The translations under genes and the position numbers were made by a program. A stretch of DNA of 64,000 nucleotides, taken from the NCBI GenBank assembly GCA_004322215.1, contig SCSM01000011.1, positions 186,001-250,000 of the forward strand, read 5' to 3'. Positions 1 to 64,000 of the stretch are shown here, piece by piece; within the stretch, counting starts at the first letter, position 1; each line of letters opens with the position of its first letter. The notes under the pieces were generated by a model. The model did no database searches. It was given only the letters and a program-made list of their open reading frames with translations, and was not told the origin of the DNA. Source of the DNA: Bacteroidota bacterium (GTDB lineage Bacteria; Bacteroidota; Ignavibacteria; Kapaibacteriales; UBA2268).

Positions 1-241
1 AGTTATATCCCGACTGCTCTGCAATCAAATAAGCCAGTGTGGTTTTGCCGACGCCGGGAGGACCCCAGAATAAGATTGAAGGAAATTCCTTCAGCTCGAA
101 AAATTTTCGGAGGGGACCATCTTCACCAATTAGATGTTCCTGACCGATGACCTCATCGATGTTAGCGGGTCTGACCCTGTCGGCAAGCGGAGCCAGGTGA
201 GACGAAGAACCCTTAGGTTCTTTTGGAAAAAGTTCCTGCAT
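1..241 (-). CDS. rarA: Replication-associated recombination protein A, AAA+ ATPase (N-terminal part)
   Basis: This is the first 80 codons of a gene that continues past the left edge of the window. The ATG is at 241-239. The translation contains LADRVRPANIDEVIGQEHLI, the typical entry of the RarA/MgsA family, followed by the Walker A motif WGPPGVGKTTLA at about residues 60-71. Family knowledge: RarA is a clamp-loader-like AAA+ ATPase that acts at stalled replication forks and on single-stranded DNA ends. Walker B, sensor and tetramerisation domains lie outside the window. RuvB also has a GPPGxGKTT loop, but the N-terminal PLADRxRP and xxIGQEHL signature favours RarA. Confidence 0.9.
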   Translation of the reverse strand, partial: MQELFPKEPKGSSSHLAPLADRVRPANIDEVIGQEHLIGEDGPLRKFFELKEFPSILFWGPPGVGKTTLAYLIAEQSGYN

Positions 242-256
242 GGCAGTACCTATTAA

Positions 257-293
257 AAGTTTTAAGTTTTAAGTTTTAAGTTTTAAGTTTTAA
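257..293. repeat. Heptamer tandem repeat TTTAAGT, about five copies
   Basis: Directly upstream of the rarA start the sequence repeats TTTAAGT about five times head to tail, the last copy degenerating to TTTAAAT. It lies in the spacer between rarA and the LOG gene (both on the minus strand), so it may vary in length by slippage in the 5' region of rarA. It has no spacers and is not CRISPR-like. Confidence 0.8.
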
Positions 294-433
294 ATGAATT
301 TTCAAATAATTAATAATTCACAATTAACAATTCAAAATAAAATTGTTTTGAACTCTTTTTTAAAATTGTAACATTGTAAATTTAATATTTATTTTAAATT
401 TTAAAGTTTAAATTTCAAATTTCTTAATAATAA

Positions 434-1006
434 TTATGCTAAATTAGATGTTCTTTGATAAAGAGGCAAAGTTTTGTTTATGTCATATAAAAATTCTTCG
501 GCTGAGGTAACAACTGTCCAGAGGGAACGGTATCGCTCATTCATAAATTTTTCGGAGATTGTTTTTTCGAGCATTTCGAGTAAGGGATTGAAGAAATTAT
601 TTATGTTGATGATGTAAATGGGAGAATTAATCAAGCCGAGCAGTTTCCAGGTGATTGCCTCGAGTATTTCATCGAGTGTTCCTACACCCCCGGGCAGTGC
701 GACTATGCAGTCGGATTCATTAAGCATGATGGATTTTCTTTCGGCAAGATTTTTCACAACGCGAAGTTCGGTGATGCCGTAATTTCCAAGCGACTGAAGG
801 AATGAAGGAACTACACCTGTGATTTTTCCTCCTTCGGACAATGCAGAAGTCGCAACAGCGCCCATCAATCCGACTTTTCCACCGCCGTATATAATTTCAT
901 ATTCGGCATGGGCTAAGGATTTACCAAGCTTCTCAGCTTCTTTGAAAAATATTTCATCGCAATCGGTACTCGAAGCACAGAAGACGCAAACTTTTTTTAC
1001 TGGCAT
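434..1006 (-). CDS. LOG family protein (Rossmann-fold nucleotide phosphoribohydrolase-like)
   Basis: The 190-residue protein carries the two LOG-family signatures: GGGKVGLMG near residues 41-49 and PGGVGTLDEILE near residues 105-116. In this family the second motif (PGGxGTxxE) binds the nucleotide phosphate and supplies the catalytic Glu. Plant and actinobacterial members release cytokinin bases from riboside monophosphates, while many bacterial members hydrolyse AMP or other nucleoside monophosphates, so the exact substrate is not predictable. Length and architecture are normal for the TIGR00730 group. It lies 8 bases downstream of the DUF302 gene on the same strand and is probably co-transcribed with it. 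Confidence 0.88.
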   Translation of the reverse strand: MPVKKVCVFCASSTDCDEIFFKEAEKLGKSLAHAEYEIIYGGGKVGLMGAVATSALSEGGKITGVVPSFLQSLGNYGITELRVVKNLAERKSIMLNESDCIVALPGGVGTLDEILEAITWKLLGLINSPIYIININNFFNPLLEMLEKTISEKFMNERYRSLWTVVTSAEEFLYDINKTLPLYQRTSNLA

Positions 1007-1014
1007 TTTGTATA

Positions 1015-1401
1015 TTATAAATTTTCAATAACTTTTTGCAACAAAGCCCTGACTTCCAAAGCGAGTTCACCGAGTGCAGGATTTTGAATTGCCATCATCG
1101 AGGCGATGGGGTCAATGGCAGCGACTTCAATTTTATTCTCACTTAGTTCCTGAACTATTACATTGCAGGGAAGCATCGTACCAACTTTGTCTTCAGCCAT
1201 TAATGCCCTATAAGCAAATGGAGGGTTGCAGGCACCGAGAATTTTGTAATTTCTGAAATCAACATCGAGTTTTTTCTTCATGGTTGCTTTGACATCAATT
1301 TCAGTCAGAATGCCAAAACCTTCTTTTTGAAGTTCTGCAGTAACTCTTTCAATAGTATTGTCGAAAGTTGTGTTTAAAGTTTTGTTGAAATAGTAACTCA
1401 T
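1015..1401 (-). CDS. DUF302 domain protein
   Basis: This 128-residue protein matches the DUF302 pattern throughout. It has a start such as TLNTTFDNTIERVTAELQKE, then GFGILTEIDVKATMKKKLDV, an ILGACNPPFAYRAL segment and a MLPCNVIVQEL strand with a conserved Cys. DUF302 proteins form small alpha/beta folds of unknown function. I see no signal peptide or membrane segment, so it should be cytoplasmic. It is the first gene of a two-gene unit with the LOG-family gene. No function can be assigned beyond the family. Confidence 0.85.
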   Translation of the reverse strand: MSYYFNKTLNTTFDNTIERVTAELQKEGFGILTEIDVKATMKKKLDVDFRNYKILGACNPPFAYRALMAEDKVGTMLPCNVIVQELSENKIEVAAIDPIASMMAIQNPALGELALEVRALLQKVIENL

Positions 1402-1519
1402 AAATTATCCTTTTTATATATTGCTAATTAGTTATGTATATAAACGATAAAAATAAAAATATATTATTTTACGTTTTCTTAAATTAGAAAAATAAAATTT
1501 AATATTTAATTGGTTTTAA

Positions 1520-1777
1520 ATGTCAGATATAATAATTGATATAAAAATAGAACCACTCGAGGAAGGCGGATATCTGGCTTTATCCGATGATTTGCCGGGA
1601 TTTCTTGCAGAAGGACGTTCTTATCAGGAAACTCTCGAAATAGCTCAGGATGTTGCTAAAAAGCTGATTGAATCATATATTGAACATGGAGATTCGCTAC
1701 CAATAAAAATTCAGAATCAGCTTAAAACAAAACAGAAATCCATTAAATTTAAAATTCCCGTTGCAGTAGCTTTATGA
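1520..1777 (+). CDS. hicB: HicB-family antitoxin
   Basis: An 85-residue HicB-type protein. The N-terminal partial RNase H-like fold is recognisable from GGYLALSDDLPGFLAEGRSY followed by a helix ending LIESYIEHGDSLP. The protein ends with KFKIPVAVAL and has no clear C-terminal ribbon-helix-helix or HTH, as in the short HicB subgroup. HicB antitoxins bind and inhibit the HicA mRNA interferase. The gene order here is hicB-hicA, and the stop codon overlaps the hicA start in ATGA (1774-1777). The partner toxin is interrupted (next entry), so this antitoxin may now be without an active target at this locus. Confidence 0.88.
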   Translation: MSDIIIDIKIEPLEEGGYLALSDDLPGFLAEGRSYQETLEIAQDVAKKLIESYIEHGDSLPIKIQNQLKTKQKSIKFKIPVAVAL

Positions 1778-2001
1778 GTAAGCTACCAGATTTAAAATAT
1801 AAAGATGTAATTAAGACTTTAAGATAAGCAGGCTTTGAATTTGATAGGAATGCAAAAGGAAGTCACGAAATCTGGTATAATCCTAAAACAAGACAAAGGA
1901 CAGTCATTCCAAATCATACTGGAAGTATTTCCAAAGGAACATTAAGAGCAATAATCAATCAAGCTGGTTTATCATTAGATGAATTTATAAAATTATTATA
2001 A
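1774..2001 (+). pseudogene. hicA: hicA mRNA interferase toxin gene, interrupted by an in-frame TAA
   Basis: The frame starting at 1774 reads MSKLPDLKYKDVIKTLR, then TAA at 1825-1827, and then continues in the same frame to 2001 with AGFEFDRNAKGSHEIWYN and a C-terminal half ending in LSLDEFIKLL. This is a complete HicA (about 75 codons) with the GSHE segment that carries the catalytic His. Codon 18 is where family members usually have Lys or a similar residue, so AAA to TAA is the simplest explanation. No other damage is visible, suggesting a recent mutation or a base error. There is no ATG soon after the stop that could restart the protein before the catalytic His. Confidence 0.85.
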
Positions 2002-2002
2002 T

Positions 2003-4105
2003 TTAACCTTCAATTATTTCTCTCTTTGTATTACGTGCTACAATCATTTCGGCGATTGCACATAGTATTGCGAGAATGATGAATAACTGCCAGAGTTCGG
2101 TTCCTGTTCTGGCTCTTTGGACACTCTGAACTATGTTTCGTGAATCATCAATAAACCTGATGTGAGAGTTTTTTGAAACCTGGGATTCGATATTTTTTTC
2201 GATTTCATCTTCGCTTACAGGTTGCAAATATGATTCCGATGGAAGAGGATTCCCTGAAATAATCGAAATAGCTTTTCCCTGTTGTGAATAGACAACATAA
2301 TTTCCAAGTATATTAAGATTGCCAAGTGAAAGAACTGTTCCGTTCGGAAGAACTGCTGCCTGCTGGAAAAATTCATTACCATTAGGGTCAATGATTTTAT
2401 AATTACCGGATGACGAGAACATTTTAGGAAGTGTGAGCATAACAGAATTTCCGACTACTGAACTAATTCCAATTCCTTCTCGACTTGATAAATAAAATGT
2501 GCTTCTGTAAATTAAAGTCGGGAACAAACCTGTCAATGGAAAATTACTCCAATCAGTAGATGGCTTCACTGAACAATACAATACTTTGCCCTCACCTACT
2601 CTGCTTTCGCTCAGGAAAGAACCACCGGGAATTTCAATAATGGGTGCACCTCCGGTATTCGAAAAAGCTTTATATATTTTTGGTGATTCGGAAATGGCTT
2701 TACTGCTTGTTGTCCCTTTGAAAACACCTTCGAATAACGGATGAATCTTATCAACAGATGAAAAAGCAGGAGGACTTGATGCAGAATATGACAATTGCTT
2801 AATATTACCGAACCCCAACATTGATGAACCGTAATTGAAAATGTCGTTTGTTGTCAAATCATCTGCAAATAGCAAGCAGGAACCACCGTTTCTTATGTAT
2901 TGTTCAATTTTATTGAAATCGGTTTTTAAGTAAGGACCCCCGGCAAGGATAATTAATTCAAAATTTGATAATTCAGTTCCTGCCAATTCGGAAGGATTGA
3001 TGTATCTGACATTGGCTACCGGCTCCAGTCGGGATGCAGCACTATATACTATCGAAATGAATGATACATCCTTTTGATTTCCAACAACTGCAACGTTTGG
3101 TTTATCGGGAATGTTGAAACCGAAGTATCTCTTATTATCTGCGTTGAGTGCATCTTCGTCAAGTTCGAGAAATGCCCGGATAGCTCCGCTTTGACGAGGT
3201 TCTGCGGCGATTGATAATGTCCTGACCTGATTTGCAGGGACATCAAGAGTTCTCTGCGAGACACGTTCATTATTGTAGAACATACTGACAACAGCACTGC
3301 TGATATCTTTATTAGAATTATTTCTGATAATGGCTTCGACTTCAACAGGTTTGCCTTTTTGGAAAATGCGATTGACAACATTAATTGAATCGAAGGATAA
3401 ATTCAGGATTTCCGATTTAGATTTTGCTCCGATAGGAATGAAATAAACAACTGTCGGTTTCTCAAAAAGTTTTGCTGAATCTTTGTTTTCAATGTTTAAA
3501 ATATTTCTCTGTGCGTCGGAAATTATATATACTTCCCTGTTCAAATTGATTGATTCATCTAGTATTTTAGTCGCTAAACGAAGGCCGGTTGAAAGATTTG
3601 CAGCAGCAAAACTGAATTTGATTTTATTCAAATCCTGTTTCAACAATTCAATATTCCTTGATAAAGAATTATTATTGCTTTCTTTATTTGTTAACTGAAT
3701 AATTGAGGCATCATCACCTTCGTTCATTCCATCTATGATAGATTTTACTGTAAATTTTGCCTGATTCAATCTATTACCCCATTCGTCAGAAACATCCATG
3801 CTGAATGAGTTATCAACCAGGATTACAGCACTGGTTTTTGCTTTGCTTCCGATGACAGGAAGTGAGCTTTCGATTGTTGGACGTGAAAAAGCGAGTACAA
3901 GAAAGATGATTAGCAATGTTCTAAGGATTAGCAGAATTATCTGTCTCAACTTCAGCCGACGAATTTTTGTTTTTTGCAATTCTTTGAGAAAACGCAGAGT
4001 CGAAAACTCGACAGTTTTCAATTTCCTGAGATTCAATAAATGAAGAATCACAGGTATGGAGCCAGCGACAAGACCGAATAAAATTAAAGGATTTAAAAAT
4101 TGCAT
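2003..4105 (-). CDS. BatA-domain / von Willebrand factor A membrane protein
   Basis: This 700-residue protein begins with a BatA N-terminal region: two membrane segments, with LILFGLVAGSIPVILHLLNL in the first 25 residues and a second at about 55-75. A VWA domain follows with the metal-binding DNSFSM (DxSxS) motif at about residues 97-102. The middle part resembles a CARDB-like beta domain, then a glutamine-amidotransferase-like segment with LAGGPYLKTDF. The protein ends with a single membrane helix (LFIILAILCAIAEMIVA) and a short basic tail. Such proteins are known from aerotolerance (Bat) operons and from stand-alone genes in Bacteroidota. No other bat gene is adjacent. The large loop should be periplasmic. 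Function is unknown. Confidence 0.82.
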   Translation of the reverse strand: MQFLNPLILFGLVAGSIPVILHLLNLRKLKTVEFSTLRFLKELQKTKIRRLKLRQIILLILRTLLIIFLVLAFSRPTIESSLPVIGSKAKTSAVILVDNSFSMDVSDEWGNRLNQAKFTVKSIIDGMNEGDDASIIQLTNKESNNNSLSRNIELLKQDLNKIKFSFAAANLSTGLRLATKILDESINLNREVYIISDAQRNILNIENKDSAKLFEKPTVVYFIPIGAKSKSEILNLSFDSINVVNRIFQKGKPVEVEAIIRNNSNKDISSAVVSMFYNNERVSQRTLDVPANQVRTLSIAAEPRQSGAIRAFLELDEDALNADNKRYFGFNIPDKPNVAVVGNQKDVSFISIVYSAASRLEPVANVRYINPSELAGTELSNFELIILAGGPYLKTDFNKIEQYIRNGGSCLLFADDLTTNDIFNYGSSMLGFGNIKQLSYSASSPPAFSSVDKIHPLFEGVFKGTTSSKAISESPKIYKAFSNTGGAPIIEIPGGSFLSESRVGEGKVLYCSVKPSTDWSNFPLTGLFPTLIYRSTFYLSSREGIGISSVVGNSVMLTLPKMFSSSGNYKIIDPNGNEFFQQAAVLPNGTVLSLGNLNILGNYVVYSQQGKAISIISGNPLPSESYLQPVSEDEIEKNIESQVSKNSHIRFIDDSRNIVQSVQRARTGTELWQLFIILAILCAIAEMIVARNTKREIIEG

Positions 4106-4157
4106 TTTATTTCATATTTATTTGTGAGGTTGTTTTATTTGTGTACTCTGAAATAAT

Positions 4158-4274
4158 GTCATTCTGAAAACTTAAACAAATTCAACACAAGCTTGGTTCA
4201 GAATTCATACTTCATCATAACAGAAAAACAAATTTGGGTTTCGCAAATGGATGCTGAAATAAATACAGCATGAC
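4158..4274. repeat. MITE-like palindromic element with near-perfect terminal inverted repeats
   Basis: The element starts GTCATTCTG (4158-4166) and ends CAGCATGAC (4266-4274); the ends are inverted repeats with one mismatch. Near its right end ATGCTG (4251-4256) and CAGCAT (4266-4271) form a small hairpin. Non-coding elements with GTCAT...ATGAC ends recur between genes in many Bacteroidota and related genomes, which is why I single it out. Only one copy is present in this window, so mobility cannot be shown from here. Confidence 0.5.
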
Positions 4275-4415
4275 ATTCAATCTTCACCAAAAACAACCAC
4301 ATATTATATATTCGTTTTCAATCGTTAGCAATTGACGTTTTTATTTGCATTTGATTATTTGAAAATGAGTAATTTTTAAAATAAGAGAATTAGTTTTTAT
4401 TAAGGAATAAAATAT

Positions 4416-4541
4416 ATGGCAAAAAAAAATAAATTGAAGGATTTCAGAGAGAGAAGGACTAAAGAAAATTAGCGGCATGCAATGGATGTGATTGAGGAGA
4501 GGATGGAAGAGAATAGTAGTAAAACAATGATGAAATTTTAA
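4416..4541 (+). pseudogene. Possible small charged-protein gene with an in-frame TAG
   Basis: An AAGGA ribosome binding site (4402-4406) lies 9 bases before an ATG at 4416. The frame reads MAKKNKLKDFRERRTKEN, a TAG at 4470-4472, and then RHAMDVIEERMEENSSKTMM before TAA at 4539-4541. Both halves are highly charged and helix-prone, as expected if they once formed one 41-residue protein. A CAG or TGG codon could have become TAG. No family is recognised. Alternatively, only the 18-residue first half is translated, or the whole frame is coincidental. Confidence 0.3.
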
Positions 4542-4570
4542 AAAAAATAATAAATGAAATTTCTAAAATT

Positions 4571-6706
4571 TTAAATTCCTAACATCATCATTTTCGTTTC
4601 AATGTGATTTCCAGCTTGTAACTGATAAAAATATATTCCACAAGTTAAATTATTTGCCTTAAAAACATAGGAATGTTCTCCTTTACTTAATTCACTATTA
4701 ACTAATGTAATCACTTCCCTTCCCAATAAATCATATATCTTCAACCTGACGAAATTAATTTGTGGCAGATAGAAACGAATAGTTGTAGTCCCATAAAATG
4801 GATTGGGATAATTTGGATAAAGAGTAAATGTTGTTGGTTTTATACTATCATATTTTAAAACAACACCTCCTTCACGATAAACTACAAGCCCATGTTGTGT
4901 ACCAATCCATTTATTTCCATAATTATCTATTTTAATTGCATTTAGATTAATAATACCAACAGGCATACGCATATTAGAGAATGGATTAGTCCAATTTGTA
5001 TCATCAAACTTTTCAAAACCGCCATTTGAAGCAATCCATTTATTATCAAGTGAATCTATAGCTATAGAATTAATGATACAATAGTATGGTACTACCGGGT
5101 AATTACAAAATTTATAATAAGTAAAATTTTCTCCATCAAACTTTGTAGTTCCAGCACCGTAAGTACCAATCCATTTATTATTTTTACTATCAATAGCGAT
5201 AGCTCTTACCTCACTGCTTCGTAAACCGTAATTTTTTTCAAACCAATTTATCCCATCAAACATTGTTAAACCACCATTTCGTGTACCAATCCATTTATTA
5301 CCGGATTTATCGAAAGCTATAGCTATAACAGAATTACTTGGTAAACCTGAATTATTTGTATTATAAATTGTCCAATTTACATCATCGTATTTCGCTATTC
5401 CATTTTCAAAAGTACCAATCCATTTATTATCATGACCATCAACGATAATTGTATTGATATTATTATCAGGCAAACCTGAATTATTAGTATTATAAACAGT
5501 CCAATTAACACTATCAAATTTTGCTAAACCGCCACCACCAGTACCTATCCATTTATTATCTTGATTATCAATTGCAATTGTATATAGATGATTATCCGGC
5601 AAGCCTGAATTATTCGTATCGTAAACTTTCCAATTTAAAACATCGAATTTAACAAGGCCAGCTTTCTGTGTACCAATCCATTTTATATCATTAGCATCTA
5701 TTGCAATACTTCTAATATCAAAATCAGGTAAACCTGATTGGCTTGTCTTAATGTTTATCCAATTGACACCGTCATACTTTACAAGTCCACTCTCAGTCCC
5801 AATCCAATCATTACCTAAATTATCAATTAATATTGAATATATTTCTACATTGGGTATAATTGTATTTGAAGTATCATAAACTGTCCAAATGGTACCATCA
5901 AATTTTGCTAGTCCTCTACCTTTTGTACCAATCCATTTAATATCTTGTTTATCTACGACAATTTTCAAAACATTATTATATGGTAAGCCAGAATTACTTG
6001 TATTATAAACAATCCAATTGACTCCATCAAATTTAGCGACACCGTTCCAATTTGCACCAATCCATTTATTACCCTGGCTATCTATTGCTACTGAACTTAC
6101 ATTATTATCAGACAATCCTGAATTGTCTTTATTAAATAATGTCCAATTGATACCATCAAATTTTACAAGTCCTCCCTCTGTCCCAATCCATTTATTACCT
6201 TGTTTATCAATAGCTAAAGATGATATTTTGTCATTTGGCAATTCAGAATTACTTTTTTGATAAATAGTCCATTTATTCCCATTAAATTTTGCTAGACCCC
6301 CGTATCTTGTACCAATCCATATATCATTTAAACCATCATAAGCAACAGCTGTAATAAAATCACTGGGTAACTCTGAATTATCTCTTCTATATACTGACCA
6401 ATTTATACCATCGAATTTAATTAAGCCATTTCCATATGTACCAATCCACATATTTTTCTGTTTATCTATTACAATTGAATGAATATTATGCAAATCTGAA
6501 TTCGAAGTGTTAAAAAAATCTGTGTTTCCTGTACTTTTTTCAATTCTTACTAAGTCATCTGCAGCACCCACCCAGATGTAATTTCCATCTTCAACTAATT
6601 CATGAACATAATAGCTTGCACTATAGTATATCCACTCAGGATTTTGTGAAAATGAATAAGAATAGGTTATAAGCGATGATAGTAATAAAATAATAAGCTT
6701 ATTCAT
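4571..6706 (-). CDS. Secreted two-component-regulator-type propeller repeat protein with T9SS C-terminal domain
   Basis: The 711-residue protein has a signal peptide (MNKLIILLLSSLITYSYS). It is built almost entirely of about 14 repeats of roughly 43 residues of the form KWIGTxxGGLxKFDGxNW, then a VYNTSNSGLP-like turn and xxIAIDxxxN. These are Reg_prop (ligand-binding beta-propeller) repeats, as in hybrid two-component sensors, but here no kinase follows. The last 85 residues, from about LYPNYPNPFYGTTTIRF to the end, form a Por-type type IX secretion sorting domain. The protein is therefore predicted to be exported and anchored at the cell surface. The repeats are also visible as a long tandem DNA repeat between about 4880 and 6640. 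It appears to be a single-gene unit. Confidence 0.88.
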   Translation of the reverse strand: MNKLIILLLSSLITYSYSFSQNPEWIYYSASYYVHELVEDGNYIWVGAADDLVRIEKSTGNTDFFNTSNSDLHNIHSIVIDKQKNMWIGTYGNGLIKFDGINWSVYRRDNSELPSDFITAVAYDGLNDIWIGTRYGGLAKFNGNKWTIYQKSNSELPNDKISSLAIDKQGNKWIGTEGGLVKFDGINWTLFNKDNSGLSDNNVSSVAIDSQGNKWIGANWNGVAKFDGVNWIVYNTSNSGLPYNNVLKIVVDKQDIKWIGTKGRGLAKFDGTIWTVYDTSNTIIPNVEIYSILIDNLGNDWIGTESGLVKYDGVNWINIKTSQSGLPDFDIRSIAIDANDIKWIGTQKAGLVKFDVLNWKVYDTNNSGLPDNHLYTIAIDNQDNKWIGTGGGGLAKFDSVNWTVYNTNNSGLPDNNINTIIVDGHDNKWIGTFENGIAKYDDVNWTIYNTNNSGLPSNSVIAIAFDKSGNKWIGTRNGGLTMFDGINWFEKNYGLRSSEVRAIAIDSKNNKWIGTYGAGTTKFDGENFTYYKFCNYPVVPYYCIINSIAIDSLDNKWIASNGGFEKFDDTNWTNPFSNMRMPVGIINLNAIKIDNYGNKWIGTQHGLVVYREGGVVLKYDSIKPTTFTLYPNYPNPFYGTTTIRFYLPQINFVRLKIYDLLGREVITLVNSELSKGEHSYVFKANNLTCGIYFYQLQAGNHIETKMMMLGI

Positions 6707-6828
6707 TGATGCACCATTTATCTTATGAAATCAATTATAATCCATAATAAACTTAATAATTATAAAACTCTAAAAAAAATAATTGTTTTAAACATACCCT
6801 ATTTAAATAATTAAAAATTGGGTAAACA

Positions 6829-6858
6829 TCCCCCTGAATCCCCATTTAATAAGGGGGA
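6829..6858 (-). terminator. GC-rich hairpin downstream of the acyl-CoA synthetase gene
   Basis: TCCCCCT (6829-6835) and AGGGGGA (6852-6858) form a 7-bp stem, 10 bases beyond the stop codon of the minus-strand acyl-CoA synthetase gene. It is not followed by a strong U-run, so it may be a weak or Rho-assisted terminator, or a short interspersed repeat. Its position 3' of the gene supports a transcript-end role. Confidence 0.4.
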
Positions 6859-6868
6859 ACATTATTTG

Positions 6869-8674
6869 CTAATCAATTTTGTACATCTCTTCGATGAGAT
6901 AATGGAATTTGCGTTCGACTACGTGACGCTTAATGCTTAGCTTGGGTGTAAGTTCGCCGTTTTCGACAGTGAAGGGTTGCGAAAGAAGCTTGAATTTACG
7001 CACCCTTTCGTACTTGGCGAAATCCACCTGGAGCCGGTCAATGTCGTTTTTGATAATCTGAATGATTTTATCGTTACCAATGAGTTCTGAGGGAGAATCA
7101 TATTTGATGCCGAAAGTATCGGCAATCTTTTTCAACTGTTCGAAATCGGGTGTGAGCAATGCCGTTATGTAATCACGTTTGTCGCCGATGAGAACGCAAT
7201 GCTCGATGTAAGGACTTTGAGATAAAATATTTTCGATTGGCTGAGGAGCTATGTTTTTCCCTCCACTGCTCACGATGATAGATTTTTTCCTATCGGTTAT
7301 TTTTAGGTTTCCACGTTCAGTAAATTTTCCAATATCACCAGTGTAGAGCCAGCCGTCTTCGTCAATAGCTTCATTGGTTGCAACCGGGTCATTCCAGTAT
7401 CCCTTCATAATGTTGTCACCTTTAGCAAGGATTTCACCGTCTTCGGCAATTTTTACTTCAACATTAAATAAAGGTGGACCAACTGTTCCGACCTCAATTC
7501 TTCCTTCTCTTGTTGCAGCAATAACAGGAGAAGATTCGGTCAAACCATATCCTTCAATAATGATAATTCCTGTTGCTAAAAAAAACTCACAAATGTCAAC
7601 AGGCAAAGCTGCACCGCCAGATGCAAACAATCTCAACCGCCCTCCTGTTCTTGCCCTGATTTTAGAAAAGACCAATTTATCTGCAATAAGATACATTGAT
7701 TTTAAACCGAGTGGATTTTTACCTTGCTGTTGAGCATGCAGATAATCTATACCGGTTTTGACTGCCCAATGAAATATTTTTTGTTTAAGCCCTGATTCTT
7801 TTTCAATATTCTGGTAAATTCTTTTTCTTATTAATTCAAGAAGGCGAGGAACTGTTGTCATAAGAGTAGGTCTTACTTCCGTGATATTTGTGCCAACCGA
7901 TTCAATAGCTTCGGCAAATGCAATAGTAGCACCAACACAGACCGGAGTATAGTATCCGGCAGTTCTTTCGTAAGAATGACACATAGGAAGAAAAGACAGG
8001 AACACATCAGTTTCATCGAAGGGAATAGCATCTTTTACTCCTATAAGATTAGCAACAATATTTTTGTTTGTCAACATTACACCCTTAGGATTACCTGTGG
8101 TTCCGCTTGTATAAATAAGAGTTAACAGGTCTTCAGGAGCAACTTTTAGAGCCATTTCTTCGAATAAATTTCGTCTTTCTTCTTTGTTTCTTAATTCTGC
8201 ACCTCTTCTAATGACTGCACTCATAGCTTTAACGAAAATTTCAGAACTCGGAGCATCATCATTCATAACGATTATATGTCTGAGTGATGGGATTGTTTCC
8301 TTTACTTCGAGAATTTTTTTCAATTGAAAGTTGTTTGAAACTACTACAGCTACTGCGTCGCAATCATTATAAATATATTCTTCCTGCTTTGCAGCAAGTG
8401 TAGGAAATATAGGAACATCAACCGCACCTATACCTGTAATTGCAAAATCGGCAACTGCCCATTCGAGACGGTTTTCAGATACAATTCCTACCCTATCGCC
8501 TGAATGAATGCCAAGCTCGAGTAAGCCAACCGCAAAACATTCGACTTTTTCTCTTACTTCTTCATAAGTAACATTGACATAGACACCTTCTTTTTTGTAC
8601 ATAAAGGCATTTTTGTTATTACCAAATTTGTTGCAGATTTTAATGAACATTTCAGGAATGGTAGAAAATTGCAT
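6869..8674 (-). CDS. Long-chain acyl-CoA synthetase (AMP-forming)
   Basis: The 601-residue ANL-superfamily enzyme resembles FadD15-type long-chain fatty-acid CoA ligases. The phosphate-binding loop YTSGTTGNPKGVMLTNKN is at about residues 190-207, the GYGLTESSP motif at about 375, and the YTGDIG hinge region at about 445. DRKKSIIVSSGGKNI and the C-terminal lid follow. The enzyme activates fatty acids with ATP and CoA for beta-oxidation or lipid synthesis. The N-terminus starts directly with the family's first helix, and the ATG is preceded by a GGAGT ribosome binding site. It is transcribed alone. The exact chain length of the substrate cannot be read from the sequence. Confidence 0.92.
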   Translation of the reverse strand: MQFSTIPEMFIKICNKFGNNKNAFMYKKEGVYVNVTYEEVREKVECFAVGLLELGIHSGDRVGIVSENRLEWAVADFAITGIGAVDVPIFPTLAAKQEEYIYNDCDAVAVVVSNNFQLKKILEVKETIPSLRHIIVMNDDAPSSEIFVKAMSAVIRRGAELRNKEERRNLFEEMALKVAPEDLLTLIYTSGTTGNPKGVMLTNKNIVANLIGVKDAIPFDETDVFLSFLPMCHSYERTAGYYTPVCVGATIAFAEAIESVGTNITEVRPTLMTTVPRLLELIRKRIYQNIEKESGLKQKIFHWAVKTGIDYLHAQQQGKNPLGLKSMYLIADKLVFSKIRARTGGRLRLFASGGAALPVDICEFFLATGIIIIEGYGLTESSPVIAATREGRIEVGTVGPPLFNVEVKIAEDGEILAKGDNIMKGYWNDPVATNEAIDEDGWLYTGDIGKFTERGNLKITDRKKSIIVSSGGKNIAPQPIENILSQSPYIEHCVLIGDKRDYITALLTPDFEQLKKIADTFGIKYDSPSELIGNDKIIQIIKNDIDRLQVDFAKYERVRKFKLLSQPFTVENGELTPKLSIKRHVVERKFHYLIEEMYKID

Positions 8675-8908
8675 CTTTTACTCCAAGTTCAATTAATTAC
8701 TAATGACAAATTACTAAAGCTTAATTATCGGTATCAATAACCGTTTGATTGAATTATTGAAAAGTCAATTTAAAAATAAAAAATGAAAATGTTGTAATAA
8801 TTTTTTTAAGAACGAGATTTTATATCCAAAAAAGTTAATTTAAACGACATATTCAAAATTTTTATATTTTGCAAAGTTTTGAACATCATATTTATTTGAG
8901 GTGAAAAA

Positions 8909-11458
8909 ATGGAAAAATATACTATAAAAAAATTCATATTACCAATTTTAATTATATTATTTTTAATAATCGGTACCAAGATAAAAGCTGCTGACGGCGA
9001 TACACTTAAAATAAGGACAATTGAGTTCGGTCAAACCAAATACGGAAAATATATATTCCCTCTAAAGTCAGAGAGGTTTGAAAGAATATTGATGAATTAC
9101 AAATTGAAATGCCCTTGCGGGGAATGGGACTACATTGCAAATGTATTCGTCGAACAATATTACGCACCATCTTTCAGAATTAACTATCGGGTGCAGGATA
9201 CAGCAGGGTTTATGCTGGATACATCGTGGAATTATACTGCAAGAATTGTTGGCGGGAATCTTGTCGTTGACTCAACTCCCAAGCCACAGGTTTGGATTAA
9301 ATTTTATAACGACTTTAATTTCCCGACTAAAGCAACCGATTCAATGTTGGTATGGCAGGAGTATTACAGATATTCATTCGATGCACTAGGGAACAAGATT
9401 GATTCTACTCTTGTGCCTGCCGATTCGGCATTATATCTGACAAAAAAGAGAGTATATTTCACAGACTCTGTTACTATAACCGATAAGTATGAAATTTTCA
9501 GATATATAACTCCTTATGGCAACAATCTCAGTCTTGGAGCGGGTTTCAATTGGATAATTGATATCACTGATTTTGAACCATTTTTACATGATACGGTTTT
9601 TATTAATGCCCCCAATGGACAGGAAGACCTCGAATTGACATTTGATTTTATAAAAGGTGTTCCAACGAGAGATGTAGTAAGAATCGAGAAAATATATGAT
9701 GTATTCGCGAATTATAACAAAAATTTTGAGAAGAGTGTACCTCCTAAACAGATAAATTTTTCAAATGAAGATAAAATGGCACGGTTGAAAATCATTCAGA
9801 CAGGACATGCAATGAATGAGTATGACGGATGTGCCGAATTTTGCAAAAAGCAGGCATTTGTAAAAATTAACGGTATTCAGAGATATGATAATTTTATCTG
9901 GAGGGATGACTGCGGAAGAAATCCGGTTTACCCTCAGGGTGGAACATGGAACCTTATGCGCTCGAACTGGTGCCCGGGTGCAGAAGTCAGATACTATGAT
10001 TATGAACTTACACCCTACATTATTAACGGACAGACAGATACAATAGATTATGATATGGAGTATTATGATGCCCCGATTCAGGGAAGTGGATATGTCAATC
10101 CCGAATGGAGGATTACAGGATATGTTATTACATATTCAAATCCGAATTTCAATAATGATGCGGCATTGGTAAACATTATATCACCTAACGATAATAAATT
10201 TTTTAATAGGTTTAACCCGATAGTAAATGGTCCGGTAGTAGTAATTAGAAATACAGGCGGAATTCCATTAACAAGTCTGGATATAGAATATGGAATAGTC
10301 GGCGGAAATACCGGTTCATTTCGTTGGACGGGAAATCTGAAAATTACGGATACAGCAATAGTAATATTGCCGAATTTTGATTGGGGAGATAATAGAATCA
10401 CAAACAGGAAATTTTTTGCAGAGGTTTCAAATCCAAATGGAGTAATTGATGAGTATACACCGAACAACAGAATTGAAACTTCATTTAAAGATGTTCCGAC
10501 TTACTACAATGATTTGATAATCGAATATGCAACTAACAAATATGCAAAAGACCAGTATAATTATACATTAAGAAATCTCGATGGAAGTTTCAACTATTTT
10601 CGAGATAATATGGATGATTATACTACATACAGGGATACTTTCAATCTAAGCGACGGTGAATATGAATTTGTGTTTAGAAATGTCCTTGGTTATGGAATTA
10701 ACCATTGGTTTTTCAGAGATAACCAGGGATGGGGAGCAGGATATGTAAAGTTCATTAACAGAGGAAGAACCATATCGTTTAACGGAGATTTCGGAACAGA
10801 AATTTTCCATCAATTCAGAGTTGCACCGAAACCGGAAATATTAGTAAGTACAGACTCATTAACTTTTGGGAATGTAAAGGTGAACGAGAGTAAATTTATG
10901 TCATTTGATATATACCCCTTAAATGGAAAAGGAATTGAAATATCCAAGGTTCAAATTATATTCGGGGATAAGAAAGGATTTTTCGTAACATCAACAGACC
11001 CGCCGATTGGAGAAATTCCCGTACATATTGATTCCGGCTCAAAGATGACAGTTAATATAGAATTCAAGCCCCCCAAAATAGGCCAATTAAATTCAACTTT
11101 AAGTATTTTTAATAATGATGAGATAAATTCTCCATTTGTAGTAAAACTTACTGGCACCGGAACAGATCCAAATTCAGTCGAGGAGAATAAAAACCAAGAA
11201 TTAATATTGGATATTTTGAAAAATCCATTTTCAGATAATACCTCTATTCAATTTGGAAATGATGATATAATCAGTAGTAACGCAAGCATTGATTTATACA
11301 ATTCCATCGGGCAACTTGTGATGAAATTATTTAACGGAAAAATTGATGGTTTACAAAGTATCAATCTTTCGGCAAATGAATTGAATTCAGGATTATTTTA
11401 TTTAACGCTTACGATGAATAGTAGAACACTGACAAAGCCGCTTGTTGTAATGAAGTAA
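8909..11458 (+). CDS. Secreted PNGase F-like protein with T9SS C-terminal domain
   Basis: The 849-residue protein has a signal peptide of about 28 residues and a two-domain region resembling Elizabethkingia peptide-N-glycosidase F. CPCGEWDYIANVFV (residues 69-82) matches the PNGase F segment carrying catalytic Asp60, giving Asp74 here. GCAEFC matches the Glu206 segment, giving Glu310 here, and RSNWCPGAE matches its C-terminal domain. PNGase F cleaves N-glycans from Asn. I find no clear counterpart of its third acid, Glu118. An insertion of roughly 100 residues follows the Asp74 segment. A choice-of-anchor D/ASPM-Hydin-like domain is at about 645-750, and a T9SS sorting domain fills the last 80 residues. 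The fold assignment is good; de-glycosylating activity is inference. GAGGTG lies upstream of the ATG. Confidence 0.8.
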   Translation: MEKYTIKKFILPILIILFLIIGTKIKAADGDTLKIRTIEFGQTKYGKYIFPLKSERFERILMNYKLKCPCGEWDYIANVFVEQYYAPSFRINYRVQDTAGFMLDTSWNYTARIVGGNLVVDSTPKPQVWIKFYNDFNFPTKATDSMLVWQEYYRYSFDALGNKIDSTLVPADSALYLTKKRVYFTDSVTITDKYEIFRYITPYGNNLSLGAGFNWIIDITDFEPFLHDTVFINAPNGQEDLELTFDFIKGVPTRDVVRIEKIYDVFANYNKNFEKSVPPKQINFSNEDKMARLKIIQTGHAMNEYDGCAEFCKKQAFVKINGIQRYDNFIWRDDCGRNPVYPQGGTWNLMRSNWCPGAEVRYYDYELTPYIINGQTDTIDYDMEYYDAPIQGSGYVNPEWRITGYVITYSNPNFNNDAALVNIISPNDNKFFNRFNPIVNGPVVVIRNTGGIPLTSLDIEYGIVGGNTGSFRWTGNLKITDTAIVILPNFDWGDNRITNRKFFAEVSNPNGVIDEYTPNNRIETSFKDVPTYYNDLIIEYATNKYAKDQYNYTLRNLDGSFNYFRDNMDDYTTYRDTFNLSDGEYEFVFRNVLGYGINHWFFRDNQGWGAGYVKFINRGRTISFNGDFGTEIFHQFRVAPKPEILVSTDSLTFGNVKVNESKFMSFDIYPLNGKGIEISKVQIIFGDKKGFFVTSTDPPIGEIPVHIDSGSKMTVNIEFKPPKIGQLNSTLSIFNNDEINSPFVVKLTGTGTDPNSVEENKNQELILDILKNPFSDNTSIQFGNDDIISSNASIDLYNSIGQLVMKLFNGKIDGLQSINLSANELNSGLFYLTLTMNSRTLTKPLVVMK

Positions 11459-11500
11459 TTATGGCAATTTAATCAGTAATTGAAAAATGAGTATTGAATA

Positions 11501-12433
11501 TTATCCTCTCGGATGAAATGTTTTATGGACTTCTTTGATATAATCTCTGTCTAAGTGAGTGTATATTTGAGTAGTTGATATATCTGAATGACCGAGCATT
11601 TCCTGAACAGCCCGAAGGTCTGCCCCACCTTCAAGTAAATGAGTAGCAAAAGAATGGCGGAGCATGTGGGGATGTACATGAACGTTAATTTCGGCAGCTC
11701 TCGCAGAAATATCAAGTAATTTCCAAATTGACATCCGGGAGAGCTTTGAACCTCTTTGATTCAGGAAAAGAATATCATCGGTATCTGATTTTTTGATAAA
11801 CAGATGCCTTGCCTTTTTAATATATTCTGTTATCCATTTCAATGCAGAATTGCCGATTGGAACAATTCTTTCTTTCGAGCCCTTTCCAAATACGCGTACG
11901 ATTTCAGCTTCAGATATTACATCTCTTTGCTTCAGGTTGCACAATTCGGAAACACGCAGTCCGCAGGCATACAAAGTTTCGAGTATGGCTCTGTCTCTTA
12001 TTCCTGCAGGTTTGTTTGTGTCCGGTTGTTCGAGAATATTGTTGATATCTTCAATAGTTAATGTGTCAGGCAATTTCCTCGAGGTTTTAGGTAAATCTAT
12101 AACATCGGTTATATTTTTATCGGTTATTCCTGAAGAGAAAAGATATTTATAAAGCATTCTAATCGAACTGAGATAGCGTGAACGGCTTGTAACACTTAAT
12201 CCAATGTCATCGAGAAGCTGCAAAAAATCAGAAACATTTTGCGGAACAGCATTAGTAAAGTTTAAGATACTTTTTGAGCTTAAAAATTCAGCAAATTGCT
12301 TCAGGTCATGCTTGTAAGACATTTTGGTATTGTCTGACAATCCTTTTTCGAGAGAGATGAATTGAATAAACTGATTTAATTCCCTGAGTATTTCTTTTGT
12401 CAGTGAAATATCATTAACATCAATATTTTTCAT
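11501..12433 (-). CDS. xerD: Site-specific tyrosine recombinase XerD/XerC
   Basis: The 310-residue protein has an N-terminal SAM-like core-binding domain (about residues 15-105) and a tyrosine recombinase catalytic domain. YACGLRVSELCNL carries the first catalytic Arg, HPHMLRHSFATHLLEGG the His-x-x-Arg pair, and LGHSDISTTQIYTH the second His and the nucleophile Tyr. Xer recombinases resolve chromosome dimers at dif. Length and motifs are those of the housekeeping enzyme rather than a phage or integron integrase. The gene overlaps the upstream 7TM-HD gene by four bases (ATGA), so translation is probably coupled. XerC versus XerD is uncertain from sequence alone. Confidence 0.93.
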   Translation of the reverse strand: MKNIDVNDISLTKEILRELNQFIQFISLEKGLSDNTKMSYKHDLKQFAEFLSSKSILNFTNAVPQNVSDFLQLLDDIGLSVTSRSRYLSSIRMLYKYLFSSGITDKNITDVIDLPKTSRKLPDTLTIEDINNILEQPDTNKPAGIRDRAILETLYACGLRVSELCNLKQRDVISEAEIVRVFGKGSKERIVPIGNSALKWITEYIKKARHLFIKKSDTDDILFLNQRGSKLSRMSIWKLLDISARAAEINVHVHPHMLRHSFATHLLEGGADLRAVQEMLGHSDISTTQIYTHLDRDYIKEVHKTFHPRG

Positions 12434-14676
12434 AATTCGGTACCGGATTCAACAATAGTTTCCGATTTCTCTTCAGGAATTTCTTTGTACTCAACTCTCG
12501 GATGCGAGATACTCTGAATAAATTTGATACAAGTTTCTTTGATAGTATTAATATCGGTCATAGTCAGATTTGATTCATCCAATTGCCCGTCGAGTAGTTT
12601 ATCCTTAATACTTCTGTCAACAGCTTTCTCGAGGTCTTCCTTCTCTTTGAATGGAACACGGGACAATGCCTCGATGGAATCGCAAATCATAACAATTGCA
12701 GTTTCTTTTGAATTCGGTTTCGGACCCGGATAGCGAAAATCCTCATCATTTACGGGCTCACCATAAGCCATCTCGATTGCTTTTGCATAAAAATGCTTTA
12801 CCAAAGAGGTGCCGTGATGCATCGGAATAAAGTCTATTATTCTCTGAGGGATTTTACTATCATGGGCAAGTTTGATGCCGTCAACAACGTGATTTTTAAT
12901 TGCGTCAGCACTCTTTCTCGGGGTAAGCATTTCGTGCTTATTATCGATGTCAATCTGGTTTTCAGAAAAGTATTCGGGTTTGGATATTTTACCAATATCG
13001 TGGAAATACGCACCGACTTTTGTGAGCAATGGATTTGCATAAATTGCTATGGCACATCTCTCTGCGAGCTGAGCCATTGACAGGGTATGCTGGTATGTAC
13101 CCGGTGCAAGTTCGCTCAACTTAGTCAATATTGGGTGATTCAGGTTTACATATTCCTGCAATCTTAAATCGGTTGTAAGATTAGTCGTCCTTTCAATAAC
13201 AAATAATAATCCATAAGTGATTAACGGAGAAAAAGCCGAATTAATCAAAGCCAAGAGGATTTTGTTAAGCGAAGTTGATAAATCGGTTGAACGTTCAAGA
13301 CCGATGACGATAATTGAAATTGCCAAGCCGATAAAAATATAAAATATTGATAAAAACATTTGAGTTCTGCTCTGAATATCACGAACCGTATAAGCAGCAA
13401 GAGTTCCTGCGAACATCATTGAAATCCCTACATCATAGTCATTACCTCTTATTCCTGACACCATCAAAGCCATCGTAACAGTTACATAAAATGCAGTCCT
13501 TGAATCAAACACAATAGCAGAGAGCATAGAAAATGCAGGAAGTAAAATCAGAAATTCAAGAGGCAAAGGAGTCGAAATCTCAATTGAAAGCCAGGACATA
13601 AATGCAATTAAAATCAGCAGAACGCTTAAAATTGCTATCTGAAGATTATCGAAAAAAATCTTTTTCCTGATAAAGAAAAGATAAATTAAAAGAATAGTAT
13701 AAATAAGTGTAGCATGGCCGAGACTACCCAAAAAATACCAGACAGAATATATGCTTTCACTACGCAGTAATTTTGAATTTTCATAAGAGCGGATTTTTTT
13801 CAAAACTTCATTAGTTACAACCTGACCTTTGGAAACAATTGATTCGCCTTTCCTGACAATTCCCTCAGTTTTAGCAACAGATTGCTCAGCAAGCGAAAAT
13901 GCCTGGTCAGTCAGAGTCTTGGAATAAATAAGATTAGGCACAGCACAACGTGAAATAATTTCAATTGACAATTCAAGTGCTGTAGTTGAAATTTTATTAA
14001 ATAAAAATCTCGATGCCTTCTCATTTATGGTTGTTGAATCAGTTAATAAATCCTTTGACAAAATTTTGATATAGTTAGGGGGTAACTGTACTGTAACTTC
14101 ATTATTCCTGAGTTGTGAAAGACTTATATTAGATAAACCGTACCTGTAAACTTCAGTCAAATAAAATTTAATAAACTTCTGCATTGAAGTTAAATCTTTT
14201 TGCTTTTGAGCAGGACTCAAACCATCGAATTTCTTCAATTCGTCAATGGTGAAAAATGCCCCGATATTATTAGGTACATTATTTATATAATTCTGGAGAT
14301 TAGTCATAATAAGATTGAAAACCTTCATTGACTGATTAATCGAGGATGTCTCCAGAACATATACCGACAGTGTATTTTCCTTTGCTTTGCTTACTTCTTT
14401 ATTGTACTCACTCAATTCCTTAAAAACAGGAAATGTAAATTCGGCAATCAATGGCTGGCTTGTCCAGATATTGCCCGGCTTTGCACTGAATTTCAATGCA
14501 ATACTTTTTTGTGTATTGAAATGAAAAGCAAAGAAGAATGTGCAAAACAGTGCTGTCAGAATAAAAATGACTGCTTTGGTTTTATTAGAGAATCTCATTC
14601 CTTTACCTGAATGAGGTGTCGTATCAATTTCCCTATCCCTTAATTTCCTTAATAAAGTTTTTTTTGTTTCAGTCAT
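12430..14676 (-). CDS. 7TM-HD membrane phosphodiesterase (PgpH-like, probable c-di-AMP hydrolase)
   Basis: The 748-residue protein has a first membrane helix at about 30-50, an extracellular 7TMR-HDED-type domain (about 60-300), a block of seven hydrophobic segments (about 315-500) and a cytoplasmic HD domain. The HD domain shows YQHTLSMAQLAE (metal-binding His530), AYFHDIGKI (His559-Asp560) and a downstream MHHGT, the ligand pattern of HD phosphodiesterases. Listeria PgpH and related proteins hydrolyse c-di-AMP, so this is the best functional guess. It is the first gene of a unit with xerD (four-base overlap). Confidence 0.88.
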   Translation of the reverse strand: MTETKKTLLRKLRDREIDTTPHSGKGMRFSNKTKAVIFILTALFCTFFFAFHFNTQKSIALKFSAKPGNIWTSQPLIAEFTFPVFKELSEYNKEVSKAKENTLSVYVLETSSINQSMKVFNLIMTNLQNYINNVPNNIGAFFTIDELKKFDGLSPAQKQKDLTSMQKFIKFYLTEVYRYGLSNISLSQLRNNEVTVQLPPNYIKILSKDLLTDSTTINEKASRFLFNKISTTALELSIEIISRCAVPNLIYSKTLTDQAFSLAEQSVAKTEGIVRKGESIVSKGQVVTNEVLKKIRSYENSKLLRSESIYSVWYFLGSLGHATLIYTILLIYLFFIRKKIFFDNLQIAILSVLLILIAFMSWLSIEISTPLPLEFLILLPAFSMLSAIVFDSRTAFYVTVTMALMVSGIRGNDYDVGISMMFAGTLAAYTVRDIQSRTQMFLSIFYIFIGLAISIIVIGLERSTDLSTSLNKILLALINSAFSPLITYGLLFVIERTTNLTTDLRLQEYVNLNHPILTKLSELAPGTYQHTLSMAQLAERCAIAIYANPLLTKVGAYFHDIGKISKPEYFSENQIDIDNKHEMLTPRKSADAIKNHVVDGIKLAHDSKIPQRIIDFIPMHHGTSLVKHFYAKAIEMAYGEPVNDEDFRYPGPKPNSKETAIVMICDSIEALSRVPFKEKEDLEKAVDRSIKDKLLDGQLDESNLTMTDINTIKETCIKFIQSISHPRVEYKEIPEEKSETIVESGTEL

Positions 14677-14915
14677 ATAATATAATTTAGGTTAATAAAA
14701 AATGACCAGTCAAAAATTAACAGTCCGAATATTTATATCAAAAATAATAAAAAGTAAGGTAAATTTGTCATTGGTGTAAGTTAATTGTCAAAAGTCATTT
14801 GTAATATTAAAGGATATAAGTGGAAAAACGAATTATTCAATCCCTTTTGACTTACATCCAACGATTTTTAATTATTAACTAAAATATTATAAATTTAGTC
14901 TAAATTAGAATAAAA

Positions 14916-15608
14916 ATGAACTGTTTATACTTGCCTGTTTTATCGAGGGCTGTTAAAGATTACAAACTGGCTGACGAAGAAATAAAGCATATAAAAGTAT
15001 TGCGAATTTCTCAAAATGAAATAATAATGGTTGTAAACGGTAAAGGTTTGACAGCAACCGGGAAAATAACATTAATCAGGAAGAATGAAATATATTTCAG
15101 ACCTGATGAATATATTGAAAATTCAGGAGAAAATCCATTTAAGTCAGGATTAGCTTTAGGAATTCTTGATAACAGAGATAGATTAGAAATAGCATTGGAA
15201 AAAGCTGTAGAACTCGGAATTAACGATTTTTACCCGTTAATTACAAAATACACACAGACAAAGAAAATAAATACTGAAAGATTAAATTTAAAAGCTGTAT
15301 CTGCTATGAAGCAGTGCTGCCGTTCGGTTCTCCCGAATATACACTCCCCTATTACAATTAATGAATTGCTTGAAGAAGCTAAAGAGTATGAAAGAATTTT
15401 ATTGGCTGATATTAATGGAATGAAACCTGAAGAAATTTCTAATGAGAAAACGACTCTTTTACTGGTTGGACCCGAAGGTGGTTTTAGCATTGATGAAATT
15501 GAATTAATGAAAAAAGATAAAAGAGTTGAACTGATAAATCTTGGGAAGAGGCGGCTGAGAGCCGAAACCTCTGCTATTGTTGCCTTAGGATTAATTAATA
15601 GCCGTTAG
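14916..15608 (+). CDS. rsmE: 16S rRNA m3U1498 methyltransferase RsmE
   Basis: The 230-residue SPOUT-class methyltransferase has an N-terminal PUA-like domain (about 1-70). The C-terminal trefoil knot binds S-adenosylmethionine through LLVGPEGGFSIDEI and LGKRRLRAETSAIVALGLI, the RsmE signature. It methylates N3 of U1498 in 16S rRNA. Length is typical. It stands alone on the plus strand between two minus-strand genes. No terminator is obvious after the stop. Confidence 0.93.
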   Translation: MNCLYLPVLSRAVKDYKLADEEIKHIKVLRISQNEIIMVVNGKGLTATGKITLIRKNEIYFRPDEYIENSGENPFKSGLALGILDNRDRLEIALEKAVELGINDFYPLITKYTQTKKINTERLNLKAVSAMKQCCRSVLPNIHSPITINELLEEAKEYERILLADINGMKPEEISNEKTTLLLVGPEGGFSIDEIELMKKDKRVELINLGKRRLRAETSAIVALGLINSR

Positions 15609-15673
15609 ATAATTTTAATTCAGATTTTATCTTTTTGACTAATGACTTTCAACATTCGAATATTGAATTATTA

Positions 15674-17470
15674 CTAACTGTTCTTTGTTCTGATTTTCCT
15701 GATTTTTTCCCTTGCTTCCTGAAGATAAATGGAACGTGGATATTTCACAATCAATTGAGTGTAATATTTGACTGCATCATCTGTATTATTTTCACTAAGA
15801 TAAGAATCACCAATCAATAAATGAGCAATATCGCCATATATAGTGTCGGGGTATTTTGCAAGAAATTCGGATAAAATTTTTCTTACCTGTGTGTAATCAG
15901 AACTTTGAAATTCAATTTTTGCCTGCCTGATGACGCTTTGTTCAGCCAGGTCAGAACCGGATGCAATAGCAGTCACATCCTGATACAATTTCAATGCTTG
16001 AACAGTATCCTTTTGCCATTCTTTATATTCAGCTTGTGCAAATAATTTCAATCCTTCAGTAAATTGCTTGTTTTGGTCAATCAGGATTATTTTATTTAAA
16101 GCATCATTTGCAATATCGGAGCCGGTGTTTTCGGATACATTGGTAAATAATGTGAATGAGGAGTCAATATTACCGGAAAAATATTGGATTTGAGCAAGAA
16201 GGTAAGAAGCCCTGTCAACCTCCAGGGGTGCATTTCTTTTGTATTTATTAATAACTTGTGCGAATGCCTGTCCTGCATCCTCCATTTTATTTTCCATCAT
16301 CATTATGGAACCGAATAAATTCAATGCAGAAGCGGTTACCATTTGCTGTGGGAATTGTTTAATTATTGCCTGCAATTCTTCTTTAGCTGATTCCTTATCG
16401 TTAAGGTAATCGAGCGATAGCTGGGCAATTCTCATTCGGGAATCGGCGGCAGTTAAATCATAAGAATATTCTTTGACGATTTGTCTGTACCTTGCAATTA
16501 TTTTTTCGATAGTCTCTTTTGATATTTTCGGATTTTCCTGAATTTTATATTCGAGGGTTCTTGCAAAACCAAAAAGCGAAGTCAGAAAATGAGGAGTGTT
16601 TTTACCTTTTGCAATGACCAAATCATAAGCTTTAAGAGCAATATCATAATTACCATCCTGTTTGGAATCATTTGCAAACCTTGATATCTCAGTGCCGAGG
16701 CCACCAGTAATATCATCGAGCTTTTTGAATATATTGAGTGCCTTATCGGGGTCAACCGATTTGAGGAACCATCCGTATAATCTCAGATAAAATTGGTCAT
16801 TATCATATTTTGAAGTTTTCTTTTCAAGTTCTTTTTCAATATACTTTTTTGCATCTTTACCAGCCATTAAAGCTGAGAGTCGCCCCTGGGCAATTGGCAG
16901 ATTCTTATCGGATTCAAAAACCCCGAGTATTTCATCAACACCTTTTACATAATCACCTGCTGCTATATATAATGGTATTAGTTTCTCCGAAAAAGAAAAG
17001 GTATCGCCAAATATTTTTTGTCCATTTTCAAGAGTAGAAATTGCTTTATCAAATAACATCAATAAAGATTGAGATTCGGCGACATCTATATAGGATTCGG
17101 GATTTTTAGGCGGCATTTCGAGTGCTTCCTTCCAAGCATTGTTAGCATCATCGGTTTTCCCTGTCCGCCAGTATAATTCACCTGCAAGAATAACGACATC
17201 TGCTGTATGTTCGATTTTTAAGTGCTCTTGAATAATCGATAGCAAACTTGAATATTGGTGCAATGCTTTGTAGGACCGAACAACCCCGTCGTAGTATCTC
17301 CCGTTCTTTGGAGTTATTTTATAAATTTCATAGTAAAGCCGCGAAGCATTTTCGAAATCACCGTTTTTCTCATAAACTTGAGCAAGTTGGAATTTCTGTT
17401 CGGTTGAACTTTGAGCAAAAGCACAATTGATTAATGTTCCAAAAATCAATATATATATAATCTGTTTCAT
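15674..17470 (-). CDS. Secreted tetratricopeptide-repeat protein
   Basis: I choose the ATG at 17470 because it gives a clean signal peptide (MKQIIYILIFGTLINCAFAQ) and 598 residues; an upstream in-frame start at 17503 would add 11 residues ahead of it. The mature protein is a chain of TPR helical hairpins, for example AQVYEKNGDFENASRLYYEI near the start. The last repeat contains LIGDSYLSENNTDDAVKYYT, as in outer-membrane assembly TPR proteins. Such proteins are periplasmic scaffolds. No specific partner can be named. It is a single gene convergent with rsmE. Confidence 0.8.
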   Translation of the reverse strand: MKQIIYILIFGTLINCAFAQSSTEQKFQLAQVYEKNGDFENASRLYYEIYKITPKNGRYYDGVVRSYKALHQYSSLLSIIQEHLKIEHTADVVILAGELYWRTGKTDDANNAWKEALEMPPKNPESYIDVAESQSLLMLFDKAISTLENGQKIFGDTFSFSEKLIPLYIAAGDYVKGVDEILGVFESDKNLPIAQGRLSALMAGKDAKKYIEKELEKKTSKYDNDQFYLRLYGWFLKSVDPDKALNIFKKLDDITGGLGTEISRFANDSKQDGNYDIALKAYDLVIAKGKNTPHFLTSLFGFARTLEYKIQENPKISKETIEKIIARYRQIVKEYSYDLTAADSRMRIAQLSLDYLNDKESAKEELQAIIKQFPQQMVTASALNLFGSIMMMENKMEDAGQAFAQVINKYKRNAPLEVDRASYLLAQIQYFSGNIDSSFTLFTNVSENTGSDIANDALNKIILIDQNKQFTEGLKLFAQAEYKEWQKDTVQALKLYQDVTAIASGSDLAEQSVIRQAKIEFQSSDYTQVRKILSEFLAKYPDTIYGDIAHLLIGDSYLSENNTDDAVKYYTQLIVKYPRSIYLQEAREKIRKIRTKNS

Positions 17471-17605
17471 TTTATCCCATAAATAATTGATGATAAGACG
17501 CAAATCAGGATTTACTGTTGTTATTTAAGCAATTGCATTTTTTTTATAAATAAAATTTAAGTTAAATTTATCACTGTTTAAATAACTAAAATCTAAAATT
17601 TAATT

Positions 17606-18187
17606 ATGAAAGTCGTTAGAACAATTGCATTAATAATTGCTGCTATTTTCATTACAGTATTTTTATATTCATTCTTTCTCCCTTCCGATTATATAGTCAC
17701 GAGAAAAATAATTATTAATTCAAAAAAAGAAATTATATTTCAATATATAAACAATTTACATTCATGGGAAAATTGGTCGAGCTGGAGCGTTAGGCAGGAC
17801 TCAACCCTAAAATTTTCATACAAAGGACCTGAATCAGGGATTGGAGCAACCCAATTATGGAATTCAAAAAGAATGGGTAAAGGAAGCATAAAAATTACTA
17901 AAAGTATTTCTGCATATTTAATTGAATATTTGATGAAAATGGATGACGGGAATTTCATTTCAAGGGGTAAATTCATATTAAAACAAAGCGAAACAGGAAG
18001 TGAGTTAAAATGGATAATTATAGGTAAAGTAAGCTGGAATCCTATTGCGAAAATATTCAGTTATTATTATATGGATAGCTTTATGGGACCTGATTTGGAG
18101 CGAGCTTTGAGAAATCTGAAAGAGTTTGTGGAAAGCAGGAAATCGATAGCAGAAAGCCGTAGTTCAGAATTAACATTTAACGAATAA
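17606..18187 (+). CDS. SRPBCC-family protein with N-terminal membrane anchor
   Basis: The 193-residue protein starts with a hydrophobic helix (about residues 5-25) and continues as a START/polyketide-cyclase-like domain, with LHSWENWSSWS near residue 53 and YKGPESGIGATQLW soon after. This is the Polyketide_cyc2 type found with a leading membrane helix in many bacteria. These domains bind hydrophobic ligands in a deep cavity; the ligand here is unknown. It lies 47 bases before the PDZ/repeat protein on the same strand and is possibly co-transcribed. It is more distant from the five AHSA1 proteins at 55-58 kb than they are from each other. Confidence 0.8.
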   Translation: MKVVRTIALIIAAIFITVFLYSFFLPSDYIVTRKIIINSKKEIIFQYINNLHSWENWSSWSVRQDSTLKFSYKGPESGIGATQLWNSKRMGKGSIKITKSISAYLIEYLMKMDDGNFISRGKFILKQSETGSELKWIIIGKVSWNPIAKIFSYYYMDSFMGPDLERALRNLKEFVESRKSIAESRSSELTFNE

Positions 18188-18234
18188 AAAGTTTAAAAAT
18201 GGAAAAATTCATTACTATATAAATTGAGATAATT

Positions 18235-20595
18235 ATGAGGAAGCTTATATTAATTTTATTAGTCATTTCGATAATTTCCGCATCAAGGGCAATTCAAACA
18301 GATTCATTGATTGAACAATCTCTGAATTTATTCGATTTGGATATGTACCAGGGGAAACTCGAAACTCCAAAAATAAGATTGGGGCATTATAGTACGGAAA
18401 TAGTTCTGGATTCCAATTCCAGGTTGGCACTCAAATATAAAATTAAGAATGTATATAGGATTTGGCATATTCTGCCGCATACATCAATTGATGAAGCTGG
18501 GATTTTAATTGGAGACACACTGATTTATCTCGATGGAATGCCAATATATGATAGTTTATCGAGAGGAGATGATTTTCTTGAATATTACACTCAAACAAAA
18601 AGGGAAGGTGATATTATTAAGATTTCAGTCCTGAGGAATGATTCATTAATCGAAGTACCGGTAAAATTGATTGCTATCAAAACTTCAGAATTGACTTTTA
18701 CTGACCCCGGAATAGGAGAAGTAAAAAAGGATTCATGGTTGAAAAAACAAATTGATGAGTTTCAATTAAATGAAAAGATTGATGCAATCAAAAAACAGAT
18801 GGCTGAAGTATCAATATCAGATTATAATAAAATACCATTTTCAAAAAATCCGAATCCATGGCGTTTGAATGCTGTAACATATCTTCACCGCTACCCGATG
18901 AGGGTTGGTGCATATTCCAGATATATTGTCAATGACCTTTGGGATGCTTATAACAATTCCGAGACGAATGGTGGATTCCCAAATGTAATTAGCAGAATTG
19001 CAAAGTATGATGGTATTGAGCCAAAAATCATAACCTCAAATAATAAACCGGGAAATATTAACGAACTTAATACTTATTTTGCATCGGTTCAATCAGAACT
19101 GGATAAAGCATACCACCCTGTAAAAGACAGTATCGGATATGTAGTTAATGAATTATTAAAACTATTACAAAGCGATGATAATTATGAATTAGATTTGGAA
19201 AGAGCTAAGGATGAAATTGAAAGGAAGAGAATAAGGAATGAATATGAGAAAAAACTTGCAAATGTTTTTCGAAATGCAAATTCAGTTGATTTGAATTCAA
19301 TAATAGCAGGATTAATTAAATTATCTGCATTGATAGACAAAAGCTGGCTTATTGATTTCATAAGCAAATTACCGTTGAAAGAGTTTGAGAAAAATTATTA
19401 TGTAATACCGGGTGTCGAGGGTGAGGTACTTTATTTTTGGGTTGACGGAAATAAAAAATATATTATAGGTGGCAAGGGAACTAATAAATATACTGGGAAT
19501 TTCAATTTAATAATTGATGTTGGAGGAGATGATATATACGAACCGGAGCAGGTTAAATACGGTTCTTTCAGATTTATTGCCGATATGCAGGGAAATGACA
19601 CATATATCTCCAAAAACGGGCAAGGAAGCGGAATGGGTTGCATTGATGTTTTATTCGATGTAGAAGGTGATGATACTTATAGGGGAAATTATTATTCACA
19701 GGGAGCGGGTTTGCTTGGAGCAGGAATTCTTGCCGATTTCAGCGGTGATGATTTGTACATTTCTCACTGGTGTTCCCAGGGTGCAGCATGTCTTGGCATA
19801 GGATTATTATTCGATGTTTCCGGTAACGACAATTATTTTGCAGATGTGTATTCACAAGGATTCGGATATATAAAAGGTATAGGATTAATAATGGAATATG
19901 AAGGTAACGATTCCTACAAAGCCGGGTGGAAAATCCCGGACAGTCGCGATCCCAAAAGAGCGCATCTTTCGATGTCCCAGGGATTCGGGTTTGGTATGCG
20001 TCCCTGGTCTTTAGGATTGGGAACTGACGGCGGAATTGGGATTTTAACCGATTATAACGGCCACGATGTATATAATTCCGATTTCTTTTCACAAGGCGGA
20101 AGCTATTGGTATTCTCTTGGAATACTCCACGACAGGAAAGGATGCGACAGATACACAGCAGGACAATATTCACAGGGGAGCGGAATTCATTTGAGTTTCG
20201 GAGCATTATTAGATGATGAAGGTAATGATATGTACGATGCTTATGCAGGACTGGAACAAGGAAATGCACATGACTGGTCTGCCGGTTGTCTCGAAGACCT
20301 CGAAGGAGACGATACATACCGTGGTTATACAAGCAGCCAGGGCTCGGCACTTACGGTTGCATTTGCATATTTATACGATAAGCAGGGAAATGATATGTAC
20401 ATAATAAATAAGAATGACACTACATATAGTCAGGGTGGCGGAAGACAACAACCGACAAGAAAAGCAGTTTCACTGGGTATTTTACTCGATAAAGGAAATG
20501 GCTCTGATACATACACTGACCCAAGAATATTTGAAGGAATACCACTTTTGAAAGGACAGAGAGGTATTGTTTTTGATGACGGTATAAAAAAATGA
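18235..20595 (+). CDS. Secreted PDZ protein with about a dozen GxDxY / SQG repeats
   Basis: The 786-residue protein has a signal peptide (MRKLILILLVISIISASRA) and a PDZ-like domain at about 60-155 (HTSIDEAGILIGDTLIYLDG is the typical carboxylate-loop region). A helical, partly coiled segment follows at about 285-380. From about residue 425 to 775 there are around twelve repeats of some 25-35 residues: GxDxY (GGDDIY, QGNDTY, EGDDTY and others), a short spacer, SQGxG, and a Gly-rich GxGxL strand. The periodicity suggests a beta-helix or solenoid, and the Asp-rich turns could bind calcium, as in RTX repeats, though the motif is different. No catalytic residues are recognised and there is no T9SS domain. 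I do not know a named family for the repeat. Confidence 0.75.
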   Translation: MRKLILILLVISIISASRAIQTDSLIEQSLNLFDLDMYQGKLETPKIRLGHYSTEIVLDSNSRLALKYKIKNVYRIWHILPHTSIDEAGILIGDTLIYLDGMPIYDSLSRGDDFLEYYTQTKREGDIIKISVLRNDSLIEVPVKLIAIKTSELTFTDPGIGEVKKDSWLKKQIDEFQLNEKIDAIKKQMAEVSISDYNKIPFSKNPNPWRLNAVTYLHRYPMRVGAYSRYIVNDLWDAYNNSETNGGFPNVISRIAKYDGIEPKIITSNNKPGNINELNTYFASVQSELDKAYHPVKDSIGYVVNELLKLLQSDDNYELDLERAKDEIERKRIRNEYEKKLANVFRNANSVDLNSIIAGLIKLSALIDKSWLIDFISKLPLKEFEKNYYVIPGVEGEVLYFWVDGNKKYIIGGKGTNKYTGNFNLIIDVGGDDIYEPEQVKYGSFRFIADMQGNDTYISKNGQGSGMGCIDVLFDVEGDDTYRGNYYSQGAGLLGAGILADFSGDDLYISHWCSQGAACLGIGLLFDVSGNDNYFADVYSQGFGYIKGIGLIMEYEGNDSYKAGWKIPDSRDPKRAHLSMSQGFGFGMRPWSLGLGTDGGIGILTDYNGHDVYNSDFFSQGGSYWYSLGILHDRKGCDRYTAGQYSQGSGIHLSFGALLDDEGNDMYDAYAGLEQGNAHDWSAGCLEDLEGDDTYRGYTSSQGSALTVAFAYLYDKQGNDMYIINKNDTTYSQGGGRQQPTRKAVSLGILLDKGNGSDTYTDPRIFEGIPLLKGQRGIVFDDGIKK

Positions 20596-20685
20596 TTAAC
20601 AGTTCACAATTAATATTTAACAATAAAATTATTAAAAAGTAATTAGTAAAATATATCCAATTAAAAATGGGCATGAGGTGAATTT

Positions 20686-21213
20686 GTGCAGAAAAATAGA
20701 ATAGAAGTGATTCAGGGAGATATAACCAAACTCAAAGTTGATGCAATAATTAATGCTGCAAATTCATCATTGATGGGAGGAGGCGGTGTTGACGGTGCTA
20801 TTCATAGAGCTGCAGGACCAAAACTTGTTGAAGAATGTAAGAAAATAATCAGGGAAATCGGCAGTTGTCCAGCAGGCGAAGCTGTAATTACATCAGGATG
20901 TGATTTGGTAGCAAAATATGTTATCCATACTGTTGGACCTGTTTACAGAAGTGGAAAAAATAAAGAGCCGGAATTATTGGCAAATGCTTACAAGAATAGT
21001 CTCCGTATTGCAGTCGAAAATAATTTAAAATCAATTGCATTTCCAAACATAAGCACCGGCATCTATGGTTATCCTAAAGAAGATGCTGCCGGGATTGCCA
21101 TTGCAACAGTTAAAGACTTTCTGAAACACAATGATTTGCCCGAAAAGGTTATTTTTGTATGCTTTGATTATGAAAACTATAATATTTATAATGATATATT
21201 TAATAGGATTTAA
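20686..21213 (+). CDS. Macro-domain O-acetyl-ADP-ribose deacetylase
   Basis: The 175-residue single macro domain starts with GTG at 20686, preceded by AGGTG 8 bases upstream. The ADP-ribose pocket motifs are clear: [20 protein letters not shown] (about residues 18-37) and the phosphate-binding loop [17 protein letters not shown] (about 117-133). It matches the YmdB/MacroD class, which removes acetyl from O-acetyl-ADP-ribose and mono-ADP-ribose from proteins. It is cytoplasmic. It lies between two secreted-protein genes on the same strand with no obvious functional link. Confidence 0.92.
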
Positions 21214-21254
21214 GAATTGCTAAAATTACGTTATTGAAGTAAGGAAAAAAGTAA

Positions 21255-22679
21255 ATGAAAATTCAAAAAATAAAATTTATCCCGTTAATTATTTTACTGT
21301 TTTTTCCTATTATTATATTTTGTCAGGAAACTTCTGATAAAGGTGCACCTATTGAATTGAGAAATGCAGACGTTATGTCCTATCACCCAGGAGGTGATGG
21401 TTCAATTAGGGAATTTAACGGACATGTAGTTCTCATACAAGGAAATGTTACTGTAAGAAGCGATAAAGCAATTCACTATATAGAACTCAATATTGCAGAT
21501 TTAACTGGTAATGTTGTAATTACTCAAAATGACATGGTTTTGAAAGCACCTCATATTAATTATAATGGTAACACAAGAATGGCAATCGCTGATGGAGGAG
21601 TAGAACTAAAAGATAAAGAAATGACACTGAAAGCTGATTTCGGGAAATATTCAACGGAATCCTTAATTGCAGATTTTGAAAGAAATGTGACAATGTGGGA
21701 TGGAAAATCAATTCTCAAAGCAAAATTCGGAAAATATTCGAGAAAAACAGAAATTGCTGATTTTGTTGACAGCGTTATTGTTGACGATGATTCAGCAACA
21801 ATAACTGCGAAGAAAGTAACATTCGACAGAAACAACCGCAACAGTTTTGCTTATGGTAATGTAATTGTCAAAGGGAAATTTTCTGCTGTTATTTTAACCG
21901 GTGATACGGTTATAAATCTATCTAAAGAAAGATATACAAAAGCTTATGGACATCCTGTGCTTTACCAGATTGATACTGTTAAGACCATTTACTTATCTTC
22001 AACATTCGATGAGTCGAGACCTTTTTTGACTGACAGCGGAGAAATTGCCAGGTATGAGTTTGATACATTGAGTATTACATCGGACACAATGGAAGCATTC
22101 AGAAGCACAATAGATGAAAAATATATATTTAAAAATAATGTTGAAATGAATAAAGGAAATTCAGCAGCTATTGCGCAAAATTCTGTATATTTCAAACAAG
22201 AAGATTTGATTGAACTAACCGGCAAGCCGGTTGTATGGTACGATTCAACCCAGTTGCATGCCGATTCGATAACAGTTTTAATTCCTGAGAAAAAGCTCAG
22301 GTCTATACTCGCTTATGGCGATGCAATTGCTGCATCAAGGGATGACTCTTTAAATATTAAAAGAATCAACCAGATTATCGGGAATGAAATAAAAATTAAT
22401 ATAGCTGAGGATACAATAAGAAAAATTGAATCTTACGGTAATGCAAAAAGTTTGTACTTTTCCAGCGGCAGCGAATCCGATGAAGGTGCTGCGAGAAATA
22501 GTTCCGATTCGATTATCATTGACTTTGATATGGGAAAAGTTTACTCAATTCTATGGCTCGGAGGAATCCAAGGTGAATACTTTCCACTTATAATGTTTGA
22601 AGAGGACCCACAAAAGATATTCCTTCCTGGATTCCGATGGTCTGATGATAAACCAAAGAAAAAAATAATGCCGAATTGA
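21255..22679 (+). CDS. OstA/LptA-like lipopolysaccharide transport protein
   Basis: The 474-residue protein has a signal peptide (about 24 residues) and repeated beta-jellyroll strands of the OstA type: REFNGHVVLIQGNVTVRSDK, ADLTGNVVITQNDMVLKAPH and similar later copies. LptA and OstA-like proteins form the periplasmic bridge that carries LPS to the outer membrane. Bacteroidota genomes encode longer OstA-like versions like this one. No lptB, lptC or lptD is adjacent. The C-terminal third (about 380-474) has weaker similarity to the motif. Confidence 0.8.
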   Translation: MKIQKIKFIPLIILLFFPIIIFCQETSDKGAPIELRNADVMSYHPGGDGSIREFNGHVVLIQGNVTVRSDKAIHYIELNIADLTGNVVITQNDMVLKAPHINYNGNTRMAIADGGVELKDKEMTLKADFGKYSTESLIADFERNVTMWDGKSILKAKFGKYSRKTEIADFVDSVIVDDDSATITAKKVTFDRNNRNSFAYGNVIVKGKFSAVILTGDTVINLSKERYTKAYGHPVLYQIDTVKTIYLSSTFDESRPFLTDSGEIARYEFDTLSITSDTMEAFRSTIDEKYIFKNNVEMNKGNSAAIAQNSVYFKQEDLIELTGKPVVWYDSTQLHADSITVLIPEKKLRSILAYGDAIAASRDDSLNIKRINQIIGNEIKINIAEDTIRKIESYGNAKSLYFSSGSESDEGAARNSSDSIIIDFDMGKVYSILWLGGIQGEYFPLIMFEEDPQKIFLPGFRWSDDKPKKKIMPN

Positions 22680-22833
22680 GAAATAATTAATTATTGGAAA
22701 CTAAAAATTTCTACCCATATAATTCCTTCGACTTACAATCTGATAATTTAATAAAAATTATTCTTTGAAATTATGAAATAAAGGTTTAAGTTTATACGTT
22801 AGATATTATGAAAAGGATAAATACCGGGAGTGG

Positions 22834-25800
22834 GTGAAGTTTAATCCGAAAAATATTGCTATAATACTTCTCTTCTTTTGCTTGTCATTAAAAGCCGAGG
22901 AACGTTCATCTTACGAGGGGACTCACTTTCTGATAGGTTTCATGGAAAATGAAATCGAGATTAATGGAAGAGGTTTGGTTTTACAGTTATTCATCACTTC
23001 GTCTTATACAGCAGAATTCAAAGTAAAAATTCCGGGACAAACCGAACAGAAATACAAAATCAATCCGAAACAAGTATTTCATTTAGACCTTCCGTCAAAT
23101 GTTGAAAACAGGCAATCAGAGGTCAAAATGCCGATTTCTGTAGAAATAACATCCGATGTACCAATATCAGTTTATGCATTTAACAGCCAATTTACAACAA
23201 GTGACAGTTATTCGGCGATACCTGTTAATTATTGGGGAAATGAATATGTGGTTATTTCAATGCCGAATGACCAATACAAACTGCAATATGACCCTATGGA
23301 TTTGGATTCATCTTATGTAATACCCCGTTCGAGTGAATTCATGGTTATAGCAGCTTATGACAACACAACAATCGAATTTCAGCCAAAAGCAATAACCAGG
23401 GCAGGAAAACAAACATTCATGAAATATAATGAAACCTTAAATAAAGGCGATTGTTACTTGGTTCAATCGTATGCAGCAAGCAGGGGAAATGCAGACTTAA
23501 CCGGAACGATTGTCAAAAGTGATAAACCGATTGGAGTATTATCAGGTCATGTCAGGACAGCTATACCGCAAAATGATTGGCCTTCGAACGATAAGGACCA
23601 CATCTGTGAAATGCTAATGCCAACAAGTGCTTGGGGCAAGGAATTTGTTTCTGTTCCTTTCGGGACTAATCCAAACGGTGATTTATTTAAACTGACTGCT
23701 ATTTATGACAATACGCTTATTACATATGAAAATCCTTATGGAACTCATAACATATTACTTGATGTCCCGGGTGCATCGGCAAGTATATGGGATGCTTTTG
23801 AGCCAACAGTGTGGCGTTCAAACAAACCTGTTCAGATAGGCCAATTCATGAGGCATCAATTCGGTTCGGACCCTGACAGGTCTTATGACCCGTGTCTTGT
23901 AATATTACCGCCGACCGAACAATTTGTCAACAGAATCATTTTTCAGACTGTTGGAAATACACCAAGCAATCCCAGTCAATTCGATGCTCATTACATTTAT
24001 ATTATATGCGACCAAAAAGCAATTCCAACTTTGGTACTCGATGGCAATTATGTAAAAGATACTCACCCTATGATTCAGGTGCAAAATGTACCCGGCACTC
24101 AATATAATTGGGAGAGGATTCGGCTTAACGACGGTGTGCATGAGATTTTTTGCCAGGAAGGGAAATTTTCGGGAGTTCTGTACGGCACCGGATTAGCTGA
24201 TTCTTATGGCATGACTCTCGGTTCGTCTCTGAATAATCCGTATGGAAATGATACTATGCCACCAACTATTTCTATCAATGAAAATTGTGGTAAAATTAAC
24301 GGTTTAATAAAAGAAACCATTGATTCGAGAAATTCCGGAATCAGTTTTTTTTATGTTGACAAAGATATTACATTCAATTACCAGTGGCAGTTTGCTCCTT
24401 ATACAGATACTTCCACAACCATAAGTTTCACAGCACAGCCATTGGACCCAACTATTCCTGGACAGTTCGTTCTGGTCGTATTTGATAAAAACAACAATAA
24501 AAGTGAGTATAGTTTTTATTATAAAGGAATTGACCTGGAAATTCCGGATAATGTGGATTTCGGAATCGTAAATGTAAAAGATACCTCCTGCAAAACGATT
24601 TTAATAATAAACAATTCACAGGATACTGTAAGAATCGATTCAATAAGCGGATTGACAGATTCAAGATTAAGTATAACCAAATATTTTAATTTACCTTCGT
24701 TTATGGCACCGGGAGATACTATTCTGTTTGATTTGTGTTTCATACCTGATACGACTGTAAATAATTTATCACAGAATTTATTTATCGCCTTTGAATGTGA
24801 CAGATTCAAATATATTCCGGTTTACGGAATTCCCGATTCACCAAATCTACAGGCAATTGGATATGAATTCGGTAAAGTGAGAATCGGTGATACTGTTTGT
24901 GCAGATGTATATATTGTTAATAAAGGGAATCTACCGGTATTACTTCAATCACTAATTCCGATGTCGGATTTACAGGTATTCAGATTTGATACTGTCTCAA
25001 TTTTTCCCGTTTATATAAATTCAGGCGATACGGTAAAAATAAGAGTGTGTTTCTGTCCCGATTCCTTAAAATCTTATCAGACTATTCAAACGGCTCTTAA
25101 TAACAGGATGATACCGAATTCTTTGATTGTTACCGGGAGAGGTGCTGCACCGAATGTCAAATCAATAATTGTTGACTGGGGAGGAAGAAGAATACAAACC
25201 GTAAATGATACAACTTATTACCTTGTTAACAATGGTGATTATAAATGTAATGTAAGATTTGATAATGTTACTGATACTGTGATAGCTTTTGACACTACTT
25301 CACTTTATTCCGTAAATAAAGATATCGAACCAGGAGATTCTGTAGCCATAGCAGGAAGTTTTATTCCTTTAGAAACTATCTCATACAGTTCAATTGCAGA
25401 AATGAAAGTGGATTGGAAATACCATGAAGCAATTACAGTAGTACAAAAGGGCAAAGGAACATTGCCACAGATTTCCACAATTGACGTTGTATTCGATACA
25501 ACAAAAGTATTTTCTAGAAGGGATACAGTTGCAGCAGTTATCAAATCTTCCGGGAATGAAAAACTGACAATTGATTCTGCAAGATTTTTCTCAGGGGACA
25601 GTTCATCGTTTAAATTCGATTATACATTATTCAGGAACCTTGTTATCAACCCGTTAGCAGGAGATACACTGTTCAAACTGCCAATTCAATTTTTACCGAA
25701 ATGGATTGGTCATCATGAAATGATAGTCGAAGTCATTCATGATGCTGCACCTGGATTCTTAAGAGAAATGGTGTATTTCAAAATCAGCGGAAACGCAATA

Positions 25801-26835
25801 AAACTCGATACACTGAAACCCTTTTTAAATGCAGTTATAAATGGAAAATTATATCCCTGCATGAAAGATACTGAAAATATCATAATAATTAACGAAGGAA
25901 ACGTCGATTTGATTCTTCAATCGATCTCAATTGAAACAGATGGAGTAGAAGCAAATTTATTGATACCCGGTTCTCTGCAAATTACGATACCACCCGATTC
26001 ATCATTAAAAATTCCGTATTATGTAATACCTGAAAAAAATCAGTCAGGTAAAATAAAATTTTCATTAATTTTTAATGATAGTATCACAATTGAAAAAACA
26101 ATAAATACCGTACCTGATAAAAATTTTATAACCATTCAGGATTGTAATAACTTAGAAGTTGATGCAAATGACACAATCACACTGGAACTAACGGGTAATA
26201 TTACAAAACCGGCAGAAAATCCAACAGAATTTGTGATAGAATTATCCACAAAACAAAAAAATTTATTTTTAATTAGGAAAAATTTTGATATTTTGTTCTT
26301 CAACTCAAATGGGGTTAGTAAATACAATGTAAATGTTGTGCAGGATTCTGATAAAATTGTAATCAGAAGCAAGGAAAAAATATTAATTGACCAATCCTGT
26401 ACCTGGTCAGTCAAGTTGGATTTACTCGTTCTTTTAGGTGATGATTTATTATATAACGTGGATGCAATGGTAATGGCTGAGCCATGCTACGAGCCGGATA
26501 CGACAGTATTTGAAGTAATAATGAAAGAAGTATGCTTGTTCGATTTGAGGCATGTTGCATTGGGAGAACTTCCACTGTATGATGTGAGGATATTACCAGA
26601 CCCCATTGCAGATGATATTAATCTCATTTTTACGATGGGAAATGATGATTGGATGAATTTTACGGTTTTTGACAGGTTAGGAAAAAAATGTTTTGAAACT
26701 GAAAATTTATTTTTGAAAAAAGGAATACATTCCCGTATATTTGAATTTAGTCTGTTTACAAATGGGATTTATTTCCTTACAATAAAAAATTCAGTAATGA
26801 CGAAAAATATAATGTTTATAAAATATTGTTATTGA
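22834..26835 (+). CDS. Giant secreted IgGFc-binding-like protein with T9SS C-terminal domain
   Basis: The 1333-residue protein starts with GTG at 22834, giving a signal peptide that ends near LKAEE. Residues about 30-470 match the bacterial IgGFc-binding N-terminal domain: ITSDVPISVYAFNSQ, SEFMVIAAYDNTTIEFQP, and IVKSDKPIGVLSGH followed by a CEMLMPTSAWGKEF block. Residues about 560-1060 contain several Ig-like choice-of-anchor D modules, and the last 80 form a Por-type sorting domain. It should be exported and attached outside the cell. IgG binding itself is not implied; in free-living members the domain is presumed adhesive. The next gene starts only 10 bases downstream. Confidence 0.82.
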   Translation: MKFNPKNIAIILLFFCLSLKAEERSSYEGTHFLIGFMENEIEINGRGLVLQLFITSSYTAEFKVKIPGQTEQKYKINPKQVFHLDLPSNVENRQSEVKMPISVEITSDVPISVYAFNSQFTTSDSYSAIPVNYWGNEYVVISMPNDQYKLQYDPMDLDSSYVIPRSSEFMVIAAYDNTTIEFQPKAITRAGKQTFMKYNETLNKGDCYLVQSYAASRGNADLTGTIVKSDKPIGVLSGHVRTAIPQNDWPSNDKDHICEMLMPTSAWGKEFVSVPFGTNPNGDLFKLTAIYDNTLITYENPYGTHNILLDVPGASASIWDAFEPTVWRSNKPVQIGQFMRHQFGSDPDRSYDPCLVILPPTEQFVNRIIFQTVGNTPSNPSQFDAHYIYIICDQKAIPTLVLDGNYVKDTHPMIQVQNVPGTQYNWERIRLNDGVHEIFCQEGKFSGVLYGTGLADSYGMTLGSSLNNPYGNDTMPPTISINENCGKINGLIKETIDSRNSGISFFYVDKDITFNYQWQFAPYTDTSTTISFTAQPLDPTIPGQFVLVVFDKNNNKSEYSFYYKGIDLEIPDNVDFGIVNVKDTSCKTILIINNSQDTVRIDSISGLTDSRLSITKYFNLPSFMAPGDTILFDLCFIPDTTVNNLSQNLFIAFECDRFKYIPVYGIPDSPNLQAIGYEFGKVRIGDTVCADVYIVNKGNLPVLLQSLIPMSDLQVFRFDTVSIFPVYINSGDTVKIRVCFCPDSLKSYQTIQTALNNRMIPNSLIVTGRGAAPNVKSIIVDWGGRRIQTVNDTTYYLVNNGDYKCNVRFDNVTDTVIAFDTTSLYSVNKDIEPGDSVAIAGSFIPLETISYSSIAEMKVDWKYHEAITVVQKGKGTLPQISTIDVVFDTTKVFSRRDTVAAVIKSSGNEKLTIDSARFFSGDSSSFKFDYTLFRNLVINPLAGDTLFKLPIQFLPKWIGHHEMIVEVIHDAAPGFLREMVYFKISGNAIKLDTLKPFLNAVINGKLYPCMKDTENIIIINEGNVDLILQSISIETDGVEANLLIPGSLQITIPPDSSLKIPYYVIPEKNQSGKIKFSLIFNDSITIEKTINTVPDKNFITIQDCNNLEVDANDTITLELTGNITKPAENPTEFVIELSTKQKNLFLIRKNFDILFFNSNGVSKYNVNVVQDSDKIVIRSKEKILIDQSCTWSVKLDLLVLLGDDLLYNVDAMVMAEPCYEPDTTVFEVIMKEVCLFDLRHVALGELPLYDVRILPDPIADDINLIFTMGNDDWMNFTVFDRLGKKCFETENLFLKKGIHSRIFEFSLFTNGIYFLTIKNSVMTKNIMFIKYCY

Positions 26836-26845
26836 GGTGTAAACT

Positions 26846-27715
26846 ATGAAGGTTCGTTTACTCACAGGTACTATTATTGTATTTTTAATACTCCTTTCGA
26901 TAAAATCTTTTTCTCAAGGTGATTTGGACAACCCTCTTCTTCCTGTAGAAAAAGCGAAGCCGATTTATGTTGGTCCTGTTGTCGGATATAATAAAACAAT
27001 ACATAATGTTGACCTGTTAACATTCGATGACCCGACCAAACTATGTCAGCCATTCGAAAAGGGTGGCTCTAACGGGTTTTATGCAGGAATTTCTTTTGAA
27101 TATCTGCTCGGAGATGTTAAGGCATCGCAATCCTCTATTATTGGAAGGGTTTTGTTTAATTCAATGCCTGCTTTTATGGAGCGGGGACAAGATGATTACT
27201 ATACTCTTGTTCAAAATCCTCAGGATCCTACAAAATGGGATCCGATGAAAACTTCGACCAAACATGAAGGAGAGGTTTCTTATAATCTACTGACTGCAGA
27301 AATATGCTATAAATTAAATCCGATTCCAAAAGTCCCACTTGGATTTACAGTAGGTCCAACTTTTGATTTCGTAATTACAAAAAAGATGTATCAAACTTAC
27401 AAGCTTATCGGCGACCCGTTAAATGCAAAATTTATCGGTCCGATTACTCAGGCAGAAAGAGACCTTTGGAATTTAAAGGGATGGAAAATAATTGACGACG
27501 GTAGAACAATTTTAATAAAAGATGGTCCTATTGATAAGGCAAACCCTTTCCGTCTTGGATTGAAAGTCGGTGTTCAGTATGAAATAATCACAGGAACACA
27601 GATGTATATTGTACCTGCAATCTATTACAATTATGGAATAACAAAGGTGACAAGTAAGGATAACTGGAGGGTCAGTGCAATCCAGATTGGTGTTGACGTA
27701 AGATGGGCACTTTAA
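26846..27715 (+). CDS. Outer-membrane beta-barrel-like protein
   Basis: The 289-residue protein has a signal peptide ending SFSQ. Alternating strands fit a small outer-membrane barrel: KPIYVGPVVGYNKTIHNVDL near residue 38, later LGFTVGPTFDFVITKKM and YIVPAIYYNYGITKV, and a C-terminus ending VDVRWAL. I do not recognise a specific family beyond PorT/OmpA-like barrels. It is 10 bases downstream of the giant IgGFc-like gene and shares its terminator, so the two are almost certainly co-transcribed and may work together at the surface. Confidence 0.65.
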   Translation: MKVRLLTGTIIVFLILLSIKSFSQGDLDNPLLPVEKAKPIYVGPVVGYNKTIHNVDLLTFDDPTKLCQPFEKGGSNGFYAGISFEYLLGDVKASQSSIIGRVLFNSMPAFMERGQDDYYTLVQNPQDPTKWDPMKTSTKHEGEVSYNLLTAEICYKLNPIPKVPLGFTVGPTFDFVITKKMYQTYKLIGDPLNAKFIGPITQAERDLWNLKGWKIIDDGRTILIKDGPIDKANPFRLGLKVGVQYEIITGTQMYIVPAIYYNYGITKVTSKDNWRVSAIQIGVDVRWAL

Positions 27716-27753
27716 TAATTGAGAATTACAAATTCTAATTTTAAAAAAAAATT

Positions 27754-27789
27754 AAACGCTTGCTTTGTAAAAAAGCAGGCGTTTTTTTT
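27754..27789 (+). terminator. Rho-independent terminator
   Basis: An imperfect hairpin of about 11 bp (AAACGCTTGCTTT paired with AAAGCAGGCGTTT) is followed directly by a T-run. It ends the IgGFc-like/barrel operon. Confidence 0.85.
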
Positions 27790-27879
27790 ATTATAAAATT
27801 TAAAAAGTTATTTTAAATAGTTCAATGTCTGGATTAAATTGTGTTTGTTAAAAATACATTTTCAGAAAAAGAGGTAGAA

Positions 27880-28404
27880 ATGGATATTTTATGGTCACCA
27901 TGGCGTTCAAAATATATTCAGTCATTTAAAGATGAAACACATAAAAATGAATCGGAAAACAGATGCATATTTTGTGATGCATTAGAGCAAGACGGGAAAG
28001 ATAAAGAAATGTTAATCGTTACGCGCCGGGATAAGTGTTTCGTAATTCTGAACAAATATCCATACAACGGTGGACATATTATGGTTGCTCCCAACAGGCA
28101 TATATCATCGCTCGAAGAGCTTGAAGATGACGAAATATTTGCACTGATAAAGACAATTAAGAAATCAATAAAAGTGCTTGAGCACATCAGCAAGCCGCAT
28201 GGATTCAATATAGGAGTAAACCAGGGAAGAGTAGCAGGTGCAGGCATCCCGGGTCATATTCATTTTCATATTGTCCCCCGATGGAACGGCGATACAAGCT
28301 TTATGCCGGTTGTATCAGACACAAAGATTGTATCGCAATCGCTCGAAGAAACACAGGAAATTATATCAAAAACCTTTAAAGAATTATTTCCGGCAAATGA
28401 ATAA
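27880..28404 (+). CDS. HIT-domain nucleotide phosphorylase/hydrolase
   Basis: I choose the ATG at 27880 (AGAGGTAGAA upstream), giving 174 residues beginning MDILWSPWRSKYIQ, the usual start of this family; the upstream GTG at 27841 adds 13 unlikely residues. The HIT triad is GHIHFHIVPRW (His-x-His-x-His). CIFCDAL near the N-terminus is the conserved Cys segment of the Ap4A phosphorylase-like HIT branch, whose members act on diadenosine polyphosphates or nucleoside phosphoramidates. The gene overlaps rsmA by 8 bases. Confidence 0.9.
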   Translation: MDILWSPWRSKYIQSFKDETHKNESENRCIFCDALEQDGKDKEMLIVTRRDKCFVILNKYPYNGGHIMVAPNRHISSLEELEDDEIFALIKTIKKSIKVLEHISKPHGFNIGVNQGRVAGAGIPGHIHFHIVPRWNGDTSFMPVVSDTKIVSQSLEETQEIISKTFKELFPANE

Positions 28405-29248
28405 AGAGCAGGAATATTACCTTAAACCGAAAAAACTGTTTAGCCAGAATTTTTTAATTGACCGGAATATTGCTAAAAAAATTACATCCGCTATAAAAGC
28501 CGGCGAAGAGGATTGCATAATCGAGATTGGCTGTGGTAGCGGCTCTCTTACTCAATTCCTCCTCGAAAAAAAGACAAGATTGATTGGGACTGAGATTGAC
28601 AGGGATGCAATTATTATCCTAAATAAAAAATTCCCTCAATCAAATTATCCGAATTTTAATTTATATAATAAAGACATATTGAAAATCAGTCTCCCGACAC
28701 TTTTGAATGATTTTTCATATAGTGAGGATTTCAAATTCATTGTAACGGGAAATTTACCCTATAAAATATCGAGTGAAATATTTTTCTGGCTATACCATCA
28801 AACAAAAAATGTCAAAAATGCCGTTCTAATGGTACAAAAAGAAGTTGCTCAGCGATTGACTGCAAAACCGAGAACAAAGGAATATGGCATATTAACTATT
28901 GCAATGGAACTCGCAGGTCAATGCAAAATTCTGTTTGATGTACCGCCTACTTGCTTTGAACCACAGCCAAAAGTGATGTCCTCTGTAATCAGGATGGATT
29001 TTAATGTGAATTTGAAAAATATTGATTTCAGTAATGTCATGGAACTTGTTAGGTCGGCATTTAATCAAAGAAGAAAAACAATGAGAAACAGTTTAATGAA
29101 TTATTTAAATAAAAAATTCGATTTTAATAAGGAAAAAATCAGTAATTTTATTTTTGAAAATAATGAAAATTATTTTACTAAAAGAGCTGAAGAGCTGACA
29201 ACCAATGATTTTATTGAATTGAAGAATTTGGTTTATAAATTGAAATAA
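28397..29248 (+). CDS. rsmA: 16S rRNA dimethyladenosine transferase (m6,2A1518/A1519)
   Basis: The start is taken at 28397 (MNKEQEYYLKPKKLFSQNFL), giving 283 residues, the normal size; the longer in-frame extension to 28238 lies inside the HIT gene and is not homologous. Motifs: FSQNFLID, the SAM loop IIEIGCGSGSLTQFLL, and the catalytic NLPYKISSEI. KsgA/RsmA dimethylates two adjacent adenines near the 3' end of 16S rRNA. The coding region overlaps the HIT gene end by 8 bases, and the radical SAM gene follows after 5 bases: a three-gene operon. Confidence 0.95.
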   Translation: MNKEQEYYLKPKKLFSQNFLIDRNIAKKITSAIKAGEEDCIIEIGCGSGSLTQFLLEKKTRLIGTEIDRDAIIILNKKFPQSNYPNFNLYNKDILKISLPTLLNDFSYSEDFKFIVTGNLPYKISSEIFFWLYHQTKNVKNAVLMVQKEVAQRLTAKPRTKEYGILTIAMELAGQCKILFDVPPTCFEPQPKVMSSVIRMDFNVNLKNIDFSNVMELVRSAFNQRRKTMRNSLMNYLNKKFDFNKEKISNFIFENNENYFTKRAEELTTNDFIELKNLVYKLK

Positions 29249-29253
29249 ATTTT

Positions 29254-30129
29254 ATGTTAAGTGTTAATGAACTCGAATCTGCTTTTCAAATACTAGAGAA
29301 ATGTACATTATGCCCGAGGGATTGCAAGACCAACAGGTATGTTGATGACAGCGGTATATGTACAATGGGGAAGGAGATTAAAATCTCCTCTTTTGGTCCG
29401 CATTACGGTGAAGAGCCGGAAATAGTAGGAATGACTGCCTCCGGTACAATATTCTTCTCGGGTTGCAGTTTACTATGCCTTTTTTGTCAAAATTCGGAAA
29501 TCAGTCATTACAGGGAGGGATTCTTTGTAAGTGAACGAGAATTGGCAGAAATAATGATAAAGCTGCAGGATGCCGGCTGTTCTAATATTAATCTCGTTAC
29601 GCCGACTCATTTTGTACCTCAAATAATATCATCGCTAATGGAGGCAAAAGAAATGGGTTTAACCATCCCTATTGTGTATAATTCGAGCGGGTATGAAAAG
29701 ATAGATACGTTAAAATTGCTCGAGGGATTAATTGATATATATATGCCTGACATTAAATTCTTTACACCGGAAAAAAGCAAACTTTATACTAATTCGTATG
29801 ATTATTTTGATTATGCATCAAAAGCAGTATTGGAAATGCACAGGCAAGTCGGTGATTTAATGGTCAGAAATGAGACAGCAAGACGGGGTTTGCTGATAAG
29901 GCATTTGATACTTCCCAATAACCAATCCGATACGAAAGAAATTATTGATTTTGTAGCTGATACAATCGGAAATCAAACATATTTGAATTTAATGGAACAA
30001 TACAGACCATGTTTTAAAGCACCGAATTTTACTTTACTCAATGAGTATCTCTCAAAAGTAGATTATGATAAGCATGTGGATTATGCAAAATCGAAAGGTT
30101 TCAGGTTTCCTGAATATATATATGGATAG
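29254..30129 (+). CDS. PflA-related radical SAM protein (PflX-like)
   Basis: The 291-residue protein has the radical SAM cluster motif CSLLCLFC (CxxxCxxC) at about residues 73-80, followed by QNSEISHYREG. An N-terminal Cys pair (CTLCPRDC) probably binds a second metal or iron-sulfur centre. It matches COG1313, proteins resembling pyruvate formate-lyase activating enzymes but without a PFL partner nearby. The substrate is unknown. The conserved NLVTPTHF and YMPDIKF segments are present. It is the last gene of the HIT-rsmA operon. Confidence 0.88.
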   Translation: MLSVNELESAFQILEKCTLCPRDCKTNRYVDDSGICTMGKEIKISSFGPHYGEEPEIVGMTASGTIFFSGCSLLCLFCQNSEISHYREGFFVSERELAEIMIKLQDAGCSNINLVTPTHFVPQIISSLMEAKEMGLTIPIVYNSSGYEKIDTLKLLEGLIDIYMPDIKFFTPEKSKLYTNSYDYFDYASKAVLEMHRQVGDLMVRNETARRGLLIRHLILPNNQSDTKEIIDFVADTIGNQTYLNLMEQYRPCFKAPNFTLLNEYLSKVDYDKHVDYAKSKGFRFPEYIYG

Positions 30130-30174
30130 ATTATTGACTAATTAATATAGTATTGCCAATTTTAAATTATCACT

Positions 30175-31242
30175 TTAGCCAAGAACAATTTTTTCAAAGT
30201 TTTTTAACTGGCTTTTTGTTCCTAACAAAACAAGCTGGTCATTCTTTCTGATTGTAAAGTCACCGTCAGGATTCAAAATTGGATTCCCTCCCCTGATGAC
30301 AGCTAAAATTGATACACCTGCTATTTGTCTCAGTTGCAATTCTTTCAATGAATTATCATTGAAGCTGCATGATTCAGGTAAATCAATACTTTCAATTTTC
30401 AGGTTGTTTTCACCGACTCCAAAACTTGTTTCGAGAAAATCAACTACATTCTGATTAATCATTAAGCTTGCAAGGCGTTGCCCCCCTATTGAATAGGGAT
30501 TGACGGTGCGGTCGGCACCTGCAATTCTGAGTTTTTCGGCAACAGATTCATCTTCGGCTCTTGCAACAATGAAAATTGAGGGATTTAAAACTTTTGTGCT
30601 GAGAACAACAAAAACAGATGTAGTTGAATCGGGAGTTGCTACTATTATTCCTTTTGCTTTTTTTATACCTGCTCCAATCAACACATCATCGTCAACAGCA
30701 TTACCTTTCACCTTTATAAATCTGCCCGACTCACTAATTTCGATATTCTCCTTGAAACCCTCATCAATAACGACAAATTCTTCATTATTGTTTTCGAGAA
30801 GTTTAGTGGCAAGTTGTCCTACTCTTCCATACCCGACAACGATAATATGATTTTTCAAATTTTCCAATTTCTTTAGCATTTTCTTTTTCCCCCTGTAATT
30901 CACAAGTTGAATGATGAATAAATTTTCCATTAATACAGAAAAAAGATAGAACATAGAGCCAACGCCGGCTATGGCAATGAACATAGTGAAAATTCTTCCG
31001 GCATCATTTAATGGATGTACTTCGAGATAACCGACAGTAGTAATAGTTATGACTGTCATGTAAATCGCATCAACAATTGAAATGTTCAAATCATGCCATA
31101 AGAACGAATACCCTATAACACCGGACAGAAACACCACAAAAAATAAAATAGCAGTCAGAATTGGCTTTTTAAGATTCGGTTTGGCTTCCAAATATATTTG
31201 TTCAATGATATTTTTTATTTTCTGTTCGCTTTTTTGTTCCAT
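30175..31242 (-). CDS. Potassium channel with TrkA-type RCK regulatory domains
   Basis: The 355-residue protein has two membrane helices flanking a pore loop with the selectivity filter TVGYLE (about residues 69-74). A cytoplasmic TrkA-N Rossmann domain follows (HIIVVGYGRVGQLATKLL, from about 113), then a TrkA-C domain at the C-terminus. This is the MthK/Kch-like architecture: a K+ channel gated by ligands on the RCK domain. Leu follows the GY, where Gly is common in other channels (TVGYGD), so selectivity is inferred. The promoter region is shared with the divergent glycosyltransferase gene. Confidence 0.9.
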   Translation of the reverse strand: MEQKSEQKIKNIIEQIYLEAKPNLKKPILTAILFFVVFLSGVIGYSFLWHDLNISIVDAIYMTVITITTVGYLEVHPLNDAGRIFTMFIAIAGVGSMFYLFSVLMENLFIIQLVNYRGKKKMLKKLENLKNHIIVVGYGRVGQLATKLLENNNEEFVVIDEGFKENIEISESGRFIKVKGNAVDDDVLIGAGIKKAKGIIVATPDSTTSVFVVLSTKVLNPSIFIVARAEDESVAEKLRIAGADRTVNPYSIGGQRLASLMINQNVVDFLETSFGVGENNLKIESIDLPESCSFNDNSLKELQLRQIAGVSILAVIRGGNPILNPDGDFTIRKNDQLVLLGTKSQLKNFEKIVLG

Positions 31243-31276
31243 CAGTCAATTAAGTTTTCAGAATTAAACAATCGGA

Positions 31277-31293
31277 CAAATTTAATATATTTG
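31277..31293. promoter_or_regulatory. Back-to-back -7 boxes between the K+ channel and glycosyltransferase genes
   Basis: TATATTTG on the plus strand (31286-31293) and TAAATTTG on the minus strand (31284-31277) both fit the Bacteroidota -7 consensus TAnnTTTG and face the two divergent genes. Clear TTTG -33 boxes at the ideal distance are missing on the plus strand, so this remains a prediction. Confidence 0.45.
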
Positions 31294-31340
31294 AAGTTTC
31301 ATTATTTTCAAAATAAAATTAATTTTAACAAATATAAAGA

Positions 31341-32303
31341 ATGAAAATCAGTGTAGTTATAGTTACAAGAAACAGGATTGAAGACTTGAGAGTATGCCTG
31401 AACGGTTATCTTTGTCAAACCTACACAAACAAAGAAATAATAATCGTTGACAATGCCTCAACTGACGGTACGCGTGAGATGATTGAAAAAGAATATCCAA
31501 TGGTGAAATACCTATGGTTACCCGATAATTTCGATATAAGGACGATAAACATCGGTGTGGAAATGTCAACCGGTGATATTATATGGCGAACTGACAGCGA
31601 TTCTCACCCGCAAGAGCCAAATACATTCGACCGTGTAGTCGAAATTTTTAATAGCAAACCGCATATTGATATAATAGCAACCGAAGATATCGAAGTGAAA
31701 AAGAACAGCGAACCATGGGATTGGTATCCGTTGAAAATAGATAAAAGCAAGATGCCGGAAGATGGATTCAAAGCTAATTTTTTCCCCGGTACCGGTGCTG
31801 CAATAAAAAGAAAAGTATTCGACACAATAGGCGGCTTCTGGGAATTCGGATTTGAAGAACTTGATTTTTGCACACGTGCAATCATGGCTGGATTTAATGT
31901 AAGATACTTCCCAAATATAAGAACTTTGCATTATGCTTCACCCCAGGACAGGGATAATCCTAACAGGTGGGTTATGGCATCCAAACAGCATATCAGGTAT
32001 AATTGGAGATACTTCCCTTTTTTCAGAGCTTGGTGGAGGTCAACAGAAATATTTTTCTTTCAGATTTTTCTGGCAATTATATCGCGTTTACCTCTATCAG
32101 CTATACTTGAAGGAATGTTCGGTATGATTTCTGTCGTATTTTTCACGATAAGGAACGAGAGAAATGTAGTTCCAAAAGAAAAGATAAAAGATATAACGCT
32201 TGGTGTTAGCGTATTCCATACTCAAATGAGATATTTCAGCCAGATATTTTCAAATAAAATCAGGAGATGGTTTAATAAAGATACTTCAAATCATGCGAAA
32301 TGA
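31341..32303 (+). CDS. Glycosyltransferase family 2
   Basis: The 320-residue GT-A fold enzyme starts with ISVVIVTRNRIEDLRVCLNG and IIIVDNASTDGT, the nucleotide-sugar binding part of GT2. RTDSDSHP near residue 87 provides the DxD-type metal ligand, and GGFWEFGFEELDFC is the acceptor-side motif of the rhamnosyltransferase-like branch. A hydrophobic stretch at about 235-265 may associate with the membrane. The stop overlaps the next glycosyltransferase gene (ATGA at 32300-32303), so the two are translationally coupled and presumably act in the same polysaccharide or glycan pathway. Confidence 0.9.
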   Translation: MKISVVIVTRNRIEDLRVCLNGYLCQTYTNKEIIIVDNASTDGTREMIEKEYPMVKYLWLPDNFDIRTINIGVEMSTGDIIWRTDSDSHPQEPNTFDRVVEIFNSKPHIDIIATEDIEVKKNSEPWDWYPLKIDKSKMPEDGFKANFFPGTGAAIKRKVFDTIGGFWEFGFEELDFCTRAIMAGFNVRYFPNIRTLHYASPQDRDNPNRWVMASKQHIRYNWRYFPFFRAWWRSTEIFFFQIFLAIISRLPLSAILEGMFGMISVVFFTIRNERNVVPKEKIKDITLGVSVFHTQMRYFSQIFSNKIRRWFNKDTSNHAK

Positions 32304-33526
32304 TTAAAAAAAAGTTGAGAATATTGCAGCTTGCTCCAAGATTCCCTTTTCCTCCAGACGATGGAGGAAAAATCGGAATCGCGAATATTTTAAAAGAATT
32401 TTCAAATCAGGGGGCTGATGTTACTTTCTTTTCCTTCTATGATTACAACTGGAATAAAATTACACGGGATGCAAATGATGAAGGAAAATTATATGCTGAC
32501 TTAAAATTATTAAAACATTCGACTAAAAATACTCCATATCGAATTATTAAATCAATAATATATAATCACTCGGTTTACATCGAAAAGCATATAGATAATA
32601 AAATTAAGACATACATTTCAGGATTAATAATGGAAAAAGATTTTGATGTTGTCCATGCAGACCACTCATGCATGGGTAAATTAGCTTTGTTCGTTAAGAA
32701 TAAATTAAATATCCCTGCAGGATTGAGACTGCACAATATTGAATGGACAATTTGGAAGAGATATGCTGAAAATATTAAGGGATTCAGCCCTAAAAAAATG
32801 TATGTTGAGCAACAAGCATATTACTTACGGAAAGAAGAGAAAAAAATTTATTCCGAAATGGATGTATGTTTTCCAATTACAGAGCCCGATAAGGAAAGAG
32901 CAATCGAATTATTTCCTGAAGGAAATTATATTGTTGCAGGTGCCGGTGTAAATATTGATGAATGGAATCCCAAACAAAATGAAAAAAGGGATTCGAATCA
33001 ACTTATTTTAGCTACAACTTACCAGTGGAGGCATAATGTTGATGCAGTCAGATGGTTTATCGAAGAAATAATGCCTGAGTTGAGAAAAGAAATTCCCGGA
33101 ACCACATTAACATTAATCGGAAAAGACCAGCCAAAATGGTTGTCAAATTATACAAATCTCGGAGTAAACCCCATTGGTTATGTTGACAAAGTACAGCCAT
33201 ATTTGAACAAAGCTTCAGTGTATATAGCTCCTCTATTTGTCGGTGGAGGAATCAGAATAAAGATACTCGAAGCAATGGCAATGGAATTGCCTGTTGTGGC
33301 TACCCCGCTTGCTGTCGAAGGTATTAATGCGAAATTGGAAGATGGAATCCTATTATCTGAAGATATAGAAGGATTTGTTAAGAACATTATTTTCCTGATG
33401 AAAAATCCATCATATACAAGAGGACTTGGAAAAAGTGCCAGAAAATATGTAGCAAGAGAATTTTCATGGAAGAAAAATGTTGAACTAATGCTCGATGAAT
33501 ACAAGCGACTTGCCAAATTCGATTAG
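32300..33526 (+). CDS. Glycosyltransferase family 4
   Basis: The 408-residue GT-B fold enzyme has an N-terminal glycine-rich acceptor loop (APRFPFPPDDGGKIGIANIL). The C-terminal donor-binding domain contains YVDKVQPYLNKASVYIAPLF and then GGIRIKILEAMAMELPVV, the EAMA-type GT4 motif whose Glu contacts the donor sugar. The product is unknown. The gene overlaps the preceding GT2 by four bases and ends with TAG, which shows that TAG is a normal stop in this genome. Confidence 0.92.
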   Translation: MIKKKLRILQLAPRFPFPPDDGGKIGIANILKEFSNQGADVTFFSFYDYNWNKITRDANDEGKLYADLKLLKHSTKNTPYRIIKSIIYNHSVYIEKHIDNKIKTYISGLIMEKDFDVVHADHSCMGKLALFVKNKLNIPAGLRLHNIEWTIWKRYAENIKGFSPKKMYVEQQAYYLRKEEKKIYSEMDVCFPITEPDKERAIELFPEGNYIVAGAGVNIDEWNPKQNEKRDSNQLILATTYQWRHNVDAVRWFIEEIMPELRKEIPGTTLTLIGKDQPKWLSNYTNLGVNPIGYVDKVQPYLNKASVYIAPLFVGGGIRIKILEAMAMELPVVATPLAVEGINAKLEDGILLSEDIEGFVKNIIFLMKNPSYTRGLGKSARKYVAREFSWKKNVELMLDEYKRLAKFD

Positions 33527-33582
33527 TAATTATTCAATTTCGAAAATCTATTGGCTTTTAACTTTCGACTAATCACTATTGG

Positions 33583-34671
33583 CTATTTAATTACTCCTCC
33601 TGCAACGAGGTCATCACCTTCATAAACGACAACAGTCTGTCCCGGAGTAATTGCTTTTCTGTTACTTAAAAAATCAACTAACATATTTCCATCATCAGTA
33701 ATTTTACAATGAGCTTCTGCTCCGATATCTTTGTACCTGATTTTTACCTGGTAAATTTTATCTTCTGGTATAATCGAATATTTCATCAAATTTAAATCGG
33801 CAGCAATCAGTGTCTGGCTAAACAATTCCTCAATCGGTCCGACTTCTACAATATTGTTTTCAGGAATGATGTTTTTCACATAAAGTGGCTCCGGGTGCGA
33901 TATTCCCAGCCCTTTTCTCTGACCGATTGTATAAAAAGGATATCCACTATGCCTGCCGACAACCTTTCCATCATATACAATGTCACCTTCGGGAATTGAT
34001 TTTCCAACCTTATTCAGTTGTTTTTTCAGGAAACCATGATAATTATTATCGGGTATGAAACATACCTCCTGCGAATCTGCCTTGCTGTGTACAGTAAGTT
34101 CAAACCTTTTTGCAATTTCTCTTGTTTCGTTTTTATGCAAATCTCCTAAGGGAAAAATTGTGCGGGAAAGTTGTTCCTGAGACATTTTCCATAAAAAATA
34201 TGATTGGTCTTTATTTGAATCTTCTCCTTTTGTAAGGTAATACCTGCCGGAGTTTTCATCTATATTTACCTTTGCATAATGGCCGGTTGAAACAAAATTA
34301 GCATCAATTGAATCTGCTTTTTCGAGCATTCCACCCCACTTAATTGCCGGATTACATTTTACACATGGATTGGGTGTTCTCCCTGTAAGGTATTCATTAA
34401 CGAAATCCTCGACAATATTTTTCCTGAAAGCTTCAGTTAGGTCAATCAGGTAGTGTTCTATTCCAAGCTTTTTGCAAACATCGTTTGCATCAATGACACT
34501 TTTGAATGAGCAACAGCTCCTTTCCCTGAGCTTAACCTGGCAATCGTCATCTATTTTAAATGGTGTGATTGTCAAGCCGGATACTTCATAACCCTGTTCA
34601 AGGAGTAATGCAGCAGAGACCGAGGAGTCAACCCCACCGGACATACCGACCAATACTTTTTTATAATTCAT
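33583..34671 (-). CDS. mnmA: tRNA-specific 2-thiouridylase MnmA
   Basis: The 362-residue protein has the PP-loop GMSGGVDSSVSA at residues 9-20, the catalytic Cys in NPCVKCNP (about 101-108), the second Cys in SQEVCFIPD, and the C-terminal beta-barrel with SNRKAITPGQTVV. It inserts sulfur at position 2 of U34 in tRNAs for Lys, Glu and Gln, receiving sulfur through a relay. It is a single gene on the minus strand. Confidence 0.96.
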   Translation of the reverse strand: MNYKKVLVGMSGGVDSSVSAALLLEQGYEVSGLTITPFKIDDDCQVKLRERSCCSFKSVIDANDVCKKLGIEHYLIDLTEAFRKNIVEDFVNEYLTGRTPNPCVKCNPAIKWGGMLEKADSIDANFVSTGHYAKVNIDENSGRYYLTKGEDSNKDQSYFLWKMSQEQLSRTIFPLGDLHKNETREIAKRFELTVHSKADSQEVCFIPDNNYHGFLKKQLNKVGKSIPEGDIVYDGKVVGRHSGYPFYTIGQRKGLGISHPEPLYVKNIIPENNIVEVGPIEELFSQTLIAADLNLMKYSIIPEDKIYQVKIRYKDIGAEAHCKITDDGNMLVDFLSNRKAITPGQTVVVYEGDDLVAGGVIK

Positions 34672-34762
34672 TTATTCTATTCGATTTAATATTTCAATTT
34701 TTATAAAATACTTGGCTTGAAACGATTTCTTTATTTGATTATTGCCCATGTGATTATAGAAT

Positions 34763-34793
34763 TTTGTTATTTGAATAAAAAATCATAAGTTTG
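34763..34793 (+). promoter_or_regulatory. Bacteroidota-type promoter of rpmB
   Basis: TTTG (34763-34766), a 19-base spacer and TAAGTTTG (34786-34793) match the -33/-7 consensus of the Bacteroidota primary sigma factor, TTTG-N19-21-TAnnTTTG. The -7 box lies 37 bases before the rpmB start. Confidence 0.6.
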
Positions 34794-34830
34794 TAGTCTT
34801 ATTAGATTTAAATTTAAAAAAGGTATTAAA

Positions 34831-35046
34831 ATGGCACGACGCTGCGAATTAACCGGAACAGTAGCATTAGTTGGAAATAATGTTTCTCATGCAAATAATA
34901 AAACCAAGAGAAGATTCCTTCCGAATCTTCAAACGAAACGTATTTGGTTACCGGAAGAAAAGAAATTTATAACTATTAAGGCAACTGCAAGAGCTTTAAA
35001 GACTCTCGATAAAAAAGGCATAAAAGCGATGATGAAATCAGTTTAA
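34831..35046 (+). CDS. rpmB: 50S ribosomal protein L28
   Basis: The 71-residue L28 starts [20 protein letters not shown] and continues with [13 protein letters not shown] and the C-terminal [13 protein letters not shown], all family hallmarks. It lacks the CxxC zinc-binding pairs seen in some L28 paralogues, so it is the zinc-independent form. An AAAGG site precedes the ATG, a predicted promoter lies just upstream, and a terminator follows: a monocistronic unit. rpmG, often next to it, is not here. Confidence 0.95.
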
Positions 35047-35056
35047 TTTTAAGATT

Positions 35057-35083
35057 AGCCCCTGAATATGGGGCTTTTTTTAT
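35057..35083 (+). terminator. Rho-independent terminator of rpmB
   Basis: AGCCCC (35057-35062) and GGGGCT (35070-35075) form a perfect stem with a 7-base loop, followed by a run of T. Confidence 0.9.
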
Positions 35084-35264
35084 TTCTATTATCAAAATAT
35101 ATAATATTTCCATTTCCGGGTTTATTCATTATCATTAAAATTCATTAAATTAAAGTAATAAATAAAGTAATATTAGGATAAAACTAATTATTGGATAATT
35201 AAGTCTAATATTCAAAAATTATTTAGTTTAGTTGATTTATGTATTTATTTTAGACCGGTGCTAG

Positions 35265-38200
35265 ATGAAATTTAGAACTGCTTTTCTCACACTCATCATT
35301 TTGGGATTAATTTTTTATCATCAAAATGGGATTGCCCAATTCGGAATTAACAAAGTTCAATACCAGGATTTTAACTGGAAATACATGGAAACAAAGAATT
35401 TTGATGTATATTTTTATAATAATTCAAATTACCTTGCACATTTTGCAGCAGTAGAAGCAGAAAAGGCACTTAAATCAATTCAATTGTTTCTTAAATATAG
35501 GATTAACAGACGAGTACCTTTGATTGTATATAATTCTCACAATGAATTTCAGCAGACTAATGTTATTGGTTCTTACTTACCTGAAGGAGTTGGCGGAGTA
35601 ACAGAATTGTTCAAAAACCGTGTGGTAGTTCCATTTATGGGGGATTGGGAGCAATTCCGGCATGTGATACATCATGAGCTTGTTCATGCGGTGCTGAATG
35701 ATATGTTCTATGGCGGTACATTTCAATCGGCTATGACTACAGGGAACATGAAACAAATCCCGATTTGGATGAATGAAGGATTAGCGGAATATCTAAGTCA
35801 GTACGGATATGATTTACAAACCGATATGTTCATGAGGGATATTTCACTGAGTGAGAATCTCTATGGTGGATTAGAGAATCTGAACGGATACATGGCATAC
35901 CGTGGAGGACAAACTTTTTACTGGTATATTGCGGAAAAGTACGGGAAGGAAAGAATTTCGGATTTAATTAACAGGATGAGGATTTCGCCAAGCTTAAACA
36001 GTACATTTCAAAGTACATTTAATATGTCCTTTGAAGATTTTTCAGAGCAATGGGAAAAGGATTTGAAAAAGTATTATTGGCCCGATATAGATAAATTTCA
36101 GGCGGCAGAAACATTTTCTACGAGAATAACTAACCACAAAAAAGAATATAATTTTTATAATTCCTCACCTGCTATTTCACCCGACGGAGAGAAAATGGCA
36201 TACATCTCTGACGATGGAGGAGTATTGGGAGTTTACACAAGGTCGTTAGAGAAAAAAGGGGATAAACAGGAATTAGTATCTGCTTTGAGGGAACAGGATT
36301 TCGAGGAATTGAACCTACTGACCCCGGGTATATCATGGAATCCTAAGGGGACGCAATTAGCAATATCTGCCAAATCGGGTGGTGAGGATGCTATTTATAT
36401 CGTAAATGCAAAAAACGGTGATTATGAAAAATTGAAATTCGGTATTAAGTCGATTACTTCGGTTAACTGGTCACCCGATGGTAAATATCTTGCATTTATC
36501 GGGAGTCCCGGGGAAGAGACAGATATATACGTCTATAATATCGAAAAGAAGCAATTGCAAAATATTACAAACGATGTTTTCTCAGATAAAAATCCTGTTT
36601 GGTCTAATGATTCTAAAATGATTTATTTCATATCGGACAGAGGAGATAACACCACAGTTAATTATACCAAAGACAATTTTTTAATCTGGAAATTTGACTT
36701 CAAACAATCAGATATATACTCGCTGGAAATTGCAACGAAACAGGTAAAACGGATTACAAATAATCCCATGAATACTAAAACATCAATTGCATTATCAACG
36801 GATGGAAATAAATTGCTGTACGTTTCCGATGAAAACGGGATTGGCAACATATATGAAATGGGACTGAATACAGGAGAGATTAAACCAAAAACAAATTCTC
36901 TTTCTTCAATTTCCCAGCTCTCTTTATCAAAAGACGGCACTAAGCTGTTGTTCAGTTCTTTAACGGGCGGCGGTTATGATATATTCTTAATGAAATTCCC
37001 TTTCGATAAAGAAAATGTAAAAGATTCGTTACCTATGACAAAATTCAAATCGCAATTGTTAGAAAAAGAGAAGTTACATAAAGTGATTGCTGATACTTTA
37101 GCAAAGGACACAACAACTCAAACAGAACAGCATCTGACTAGTTATGGTGATTTTGAATTGGATTTTTCGAGGCAGGAACTTGTCAGGGCGAATCCTGATA
37201 TTGTCAATGACGATAATCAAATCGAAACGGACAAATCAGTAACCAATATAGAAGACCAAACATTTCCGGTTCATGATTACAAGATTAAATTCTCGATGGA
37301 TGCAGCAATGTTCAATCCCTGGTACAGCAGTTTCAACGGATTGCAAGGAGCAACACAAATGCTTTTCAGCGATATTCTTGGTGACCACCAGATTTATTTC
37401 CAGGCATATTTGTTGTCTGACATAAAAAACAGTTCATTCCTAATTCAGTATTCTTACCTGCCGAAAATAATTGATTATTCGTTCACGGCTTTTCATTACT
37501 CCGGTTGGGCATTCCAGCAATCATATTATTACAGGTTCAGGAATTGGGGAGTAACGCTCAACACATCATACCCTCTCGATCTGTTTAACCGATTTGAACT
37601 CGGTTTAAATTGGATGAATGTATCTAAAGAAAATATTAATTACCCAGGAACGGATGATGTAAACAGAATGTTAATTGTTCCTGAATTAAGATATGTTCAC
37701 GATAATGCTCTTTGGGCTGGTTTCGGACCTCACCAGGGCAGCAGGTATAGTGTCGGCGTCAAAGGTACACCAAAGTTAGGTTCCAAGGGTATTAGCTTTA
37801 TTACCTTCTCAGGTGATTTCAGACAATATGTGCCTGTAACAAATTATATGAGCTTGGCATTTCGTGCCGCAGGAGGTAAGAGTATTGGTGCCAATCCGAG
37901 AAATTTCTTTATAGGTGGAACAGATTACTGGATAAACGCTGAATGGCTGAATTTAAATTTACCGTCAATCGAGCCGGAGGATTTTGCATTCATGGAATTT
38001 CCTATGCCATTGCGCGGCTGGAAAATCGGTGAAAGAAAGGGTTCACAGTATTTTCTTACCAATGCAGAATTCAGATTCCCGTTATTCAGAGCATTATTAG
38101 CAGGGCCGATACCAATTTTGATACAGAATTTGCAGGGCTGCCTGTTTTTCGATATGGGAGGTGCCTGGTATGGTAATTTCTCTGATTTTAAAGCAGCGGT

Positions 38201-38369
38201 ACTGGATATTGACGGAACTTCCCAGGTAAATGACTTACTGATGAGTTCTGGTATTGGAATTAGGATGTACTTACTCGGTTTGCCACTCAAGATAGATGTG
38301 GCATGGAGAAACCTTTATTATGGCTGGTCGGAACCAACCTGGCTATTTTCACTCGGATACGATTGGTAA
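35265..38369 (+). CDS. Metalloprotease - TolB-like propeller - outer-membrane barrel fusion
   Basis: The 1034-residue protein has a signal peptide ending near NGIAQ. Residues about 30-260 form a gluzincin-type peptidase (Peptidase_MA-like) with the zinc motif HELVH at 137-141 and a downstream NEGLAEYL whose Glu171 is a plausible third ligand. Residues about 300-580 contain PD40/WD40-like repeats (ISPDGEKMAYISDDGG, WSPDGKYLAFIGSPG), a TolB-like propeller. Residues about 690-1034 are aromatic-rich beta strands ending in a surface-antigen-like barrel (LFSLGYDW). It is probably an outer-membrane protein with a periplasmic or surface protease module. The cleaved target is unknown. Confidence 0.8.
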   Translation: MKFRTAFLTLIILGLIFYHQNGIAQFGINKVQYQDFNWKYMETKNFDVYFYNNSNYLAHFAAVEAEKALKSIQLFLKYRINRRVPLIVYNSHNEFQQTNVIGSYLPEGVGGVTELFKNRVVVPFMGDWEQFRHVIHHELVHAVLNDMFYGGTFQSAMTTGNMKQIPIWMNEGLAEYLSQYGYDLQTDMFMRDISLSENLYGGLENLNGYMAYRGGQTFYWYIAEKYGKERISDLINRMRISPSLNSTFQSTFNMSFEDFSEQWEKDLKKYYWPDIDKFQAAETFSTRITNHKKEYNFYNSSPAISPDGEKMAYISDDGGVLGVYTRSLEKKGDKQELVSALREQDFEELNLLTPGISWNPKGTQLAISAKSGGEDAIYIVNAKNGDYEKLKFGIKSITSVNWSPDGKYLAFIGSPGEETDIYVYNIEKKQLQNITNDVFSDKNPVWSNDSKMIYFISDRGDNTTVNYTKDNFLIWKFDFKQSDIYSLEIATKQVKRITNNPMNTKTSIALSTDGNKLLYVSDENGIGNIYEMGLNTGEIKPKTNSLSSISQLSLSKDGTKLLFSSLTGGGYDIFLMKFPFDKENVKDSLPMTKFKSQLLEKEKLHKVIADTLAKDTTTQTEQHLTSYGDFELDFSRQELVRANPDIVNDDNQIETDKSVTNIEDQTFPVHDYKIKFSMDAAMFNPWYSSFNGLQGATQMLFSDILGDHQIYFQAYLLSDIKNSSFLIQYSYLPKIIDYSFTAFHYSGWAFQQSYYYRFRNWGVTLNTSYPLDLFNRFELGLNWMNVSKENINYPGTDDVNRMLIVPELRYVHDNALWAGFGPHQGSRYSVGVKGTPKLGSKGISFITFSGDFRQYVPVTNYMSLAFRAAGGKSIGANPRNFFIGGTDYWINAEWLNLNLPSIEPEDFAFMEFPMPLRGWKIGERKGSQYFLTNAEFRFPLFRALLAGPIPILIQNLQGCLFFDMGGAWYGNFSDFKAAVLDIDGTSQVNDLLMSSGIGIRMYLLGLPLKIDVAWRNLYYGWSEPTWLFSLGYDW

Positions 38370-38370
38370 A

Positions 38371-39567
38371 TTAATCCCGTACAAAAAGCATTCCTAAAAT
38401 AGGGTCAGATGAATTATGGGCTACTATTTTATCAATCAAGGATGCATTCAGTACTGCACCTGATGAAACTATTTTTATTCCTGAATTAGTATAAACATCT
38501 CTTGTAAGATTCATTCCATCCTGCATTTCATTCAGCATTATGGCTCTTTCTTTTATGCTTCCTTCAATGCCACCCCTGGAAGCAATATATTGTTCGATTA
38601 GTATTACAACCCTGTGGTCATAAAGTCGCTTTGATTCGGTATGCATCTTTTCTATAATCGTTTGAGCAGGTATTTTCCTGAATGTTCTTAATTCTTCGTA
38701 ATCGAGTGCCACCCTAATGATTCTTGATGCAATAGGTATTTGCCATGATTTTATATGCTCCGGAATCCCAGTGCCGTCAAAATTTTCATGAACATGATAT
38801 AAAATCTTAGCTGCCTGTTTAAGAATTCGGGCAGAAGAAAGTATTTCGTGGGCAAATACAGGAACCTGGTACATGAGATTATTAGCCGGGACACCATCAA
38901 CGAGCACAGAAGTTTTCAACATAGTATCGGGCAAGAATATTTTTCCGGTATAAGAGAGCAAAGCGGCAGTTTCAATATCATCAATCTCATCTTCTTCGAT
39001 GTCGCCAAAACTTTTAGCAATCCATTTCGATGTCTCGGCTACCCTCCTGAGCATTTCCACAGATGCAGGAAATCTCGACTGGCAAAATTTAAAAGCCAAT
39101 TCCTGGAAATCTTTTATATCCTGCTGTAGTTGTTCTGCAATATCGTTAAGTAACTGGCTATCGCCTGACATTCTACTTTGCAAATCAATAACCCTGAAAG
39201 CTATACCCAGTTTGGTTTTTAGTTCTTCCTCGACAAATGGTTTATTTATAAAATCATCTGCACCTTCCTGCAATGCAAGTGACCTTTGTGCCTTTTCAAT
39301 AATAGCTGTTAAAATGATAAAGTATGTCTCTTTGAACTCGTTGACCTCTCTTAATTTTTTACAAATTTGAATACCATTCATACCCGGAATGTTCAAATCG
39401 GAAATTATTAATTTTGGTTTATTATTTACTATTATTTCCCATCCGTCCCATCCGTCCACTGAAACATATATTACCGCTTCAGGATAAGCCTTTGCGATTA
39501 TAGCTTTCAAATATAATACAAGTGTTTTATCTTCAATTATCAGTAATATAGGTACTGTCTCTTCCAT
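38371..39567 (-). CDS. Response regulator with degenerate HD-GYP-like output domain
   Basis: The ATG at 39567 is preferred over a TTG at 39576, giving 398 residues. The receiver domain has the phospho-acceptor Asp57 (LIISDLNIPGMNG) and the conserved Lys109 (NKPF). The output domain resembles HD-GYP: KIFLPDTML and HENFDGTGIP align with the family. However, the HD dyad before GKI is replaced by Ser205-Tyr206 (LSYTGK), and GYP reads GIP. Since HD-GYP enzymes need those metal ligands to cleave c-di-GMP, this protein is probably a non-catalytic sensor or scaffold. Its stop codon is one base from the end of the convergent protease gene. Confidence 0.75.
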   Translation of the reverse strand: MEETVPILLIIEDKTLVLYLKAIIAKAYPEAVIYVSVDGWDGWEIIVNNKPKLIISDLNIPGMNGIQICKKLREVNEFKETYFIILTAIIEKAQRSLALQEGADDFINKPFVEEELKTKLGIAFRVIDLQSRMSGDSQLLNDIAEQLQQDIKDFQELAFKFCQSRFPASVEMLRRVAETSKWIAKSFGDIEEDEIDDIETAALLSYTGKIFLPDTMLKTSVLVDGVPANNLMYQVPVFAHEILSSARILKQAAKILYHVHENFDGTGIPEHIKSWQIPIASRIIRVALDYEELRTFRKIPAQTIIEKMHTESKRLYDHRVVILIEQYIASRGGIEGSIKERAIMLNEMQDGMNLTRDVYTNSGIKIVSSGAVLNASLIDKIVAHNSSDPILGMLFVRD

Positions 39568-39651
39568 ACATATCAAATATCAATTATGAATTATGAATCA
39601 TTTAATTAACTAATTACATTTAAAATTCAAAATCTGAAATTAAAATAAATT

Positions 39652-40578
39652 TTATTTTCCTGCTCTGTATTCTTCAGGGATGAAATCTTTTGCAGACATT
39701 TGTTTCACCAAAATACTAACTCTTCTGTTGGAAATATCAAACGGATTCCCGGTATTCCTTAGCCGTCGGTCAGCGTATCCGGTAACCTTTTCGACCTGCC
39801 CTTCCCAAAAGCCGTTTTCTTCGAGTATCCTTCTCGAAGCATTCGCCCTGTCCGAAGATAATTCCCAATTGGTATAAACATTACCTGTACCATATTTTCT
39901 GCTATCAGTGTGGCCTTCAATATCCACCTGGTTTGGTAATTTCCCAATTTCTTTAGCAATTCTAACCAATAATTCCATTGCTTTGGGCTTAACATTGGCA
40001 CTGCCGACTTCAAAAAACATAGACTCGGATGATTCAATCAATTCAATCCTCAATCCCTCCTTTGTCATTTCTATTTTAATGGATGAGAGTATATCTTTCA
40101 TATCAGGTTTAACAACTAACTGTTCTTTAATAAAGTTTTCAAATTCTTCTTTAATCTTTTCAACTCTTTTGGAAGCACTCGAACTGTCTTTGATTGCCTG
40201 TTGCCTGATTTTCTCGATTAACGAATCCTGTAATTCATTGCTCAACCAAAATACAAAGTTATCCTTCTTTTTTCCGCTATCCTGTCCGCCACCGCCTTCA
40301 CCCTCGTTTTTTGGCATAAGATTTAAATCAACAGGGACAGCTCTTTTGCCTGTAATATAGCTGAAAGCACCCGGGTCTTTGAAATAAGAAACAACCTGCT
40401 TTTTTATTTGCTCGCTCTGCCCTAAAATCCACATAACAATAAAGAAAGCCATCATAGCAGTAACGAAATCGGCATAAGCAACCTTCCACGCACCGCCATG
40501 ACCGCCATGACCGCCATGACCTTTTTTCTTCTTTATAATTATCGGTTCTTCTTTATGTTGCTTCTGTTCGGCAGCCAT
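39652..40578 (-). CDS. motB: MotB flagellar-type stator protein
   Basis: The ATG at 40578 is chosen; the TTG three codons upstream is less likely. The 308-residue protein has a cytoplasmic tail containing HGGHGGHGG and a single membrane helix with the proton-binding Asp37 (WKVAYADFVTAMMAFF). A linker follows, then a C-terminal OmpA-like peptidoglycan-binding domain with IEGHTDSRKYG and LSSDRANASRRIL. MotB pairs with MotA to form ion-driven stators. No flagellar gene lies in the window. It is 228 bases downstream of motA on the same strand. A role in a non-flagellar motor cannot be excluded. Confidence 0.88.
   Translation of the reverse strand: MAAEQKQHKEEPIIIKKKKGHGGHGGHGGAWKVAYADFVTAMMAFFIVMWILGQSEQIKKQVVSYFKDPGAFSYITGKRAVPVDLNLMPKNEGEGGGGQDSGKKKDNFVFWLSNELQDSLIEKIRQQAIKDSSSASKRVEKIKEEFENFIKEQLVVKPDMKDILSSIKIEMTKEGLRIELIESSESMFFEVGSANVKPKAMELLVRIAKEIGKLPNQVDIEGHTDSRKYGTGNVYTNWELSSDRANASRRILEENGFWEGQVEKVTGYADRRLRNTGNPFDISNRRVSILVKQMSAKDFIPEEYRAGK
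40492..40518 (-). repeat. Three-copy 9-bp repeat encoding HGG-HGG-HGG in MotB
   Basis: ACCGCCATG is repeated three times exactly and encodes the His-Gly-Gly triplet repeat just before the MotB membrane helix. Perfect DNA identity suggests recent expansion or slippage. Confidence 0.85.
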
Positions 40579-40806
40579 ACTAATCAATTACGAATTACTA
40601 ATTACGAATTAAAATAATTAACACATTTATACTCAAATTTCATTCTAAATAATCTCTTTATTATACTTTATAATTATTCAATAATTTATTTTTTTTGGGA
40701 TTATTGTTTAATGGTTTTAGAATGTTTAGCTCCTTAACCAAACATCTATCTGCCAAACACCTAATATCCTTAATTTTAAATTACGCATTATACATTTTTA
40801 CAATAA

Positions 40807-41670
40807 TTATGTTTTAGACTTTGTTTGTTTTATAGCGTCCTCTGTTTCTTTGAAGCTGGGTCTGTTCTCAGGGTCAATCGCTCTTCTTCCGTACTCGATT
40901 GCCACAGCTGCGGGTGCACCCTTCGCAAATGAAAGCAACGATGCCTTAATTGCCTGCATATACCTGCTCTCCTTTTGTACGATGTTATCCATATTCCTTG
41001 CAATAGGACCTACCAATCCGTAAGATAACAAAACACCAAGAAAAGTACCAACCAAAGCAGCCGCAACGTGATGTCCCACAGTTTCCGCTCCCTCGGATAT
41101 GGACTGCATTGTAATCACAACGCCAAGAACCGCAGCGACAATACCAAGTCCGGGGAAAGCATCAGCCATCGTACTCAAAGCAGCAGGTGCTACTAGCTCC
41201 TCTGCATGATGAGCTTCCAGGTCAATGTCCATCAATTCTTCCAAATCGTATGCCGGCACACCACCACTCAACACAACTTTCAGGGTATCGCACAGAAACT
41301 CCACCCCATGTTCATTTTCGAGAAAAGTCGGATACTTCGACAAAATCGAACTCGACTCCGGATTCTCAACATGCGACTCCAGTGCAATCAAACCCTCACG
41401 TTTCGCAAACTGAAAAATCTCATACAACAGCATCAATAATTCTACATAAGCCGTCTTATTCACTCTTGGGCCCTTAAGCGTCTGCAGAACTCCAGCTATA
41501 ATCTTTTTAATCGTTGCCATCGAATTCGCAATCACCAGCGAACCCACTGCCGCACCACCAATGATTATAAACTCGCTTATCTGCATCAGAACACCAATAT
41601 TACCACCTGCCATCAGGTAACCAGCCATCAATGCTCCGAATACTATTACAATCCCTACGATTACAAACAT
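40807..41670 (-). CDS. motA: MotA flagellar-type stator protein
   Basis: The 287-residue protein has four membrane segments: about 2-20 and 28-50, then a large cytoplasmic loop (about 60-150), then about 170-190 and 205-225. PGLGIVAAVLGVVITMQSIS is the third helix with the family's conserved Pro, and GTFLGVLLSYGLVGPIA is the fourth. EFIIIGGAAVGSLVI matches MotA rather than ExbB/TolQ, as does the length. It is followed by motB; the pair is the only motility-related unit in the window. Confidence 0.9.
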   Translation of the reverse strand: MFVIVGIVIVFGALMAGYLMAGGNIGVLMQISEFIIIGGAAVGSLVIANSMATIKKIIAGVLQTLKGPRVNKTAYVELLMLLYEIFQFAKREGLIALESHVENPESSSILSKYPTFLENEHGVEFLCDTLKVVLSGGVPAYDLEELMDIDLEAHHAEELVAPAALSTMADAFPGLGIVAAVLGVVITMQSISEGAETVGHHVAAALVGTFLGVLLSYGLVGPIARNMDNIVQKESRYMQAIKASLLSFAKGAPAAVAIEYGRRAIDPENRPSFKETEDAIKQTKSKT

Positions 41671-41767
41671 TATATATTCCTCATGTAATTTCTCTTCATT
41701 ATTTCCCTAATACACAAATTGAAAATTATAAAATGAAAATTGAAAATTAAAAGCATCTCCCCTCTTT

Positions 41768-43405
41768 TCACTTCAAATCCTCCAGTTTTCTTCTTACATC
41801 CTCATTTTTCCCATCCATTCGAATACATTCCTTGTATGCATCTATTGCATTCCACCTGTTTCCAAGTTTTAACTCAATATCTCCAAGATGTTCATACACT
41901 TCAGCACTTGCTTTACCTGTTTCAATTGATTTATTAATATATTCAAGTGCCTTCTTATAATCCCCCAATTTATACGCAATCCATCCGTATGTGTCTAAAT
42001 AAGAAGGGTTATTGCTATCCAACGATATAGCCATTTCAGTCATCCTCAAGGCCTCATCAAGTTTAATCCCTCTCTCTGATAATGAATAAGCATAATTGTT
42101 ATTTATCAGTGCGTCGCCGGGATTCACCTCCAATGCAAGCTCATATATCGAATCCGATTTCTCATAATCCTCCAGATTATTATAAGCCAATGCCAGCTGC
42201 CCTAGTATTACAACACTTTTATCCTCCATCTCAGCTGCTCTTTCCAGTGGTTCAATGGCTTTCCTGTTACTATCCATTGCTTCATAAACAGTACCTATAT
42301 AAAAAGGATACATATAATAATCAGGATATACATTTTCATACTTACTAAATACCTCAAGTGCCTTATCAAACCTTTTATTATTATAATACACCACACCGAT
42401 ATCGATAGGAACATCCTGGTTCGTATCCAAATAATTCAGTGCCTTCCCAAACAATTTATCTGTCAGATTTGTATCCTTTATCCTATCGGCAAGAAAACCA
42501 CCTAAATAATAAATTCTCCACCTCGAAAAGAATCTTTCGTCTATTTTATCCAAATATTCAGGTATATACTCTTTAGAAGTTACATTTGTATCAGAATATA
42601 ACAAATCCCCGTATTTTATATAAAAATTCTCAAGCTCATCCTCAATCAAATTCTCATCCGATTTAACAAAAATATTATATGCTGCACTATAATTATTATT
42701 TAAAAAATATGCCTCAGCCAGCTTACTCAATTTTGTAAAACCATTTGATTTATTTTCATATATCTTAATTATCATATCCTTATATTTACCGTATTCTCCC
42801 TTATTTTTATATAATTCCGCAAGCCGGACCATTATATCCTCATTTTCTCCATCTTCAAGAATTTTTTCATACATCGAAATCGCCTTATCAGCATCCTTAA
42901 GTTCATACAACCTTGCCAGTGTCAGCTTGCGGAAATATGTCGGCTCTAATTCCACAATCTGCGAATAAACTGTTATCGCCTCATCCAACTTCCCCTTATA
43001 TGAATACACCTGGTATAAAACCTCCATTGCAGGAATAAACAGCGAATCCAATTTCAAACCTTCCAATGCATTCCCCATCGCTTGCTCATACTTACCAAGT
43101 TGCAAATAACATTTCCCGATAGCCGAAAAAATCACGGCACTACTGTCATATCTAAGCCCTTCCTGCAGTTCAAGTATCGCCTCACCGTACCTGTTCATCT
43201 GCTCTAAGTTGGATGCCCTAATCACATGCTCCTTTGCCTTCTCCTCCACATCAGCCGTATCAATCAGACCTATTTCTCTTTCCGATTGTTCTATTAGAGT
43301 TTTATAGTCTTTATTCAAATGCACTTCACTGCTGCTGCATCCGACAAACATTATAACTGCTAATTTTATAAATACTATATAATTTATATATCTATGTTTT
43401 ATCAT
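41768..43405 (-). CDS. TPR-repeat lipoprotein
   Basis: The 545-residue protein has a lipobox VIMFVGC, with lipidation expected at Cys23. It then contains around a dozen TPR units, for example AILELQEGLRYDSSAVIFSA and KAIEPLERAAEMEDKSVVIL. The C-terminal part, with AYSLSERGIKLDEALRMTEM, resembles outer-membrane TPR lipoproteins that serve as assembly scaffolds. Its gene lies just upstream of motA on the same strand (97-base gap), so co-transcription is possible. No specific function can be given. Confidence 0.8.
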   Translation of the reverse strand: MIKHRYINYIVFIKLAVIMFVGCSSSEVHLNKDYKTLIEQSEREIGLIDTADVEEKAKEHVIRASNLEQMNRYGEAILELQEGLRYDSSAVIFSAIGKCYLQLGKYEQAMGNALEGLKLDSLFIPAMEVLYQVYSYKGKLDEAITVYSQIVELEPTYFRKLTLARLYELKDADKAISMYEKILEDGENEDIMVRLAELYKNKGEYGKYKDMIIKIYENKSNGFTKLSKLAEAYFLNNNYSAAYNIFVKSDENLIEDELENFYIKYGDLLYSDTNVTSKEYIPEYLDKIDERFFSRWRIYYLGGFLADRIKDTNLTDKLFGKALNYLDTNQDVPIDIGVVYYNNKRFDKALEVFSKYENVYPDYYMYPFYIGTVYEAMDSNRKAIEPLERAAEMEDKSVVILGQLALAYNNLEDYEKSDSIYELALEVNPGDALINNNYAYSLSERGIKLDEALRMTEMAISLDSNNPSYLDTYGWIAYKLGDYKKALEYINKSIETGKASAEVYEHLGDIELKLGNRWNAIDAYKECIRMDGKNEDVRRKLEDLK

Positions 43406-43672
43406 TATACCTATTCTCTAATTTTCGTCAAAATTCCAATTAACTGTAATTGACTTTTCTTATTTTATTAAATTTCAAGTCTAACTTTATAATTTTATAC
43501 ATTGAATTAAATTTATGAATTCAAATTAAGTATTTTTTTTCGATTTTTTGGTTAATTCGGCGAGAATATCTTCTTACTTGATTTACTTCCACTCCTGATT
43601 AATTATTTAAATATATTGCCCCCTTCTCTCATCATTCCCTTATTCTTTTGCTACCCATGAAACAAAAAAACT

Positions 43673-44404
43673 TCACTCTTCTATCTTATATCCTATTCCC
43701 CTTATATTCCTGATAAACACTCCCGCAGGTCCAAGTTTACCCCTCAAATTCTTGATATGCACATCCACTGTCCTGTCAAGCACTCCCTTCTCCTGCGAAC
43801 CTGTTTCGTCCAATATTTGTTCCCTTGCGTAGACTCTCCCCTTTCGCTCAGCTAACAGCCTCAATATCTTAAACTCAGTAGTTGTCAACTCTATCCTTTT
43901 TCCGTTCACTGTTGCCTCATACTTTTCCATATCAACTTCAAGCATATTCCCAATTCTTATTCGTTCATTCCTGCTTCCAACATCGTCTCTTCTCAAAACA
44001 GCTTTCACCCGTGCTACAAATTCTCTCATCGAAAACGGCTTCGTAATGTAATCATCAGCCCCGAGTTCTAATCCCATTACCTTATCAGTTTCATCACCTT
44101 TAGCCGTTAACATAATAATCGGCATAGATGAATATCTGCTGTACTTCCTCATATACTTGCATATCTCAAATCCATCTGCATCAGGTAGCATTATATCGAG
44201 TACAACCAGGTCAGGATTCTTCGATTTTAAGAAATTTAAAAAATCTGCTCCTGTTTCAAAATTTTTAACCTTGAAACCCTGCTTTTCCAAATTCAATTTA
44301 ATCAACTCCCCGATATCCGGCTCATCTTCTACGACAGCTATCAATTTTGCAGTTGAAGTTTGCCTCAATGGTAATCCGTCCTGTTCGTAATTTATCCTTT
44401 TCAT
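43673..44404 (-). CDS. OmpR/PhoB-family response regulator (orphan)
   Basis: The ATG at 44404 replaces an upstream TTG start and gives 243 residues. The receiver domain (about 20-135) has the acidic pair in VVEDEPD, phospho-acceptor Asp70 (LVVLDIMLPDADG) and the Lys of DDYITKPFS. The C-terminal winged helix (about 150-240) shows LTTTEFKILRLLAERKGRV, VLDRTVDVHIKNLRGKLG and the final IRGIGYKIEE. No histidine kinase is adjacent, so the partner is encoded elsewhere. It probably binds direct repeats as a dimer. Confidence 0.92.
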   Translation of the reverse strand: MKRINYEQDGLPLRQTSTAKLIAVVEDEPDIGELIKLNLEKQGFKVKNFETGADFLNFLKSKNPDLVVLDIMLPDADGFEICKYMRKYSRYSSMPIIMLTAKGDETDKVMGLELGADDYITKPFSMREFVARVKAVLRRDDVGSRNERIRIGNMLEVDMEKYEATVNGKRIELTTTEFKILRLLAERKGRVYAREQILDETGSQEKGVLDRTVDVHIKNLRGKLGPAGVFIRNIRGIGYKIEE

Positions 44405-44501
44405 AACATCACGCCTTCGGCTTACATAATGAAATAACAATGGAATTATTAACTCAATTTAAAAAAAATTAAAATCAAAAAAAATTATTCCCGGAATTAA
44501 T

Positions 44502-45755
44502 TCACTCTTGTCTTTTTTTTATCTTCTTCATTTGCGTAATTACTTCTTCCTGTGCATCATTCAGCGACGCTTCAATTGACTTCTCCGAATAAATTACCTT
44601 TTCAAATTCACTTTCAATAACTGTTTCAATATTATACCAATACATATATCTTGCTGCCATAACAGGATTTTTTATTTGTTCAATCATCATGGAATAAATA
44701 TTTTTATCAATAAATTTACAGGAAAAATTTAAATCGGCAGGTACCCCATATTTTAATAACTCGACAGTATAATTATCAGAATTTTCCCAACTGCATAAAT
44801 ATTCTATTAATTTTGTTGATAATTCTTTTTTACATGATTGTTTATTAATCCCAAGCATAACTGCATTTGCATAAAAACTTTTATTTCTATTATTCCCAGG
44901 AATCGGTACCAATAAATATTTATCTTCCGCATTGGACTTTAATATTTTCTGAAATAACGAAAGGTCTGTAATACAATATCCCGATTTCCCATTCATAAAT
45001 AGGTTTTCCGCTTCTCTTTTTGTTTCAAAAATACCCGAATTTCCAAGTTTAAGATAATAATAAAATCCCGGTAGATTATTCCGGTGATTCAAAATAGAAT
45101 TAGAATTGCTGTCAACAAGCTGACCTCCAAATGAATAAATAAAAGGAAGTAAATTTTTTAAAGTATATTGTTTATTTGCACCAACCAGACTAATTCCATA
45201 ATATTTTCCCGACTCATTTATCAATTCCACATTCGTTAATAATTCCTGCAGATTTGACGGCTTGCTATCCAATTTAAATTCATTTGTAATTTTTTCATTA
45301 ATATATAAAAACCTCGAATCAATAAGCCAGGGCAAACAATAATATTTACCGTTAAATTTACAATAATCGAGCAAGGCGGGTGTAAATGAATTTTCTTTAA
45401 AATTTTCACCTGTTGTCAGTACATATAATATTCCGCTTTCTTTCATTTGTCCAAACCATTCCGAATCGAATGCTATGACATCGAATTTATCTTTATTCTG
45501 CAGCATTGAAATTAATTCATCCGGACCTCTTGAATAATCATATAATATTAAATCAATACTGCAATTAAAATCTCTTTCAAATTCTTTGAATAATTCTACA
45601 ATTGCTCCCTTTTCTTTTGTTGAATCGAAATAATAGAGAAATTTAATAGTGTTTTCTTTTCTTGAATTGCATGATGTTGTGTCTATTAAACATAATGAAA
45701 TAATAAATAAGAAAATGATAAATTTTTTTAAATTCATTATAGATTTTATTCTCAT
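44502..45755 (-). CDS. ABC transporter solute-binding lipoprotein, family 1 (orphan)
   Basis: The 417-residue protein has a signal peptide with a putative lipobox ending TTSC near Cys29; the inner Met at 45737 is an alternative start. The mature part follows the extracellular solute-binding family 1 pattern: FKEFERDFNCSIDLILYDYS, DVIAFDSEWFGQMKESGILY and a GKYYCLPWLIDSRFLYINE segment. Such proteins bind sugars, polyamines or similar solutes for ABC importers. No permease or ATPase gene is nearby, so the ligand is unknown. Confidence 0.8.
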   Translation of the reverse strand: MRIKSIMNLKKFIIFLFIISLCLIDTTSCNSRKENTIKFLYYFDSTKEKGAIVELFKEFERDFNCSIDLILYDYSRGPDELISMLQNKDKFDVIAFDSEWFGQMKESGILYVLTTGENFKENSFTPALLDYCKFNGKYYCLPWLIDSRFLYINEKITNEFKLDSKPSNLQELLTNVELINESGKYYGISLVGANKQYTLKNLLPFIYSFGGQLVDSNSNSILNHRNNLPGFYYYLKLGNSGIFETKREAENLFMNGKSGYCITDLSLFQKILKSNAEDKYLLVPIPGNNRNKSFYANAVMLGINKQSCKKELSTKLIEYLCSWENSDNYTVELLKYGVPADLNFSCKFIDKNIYSMMIEQIKNPVMAARYMYWYNIETVIESEFEKVIYSEKSIEASLNDAQEEVITQMKKIKKRQE

Positions 45756-45825
45756 AGTAACTTTAATGTCGTTCTACCCGATTAACAATTCAATTTAAAA
45801 AAATTATGTAAGATTTGCTAAAATA

Positions 45826-45857
45826 GAAAAAAAATCCCGCATTTAAATTGCGGGATT
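45826..45857 (-). terminator. Rho-independent terminator of the tetrahaem cytochrome gene
   Basis: Read on the minus strand, AATCCCGCA and TGCGGGATT form a stem followed by a long T-run, starting about 20 bases after the cytochrome stop codon. Confidence 0.9.
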
Positions 45858-45878
45858 ATTTTAACAATAATTTATATT

Positions 45879-46427
45879 TTATTCTGATTTAGGAATCGGA
45901 TGTTTAATCTTTTCCCAACGCTCGCTGAAAACAAAATCCTTGAAAGTCGGGCTCTTCTCATTATGGCATGTCCTGCACCATTGCTCTATTGCACCGGCAT
46001 CTTTGAACTCTGTTAAACCTGCTGCGATTGCTTTTGCTTTATCTTTCATAACTGGCATTGTTTTGTAACCTGAACCGGCACCATGGCAAGTTTCGCACTG
46101 TACGCCGTCTTTAATGTCAAATTTGCTGTCAAATTGGGATGCATCAACTGTTTTACCTAATGTGTGACATTCGAGGCACTCCTTTGCTTCGGCTGGATTA
46201 GCAATCCCCTTCGCTTTAGCTATTTCCATTGCCTTATCTGTAGTCAATGTAATATATGCTTGCGAATGTTTGCTTTTTTGCCATATATCGGCTTGCTTGC
46301 CCGCTTTTTCTGTTGAATGGCACATAGAACATACTTTCCTGCCTACATACTTATTTTGGCTAAATACTGATGTCTGAAAAGCAATTAATACTGCTATTAA
46401 TGTTAAAATCATTGTTAATTTACGCAT
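45879..46427 (-). CDS. Periplasmic tetrahaem cytochrome c (c554-like)
   Basis: The 182-residue protein has a signal peptide ending VFSQ and four CxxCH haem-binding motifs: CSMCH (33-37), CLECH, CETCH and CRTCH. The arrangement, with KYVGRKVCSMCHSTEK first and a long KHSQAYITL segment between haems one and two, resembles cytochrome c554/NrfB-like electron carriers. It is probably periplasmic and shuttles electrons to a reductase. A strong AGAGGAG ribosome binding site precedes the ATG, and a terminator follows: a single-gene unit. Confidence 0.88.
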   Translation of the reverse strand: MRKLTMILTLIAVLIAFQTSVFSQNKYVGRKVCSMCHSTEKAGKQADIWQKSKHSQAYITLTTDKAMEIAKAKGIANPAEAKECLECHTLGKTVDASQFDSKFDIKDGVQCETCHGAGSGYKTMPVMKDKAKAIAAGLTEFKDAGAIEQWCRTCHNEKSPTFKDFVFSERWEKIKHPIPKSE

Positions 46428-46818
46428 AAAACTCTCCTCTAATAATTTTTATAATCTGGTTAATTTATCCTAAAAAGTTCCATTTTATCTTTACATATAT
46501 GACTTAAGAAAAATTACTTCAACTAAAATATCTATAAACAATTACAAATTACAATTTAACATAATGTTCTCTATCTGTTAAGACGTGATAAACTTCTATA
46601 TTGTTTCATAAAGAATAATAATTCCTTAAGTAAATTTATTATCATTTATTAATAGTAATATTAAGAATAACAATATAAAATTACGGAATTTTCTAAAAAA
46701 AAATCAAATTATATTAAAAAAATAAAAATATTTTTCAACAATCTTTTTTCATTGAATAAATTTAGTTAATTTGTAATCCCGTAATAAAGCACTCATTTTT
46801 CATCATTATAAGGGGATT
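46428..46818. other. Divergent intergenic region, no gene seen
   Basis: This 391-base, very AT-rich spacer separates the minus-strand cytochrome gene from pyrG. Apart from ribosome binding sites at both ends (AGGGG at 46811-46815 for pyrG), I see no ORF, RNA gene or convincing repeat. Promoters for both genes must lie here, but no motif stands out clearly. Confidence 0.6.
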
Positions 46819-48501
46819 ATGGCTTCCAAAGCACAAAGACCGAAATTGACAAAGTATATTTTTATAACCGGTGGAGTATTGTCTTCACTTGGAAAAGGCA
46901 TCGCATCGGCATCAATTGGACTTTTACTTAAGCAAAGGGGATATAAGGCAACTATAATGAAATTAGACCCTTATATAAATGTTGACCCGGGTACAATGAA
47001 TCCTTTCCAACACGGAGAGGTTTATGTTACCGACGACGGTGCCGAAACCGACCTCGACCTTGGGCATTATGAAAGATTCCTCGGTGAATCGCTCGATAAA
47101 ACAAATAATACAACTACCGGACAGGTTTATTATGAAGTAATTCGTAAGGAAAGACGAGGGCTTTATCTCGGCAAAACTGTCCAGGTTATTCCCCATATTA
47201 CCGATGAAATCAAAAAAAGGATATTAACTCACGAAGGAAAATTCGATTTTGTTATTTGCGAAATCGGCGGAACGGTTGGCGATATTGAGTCACTCCCATT
47301 TCTCGAAGCTATAAGACAATTCACTATAGAAAGAGGGCAATTTAATGCTTTAAACATATTACTGACTTATGTACCATATATAAAATCTTCAGGTGAATTG
47401 AAAACCAAGCCAACTCAACACTCATTTAAGACACTGATGGAGTATGGAATACAACCGGATATTCTGATATGCAGAACCGAAACAAAACTCTCAAAAGAAG
47501 AACGTTCTAAAATTGCACTTTTTTGCAATGTCAACGAGGAAGCAGTCATTGACGGTCTCGATGTAGAAAATACTATTTATGAAGTGCCATTGCTTTATGA
47601 AAAAAGTGCAATGACTGAGTTAATACTAAGAAAATTGAAGATGCCATTTAATCATCTGAATCTCAAGACATGGTCAAAATTTGTACAACGTATAAAACAT
47701 CCAAAGCATGAAGTTACTGTTGGTTTAATAGGAAAATATACCAAATACAGGGATTCGTATAAGAGTATATTAGAGGCATTTATTCACGCCGGCTCAATAA
47801 ATAATACAAGGGTAAACGTCGAATTGAGAAATTCTGAAGATATAACAAATGAAAATGTTGAAGATACTCTTAAGGGAATTGACGGAATACTCGTTGGACC
47901 AGGATTCGGCTCGCGAGGTATCGAAGGGAAAATTGCAGCAATAAAATATGTAAGGGAAAACAAAATCCCATTTTTCGGCATTTGCCTTGGATTGCAGTGT
48001 GCAGTTATTGAATTTGCAAGAAATGTTTGTAACTTAACGGATGCAAATTCTTATGAATTTGATAAAATTACAAAAAATACTGTGATAGATTTAATGGAAG
48101 AACAAAAGAAAATAAAAAATAAAGGCGGTACAATGAGATTGGGTGCATATCCCTGTGTCCTGATACCTTCAACAAAAGCTTATGAGGCATACAAACATGA
48201 ACTTATTTCTGAGAGACACAGGCACAGATATGAGGTAAATAATAATTTCAGGGAATTATTAATAAAATACGGTATGATTATGAGCGGACTATCACCCGAC
48301 CATAAACTTGTTGAAATGATAGAATTGAAGAACCACCCTTGGTTTTTGGGTACTCAATTTCATCCTGAATTGAAATCGAGAGCGGTAACAGGTCAACCTT
48401 TATTTATTAATTTTATCAAAGCAGCTCTTAAAAGGAAAAAAAATAGATTATCACGTAATAATGTTTCGAAAAAAGAAAAACCGATTATTAATAATAACTA
48501 A
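46819..48501 (+). CDS. pyrG: CTP synthase
   Basis: The 560-residue protein has an N-terminal synthetase domain starting [20 protein letters not shown], with the ATP loop and the metal-binding [20 protein letters not shown]. The C-terminal class I glutaminase domain has [11 protein letters not shown] (nucleophile Cys) and [11 protein letters not shown] (catalytic His-Glu). It makes CTP from UTP, ATP and glutamine. A C-terminal extension of about 25 basic residues ([10 protein letters not shown]...) is poorly conserved in the family. The next gene starts 9 bases after the stop, so it shares its transcript. Confidence 0.97.
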
Positions 48502-48510
48502 GGAGGAATT

Positions 48511-48951
48511 ATGAAAATATTAACTGCAGCATTTGTGTTACTTTCAGCGATAATTTTTATAAGCTGTACGAGTACGTCATCTACAACTAAAACAGAAACA
48601 AAAGGGACAACAGGAATGATTACAACACCTTCAGGTTTGCAATACGAGGATATCATAACCGGAACAGGCACCGAAGCAAAATCCGGGAACAAGGTTACAG
48701 TTCATTATGTCGGTACACTAACTGACGGAACAAAATTTGACAGTTCAAAAGACAGGGGACAACCATTCTCATTTAATCTTGGTGCAGGCAACGTAATAAA
48801 GGGATGGGACGAAGGTGTAGCCGGCATGAAAATCGGTGGTAAAAGAAAACTTGTTATACCACCGGATTTAGCGTATGGAAGCCGCGCAATCGGCAAGATT
48901 CCCGCTAATTCTACGTTAATATTTGAAGTGGAATTGTTGGACATTAAATAA
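48511..48951 (+). CDS. FKBP-type peptidyl-prolyl isomerase lipoprotein
   Basis: The 146-residue protein has a lipoprotein signal with Cys19 (IIFISC), a short Thr/Ser-rich linker, and one FKBP domain. That domain includes [39 protein letters not shown] and [20 protein letters not shown]. These are the active-site residues of FKBP-type cis-trans prolyl isomerases. It is probably an outer-membrane-anchored folding factor. An excellent ribosome binding site (AGGAGG) precedes the ATG, and the gene follows pyrG closely. Confidence 0.93.
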
Positions 48952-48958
48952 CACTTTC

Positions 48959-50248
48959 ATGAATATTGAATCAATATTGCTTTTTGAATCCGAAAGGGTA
49001 GATTACCTCTACCCTTTTTCAATCCTGCATTGTGCCTGGGAGATCAGGTGCGGAGCGTTAATGCTTTTCGAAAAAATTCATAAGCAATTTCCCGATGCAA
49101 GAATTATCTATAAAGGAAGAGAGAAATATATCAAATCATTTCTTGCAAGATTTGAACATAATGAACAGGATTTGAGAAAAGAGAATATCTTAGTAATTAA
49201 TTCATCATTATTACCTGATAGTGGATTTTGGAATAATATTGATAAAGTATACAGTCAATTTCAATTGCAAAATACTGAAAAAAAATCTGCCGTGTTCAGA
49301 TACCGGAACTACCCTGTTGCTGCTTATATTCCAAAGAACGAACTGATTAATCCTACTGAATTCGATAAGCATTTTCTTCCGAAATTATTATATGAATTTG
49401 CAAACGTATTACCTCAAATTGATATTGAAGAACCGAAAGTCATAAATTTCCTTTGGGATGCAATCGAACATAATTCAATCGCAATTAATGATGATTTTAG
49501 ATTTTTCATACATGATGCAAGTATTGACAAATTAAAAAAATCAGGTGTGTATTTAATTAATGAAGATAAAATCAAAATCGATAAAACTTCCGAAATTGCT
49601 CCGACAGTTGTACTCGATGCTTCTGAAGGTCCAATCATTATCGGAAAAGAAGTAAAAATTCAGCCCCAAACGGTGATTTATGGTCCTACTTTTATCGGCG
49701 ATAATACATTAGTAAAATGCGGAGCTAAAATTTTCAGTAAAACAAGTATTGGGCATTGGTGCAAGGTTGGCGGCGAAATTGAAAATTCAATAATACAATC
49801 TTATTCAAATAAACAGCATGAAGGATTTTTAGGTCATTCTTATTTGTGTGAATGGGTAAACATCGGTGCGGGAACTAATACTTCGGATTTAAAAAATACT
49901 TATTCTAACATCAATGTCCAACTTAAGAGCGGAGAAATAAATACAGAAAGAATGTTCCTGGGTTTACTTTGTGGAGACCACACCAAATCTGCTATAAATA
50001 CAACATTTACTACCGGTACAATAGCTGGTATTTGCGGAATATTGGTTGCAGATGGTTTTCTTCCAAATTCAATTCCATCTTTTGCATGGAGAGGCACTAA
50101 GGGTTGTACTCATTATAAAATTGACAAAGCACTGGAAACAGCACAAATTGTGATGCAAAGAAGAAATAAAAATTTATTACCTGAAGAAATTGAATTAATC
50201 AACTCGGAATACAACATGGTAATCAGCAGAAAAAAACCTGTTGATTAA
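48959..50248 (+). CDS. GlmU-like sugar-nucleotide / hexapeptide-repeat protein
   Basis: The start is taken at 48959 (MNIESILLFESERVDYLYPF), giving 429 residues. The N-terminal half is a putative sugar nucleotidyltransferase-like domain (about 1-200) as found in the Bacteroidota GlmU family. The C-terminal half is a left-handed parallel beta-helix with repeats such as GPIIIGKEVKIQPQTVIYGP and GDNTLVKCGAKIFSKTSIGH, ending in HSYLCEWVNIGAGTNTSDL. The classic GlmU LAAGxGTRM loop is absent, so acyltransferase-type activity is more likely than uridylyl transfer. It is co-directional with pyrG and the FKBP gene. Confidence 0.8.
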   Translation: MNIESILLFESERVDYLYPFSILHCAWEIRCGALMLFEKIHKQFPDARIIYKGREKYIKSFLARFEHNEQDLRKENILVINSSLLPDSGFWNNIDKVYSQFQLQNTEKKSAVFRYRNYPVAAYIPKNELINPTEFDKHFLPKLLYEFANVLPQIDIEEPKVINFLWDAIEHNSIAINDDFRFFIHDASIDKLKKSGVYLINEDKIKIDKTSEIAPTVVLDASEGPIIIGKEVKIQPQTVIYGPTFIGDNTLVKCGAKIFSKTSIGHWCKVGGEIENSIIQSYSNKQHEGFLGHSYLCEWVNIGAGTNTSDLKNTYSNINVQLKSGEINTERMFLGLLCGDHTKSAINTTFTTGTIAGICGILVADGFLPNSIPSFAWRGTKGCTHYKIDKALETAQIVMQRRNKNLLPEEIELINSEYNMVISRKKPVD

Positions 50249-50287
50249 TATTTCTTTCACAAAAATCATATCCGGAAAGGAATAATT

Positions 50288-50491
50288 ATGGATTGTAAAA
50301 TTGAAAAGAATTTGATAAGATGCAATTGCACATATAATCCTTGTTCCAGAAAGGGTAACTGCTGCGACTGCCTGACATATCATATCAGGAGCAGGGAAAT
50401 ACCCGCATGCTTTTTCCCGAAAGAAGCTGAAAGAACTTATGACAGGTCTTATGAACATTTTGCCAGATTAGTATCCTCGGGACGAGTTTAA
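50288..50491 (+). CDS. Small Cys-rich DUF6485-type protein
   Basis: The 67-residue protein starts MDCKIEKNLIRCNCTYNPCS and continues with CCDCLTYHIRSREIPACFFP, a Cys-rich pattern I recognise as the DUF6485 family. Seven Cys fall in the first 36 residues and one more in ACFF, suggesting a zinc or iron-sulfur site. Function is unknown. An AAAGGAATAATT site precedes the ATG. It lies between the GlmU-like gene and a glycosyltransferase gene that starts 6 bases after its stop. Confidence 0.8.
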   Translation: MDCKIEKNLIRCNCTYNPCSRKGNCCDCLTYHIRSREIPACFFPKEAERTYDRSYEHFARLVSSGRV

Positions 50492-50497
50492 TATGAT

Positions 50498-51661
50498 ATG
50501 AAAATTGCTTTCACATCTATATTTGACATAAACAATCCCAATTCAATTTCAGGGGTTTTATATTACATTTCTCATTATCTGAACAAGAAGGGATTAGATG
50601 TTATACACATTGATAATTTAGATAGACAATTATATAAAATATTAAAATTTAAATCTTTTTACCATGCTTTAAAGAAAAAAAAATATCTCAGGATGAGAGA
50701 CCCTGTTTTTATAAAACAAATTAATAAACAAATCGAAAAACAAATTGGAATTTCAAAACCCGATATAATTTTATCGCAAGGTTCACTCGAAGTATCCATG
50801 CTAAAATGCAAACAACCGATAGTCATCTGGTGCGACGGTAACTTTGCCGATTTGATTGATAAACATCCTCATTATTTGAATTTATCAGAAAAGACAATCC
50901 ATGACAGTTTGATGCTCGAACAAATGGCTTATGATAATGCTTCGCTATTCATATTCCCCTCAGATTGGGCAGCACAAAGTACGATTAAAAATTATAATGT
51001 TAATCCTTCGAAGGTACATGTTGTTCAATATGGTGCTAATATCGAGTGTGAATATTCAAAAGAAGAAATAGAAAAAGTAATCAAATCAAGACCAAGGGAT
51101 GTAATTAAAATATTATTTTCAGGGGTTGACTGGTATTATAAAGGTGGGGATATATTAATTGAAGCTGCAAAAATTATAATTGATAAAGGATTCAAAGTCG
51201 AGCTTAACATTGTCGGGTGCGAGCCAAAATTAGATTCAGATATTTTAAAATTTACAAAAGTTCATGGATTTTTAAGTAAATCAATAATTCTAGAAAAAGA
51301 ATTAATACAGCAGCTTTATCTCGATTCACATTTTTTTGTTTTACCAACACGGTATGAAACTTATGGAATCTCTTTCTGTGAAGCCAATGCTTATGGCATA
51401 CCGGCGATTGGAACTAATACAGGTGGAGTACCATCAATAATAAAAGATAATTTAAATGGTTTCCTGATTGAATCACCTGCCCCACAATTCATAGCAGAAA
51501 AAATTATTTATTTATTTTCAAATTATGATGAATATATAATGCTTGCCTTGTCCTCTTATAATGAATACAAAAAAAGATTGAATTGGGATGTTGCTTGTGA
51601 TAAGGTAATTAAATTAATTATGGCTAATAAGTTCAATAAAAATATTAATTTTGTGAAATGA
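50498..51661 (+). CDS. Glycosyltransferase family 4
   Basis: The 387-residue GT-B enzyme has an N-terminal region ISGVLYYISHYLNKKG. The donor-binding domain contains ILFSGVDWYYKGGDILIEAA and then PTRYETYGISFCEANAYGIP, the Glu-x7-Glu-type motif of GT4 retaining transferases. The acceptor is unknown. The stop overlaps the next frame in ATGA (51658-51661), so the broken nucleotidyltransferase gene was translationally coupled to it. Confidence 0.9.
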   Translation: MKIAFTSIFDINNPNSISGVLYYISHYLNKKGLDVIHIDNLDRQLYKILKFKSFYHALKKKKYLRMRDPVFIKQINKQIEKQIGISKPDIILSQGSLEVSMLKCKQPIVIWCDGNFADLIDKHPHYLNLSEKTIHDSLMLEQMAYDNASLFIFPSDWAAQSTIKNYNVNPSKVHVVQYGANIECEYSKEEIEKVIKSRPRDVIKILFSGVDWYYKGGDILIEAAKIIIDKGFKVELNIVGCEPKLDSDILKFTKVHGFLSKSIILEKELIQQLYLDSHFFVLPTRYETYGISFCEANAYGIPAIGTNTGGVPSIIKDNLNGFLIESPAPQFIAEKIIYLFSNYDEYIMLALSSYNEYKKRLNWDVACDKVIKLIMANKFNKNINFVK

Positions 51662-51975
51662 AAGATAAAAAACAAATATTAAAAAGAATAAAAGATATAA
51701 TTCTAAATAAGGAACCATCTGCAAAGATTTATCTTTATGGTTCACGTGCCAGAAGTAAAAATACTCCCGATTCAGACTAGGATATTTTAATTCTTTTAAA
51801 AAGAAAAAAAATCACAAGCAAAATTGAAAAGAATATCTTAAATCCTTTATACGACCTTGAATTTGAAATTGGTGAAGTAATTAATCCAATAATTTATTTT
51901 GAAACAGAGTGGTATTCCAAATATAAGATTACACCATTTTATTCAAATGTGATGAAAGATAGTAAGTTAGTATAA
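51658..51975 (+). pseudogene. MNT-type nucleotidyltransferase gene, interrupted by an in-frame TAG
   Basis: The frame from 51658 reads to IYLYGSRARSKNTPDSD, then TAG at 51778-51780, then DILILLKRKKITSKIEKN and on to TAA at 51973-51975 (about 105 codons). This is the minimal nucleotidyltransferase fold (MNT, COG1669/1708), with GSRAR and the two catalytic Asp of the DxD motif. The stop falls exactly on the x between the two Asp, where hydrophobic or aromatic residues are usual (for example Trp, TGG to TAG). The rest is undamaged. Such proteins are often antitoxins paired with HEPN toxins, but no HEPN gene is next to it. Confidence 0.8.
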
Positions 51976-52192
51976 AATAAATTAACAAAGTAAAATACTA
52001 TTTCTTTTTACAAAAATGGTCAATTTATTATTTTGATTTAACTTCGCATTAATAAAAATTTGTCCATAATAAATTCAATGAAAATTGAAAATTGTAAAAT
52101 TGAAAATTAATTTCTTCTGTTAATTCTTTATTTTGTGTTACATAAGATACTAAATAAAAAACTTTATTAAACGTTAACATCATTGATAATCT

Positions 52193-52550
52193 GGGGATGT
52201 AACGGATTCGACGGGGTGACTGAATCCACAAGCAGCATGTCGAGCTCAATCGGTGGCGCTCGTAAATTCAACCGGTAAATAAAAAACGCAGATTATAACT
52301 ACGCATTAGCTGCGTAATTCAAAAGGCAGCTAACATCCGGCAGAGATTGTGCCTGTCCGCTTTCTTTCGGGTGTCGCACTTAGACAGGATGGCTTGAATT
52401 AATTCTTCCGGGGTTCAAGCGAGATAAAGGGAGATAACGGTATGACTCCTGTCGTTTGGACAAGCATACTGCGAAAATCATAAAACGACTAAACATGTAG
52501 TGGCTTTGGGCGATGCTCTTCGGACGCGGGTTCAACTCCCGCCATCTCCA
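52193..52550 (+). ncRNA. ssrA: Transfer-messenger RNA (tmRNA)
   Basis: The 5' end GGGGATGTAACGGATTCGAC and the 3' end GGTTCAACTCCCGCC then CATCTCC are the hallmarks of the tRNA-like domain. GGGGATG (52193-52199) pairs with CATCTCC (52543-52549) as a 7-bp acceptor stem with one G-U. The discriminator A is at 52550; CCA is not encoded (CGA follows). The tag frame GCA...TAA (52288-52317) encodes ADYNYALAA, similar to the ADDYSYAMAA tag I recall for Chlorobium. The resume codon is inferred; if it lies upstream, the tag gains residues (KN). tmRNA rescues stalled ribosomes together with SmpB. Confidence 0.95.
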
Positions 52551-52578
52551 CGAATTTATCGGGATTTAATTATTAACT

Positions 52579-52793
52579 ATGAAAATTGAATATTTTACCG
52601 ATACTGATACTTTATATATTGATATTAAAGAAACTCCAAGTATCGAGTCAAAAGAAATATCAATGGAATAGTTCTTGACTTTGACCAATACGGTGAACTT
52701 ACAGGTATAGAATTAGATAATGCTAAAAAGGTAGCTAACTTATCAAAAATAGAAGCGAAATCACTTCCTGTTAAGTTATTGACTTTCGTGTAA
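52579..52793 (+). pseudogene. DUF2283 gene with a frameshift
   Basis: The frame from 52579 reads MKIEYFTDTDTLYIDIKETP and ends at TAG 52669-52671. The +1 frame from 52665 continues GIVLDFDQYGELTGIELDNA and runs to TAA at 52791-52793. Together they form one full DUF2283 protein (about 70 residues) lacking one base near 52663. DUF2283 proteins are small and of unknown function, often found near toxin-antitoxin genes. The gene lies 28 bases after the tmRNA. Confidence 0.8.
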
Positions 52794-52877
52794 TAAAAAG
52801 AATTAACAATGAATAATACATTTCGGATTCATATCATCCGAAATAGCAAATATTTATTAATTAATTGGAGAAAAATT

Positions 52878-53279
52878 ATGTCAAATAAAAATCCAGTAGT
52901 GCATTTCGAAATGCCATACGAGAACCACGAACGCCTTATAAAATTTTACAGCAATGCCTTTGGCTGGGAGTTGCAAAAAATGGGTGAAGAAATGGGCAAT
53001 TATATAACTGCTGCAACAGCCGAAACAGATGAGAACCGAATGGTAAAAACACCCGGTACAATTAACGGCGGTTTCTTCCCTAAAAATCCCGAATTACCGT
53101 CACTTTATCCATCTGTTGTAATTGCAGTGGATAATATCAAAGAATCAATGAAGAAAATAACTGAATTAGGTGGAGAAGTGTTCGGTGAACCGGTTGAAAT
53201 TCCAGGTATAGGACAATATGTTTCATTTGCAGATACTGAAGGAAACCGAATAAGCATATTACAGCCGGCAAAGATGTAA
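52878..53279 (+). CDS. VOC-family (glyoxalase-like) protein
   Basis: The ATG at 52878 with GGAG upstream is preferred over 52809, giving 133 residues. The vicinal-oxygen-chelate fold is indicated by VVHFEMPYENHERLIKFYSN and FGWELQKMGEE in the first module, and GGEVFGEPVEIPGIGQYVSF and ADTEGNRISILQP in the second. VOC proteins include dioxygenases, isomerases and resistance proteins; the CFP-30-like branch seen here has no assigned activity. It is followed by a terminator. Confidence 0.85.
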   Translation: MSNKNPVVHFEMPYENHERLIKFYSNAFGWELQKMGEEMGNYITAATAETDENRMVKTPGTINGGFFPKNPELPSLYPSVVIAVDNIKESMKKITELGGEVFGEPVEIPGIGQYVSFADTEGNRISILQPAKM

Positions 53280-53284
53280 TAATC

Positions 53285-53306
53285 GTGATTTTCATAAATC
53301 ACTTTT
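53285..53306 (+). terminator. Rho-independent terminator of the VOC gene
   Basis: GTGATTT (53285-53291) and AAATCAC (53296-53302) form a perfect 7-bp stem with loop TCAT, followed by TTTT. Confidence 0.7.
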
Positions 53307-53464
53307 GAAGCTATTGAATTTAAATTTTCAAACTTCGTACATCAATGTAAATATTTAGACAAATCATTTTTCATAATTAAATTTGGGATAGAGGTAGTTG
53401 AAATAATTAATAGTTTTTACTACACTCATCCCAAATAATTAATCTTTATATTTAATAAATAAAT

Positions 53465-54706
53465 TTAATTCCGATCAAAGAATAAATTTACATTTCTGAT
53501 AATACTTAGTTGATTAATTAATATCATTGAAAAAATAAAATACAAAATCCATGTCAATAAATGTTGAAAAACAAGTGCAGCGTAAAATATTTCCTTATAT
53601 GGTGCAATATGACGAATCACACTAACGCATAAAGTCCCATATAAAATACAAAATATTAATACAATCAAATATTTCAAATTATTATCATTTTTTTGTTTTA
53701 TCATTTCAAGAAAATATGGAATTGTTATTAATAAAAAAACAAATCTATAATTCCAGTTACTTCCGATCACAAAGGTTCCACAAAATATTATCATCCCTGC
53801 TAAGAAAAGATTATAATATCTTCTATCTTTTAAGCCATCCACATTAATTATATTGAAAATTTTTTCTTTGAATTTCAAATTTATAATGATAGCTATAAAA
53901 AATACTATAATTGATAATACAAACGATATGATAAAAGAATTTTTCAAATTAAAAAAGAAAATAAGAATAATATTGGAACCATAAGAACTAAATGAGCTTT
54001 TAGCCACATTAGTTAATACATGAACAATAAAATCGGAACTAAAAACATATAAAAGAAATGTGATAATTACTGTACTTGAAATAATTATTTTATGCTTGAT
54101 GGCAATTTTTTCATATATAATCAATGATATTAAAATAATCGGATATAATTTTAATAAGCTGGCAAACAAAATCAAGCCGTAAGATATATAGACTTTAAAA
54201 TTTTTATCGGATTCTGAATTAGACCTGAGATAGAAAAGTGAAATTATAACTATAAAATATAATATAATATCGCTATTTCCTCTTTCTATCAATAATAATA
54301 TTGGTGGCGATAAAAATAAGAAAAGATAAATTAACATATTTTTAATATCTTCAATTTTCAAACTAAATAATGTAAAGATGTAAAATAAAATAATGTAAAT
54401 AATCCCAATATAATTTGTTGCACTTTTATCTAAGCAAAAAAAACTAAAAATATTAATCCAAATAGGTGGATAACAAAATGTTCTTCCCCAAGGGTCAAAT
54501 ACAGTTACTGTGTAAGGGTCAAACCCATGGCTCATACAATCAACTGAACCGGTAATTGTTATAACATCCGCAAAAGGTGGATACAATGCCCAGGGTGTAA
54601 TAGATTTGCCATATAATATATAACACAAAAGCCAAATTAATAAAAAAACAAAAATCACCAATAAAAATATTATTTTATACTTGTTCAAATTTTTATACAT
54701 TTCCAT
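53465..54706 (-). CDS. Integral membrane glycosyltransferase (GT87/DUF2029-like)
   Basis: The start at 54706 is preferred because GAGGGGAC lies 7 bases upstream; this gives 413 residues with about ten hydrophobic segments. The loop after the first helix contains DPYTVTVFDPWGRTFCYPPI, the typical Asp-rich acceptor loop of the polyprenyl-phosphate-mannose-dependent DUF2029 (GT87) transferases. These enzymes add sugars on the outer face of the inner membrane. The gene stands alone; the donor and acceptor cannot be read from the sequence. Confidence 0.72.
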   Translation of the reverse strand: MEMYKNLNKYKIIFLLVIFVFLLIWLLCYILYGKSITPWALYPPFADVITITGSVDCMSHGFDPYTVTVFDPWGRTFCYPPIWINIFSFFCLDKSATNYIGIIYIILFYIFTLFSLKIEDIKNMLIYLFLFLSPPILLLIERGNSDIILYFIVIISLFYLRSNSESDKNFKVYISYGLILFASLLKLYPIILISLIIYEKIAIKHKIIISSTVIITFLLYVFSSDFIVHVLTNVAKSSFSSYGSNIILIFFFNLKNSFIISFVLSIIVFFIAIIINLKFKEKIFNIINVDGLKDRRYYNLFLAGMIIFCGTFVIGSNWNYRFVFLLITIPYFLEMIKQKNDNNLKYLIVLIFCILYGTLCVSVIRHIAPYKEIFYAALVFQHLLTWILYFIFSMILINQLSIIRNVNLFFDRN

Positions 54707-54844
54707 GTGTCCCCTCATATTGTGTAATTATATGATAATACAAATAATATAATAATAATTATAATGAAAATACTTCATTTTTAATAATTTATTTTTTTGT
54801 AATCAAAATTTTAATTATAAATTTTGGTATAATTAAAAATAATA

Positions 54845-54876
54845 TTTGCTTTAACTAAATTTTCCTCTTATATTTG
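54845..54876 (+). promoter_or_regulatory. Bacteroidota-type promoter of the ArsR/AHSA1 operon
   Basis: TTTG (54845-54848), a 20-base spacer and TATATTTG (54869-54876) match the -33/-7 consensus TTTG-N19-21-TAnnTTTG exactly. The predicted start site falls inside the operator that follows. Confidence 0.7.
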
Positions 54877-54892
54877 TAACCGTATGGTTACA
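54875..54892 (+). promoter_or_regulatory. Operator palindrome of the ArsR regulator
   Basis: TGTAACC-GTAT-GGTTACA is a perfect inverted repeat with 7-base arms. It begins on the last two bases of the -7 box and covers the predicted transcription start, 17 bases before the ArsR start codon. The position fits autorepression by steric block of RNA polymerase. Confidence 0.75.
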
Positions 54893-54909
54893 TATTTAAA
54901 ATATATTAA

Positions 54910-55239
54910 ATGAGAAGGGATGTTTTTCAGGCAATCGCCGACCCGAACAGAAGGGCGATTCTGGATTTATTAGTTACCCGGAAAATGACTCTAAATGAAA
55001 TAAGTGAGAATTTTAAAATAAGCAGACCGGCTGTATCAAAACATATAAAAATTCTTACAGAGTGTGGTTTAATCGAAATTGAAAAACAAGGCCGTCAGAG
55101 ATACTGCCGGGTAAAAATTGATAAACTAAATGACGTATCGAACTGGGTTGAAAGATACAGATTAATATGGGAAGAAAAATTAGATGCTTTGGAAAATTAC
55201 TTAAATGTTTTACAAAAAAAGGAGAAAAAAAATGTCTGA
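54910..55239 (+). CDS. ArsR-family transcriptional regulator (AHSA1-associated type)
   Basis: The 109-residue winged-helix protein has FQAIADPNRRAILDLLVTRK, MTLNEISENFKISRPAVSKH (recognition helix) and ECGLIEIEKQGRQRYCRVKI (wing). The metal-binding CxC of true arsenic regulators is missing; the only Cys are in ECGL and RYCR. Family members like this usually sit in front of SRPBCC genes, and here five follow. Its predicted operator lies on its own promoter. The stop overlaps the first AHSA1 gene by 8 bases, so the whole six-gene unit is probably co-regulated by an unknown ligand. Confidence 0.92.
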   Translation: MRRDVFQAIADPNRRAILDLLVTRKMTLNEISENFKISRPAVSKHIKILTECGLIEIEKQGRQRYCRVKIDKLNDVSNWVERYRLIWEEKLDALENYLNVLQKKEKKNV

Positions 55240-55759
55240 GATAAAACAAAACAATAATATTACAGCCACACCTGAATTCAAGGTTAGCAGATTAATAAAT
55301 GCACCACTGGAACTTGTTTGGAAGGTATGGACTAAACCTGAACATTTAAATCGTTGGTGGGGACCAAAAGGTTATACTATGCTGACAAACAAGCTCGATT
55401 TGAAACCGGGAGGTATATTCCATTATAAGATGAAATCTCCCGATGGGCAAATTATGTGGGGAAAGTTCGTTTTTCGGGAAATTATAGAATTAGAGAAGCT
55501 CGTCTTTGTTGTTTCATTTTCAGATGAATTCGGCAATATTTTGAGACATCCGCTCAGCATGACATGGCCCCTTGAGGTATTAAGCGCAGTATCATTTACA
55601 GAAAAAGAAGGTAAAACACTTCTTAGTATAAGTGGAATTCCGATTAACGCAACAAAAGAAGAAGAGAAAACATTTGCAGATGGACTCGAGAGTATGAATC
55701 AGGGCTGGAAAGGCACTTTTGAACAACTCGAGGAATATCTTAATAAAATTATTAACTAA
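55232..55759 (+). CDS. AHSA1/SRPBCC protein 1 of 5
   Basis: The start at 55232 (MSEIKQNNN) overlaps the ArsR stop; 175 residues. It is an Activator-of-Hsp90-ATPase-1-like START domain: INAPLELVWKVWTKPEHLNR, WWGPKGYT, LKPGGIFHYKMKSPDG and the C-terminal helix MNQGWKGTFEQLEEYL. AHSA1 domains bind hydrophobic ligands or act as small-molecule sensors or enzymes; no activity is known for this branch. It is the longest of the five, with an extra loop around LRHPLSMTWPLEV. Confidence 0.88.
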   Translation: MSEIKQNNNITATPEFKVSRLINAPLELVWKVWTKPEHLNRWWGPKGYTMLTNKLDLKPGGIFHYKMKSPDGQIMWGKFVFREIIELEKLVFVVSFSDEFGNILRHPLSMTWPLEVLSAVSFTEKEGKTLLSISGIPINATKEEEKTFADGLESMNQGWKGTFEQLEEYLNKIIN

Positions 55760-55791
55760 ATTATTTATCAATTTCAATTAGGAGAATCGAA

Positions 55792-56271
55792 ATGGAAAAT
55801 AAAATTGCTAACGAATTTACTATTATTCGTATGTTTGATGCTGCTCCTGAACTGGTTTGGAAGGCATGGACAGACCCGGAACAATATAAAAAATGGTGGG
55901 GACCAAAAAATTTCACTTGTCCTTTCAGCAAAATTGATTTGAAAGTTGGTGGGAAATACCTAAGCTGTATGCGTTCACCTGAAGGCATGGAATTTTGGAC
56001 AACCGGAATCTTTAAAGAAATAATTCCGATGAAGAGAATCGTTTATACCGATTGTTTTGCTGATGAGAATGGAAATGAAGTACCAGCTTCACATTATGGT
56101 ATGCCGGGGGATTGGCCCTCTGAATTAATAGTGAAAATAACACTTGAAGAAATTAACGGAAAGACAAAAATGACTTTGAGCCACACTGGAATTCCGGAAG
56201 GTGAGATGAGTGAAAATACTGTTATCGGATGGAACGAATCATTTGATAAACTTGTCGAGAGTTTAAAATAA
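55792..56271 (+). CDS. AHSA1/SRPBCC protein 2 of 5
   Basis: The 159-residue protein has FDAAPELVWKAWTDPEQYKK, WWGPKNFTCP, LKVGGKYLSCMRSPEGMEFW and LSHTGIPEGEMSENTVIGWN. The C-terminal helix WNESFDKLVESL closes the fold. An AGGAG site precedes the ATG. It has two Cys (FTCPF and LSCM) not shared with the other copies, and a third in YTDCFADENGN. Confidence 0.88.
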   Translation: MENKIANEFTIIRMFDAAPELVWKAWTDPEQYKKWWGPKNFTCPFSKIDLKVGGKYLSCMRSPEGMEFWTTGIFKEIIPMKRIVYTDCFADENGNEVPASHYGMPGDWPSELIVKITLEEINGKTKMTLSHTGIPEGEMSENTVIGWNESFDKLVESLK

Positions 56272-56303
56272 AAAATACTAGTGAATTAATTCAGGAGATA
56301 ATT

Positions 56304-56780
56304 ATGAACAAAACAAATATTATAGCAGAACCGGGTAAACAGGAAATTATAATTACAAGATTATTCGATGCACCGAGAGAACTAATATATAAAGTTATTA
56401 CTGACCCGATAAATATACCAAAGTGGTGGGGACCGAAATATTTAACTACTTTTGTTGATAAGATGGAAGTAATACCGGGTGGAATGTGGCGATATATACA
56501 ACATGATAAACAAGGAAATGAATTTACATTCCATGGATTTTATCATCAAATATCAAAACCTGAGCGGCTTGTTTATACATTTGAATTTGAAGGTATACCG
56601 GGGCATATTTTGCTTGAAACAATTACTTTTAAAGATATGAATGGTCAGACTATAATGACAGACAAATCTGTATTCCAATCGGTAGAAGACCGTGACGGTA
56701 TGCTTCAGTCAGGTATGGAAACCGGGGCTGATGAGACAATGGAACGATTAAATGAACTTTTACATTCTATCAAACAATGA
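56304..56780 (+). CDS. AHSA1/SRPBCC protein 3 of 5
   Basis: The 158-residue protein has FDAPRELIYKVITDPINIPK, WWGPKYLTTFVDKMEVIPGG and MWRYIQHDKQGNEFTFHGFY, ending with a DGMLQSGMETGADETMERL helix. This pattern matches the AHSA1 subgroup often annotated as DUF1857/ATPase-like in environmental bacteria. An AGGAG site lies 8 bases before the ATG. It sits 32 bases after copy 2. Confidence 0.88.
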   Translation: MNKTNIIAEPGKQEIIITRLFDAPRELIYKVITDPINIPKWWGPKYLTTFVDKMEVIPGGMWRYIQHDKQGNEFTFHGFYHQISKPERLVYTFEFEGIPGHILLETITFKDMNGQTIMTDKSVFQSVEDRDGMLQSGMETGADETMERLNELLHSIKQ

Positions 56781-56807
56781 TTTTAATAAATTTTATAGGA
56801 GAATTTA

Positions 56808-57281
56808 ATGAAAACAAAATATGAAGGCATTGAAATAATTAATGAAAAAGAATTCTTTGCCACACGCATTTTGAATGCGCCAAGGGAAATTGTTTGGAAA
56901 GTATGGACAGAACCTGAACATATTGCGAAATGGTGGGGACCGTCAGGCTTTACTAATACAGTTGAAATTATGGATGTGAAACCGGGAGGAAAATGGAAAT
57001 TTAATATGCATGGTCCCGATGGTGTTGATTATCCAAACATAATTAATTACATCGAAGTCAAAAAACCTGAACTATTGGTTTATAATCATGGTGATGAAGA
57101 AAACCCAGCATTTTTTCATGTAACTGTCAGGTTCGAAGATTTGGAAAATAAAACAAAGCTCGTATGGAATTCTGTTTTTAATTCTGCTGAACAATTGAAA
57201 AAAGTAATTGATGAACACAATGCATTAGAAGGATTAAAACAGAATATTGATAAACTTGAAAAATATTTGGAGAATTTATAA
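56808..57281 (+). CDS. AHSA1/SRPBCC protein 4 of 5
   Basis: The 157-residue protein has LNAPREIVWKVWTEPEHIAK, WWGPSGFTNTVEIMDVKPGG and KWKFNMHGPDGVDYPNIINY; the C-terminal helix is ALEGLKQNIDKLEKYLENL. It is closest by eye to copy 1 in the N-terminal half (WKVWTxPEH and KPGG are shared). AGGAG precedes the ATG. Confidence 0.88.
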   Translation: MKTKYEGIEIINEKEFFATRILNAPREIVWKVWTEPEHIAKWWGPSGFTNTVEIMDVKPGGKWKFNMHGPDGVDYPNIINYIEVKKPELLVYNHGDEENPAFFHVTVRFEDLENKTKLVWNSVFNSAEQLKKVIDEHNALEGLKQNIDKLEKYLENL

Positions 57282-57311
57282 ATAATAATAAATAAATATA
57301 AAAGGAAAGTT

Positions 57312-57752
57312 ATGGGAAATAATTCATTAATAGTAAAACGAGAGTATAACGCTTCAATAGAAAAAGTCTGGGATGCAATCACAAATATTGAAAAAATGAA
57401 GTCCTGGTATATGCCAGAACTCAAAAATTTTCTACCGGTTGTTGGATTTCAAACAGAATTTTCAATGACACATGAGGGAAAGGTTTTCCCTCATATTTGG
57501 AAAGTAACTGAAGTTATTCCAAAAGAGAAAATCAGTTATGAATGGCGTTACAAGGGCTATCCCGGCAATTCATTAGTTACTTTTGATTTGCAATCCGAAG
57601 GAAACAAAACTAATTTAACACTTACTCATAGTGGTTTGGAAACATTCCAACCCGAGAAATATCCCGAATTGGACAGAAAACAATTCGAGGAAGGATGGAA
57701 CTCATTGCTCAACGATTTATTGGTGAAATTTTTAGAATCAAATTCTGATTAA
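57312..57752 (+). CDS. AHSA1/SRPBCC protein 5 of 5 (divergent)
   Basis: The 146-residue protein keeps the fold pattern: YNASIEKVWDAITNIEKMKS, a TEFSMTHEGKVFPHIWKVTE strand pair, the EWRYKGYPGNSLVTFDLQSE strands and the final EEGWNSLLNDLLVKFLESNS helix. It lacks the WWGP motif of copies 1-4 (SWYMPEL instead) and therefore probably belongs to a different AHSA1 subfamily. An AAAGGAAAG site precedes the ATG. It is the last gene of the operon before a hairpin. Confidence 0.85.
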   Translation: MGNNSLIVKREYNASIEKVWDAITNIEKMKSWYMPELKNFLPVVGFQTEFSMTHEGKVFPHIWKVTEVIPKEKISYEWRYKGYPGNSLVTFDLQSEGNKTNLTLTHSGLETFQPEKYPELDRKQFEEGWNSLLNDLLVKFLESNSD

Positions 57753-57770
57753 TAAATATAATCAGGATTT
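57745..57770 (+). terminator. Possible weak terminator of the AHSA1 operon
   Basis: CTGATTA (57745-57751) and TAATCAG (57759-57765) form a stem overlapping the stop codon, followed by GATTTT. It is AT-rich and therefore only a tentative call. Confidence 0.35.
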
Positions 57771-57810
57771 TAGTAATTAATAGAAAACTATTTAACCTAT
57801 AATCAATTTA

Positions 57811-60180
57811 TTATTTAAATATTTTGTAGCTCATGTAGGATAGTAGTAACATTAATATTAATATATATAATAGATTATTTTTTAATATCTTTAAAATAAA
57901 ATATAATGGCTTAATAATATCATTACCATCTAATATTTCATTCTTTGGAGATAATAAATAATCAACAATTTGGGAATGGGGTATGTCATTTATCCCACTC
58001 CCCCATTTTTTATTAGGTTCTGAGCCCATCACAAATTCAATAATTCCACCTGAAATAATATCTTCATGTCTGATGTAACATTTAGTGTAATTCTCTCCAT
58101 TCAGTTTTGCTGACTGGATATAAATATTACTTGATGAAACATCTTTAGCTCTGATAATAAATTTTTTTCCGTTTTCTAAATTAATCGTTACTTTAGGAAA
58201 TAAAGGTGTTCCTATTGCATATTCATTATTTCCCGGGCATACCGGGTAGAATCCCATCGCACTAAAGACATACCATGCAGACATTTGACCGCAATCATCA
58301 TTTCCAATTAATCCTTCTGGATTTTTTGAATAAAATTCGGCTAATATTTTTCTTACATATTTTTGTGTCATCCAGGGTTTACCGTTGTAATCATATAGAT
58401 ATGCAACATGGTGGTCAGGTTCATTGGCTTGTGCATATTGACCTATAAACCCCGTTATATCAGAAGGTTTATTACCGGTAATTTTTTCTTTTGAATTAAA
58501 AAACTCATTCAGTTTTAGTTCAAATTCTTGTTTCCCACCCATCATAGTAATGTAAGTTTGAATATCCTGAAGAACATGAAAGTTATACTGCCAGCAGTTT
58601 GCTTCTGTGAAGTGTTTACTAACTTCAGAAGGGGTAAAAGGCACATACCATCTGCTTTCATAACGTGGTCGCAGAAATCCGGTTTTATAATCAAATAAAT
58701 ATTTATAGGATTGAGCTCTTTTAATAAATCTTTTATATTCTATTTCATCATTTAATGATTTTGCCATAAGTGCTATGCACCAATCATCATAAGAATATTC
58801 TAATGTTTTGGAAACAGATTCTTCATCTTCATTACAGTTTATATAATGATTTTTTATATATGTTTCGTGTCCGAGATGACCGTCATCAGCACTATGTCTC
58901 ATAGCATCAAATGCAAGTTTTACGTCATAATTCCTTATTCCTTTCATATAAGCATCAACAATCACAGGTACGGAATGATAACCAATCATTGTATTAGTTT
59001 CATTCGATGACAATTCCCAAACAGGCAGCAATCCTCCTTCTGAATACTGTCTTAAGAATGTGTTGACAAAATCATTTGTCCTCTTTTGGTCAATCAGAGT
59101 TAAAAGGGGATGTTCTGCACGATATGTATCCCATAATGAAAAAACTGTGTAATAATCGAAGTTTTCTGCTTGATGAATTTTATTATCTCTCCCCCTGTAT
59201 CTTCCGTCAATATCTGAATATATATTTGGAGCAAGCATTGAATGATATAGAGCAGTATAAAAATTTGTTTTTTGTTCCTCAGTTCCTCCCTCAACAATTA
59301 TTTTTTCCAAATTTTTCTCCCATTCATCCCCGGCTTTCTGTCTTATTTCATCAAAAGATTTATTCTGTGATTCACTTTTAAGATTTTTCATAGCTCCATC
59401 AATATCAACACCGGATAAACCTACTCTTACATATATGACACTATCCTTATTGGTATTGAATGTAAAAATTGCTTTGATATTTTTTCCGTTTAAAAAATTT
59501 GCATTAATATTTACTTTGTCATTTTTGGCAAGTGTATATTTAATGAATGGCTTTGAAAAAATTATTACGTAGTATAACTTTTGGTCTTTTGCCCATCCTT
59601 TTGAACGGCGGTATCCGACAACAATGCTATCGTTTAGTACTTCAATCTGTGAATCTATTACAGTATCCCTGTGAACCAAATCCAGTAAAATATTTGCATT
59701 TGAATTTTGAGGAAAAGTATATTTATGCATTCCCGTTCTGAGTGTCGCTGTCAACTCAACTCTGATATTATATTTATCGAGAAGAACACTGTAATATCCC
59801 GGTTCAGCATACTCATTTAATTTCTTAAAATGTGAAGAATAATTTTTATTTTCAAATTCCAAATTTCCTGTAGTTGGCATCATCAAAATATCGCAATAAT
59901 CAGATAATCCCGTTCCACTCAAATGTGTATGTGAAAATCCATAAATTATCGAATCATTATAATGATACCCCGATGCAGCATTCCAGCCGGACAATCTTGT
60001 ATCAGGGCTTAACTGAACAAATCCAAAAGGCATGCTCACACCAGGATATGTATGGCCGTGTCCCCCGGTACCAATAAAAGGATCGACATAAGAAATTAAG
60101 TTTATTACTTCCTCAATTTTATTATTAGATAATAAAATTGAAAATATTAAAATTGATAAAATATATACTGTTCTCTTCAT
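57811..60180 (-). CDS. GH92 alpha-mannosidase with C-terminal membrane anchor
   Basis: The 789-residue protein has an N-terminal signal-like helix, then SYVDPFIGTGGHGHTYPG (about 30-47), YSEGGLLPVWELSSNETNTM and GNDDCGQMSAWYVFSAMGFY (about 625-645). These are GH92 signatures, including the calcium- and substrate-binding Glu and the catalytic Asp region. GH92 enzymes are exo-acting alpha-mannosidases on N-glycans or mannans. Unusually, the protein ends in a hydrophobic helix (NNLLYILILMLLLSYM) with a short basic tail, so it is probably tethered to the membrane rather than lipidated or secreted by T9SS. It is a single gene. Confidence 0.9.
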   Translation of the reverse strand: MKRTVYILSILIFSILLSNNKIEEVINLISYVDPFIGTGGHGHTYPGVSMPFGFVQLSPDTRLSGWNAASGYHYNDSIIYGFSHTHLSGTGLSDYCDILMMPTTGNLEFENKNYSSHFKKLNEYAEPGYYSVLLDKYNIRVELTATLRTGMHKYTFPQNSNANILLDLVHRDTVIDSQIEVLNDSIVVGYRRSKGWAKDQKLYYVIIFSKPFIKYTLAKNDKVNINANFLNGKNIKAIFTFNTNKDSVIYVRVGLSGVDIDGAMKNLKSESQNKSFDEIRQKAGDEWEKNLEKIIVEGGTEEQKTNFYTALYHSMLAPNIYSDIDGRYRGRDNKIHQAENFDYYTVFSLWDTYRAEHPLLTLIDQKRTNDFVNTFLRQYSEGGLLPVWELSSNETNTMIGYHSVPVIVDAYMKGIRNYDVKLAFDAMRHSADDGHLGHETYIKNHYINCNEDEESVSKTLEYSYDDWCIALMAKSLNDEIEYKRFIKRAQSYKYLFDYKTGFLRPRYESRWYVPFTPSEVSKHFTEANCWQYNFHVLQDIQTYITMMGGKQEFELKLNEFFNSKEKITGNKPSDITGFIGQYAQANEPDHHVAYLYDYNGKPWMTQKYVRKILAEFYSKNPEGLIGNDDCGQMSAWYVFSAMGFYPVCPGNNEYAIGTPLFPKVTINLENGKKFIIRAKDVSSSNIYIQSAKLNGENYTKCYIRHEDIISGGIIEFVMGSEPNKKWGSGINDIPHSQIVDYLLSPKNEILDGNDIIKPLYFILKILKNNLLYILILMLLLSYMSYKIFK

Positions 60181-60267
60181 AATTAATCTAAATTATGAAA
60201 TTAGAATTTATAATTTATATTTCAATCGAAGTATAATTATCATTTACCTTATAAAATTGAAAAAGTA

Positions 60268-60654
60268 TTAACGGTATTTGATTGCAACAAGCAAAGCACC
60301 CGTAATATATGCGAGCAGCCACCATATATATGCCAGCCGTGAATATATATGCAATTTCTTTGGTACTTCGGCATTGATTCCGCTTTTAATTCTCAATCGC
60401 CATAGAAAAATGTTATCGAGTAACATACCAAAAAGTGAGGAATAACCTAAAATGCCGTGTAATGTAAAGGGTGTATTTTTCGAACCGATAATCATAAATG
60501 TAGTTGCTGTGAAATCAAATATTATTCCTAAAATTAGAAAGGTTAGTACAAATGAAGTTACCAAATGCTTTCTCTGCTCGGAAATTATACCGATTGTATA
60601 TGAAAATAATGCTAAGTTGACGATAATTGTTCCTGTTAATAAAATTGGATTCAT
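60268..60654 (-). CDS. Small membrane protein, HsmA/TIGR03987-like
   Basis: The ATG at 60654 (AAAGG upstream) replaces a TTG start and gives 128 residues. Four or five hydrophobic segments are visible (about 2-22, 33-55, 66-82, 101-123). The sequence pattern FDFTATTFMIIGS and HGILGYSSLFGMLLDNIFLW fits the family I know as TIGR03987/HsmA; I am only moderately sure of the name. It is divergent from the CopD-like gene, which also encodes a small four-helix membrane protein. Confidence 0.6.
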   Translation of the reverse strand: MNPILLTGTIIVNLALFSYTIGIISEQRKHLVTSFVLTFLILGIIFDFTATTFMIIGSKNTPFTLHGILGYSSLFGMLLDNIFLWRLRIKSGINAEVPKKLHIYSRLAYIWWLLAYITGALLVAIKYR

Positions 60655-60811
60655 AAGACCTTTCAATAATAAAAAGGTGTAAAATTAACAATTTATACTG
60701 AGAACAATAATAAAATTTATGATATGCTAACAAATTTATTAATTTAAACTAAATTCATTTTATTTTCTTAATTTTGTTTTATTATTAATTAATGAAAGAT
60801 TGGGAAATAAA

Positions 60812-61255
60812 GTGCATAAATACATATTAATGCTACATATAATTTCAGCAACTATATGGGCTGGCGGTCACCTGATTTTGGTTTTTACAATATTACCGAA
60901 GGTACTAAATACCAAAAATATTGAAATTTTGATAAGATTTGAATCCGGCTTTGAAAAGATTGGTATTCCATCATTAATTGTTCAGGTAATTACAGGTGTA
61001 TGGATGGCGTATGATTTGGTACCTGATATAAAAAGCTGGTTATTACCTCATGAACCTTTGGCTCATTTGATTACATATAAAATATTCCTGTTACTTCTTA
61101 CAATCGGCTTAGCAATAGATGCCCGATTAAGAATTATTCCAAAGTTAAATGAGAATAATTTGAAGTCACTGGCATTTCATATTATTCCGGTAACAATTAT
61201 TGCAGTACTATTTATAATTGTTGGAGTTTCATTCAGAACAGGCGGATTATTTTAG
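60812..61255 (+). CDS. CopD-family membrane protein
   Basis: The likely start is GTG at 60812 (GGGAAA upstream), giving 147 residues; TTG at 60800 adds four. Four hydrophobic segments are present. The first contains HKYILMLHIISATIWAGGHL, the CopD/DUF2269 helix with conserved His. Later segments are SLIVQVITGVWMAYDL and VTIIAVLFIIVGVSFRTG. Relatives bind haem or copper in the membrane; the role here is unknown. It is convergent with the multihaem cytochrome gene, whose stop is 4 bases away. Confidence 0.7.
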   Translation: MHKYILMLHIISATIWAGGHLILVFTILPKVLNTKNIEILIRFESGFEKIGIPSLIVQVITGVWMAYDLVPDIKSWLLPHEPLAHLITYKIFLLLLTIGLAIDARLRIIPKLNENNLKSLAFHIIPVTIIAVLFIIVGVSFRTGGLF

Positions 61256-61259
61256 TTTA

Positions 61260-62501
61260 TTATTTCCTCGATACTACTCTGATAGATTTAATCCGACCGG
61301 GTTTATCCTTAGGATAATTTTTATCATCATGACATGAATTACATACAGGTTTCACAGAATAATTCTTGTTTTCATGACAGCTTTCGCAATCAATTTCCTT
61401 GTGATTTTCATTTAATATTATCCCGGTAACAGAATGATTAAAATTACCGAGTTCCCACTTCTTGTGACAGCTCGAGCAATTCCTGTTTACTTTGCCGATT
61501 TTCCCTCCGTGGCATTTATTGCAGGAAATAGTCTGATGATAGTGTTTCAATGCCCAACCGGCAGTTATAGTATGATTGAACCTGTCCATAATATTTGATT
61601 TGTGGCATTTATCACAACTTTGTTTTTGATGACAGGCAACACATGGCTTATGATGTTCATCTATTGTCTTATGAATCTTTTTTTGCTGAAAAGAAATATT
61701 ATTACCTTTTTTTAAACGGTTTATATCATGGCACCTGATGCAGTTCTCATCCCTGTGACATTCAATACACTGAATTCCGAAAATTTTGTTATGTTCATCA
61801 TGAAAAAAAGTAACAAATTTACCTTTATTATATTTTGTTTCATATACCACTTTTTCCGGATGAGGAATTTCGGGATGTTGCGCATTTGATACAGCATTTA
61901 CAAGTATCGCAATTTTCTGTTCGGAATCATTCTCTTTGAGTTTATGACAACCGTCACAATTTACATTTCTATTCCACTGACGGTGACAATTAATACATTG
62001 CCTGTGGTAAGCTGCGTTCAAGTCAGGTTTCGATAAATCTTCACGCTTTCTTTCCTCGGCATGGCACTTTTTGCATTTAAGTACCGGACCTGTCGTATTA
62101 TAATGATGACAGCCGTTGCACCCGCCAGACATCTCAGACATTTCCGAGTGTATCCTGTGAGAAAATATAACGGGGCCATACTTCCCATAAATATCATTCA
62201 TTTTAACGATTATCGGACCTTCTTCTGGTCTGTGAAAAACGGAAATCATCTTGCTACGCGGACAATTCACCAATGCCGGGTCTGATTTCGTCGGATATTC
62301 GTAGGTATGACAGGTTTTACAATTCGTATAAAGTTTCTTCATCATTTTTTGCTGATTACTTTTTTCTTTCCCGGTTTTTGTTGTCTTTGCTTTGCTTACA
62401 CTTTTTTTCTGTGGCTTAGCATCCTTATTATCCTGCCACTTCGAGGATAATCCTACTGTTGCAATAGCAAGAATTATAACTATCAAATAGAACTTTTTCA
62501 T
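61260..62501 (-). CDS. Thirteen-haem periplasmic cytochrome c (Hmc-like)
   Basis: The start at 62501 (AAGG upstream) gives 413 residues with a signal peptide (MKKFYLIVIILAIATVGLSS). I count 13 CxxCH motifs, from CKTCH near the N-terminus to CNSCH near the C-terminus, with many extra His that can serve as distal ligands, as in class III multihaem cytochromes. It follows the NrfD/HybB subunit gene on the same strand with a 116-base gap. This arrangement (membrane quinone subunit plus multihaem cytochrome) resembles Hmc/Tmc complexes that exchange electrons between the quinone pool and the periplasm. The direction of electron flow is unknown. Confidence 0.88.
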   Translation of the reverse strand: MKKFYLIVIILAIATVGLSSKWQDNKDAKPQKKSVSKAKTTKTGKEKSNQQKMMKKLYTNCKTCHTYEYPTKSDPALVNCPRSKMISVFHRPEEGPIIVKMNDIYGKYGPVIFSHRIHSEMSEMSGGCNGCHHYNTTGPVLKCKKCHAEERKREDLSKPDLNAAYHRQCINCHRQWNRNVNCDGCHKLKENDSEQKIAILVNAVSNAQHPEIPHPEKVVYETKYNKGKFVTFFHDEHNKIFGIQCIECHRDENCIRCHDINRLKKGNNISFQQKKIHKTIDEHHKPCVACHQKQSCDKCHKSNIMDRFNHTITAGWALKHYHQTISCNKCHGGKIGKVNRNCSSCHKKWELGNFNHSVTGIILNENHKEIDCESCHENKNYSVKPVCNSCHDDKNYPKDKPGRIKSIRVVSRK

Positions 62502-62617
62502 TTTAAACCTTATAATATCAATGTTCAATTCTCATTTATTAATCAAAAAACAAATTTGCTCCTTTATTCTAAAATTTACTTTTATATTACTTAATTAAAT
62601 TTCAAAATTTGATTATC

Positions 62618-63835
62618 CTATTCATCTATAACAACTTTCATTGGATGCTGATGTAAATTAATAACAGGCAGATATCTTACTGCTAACCTGTATAGCAAAA
62701 CCAACATTGCTATGCATCCTATTGTAACTGAAAATTCGCCGAATGAAGGAATATATGCTTCCTTACTATATGGTGGATGATATGCAATAATGAAATTATT
62801 GATTCTGTTTAATAGGACACCGAATATTACTAAACATGAGCCGATAAATAATTTCAATGGTGATTTCAATACCCTATCCATCAAAAACATTATCAACGGA
62901 ACTATGACTCCGAATACCATTTCAAATATGAACATTACACTTTCAATATTGAAATGAGCCAAATATCTGAATGTTTCTCTGATGAACATATCTCCCAATT
63001 TAAATGCAAGATAAATTCCGAGTATCGGTCCTACGAACCTTCCAAGCTTAGAAAGAACTTCCATCTCCGGCTTTATTCCAAGTGACCTCGATGCTAACAT
63101 TGATTCGAAAATCACCATCGGGAATCCGACAGAGATTGCTGAAATCAAAAACATCAACGGTAAAACAGGTGTCTGCCACAAAGGATGCATCTTGTTCCCT
63201 GCGATAACCATAAGAGTCCCTAACGAGGATTGATGCAATGTTGACAATACGACGCCGGCTATAATGAAAACAAACATTGCTTTCGATAATATTTTATCCA
63301 GGAAATTCACAAGTTTATTCAGTGGCTCATTTAAATAATGTAACAATCCATTAAATTTTATTTTTCCATTTAACTTTTCCGTTAAAATTGGCATAAATTC
63401 AATATAAAGCACAGTAAGATAAATCATAACACAGATACCAACCTCAAACAATGCAGAATTTGGATTCCACATAACCAATGGATGCCAGATATAATAATAT
63501 CTCCCTATATCCACAGCCACAGCCATAGCCACAAATGTGTAACCGAGCATCGCAGTCAGAAGTGCAGGTCTCACTATCGCATGGAACTGCTCCTTATGCA
63601 TCACATGACCGAGTGCGGCTGATGTGAATCCTCCGGCAGCGAGTGCAACTCCTGCAGCCACATCAACTCCAATCCAAAGACCCCATGGATAAAGATTATT
63701 AAGGTTTGTTACAGAGCCGATTCCGAATATTATTCTTGCAGCAATGAATGCCAAACCGTTTATTGCAATAAGACATAATATAATTACACCGGGAGTAAAA
63801 TATTTAAACTTTATTGGTTGTGGTTCTTCAAACAT
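62618..63835 (-). CDS. NrfD/HybB-type quinone-reactive membrane subunit
   Basis: The 405-residue protein has about nine or ten hydrophobic segments and matches the HybB/NrfD/PsrC superfamily: NLYPWGLWIGVDVAAGVALA, the RPALLTAMLGYTFVAMAVAV helix and DIGRYYYIWHPLVMWNPNS. These subunits bind quinone and pass electrons to partner iron-sulfur and cytochrome subunits. The ATG overlaps the upstream gene by 8 bases (ATGTTTGA), and the 13-haem cytochrome follows, so the three form one transcription unit. Confidence 0.9.
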   Translation of the reverse strand: MFEEPQPIKFKYFTPGVIILCLIAINGLAFIAARIIFGIGSVTNLNNLYPWGLWIGVDVAAGVALAAGGFTSAALGHVMHKEQFHAIVRPALLTAMLGYTFVAMAVAVDIGRYYYIWHPLVMWNPNSALFEVGICVMIYLTVLYIEFMPILTEKLNGKIKFNGLLHYLNEPLNKLVNFLDKILSKAMFVFIIAGVVLSTLHQSSLGTLMVIAGNKMHPLWQTPVLPLMFLISAISVGFPMVIFESMLASRSLGIKPEMEVLSKLGRFVGPILGIYLAFKLGDMFIRETFRYLAHFNIESVMFIFEMVFGVIVPLIMFLMDRVLKSPLKLFIGSCLVIFGVLLNRINNFIIAYHPPYSKEAYIPSFGEFSVTIGCIAMLVLLYRLAVRYLPVINLHQHPMKVVIDE

Positions 63836-64000
63836 AATCTATCTCCTTTTCCTGCTTGACTTCTTCTTTCCTTTTCGTAATCCACATCATGGCACCAAGC
63901 CAGGAATATAGTGCAACCGGCGGTACGAAATAGGCAAATATTCCATGTTGAATTGATTCCGATACTCCGGGTGCCGGCTTGTTGTTCAATTTTGGTAATC
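63828..64000 (-). CDS. Membrane-anchored C-terminal part of an Hmc-like complex subunit (partial)
   Basis: Only the last 56 or so codons are in the window. They read LPKLNNKPAPGVSESIQHGI, then a hydrophobic segment FAYFVPPVALYSWLGAMMWI and the basic tail TKRKEEVKQEKEIDYV, ending at TGA 63830-63828. A single C-terminal helix like this is common at the end of the 4Fe-4S dicluster subunit (HmcB-like) in such operons, which is the best guess. The stop overlaps the NrfD start by 8 bases. Confidence 0.55.
   Translation of the reverse strand, partial: LPKLNNKPAPGVSESIQHGIFAYFVPPVALYSWLGAMMWITKRKEEVKQEKEIDYV

Follow-up and report, generated by a model that had tools for sequence, protein, structure and literature searches.

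A WD40-Omp85 protein of Bacteroidota with an added metalloprotease domain, and its gene neighbourhood

What does a protein do in which a metalloprotease, a TolB-like propeller and an outer-membrane barrel form one chain, and which of its parts carries the function that is kept? The question is raised by a gene in the 64,000-nt stretch of DNA analysed here (the window), which comes from a Bacteroidota bacterium (GCA_004322215.1, contig SCSM01000011.1, positions 186,001-250,000, forward strand). The original prediction took the protease to be the main activity and the barrel to be its holder at the outer membrane. The following sections describe the protein, the genes found beside it in its relatives and the fate of its zinc site, and weigh the functions that can be proposed for it.

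Domain layout and distribution

The gene occupies positions 35265..38369 of the plus strand, on which its domains are numbered below, and encodes 1034 residues in a single open reading frame that starts with ATG; the reverse strand of the same stretch is full of stop codons. A chance or frameshift origin of the frame has been ruled out. The fusion is not accidental, since full-length relatives with the same domain order occur in the class and in the wider phylum and, of 74 distinct homologues in the first collection, 72 retain HExxH. The predicted order (protease, propeller, barrel) is borne out by Pfam models that cover all three parts above their cut-offs. The genome holds one full-length copy, and the three further matches in it are short and located in the propeller.

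Residues 1-24 (35265..35336) form a putative Sec signal peptide, recognised by eye, with cleavage at GIA-Q and without a lipobox; bearing on the cleavage site, AQ precedes FGKN in the consensus of the relatives. The peptidase MA or gluzincin domain follows at residues 26-285 (35340..36119), and Peptidase_MA_2 (PF13485) matches residues 79-267 (E 1.3e-8; 35.4 bits, cut-off 32.4). The zinc ligands named at the outset, H137, E138, H141 and E171, are correctly numbered: HELVH spans residues 137-141 and E171 lies within NEGLAEY.

The propeller extends over residues 286-580 (36120..37004), where PD40 (PF07676) matches in five stretches (E 2.2e-25) and six SPDG-like motifs (residues 305, 359, 403, 447, 511 and 555) suggest six blades, the number present in the TolB propeller. 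Searched by sequence, the PDB gives TolB chains as its best matches, in agreement with the TolB-like propeller first described. Its score against the TolB equivalog TIGR02800 (135.3 bits) lies below the cut-off of 343.15 and, unlike TolB, the protein also carries a protease and a barrel. PF13485 and PD40 are both found in 30/30 relatives scanned whole (E 1e-3).

A linker (residues 581-668, 37005..37268) separates the propeller from the barrel; it is poorly conserved and contains the largest insertions of the 75-sequence alignment. No POTRA family match was obtained in the full-length or C-terminal Pfam scans, the linker included, or in the C-termini of the relatives. PF00149, a metallophosphoesterase family, is likewise absent from the Pfam matches of the full-length and C-terminal scans of the window protein.

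The C-terminal residues 669-1034 (37269..38366), ending in LFSLGYDW, are predicted to be an Omp85 barrel of the outer membrane, its closure and topology being assigned by homology. Scanned by itself, the C-terminus matches PF01103 over residues 749-1032 (E 1.3e-11; 45 bits, cut-off 24); the match is missed when the full-length protein is scanned, and the genome search gave 43.2 bits. In the relatives, PF01103 is found in 9 of 30 proteins scanned whole and in 18 of 34 C-termini scanned alone (E 1e-3). The sequence LRGW (916-919) contains [VLI]RG, the L6 motif of the Omp85 superfamily: R917 is present in 75/75 aligned sequences and G918 in 99%, and many further barrel positions are invariant. 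An outer-membrane barrel at the C-terminus had been foreseen, and both the PF01103 score and the invariant L6 arginine uphold it. The AlphaFold mean pLDDT was 29.2 for the whole protein, obtained with a two-row alignment, and 26.9 for the barrel; an amphipathicity-based strand count gave 19, against a shuffled-column mean of 17.1 (sd 1.8).

The fusion is widespread and not peculiar to this genome. A search of 296 genomes sampled evenly across the phylum gave matches (E 1e-3) in 275; some of these matches are propeller repeats only, and many of the weaker ones are of this kind, as in the tested members of families f24, f25 and f28. Viral contigs scanned with a 30-row alignment gave 29 pattern matches and 0 relatives.

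The remainder of the window contains a tmRNA (52193-52551, tag ADYNYALAA), the sole gathering-level Rfam match; no other tRNA or tmRNA gene was found in the 64 kb. At 55205-57752 five consecutive short ORFs seem to be members of a repeated family, judged AHSA1/SRPBCC-like from reading only, and are apparently a tandem expansion.

Affinities of the barrel and the tamB-rnr neighbourhood

Omp85 proteins build the outer membrane, and the members that have been studied function mostly in outer-membrane assembly or translocation. The barrel was compared, as a 34-row profile, with four sets of Omp85 proteins drawn from the same genomes. The closest was the TamL/TamA-like POTRA-Omp85 set (E 1.9e-16), followed by a second POTRA-Omp85 type (5.5e-14), BamA (3.9e-11) and the patatin-Omp85 proteins (2.4e-5, the weakest of the four), a ranking that is rough because the comparison alignments are small (12, 4, 8 and 3 sequences). 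In a plain HMM search the order was similar but the sets overlapped: two of the eight BamAs (8e-6 and 4e-4) scored above several TamL-like barrels. The labels were checked with Pfam on 17 of the 27 comparison proteins: POTRA and Omp85 were found in the scanned TamL-like and second-type proteins, more POTRA stretches (4 or 5) in the scanned BamAs, and patatin with Omp85 in all three patatin-Omp85 proteins. These comparisons are suggestive of a barrel that leans to the TAM type over BamA. The other Omp85 proteins of the window genome, at L103:3748-6174, L104:5660-7978, L105:5567-8287 and L106:5416-7104, are a BamA, in which five POTRA stretches were found, a POTRA-Omp85 of 772 aa, a patatin-POTRA-Omp85 and a short Omp85 of 562 aa.

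Gene clustering over 61 loci identified RNase R and TamB as the commonest neighbours (23 loci each), and Pfam scans of one neighbour of each kind gave PF00773 at E 5e-115 and PF04357 at E 1.9e-27, respectively. TamB is an inner-membrane-anchored periplasmic protein that bridges the two membranes. Sixty loci were picked from the matches listed in the phylum search so that they would be spread across families, and the gene was called in 58 of those fetched; the two others (L093 and L095), where the ORF picker probably preferred an overlapping frame, have neither tamB nor rnr. Upstream of the gene and on its strand, tamB is found in 23/58 loci, rnr in 23/58 and both, in the order tamB-rnr-gene, in 21/58; these loci were chosen for their spread, so 23/58 is not a population frequency. 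The tamB-linked loci belong to 11 families. The gap from rnr to the gene has a median of 26 bp (≤100 bp in 19/23) and that from tamB to rnr, with or without the gene, a median of 10 bp (≤100 bp in 27/29). Such spacing looks like that of an operon, and in many relatives the three genes may form a single one. The linkage to tamB is seen in 0/13 loci of the window's own order and in 0/20 more distant loci, and is absent in L005; in the window genome the one TamB match stands alone on a different contig.

Other neighbours were recorded as well. In the window, ORFs that from reading look like a response regulator and then MotB and MotA occupy 38371-41670, directly convergent to the gene, and a related response regulator also comes after the gene in L005. 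A gene like the T9SS plug is found downstream on the opposite strand (convergent) in 8/61 loci (L073, L074, L075, L076, L078, L079, L090 and L091), PF17116 being confirmed in L073 only. Clustering places trigger factor downstream in seven loci (L089, L093, L094, L096, L097, L099 and L100) and ClpP in six of these, both Pfam-confirmed for L089 only.

Two TamBs are present in each of four genomes (G191, G042, G274 and G223): one overlaps or abuts a POTRA-Omp85 gene, and the other stands beside rnr and the protease-propeller-Omp85 gene. POTRA was found in all six TamB-adjacent Omp85s that were scanned. The genomes in question also carry POTRA-Omp85s that could serve TamB, a point against its partnership with the protease-propeller-Omp85 protein. 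A tree was calculated from 54 TamB C-termini. Five of its six POTRA-linked TamBs are united in a single clade (100/100 support), and the sixth (L116) falls outside it on a long branch. The other side of this tree holds 23 TamBs linked to the protease-propeller-Omp85 gene, 8 linked to rnr only and 17 unlinked, among them that of the window genome. Here 28 genomes that are more distant and have weaker matches, together with their kin, are called Bacteroidia-type. With 26 Bacteroidia-type TamBs added and the others thinned to 31 rows, the basal support is gone (SH-aLRT 8); a partner TamB clade that spans the whole phylum was rejected on account of this unsupported backbone. TamB was found in 16/16 Bacteroidia-type genomes searched, eight of which have no detected full-length protease-propeller-Omp85 gene (seven by profile search, and G103 by single-sequence search only, with a best E of 1e-8). 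An obligate partnership was consequently rejected as well, since all eight have TamB.

The strongest alternative builds on this last point. It holds that the protein is an independent Omp85 insertase or translocase, resembling a fusion of BamA and BamB and with no special tie to TamB, and that tamB-rnr-gene is an inherited housekeeping cluster. Inheritance may account in part for the conserved order, RNase R being encoded by a housekeeping gene; the tamB-rnr pair occurs without the protease-propeller-Omp85 gene for 8 of the 54 TamBs, TamB is present with or without that gene, and linkage is absent both from the window's own order and from the 20 more distant loci. Against it stand the tight same-strand spacing across 11 families and a barrel somewhat nearer to the TAM-type than to the BamA profiles, which leave this alternative on the doubtful side.

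The zinc site and its loss

The residues around the zinc site are highly conserved in the alignment of 75 sequences (P0001 included), in which W38, E138, E171 and G215 are invariant. In a larger set of 102 sequences, made up of the earlier homologues, the 20 more distant loci and 7 second copies, H-E-H-E occupies the four ligand positions in 85 and is absent in 17. A tree of 66 of these sequences, calculated with the zinc-site columns left out, places the losses at two sites, each with SH-aLRT 100: one is a clade of 15 rows from six families (f23, f32, f34, f35, f36 and f43) and the other consists of G283 and G275, which belong to one genus of the window's own order. By this sequence evidence the zinc site has been lost at least two times, with the architecture and the conservation of the barrel retained. 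Four genomes of family f32 (G064, G158, G162 and G037) combine a zinc-less copy with a second, zinc-bearing copy that belongs to a separate clade and differs at its C-terminus. This clade, represented by ten loci (L144-L146, L148, L150-L154 and L175), shares the architecture and carries GHE[LM]VHxFQ, mostly GHELVHxFQ; its C-terminus ends in PGW in most rows.

Barrel residues, including the L6 Arg-Gly, are invariant in 34 C-termini, four of them zinc-less. The persistence of the remaining protein and of the barrel motifs in two lineages without a zinc site suggests that the barrel, and not the protease, provides the constant function, with proteolysis as an option. Loss of the site in orthologues had been named as an outcome that would count against the original prediction, and it is seen in part of the family, most members having kept the site intact.

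That prediction, in which the protease is the main function, the barrel is a passive tether and the propeller binds substrate or peptidoglycan, draws on the 85 of 102 sequences that keep the zinc site, on the high conservation of the neighbouring residues and on the closeness of the propeller to TolB. It is difficult to reconcile with a barrel that belongs to the Omp85 family, which is no generic anchor, and with the 17 sequences in two lineages that dispensed with the ligands and kept the architecture and the barrel motifs. The role of the barrel as a mere holder of the protease is accordingly given up here, and this reading as a whole is judged unlikely.

Known systems and proposed function

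The closest described group is the WD40-Omp85 subfamily, which was named by Heinz and Lithgow in 2014 and likened to a fusion of BamA and BamB (PMC4104836). Like its members, the window protein has a propeller nearest to TolB, followed by an Omp85 barrel, and no POTRA match; it differs in its added protease and, in many relatives, in its link to tamB. The section that describes the subfamily gives it neither a protease nor a link to TamB, and the 'Metallo' or 'metalloprotease' Omp85 subfamily of the same study is defined by PF00149 (PMC4104836). The part of that article compared names Ignavibacteria as one of the groups that are poorly sampled and in which Omp85 diversity is expanded (PMC4104836). 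WD40 is absent from the portions compared of the main texts on the evolution of TAM (PMC4494059) and on TamL (PMC12045153), and the 2024 PlpD paper, as excerpted, names metalloprotease Omp85s and WD40-like Omp85s as types that have not been characterised well (PMC11116518). Among the literature matches listed, titles and abstract openings describe neither the three-domain protein nor a tamB-rnr operon. From this comparison with the compared parts of the literature, the protein is classed, on its sequence, as a WD40-Omp85 with an added protease domain and a gene context not found described; what is new here is the tamB linkage in the chosen loci and the repeated loss of the zinc site with the barrel conserved.

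Other systems resemble it in part. TamA and TamL share the Omp85 barrel and, with many relatives, a tamB gene as neighbour; the window protein has a protease and a propeller in addition and shows no match to their POTRA, rnr intervenes in the loci of the relatives, and the window genome is unlinked to tamB. PlpD-type patatin-Omp85 proteins also carry an enzyme N-terminal to the barrel, with patatin and POTRA in place of gluzincin and propeller, and theirs is the barrel of weakest similarity. BepA, which carries TPR repeats, is a periplasmic zinc protease, as the protease domain is predicted to be, and differs in being a separate protein of another peptidase family, unfused to a barrel. It is described, in the source as excerpted, as an M48 protease of E. 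coli that promotes the maturation or degradation of LptD (PMC8423444). BepA thereby shows that outer-membrane proteins can be assembled and degraded with the help of a zinc protease, which for the window protein is a precedent by analogy only.

Transport of the protease to the cell surface by the barrel, a role first proposed for patatin-Omp85 enzyme fusions (PMC4104836), is very improbable, the enzyme domain of PlpD having later been located only in the periplasm in the excerpted report (PMC11116518). PlpD thus offers, by analogy, a precedent for an Omp85-fused enzyme that can stay periplasmic.

The reading preferred here, with a probability of roughly 0.4, is that of a POTRA-less, TAM-associated WD40-Omp85 factor for outer-membrane assembly or lipid transfer, with a built-in and dispensable periplasmic protease for quality control. 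The protein would be exported by Sec, and by homology its barrel would reside in the outer membrane and its protease and propeller in the periplasm. Production together with TamB is possibly the ancestral arrangement. Barrel and TamB, presumably in contact, would insert outer-membrane proteins or deliver lipid, as TamA and TamL do, the TolB-like propeller taking the place of the POTRA domains as a docking arm. The gluzincin domain may trim or destroy stalled or misfolded clients at that site, like BepA at the BAM of E. coli, and would be an accessory, inactivated in some lineages. A more far-reaching form of the preferred reading, which is proposed tentatively, sees a translocation and assembly module of a third kind, in which a protease and a TolB-like propeller stand in for POTRA in the partner of TamB; one polypeptide would then combine insertion or lipid delivery with the destruction of clients, and whole lineages would later have made a pseudoenzyme of the protease.

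All 72 relatives from the same family, order or class among the matches listed match strongly (weakest E 2.4e-129), though the compared parts of the literature give no tested function for the WD40-Omp85 class. The protease domain and the putative tamB operon provide a concrete and testable lead on these proteins, and the naturally zinc-dead orthologues separate the function of the barrel from proteolysis. If the preferred reading is true, a single molecule can carry out both outer-membrane assembly and quality control.
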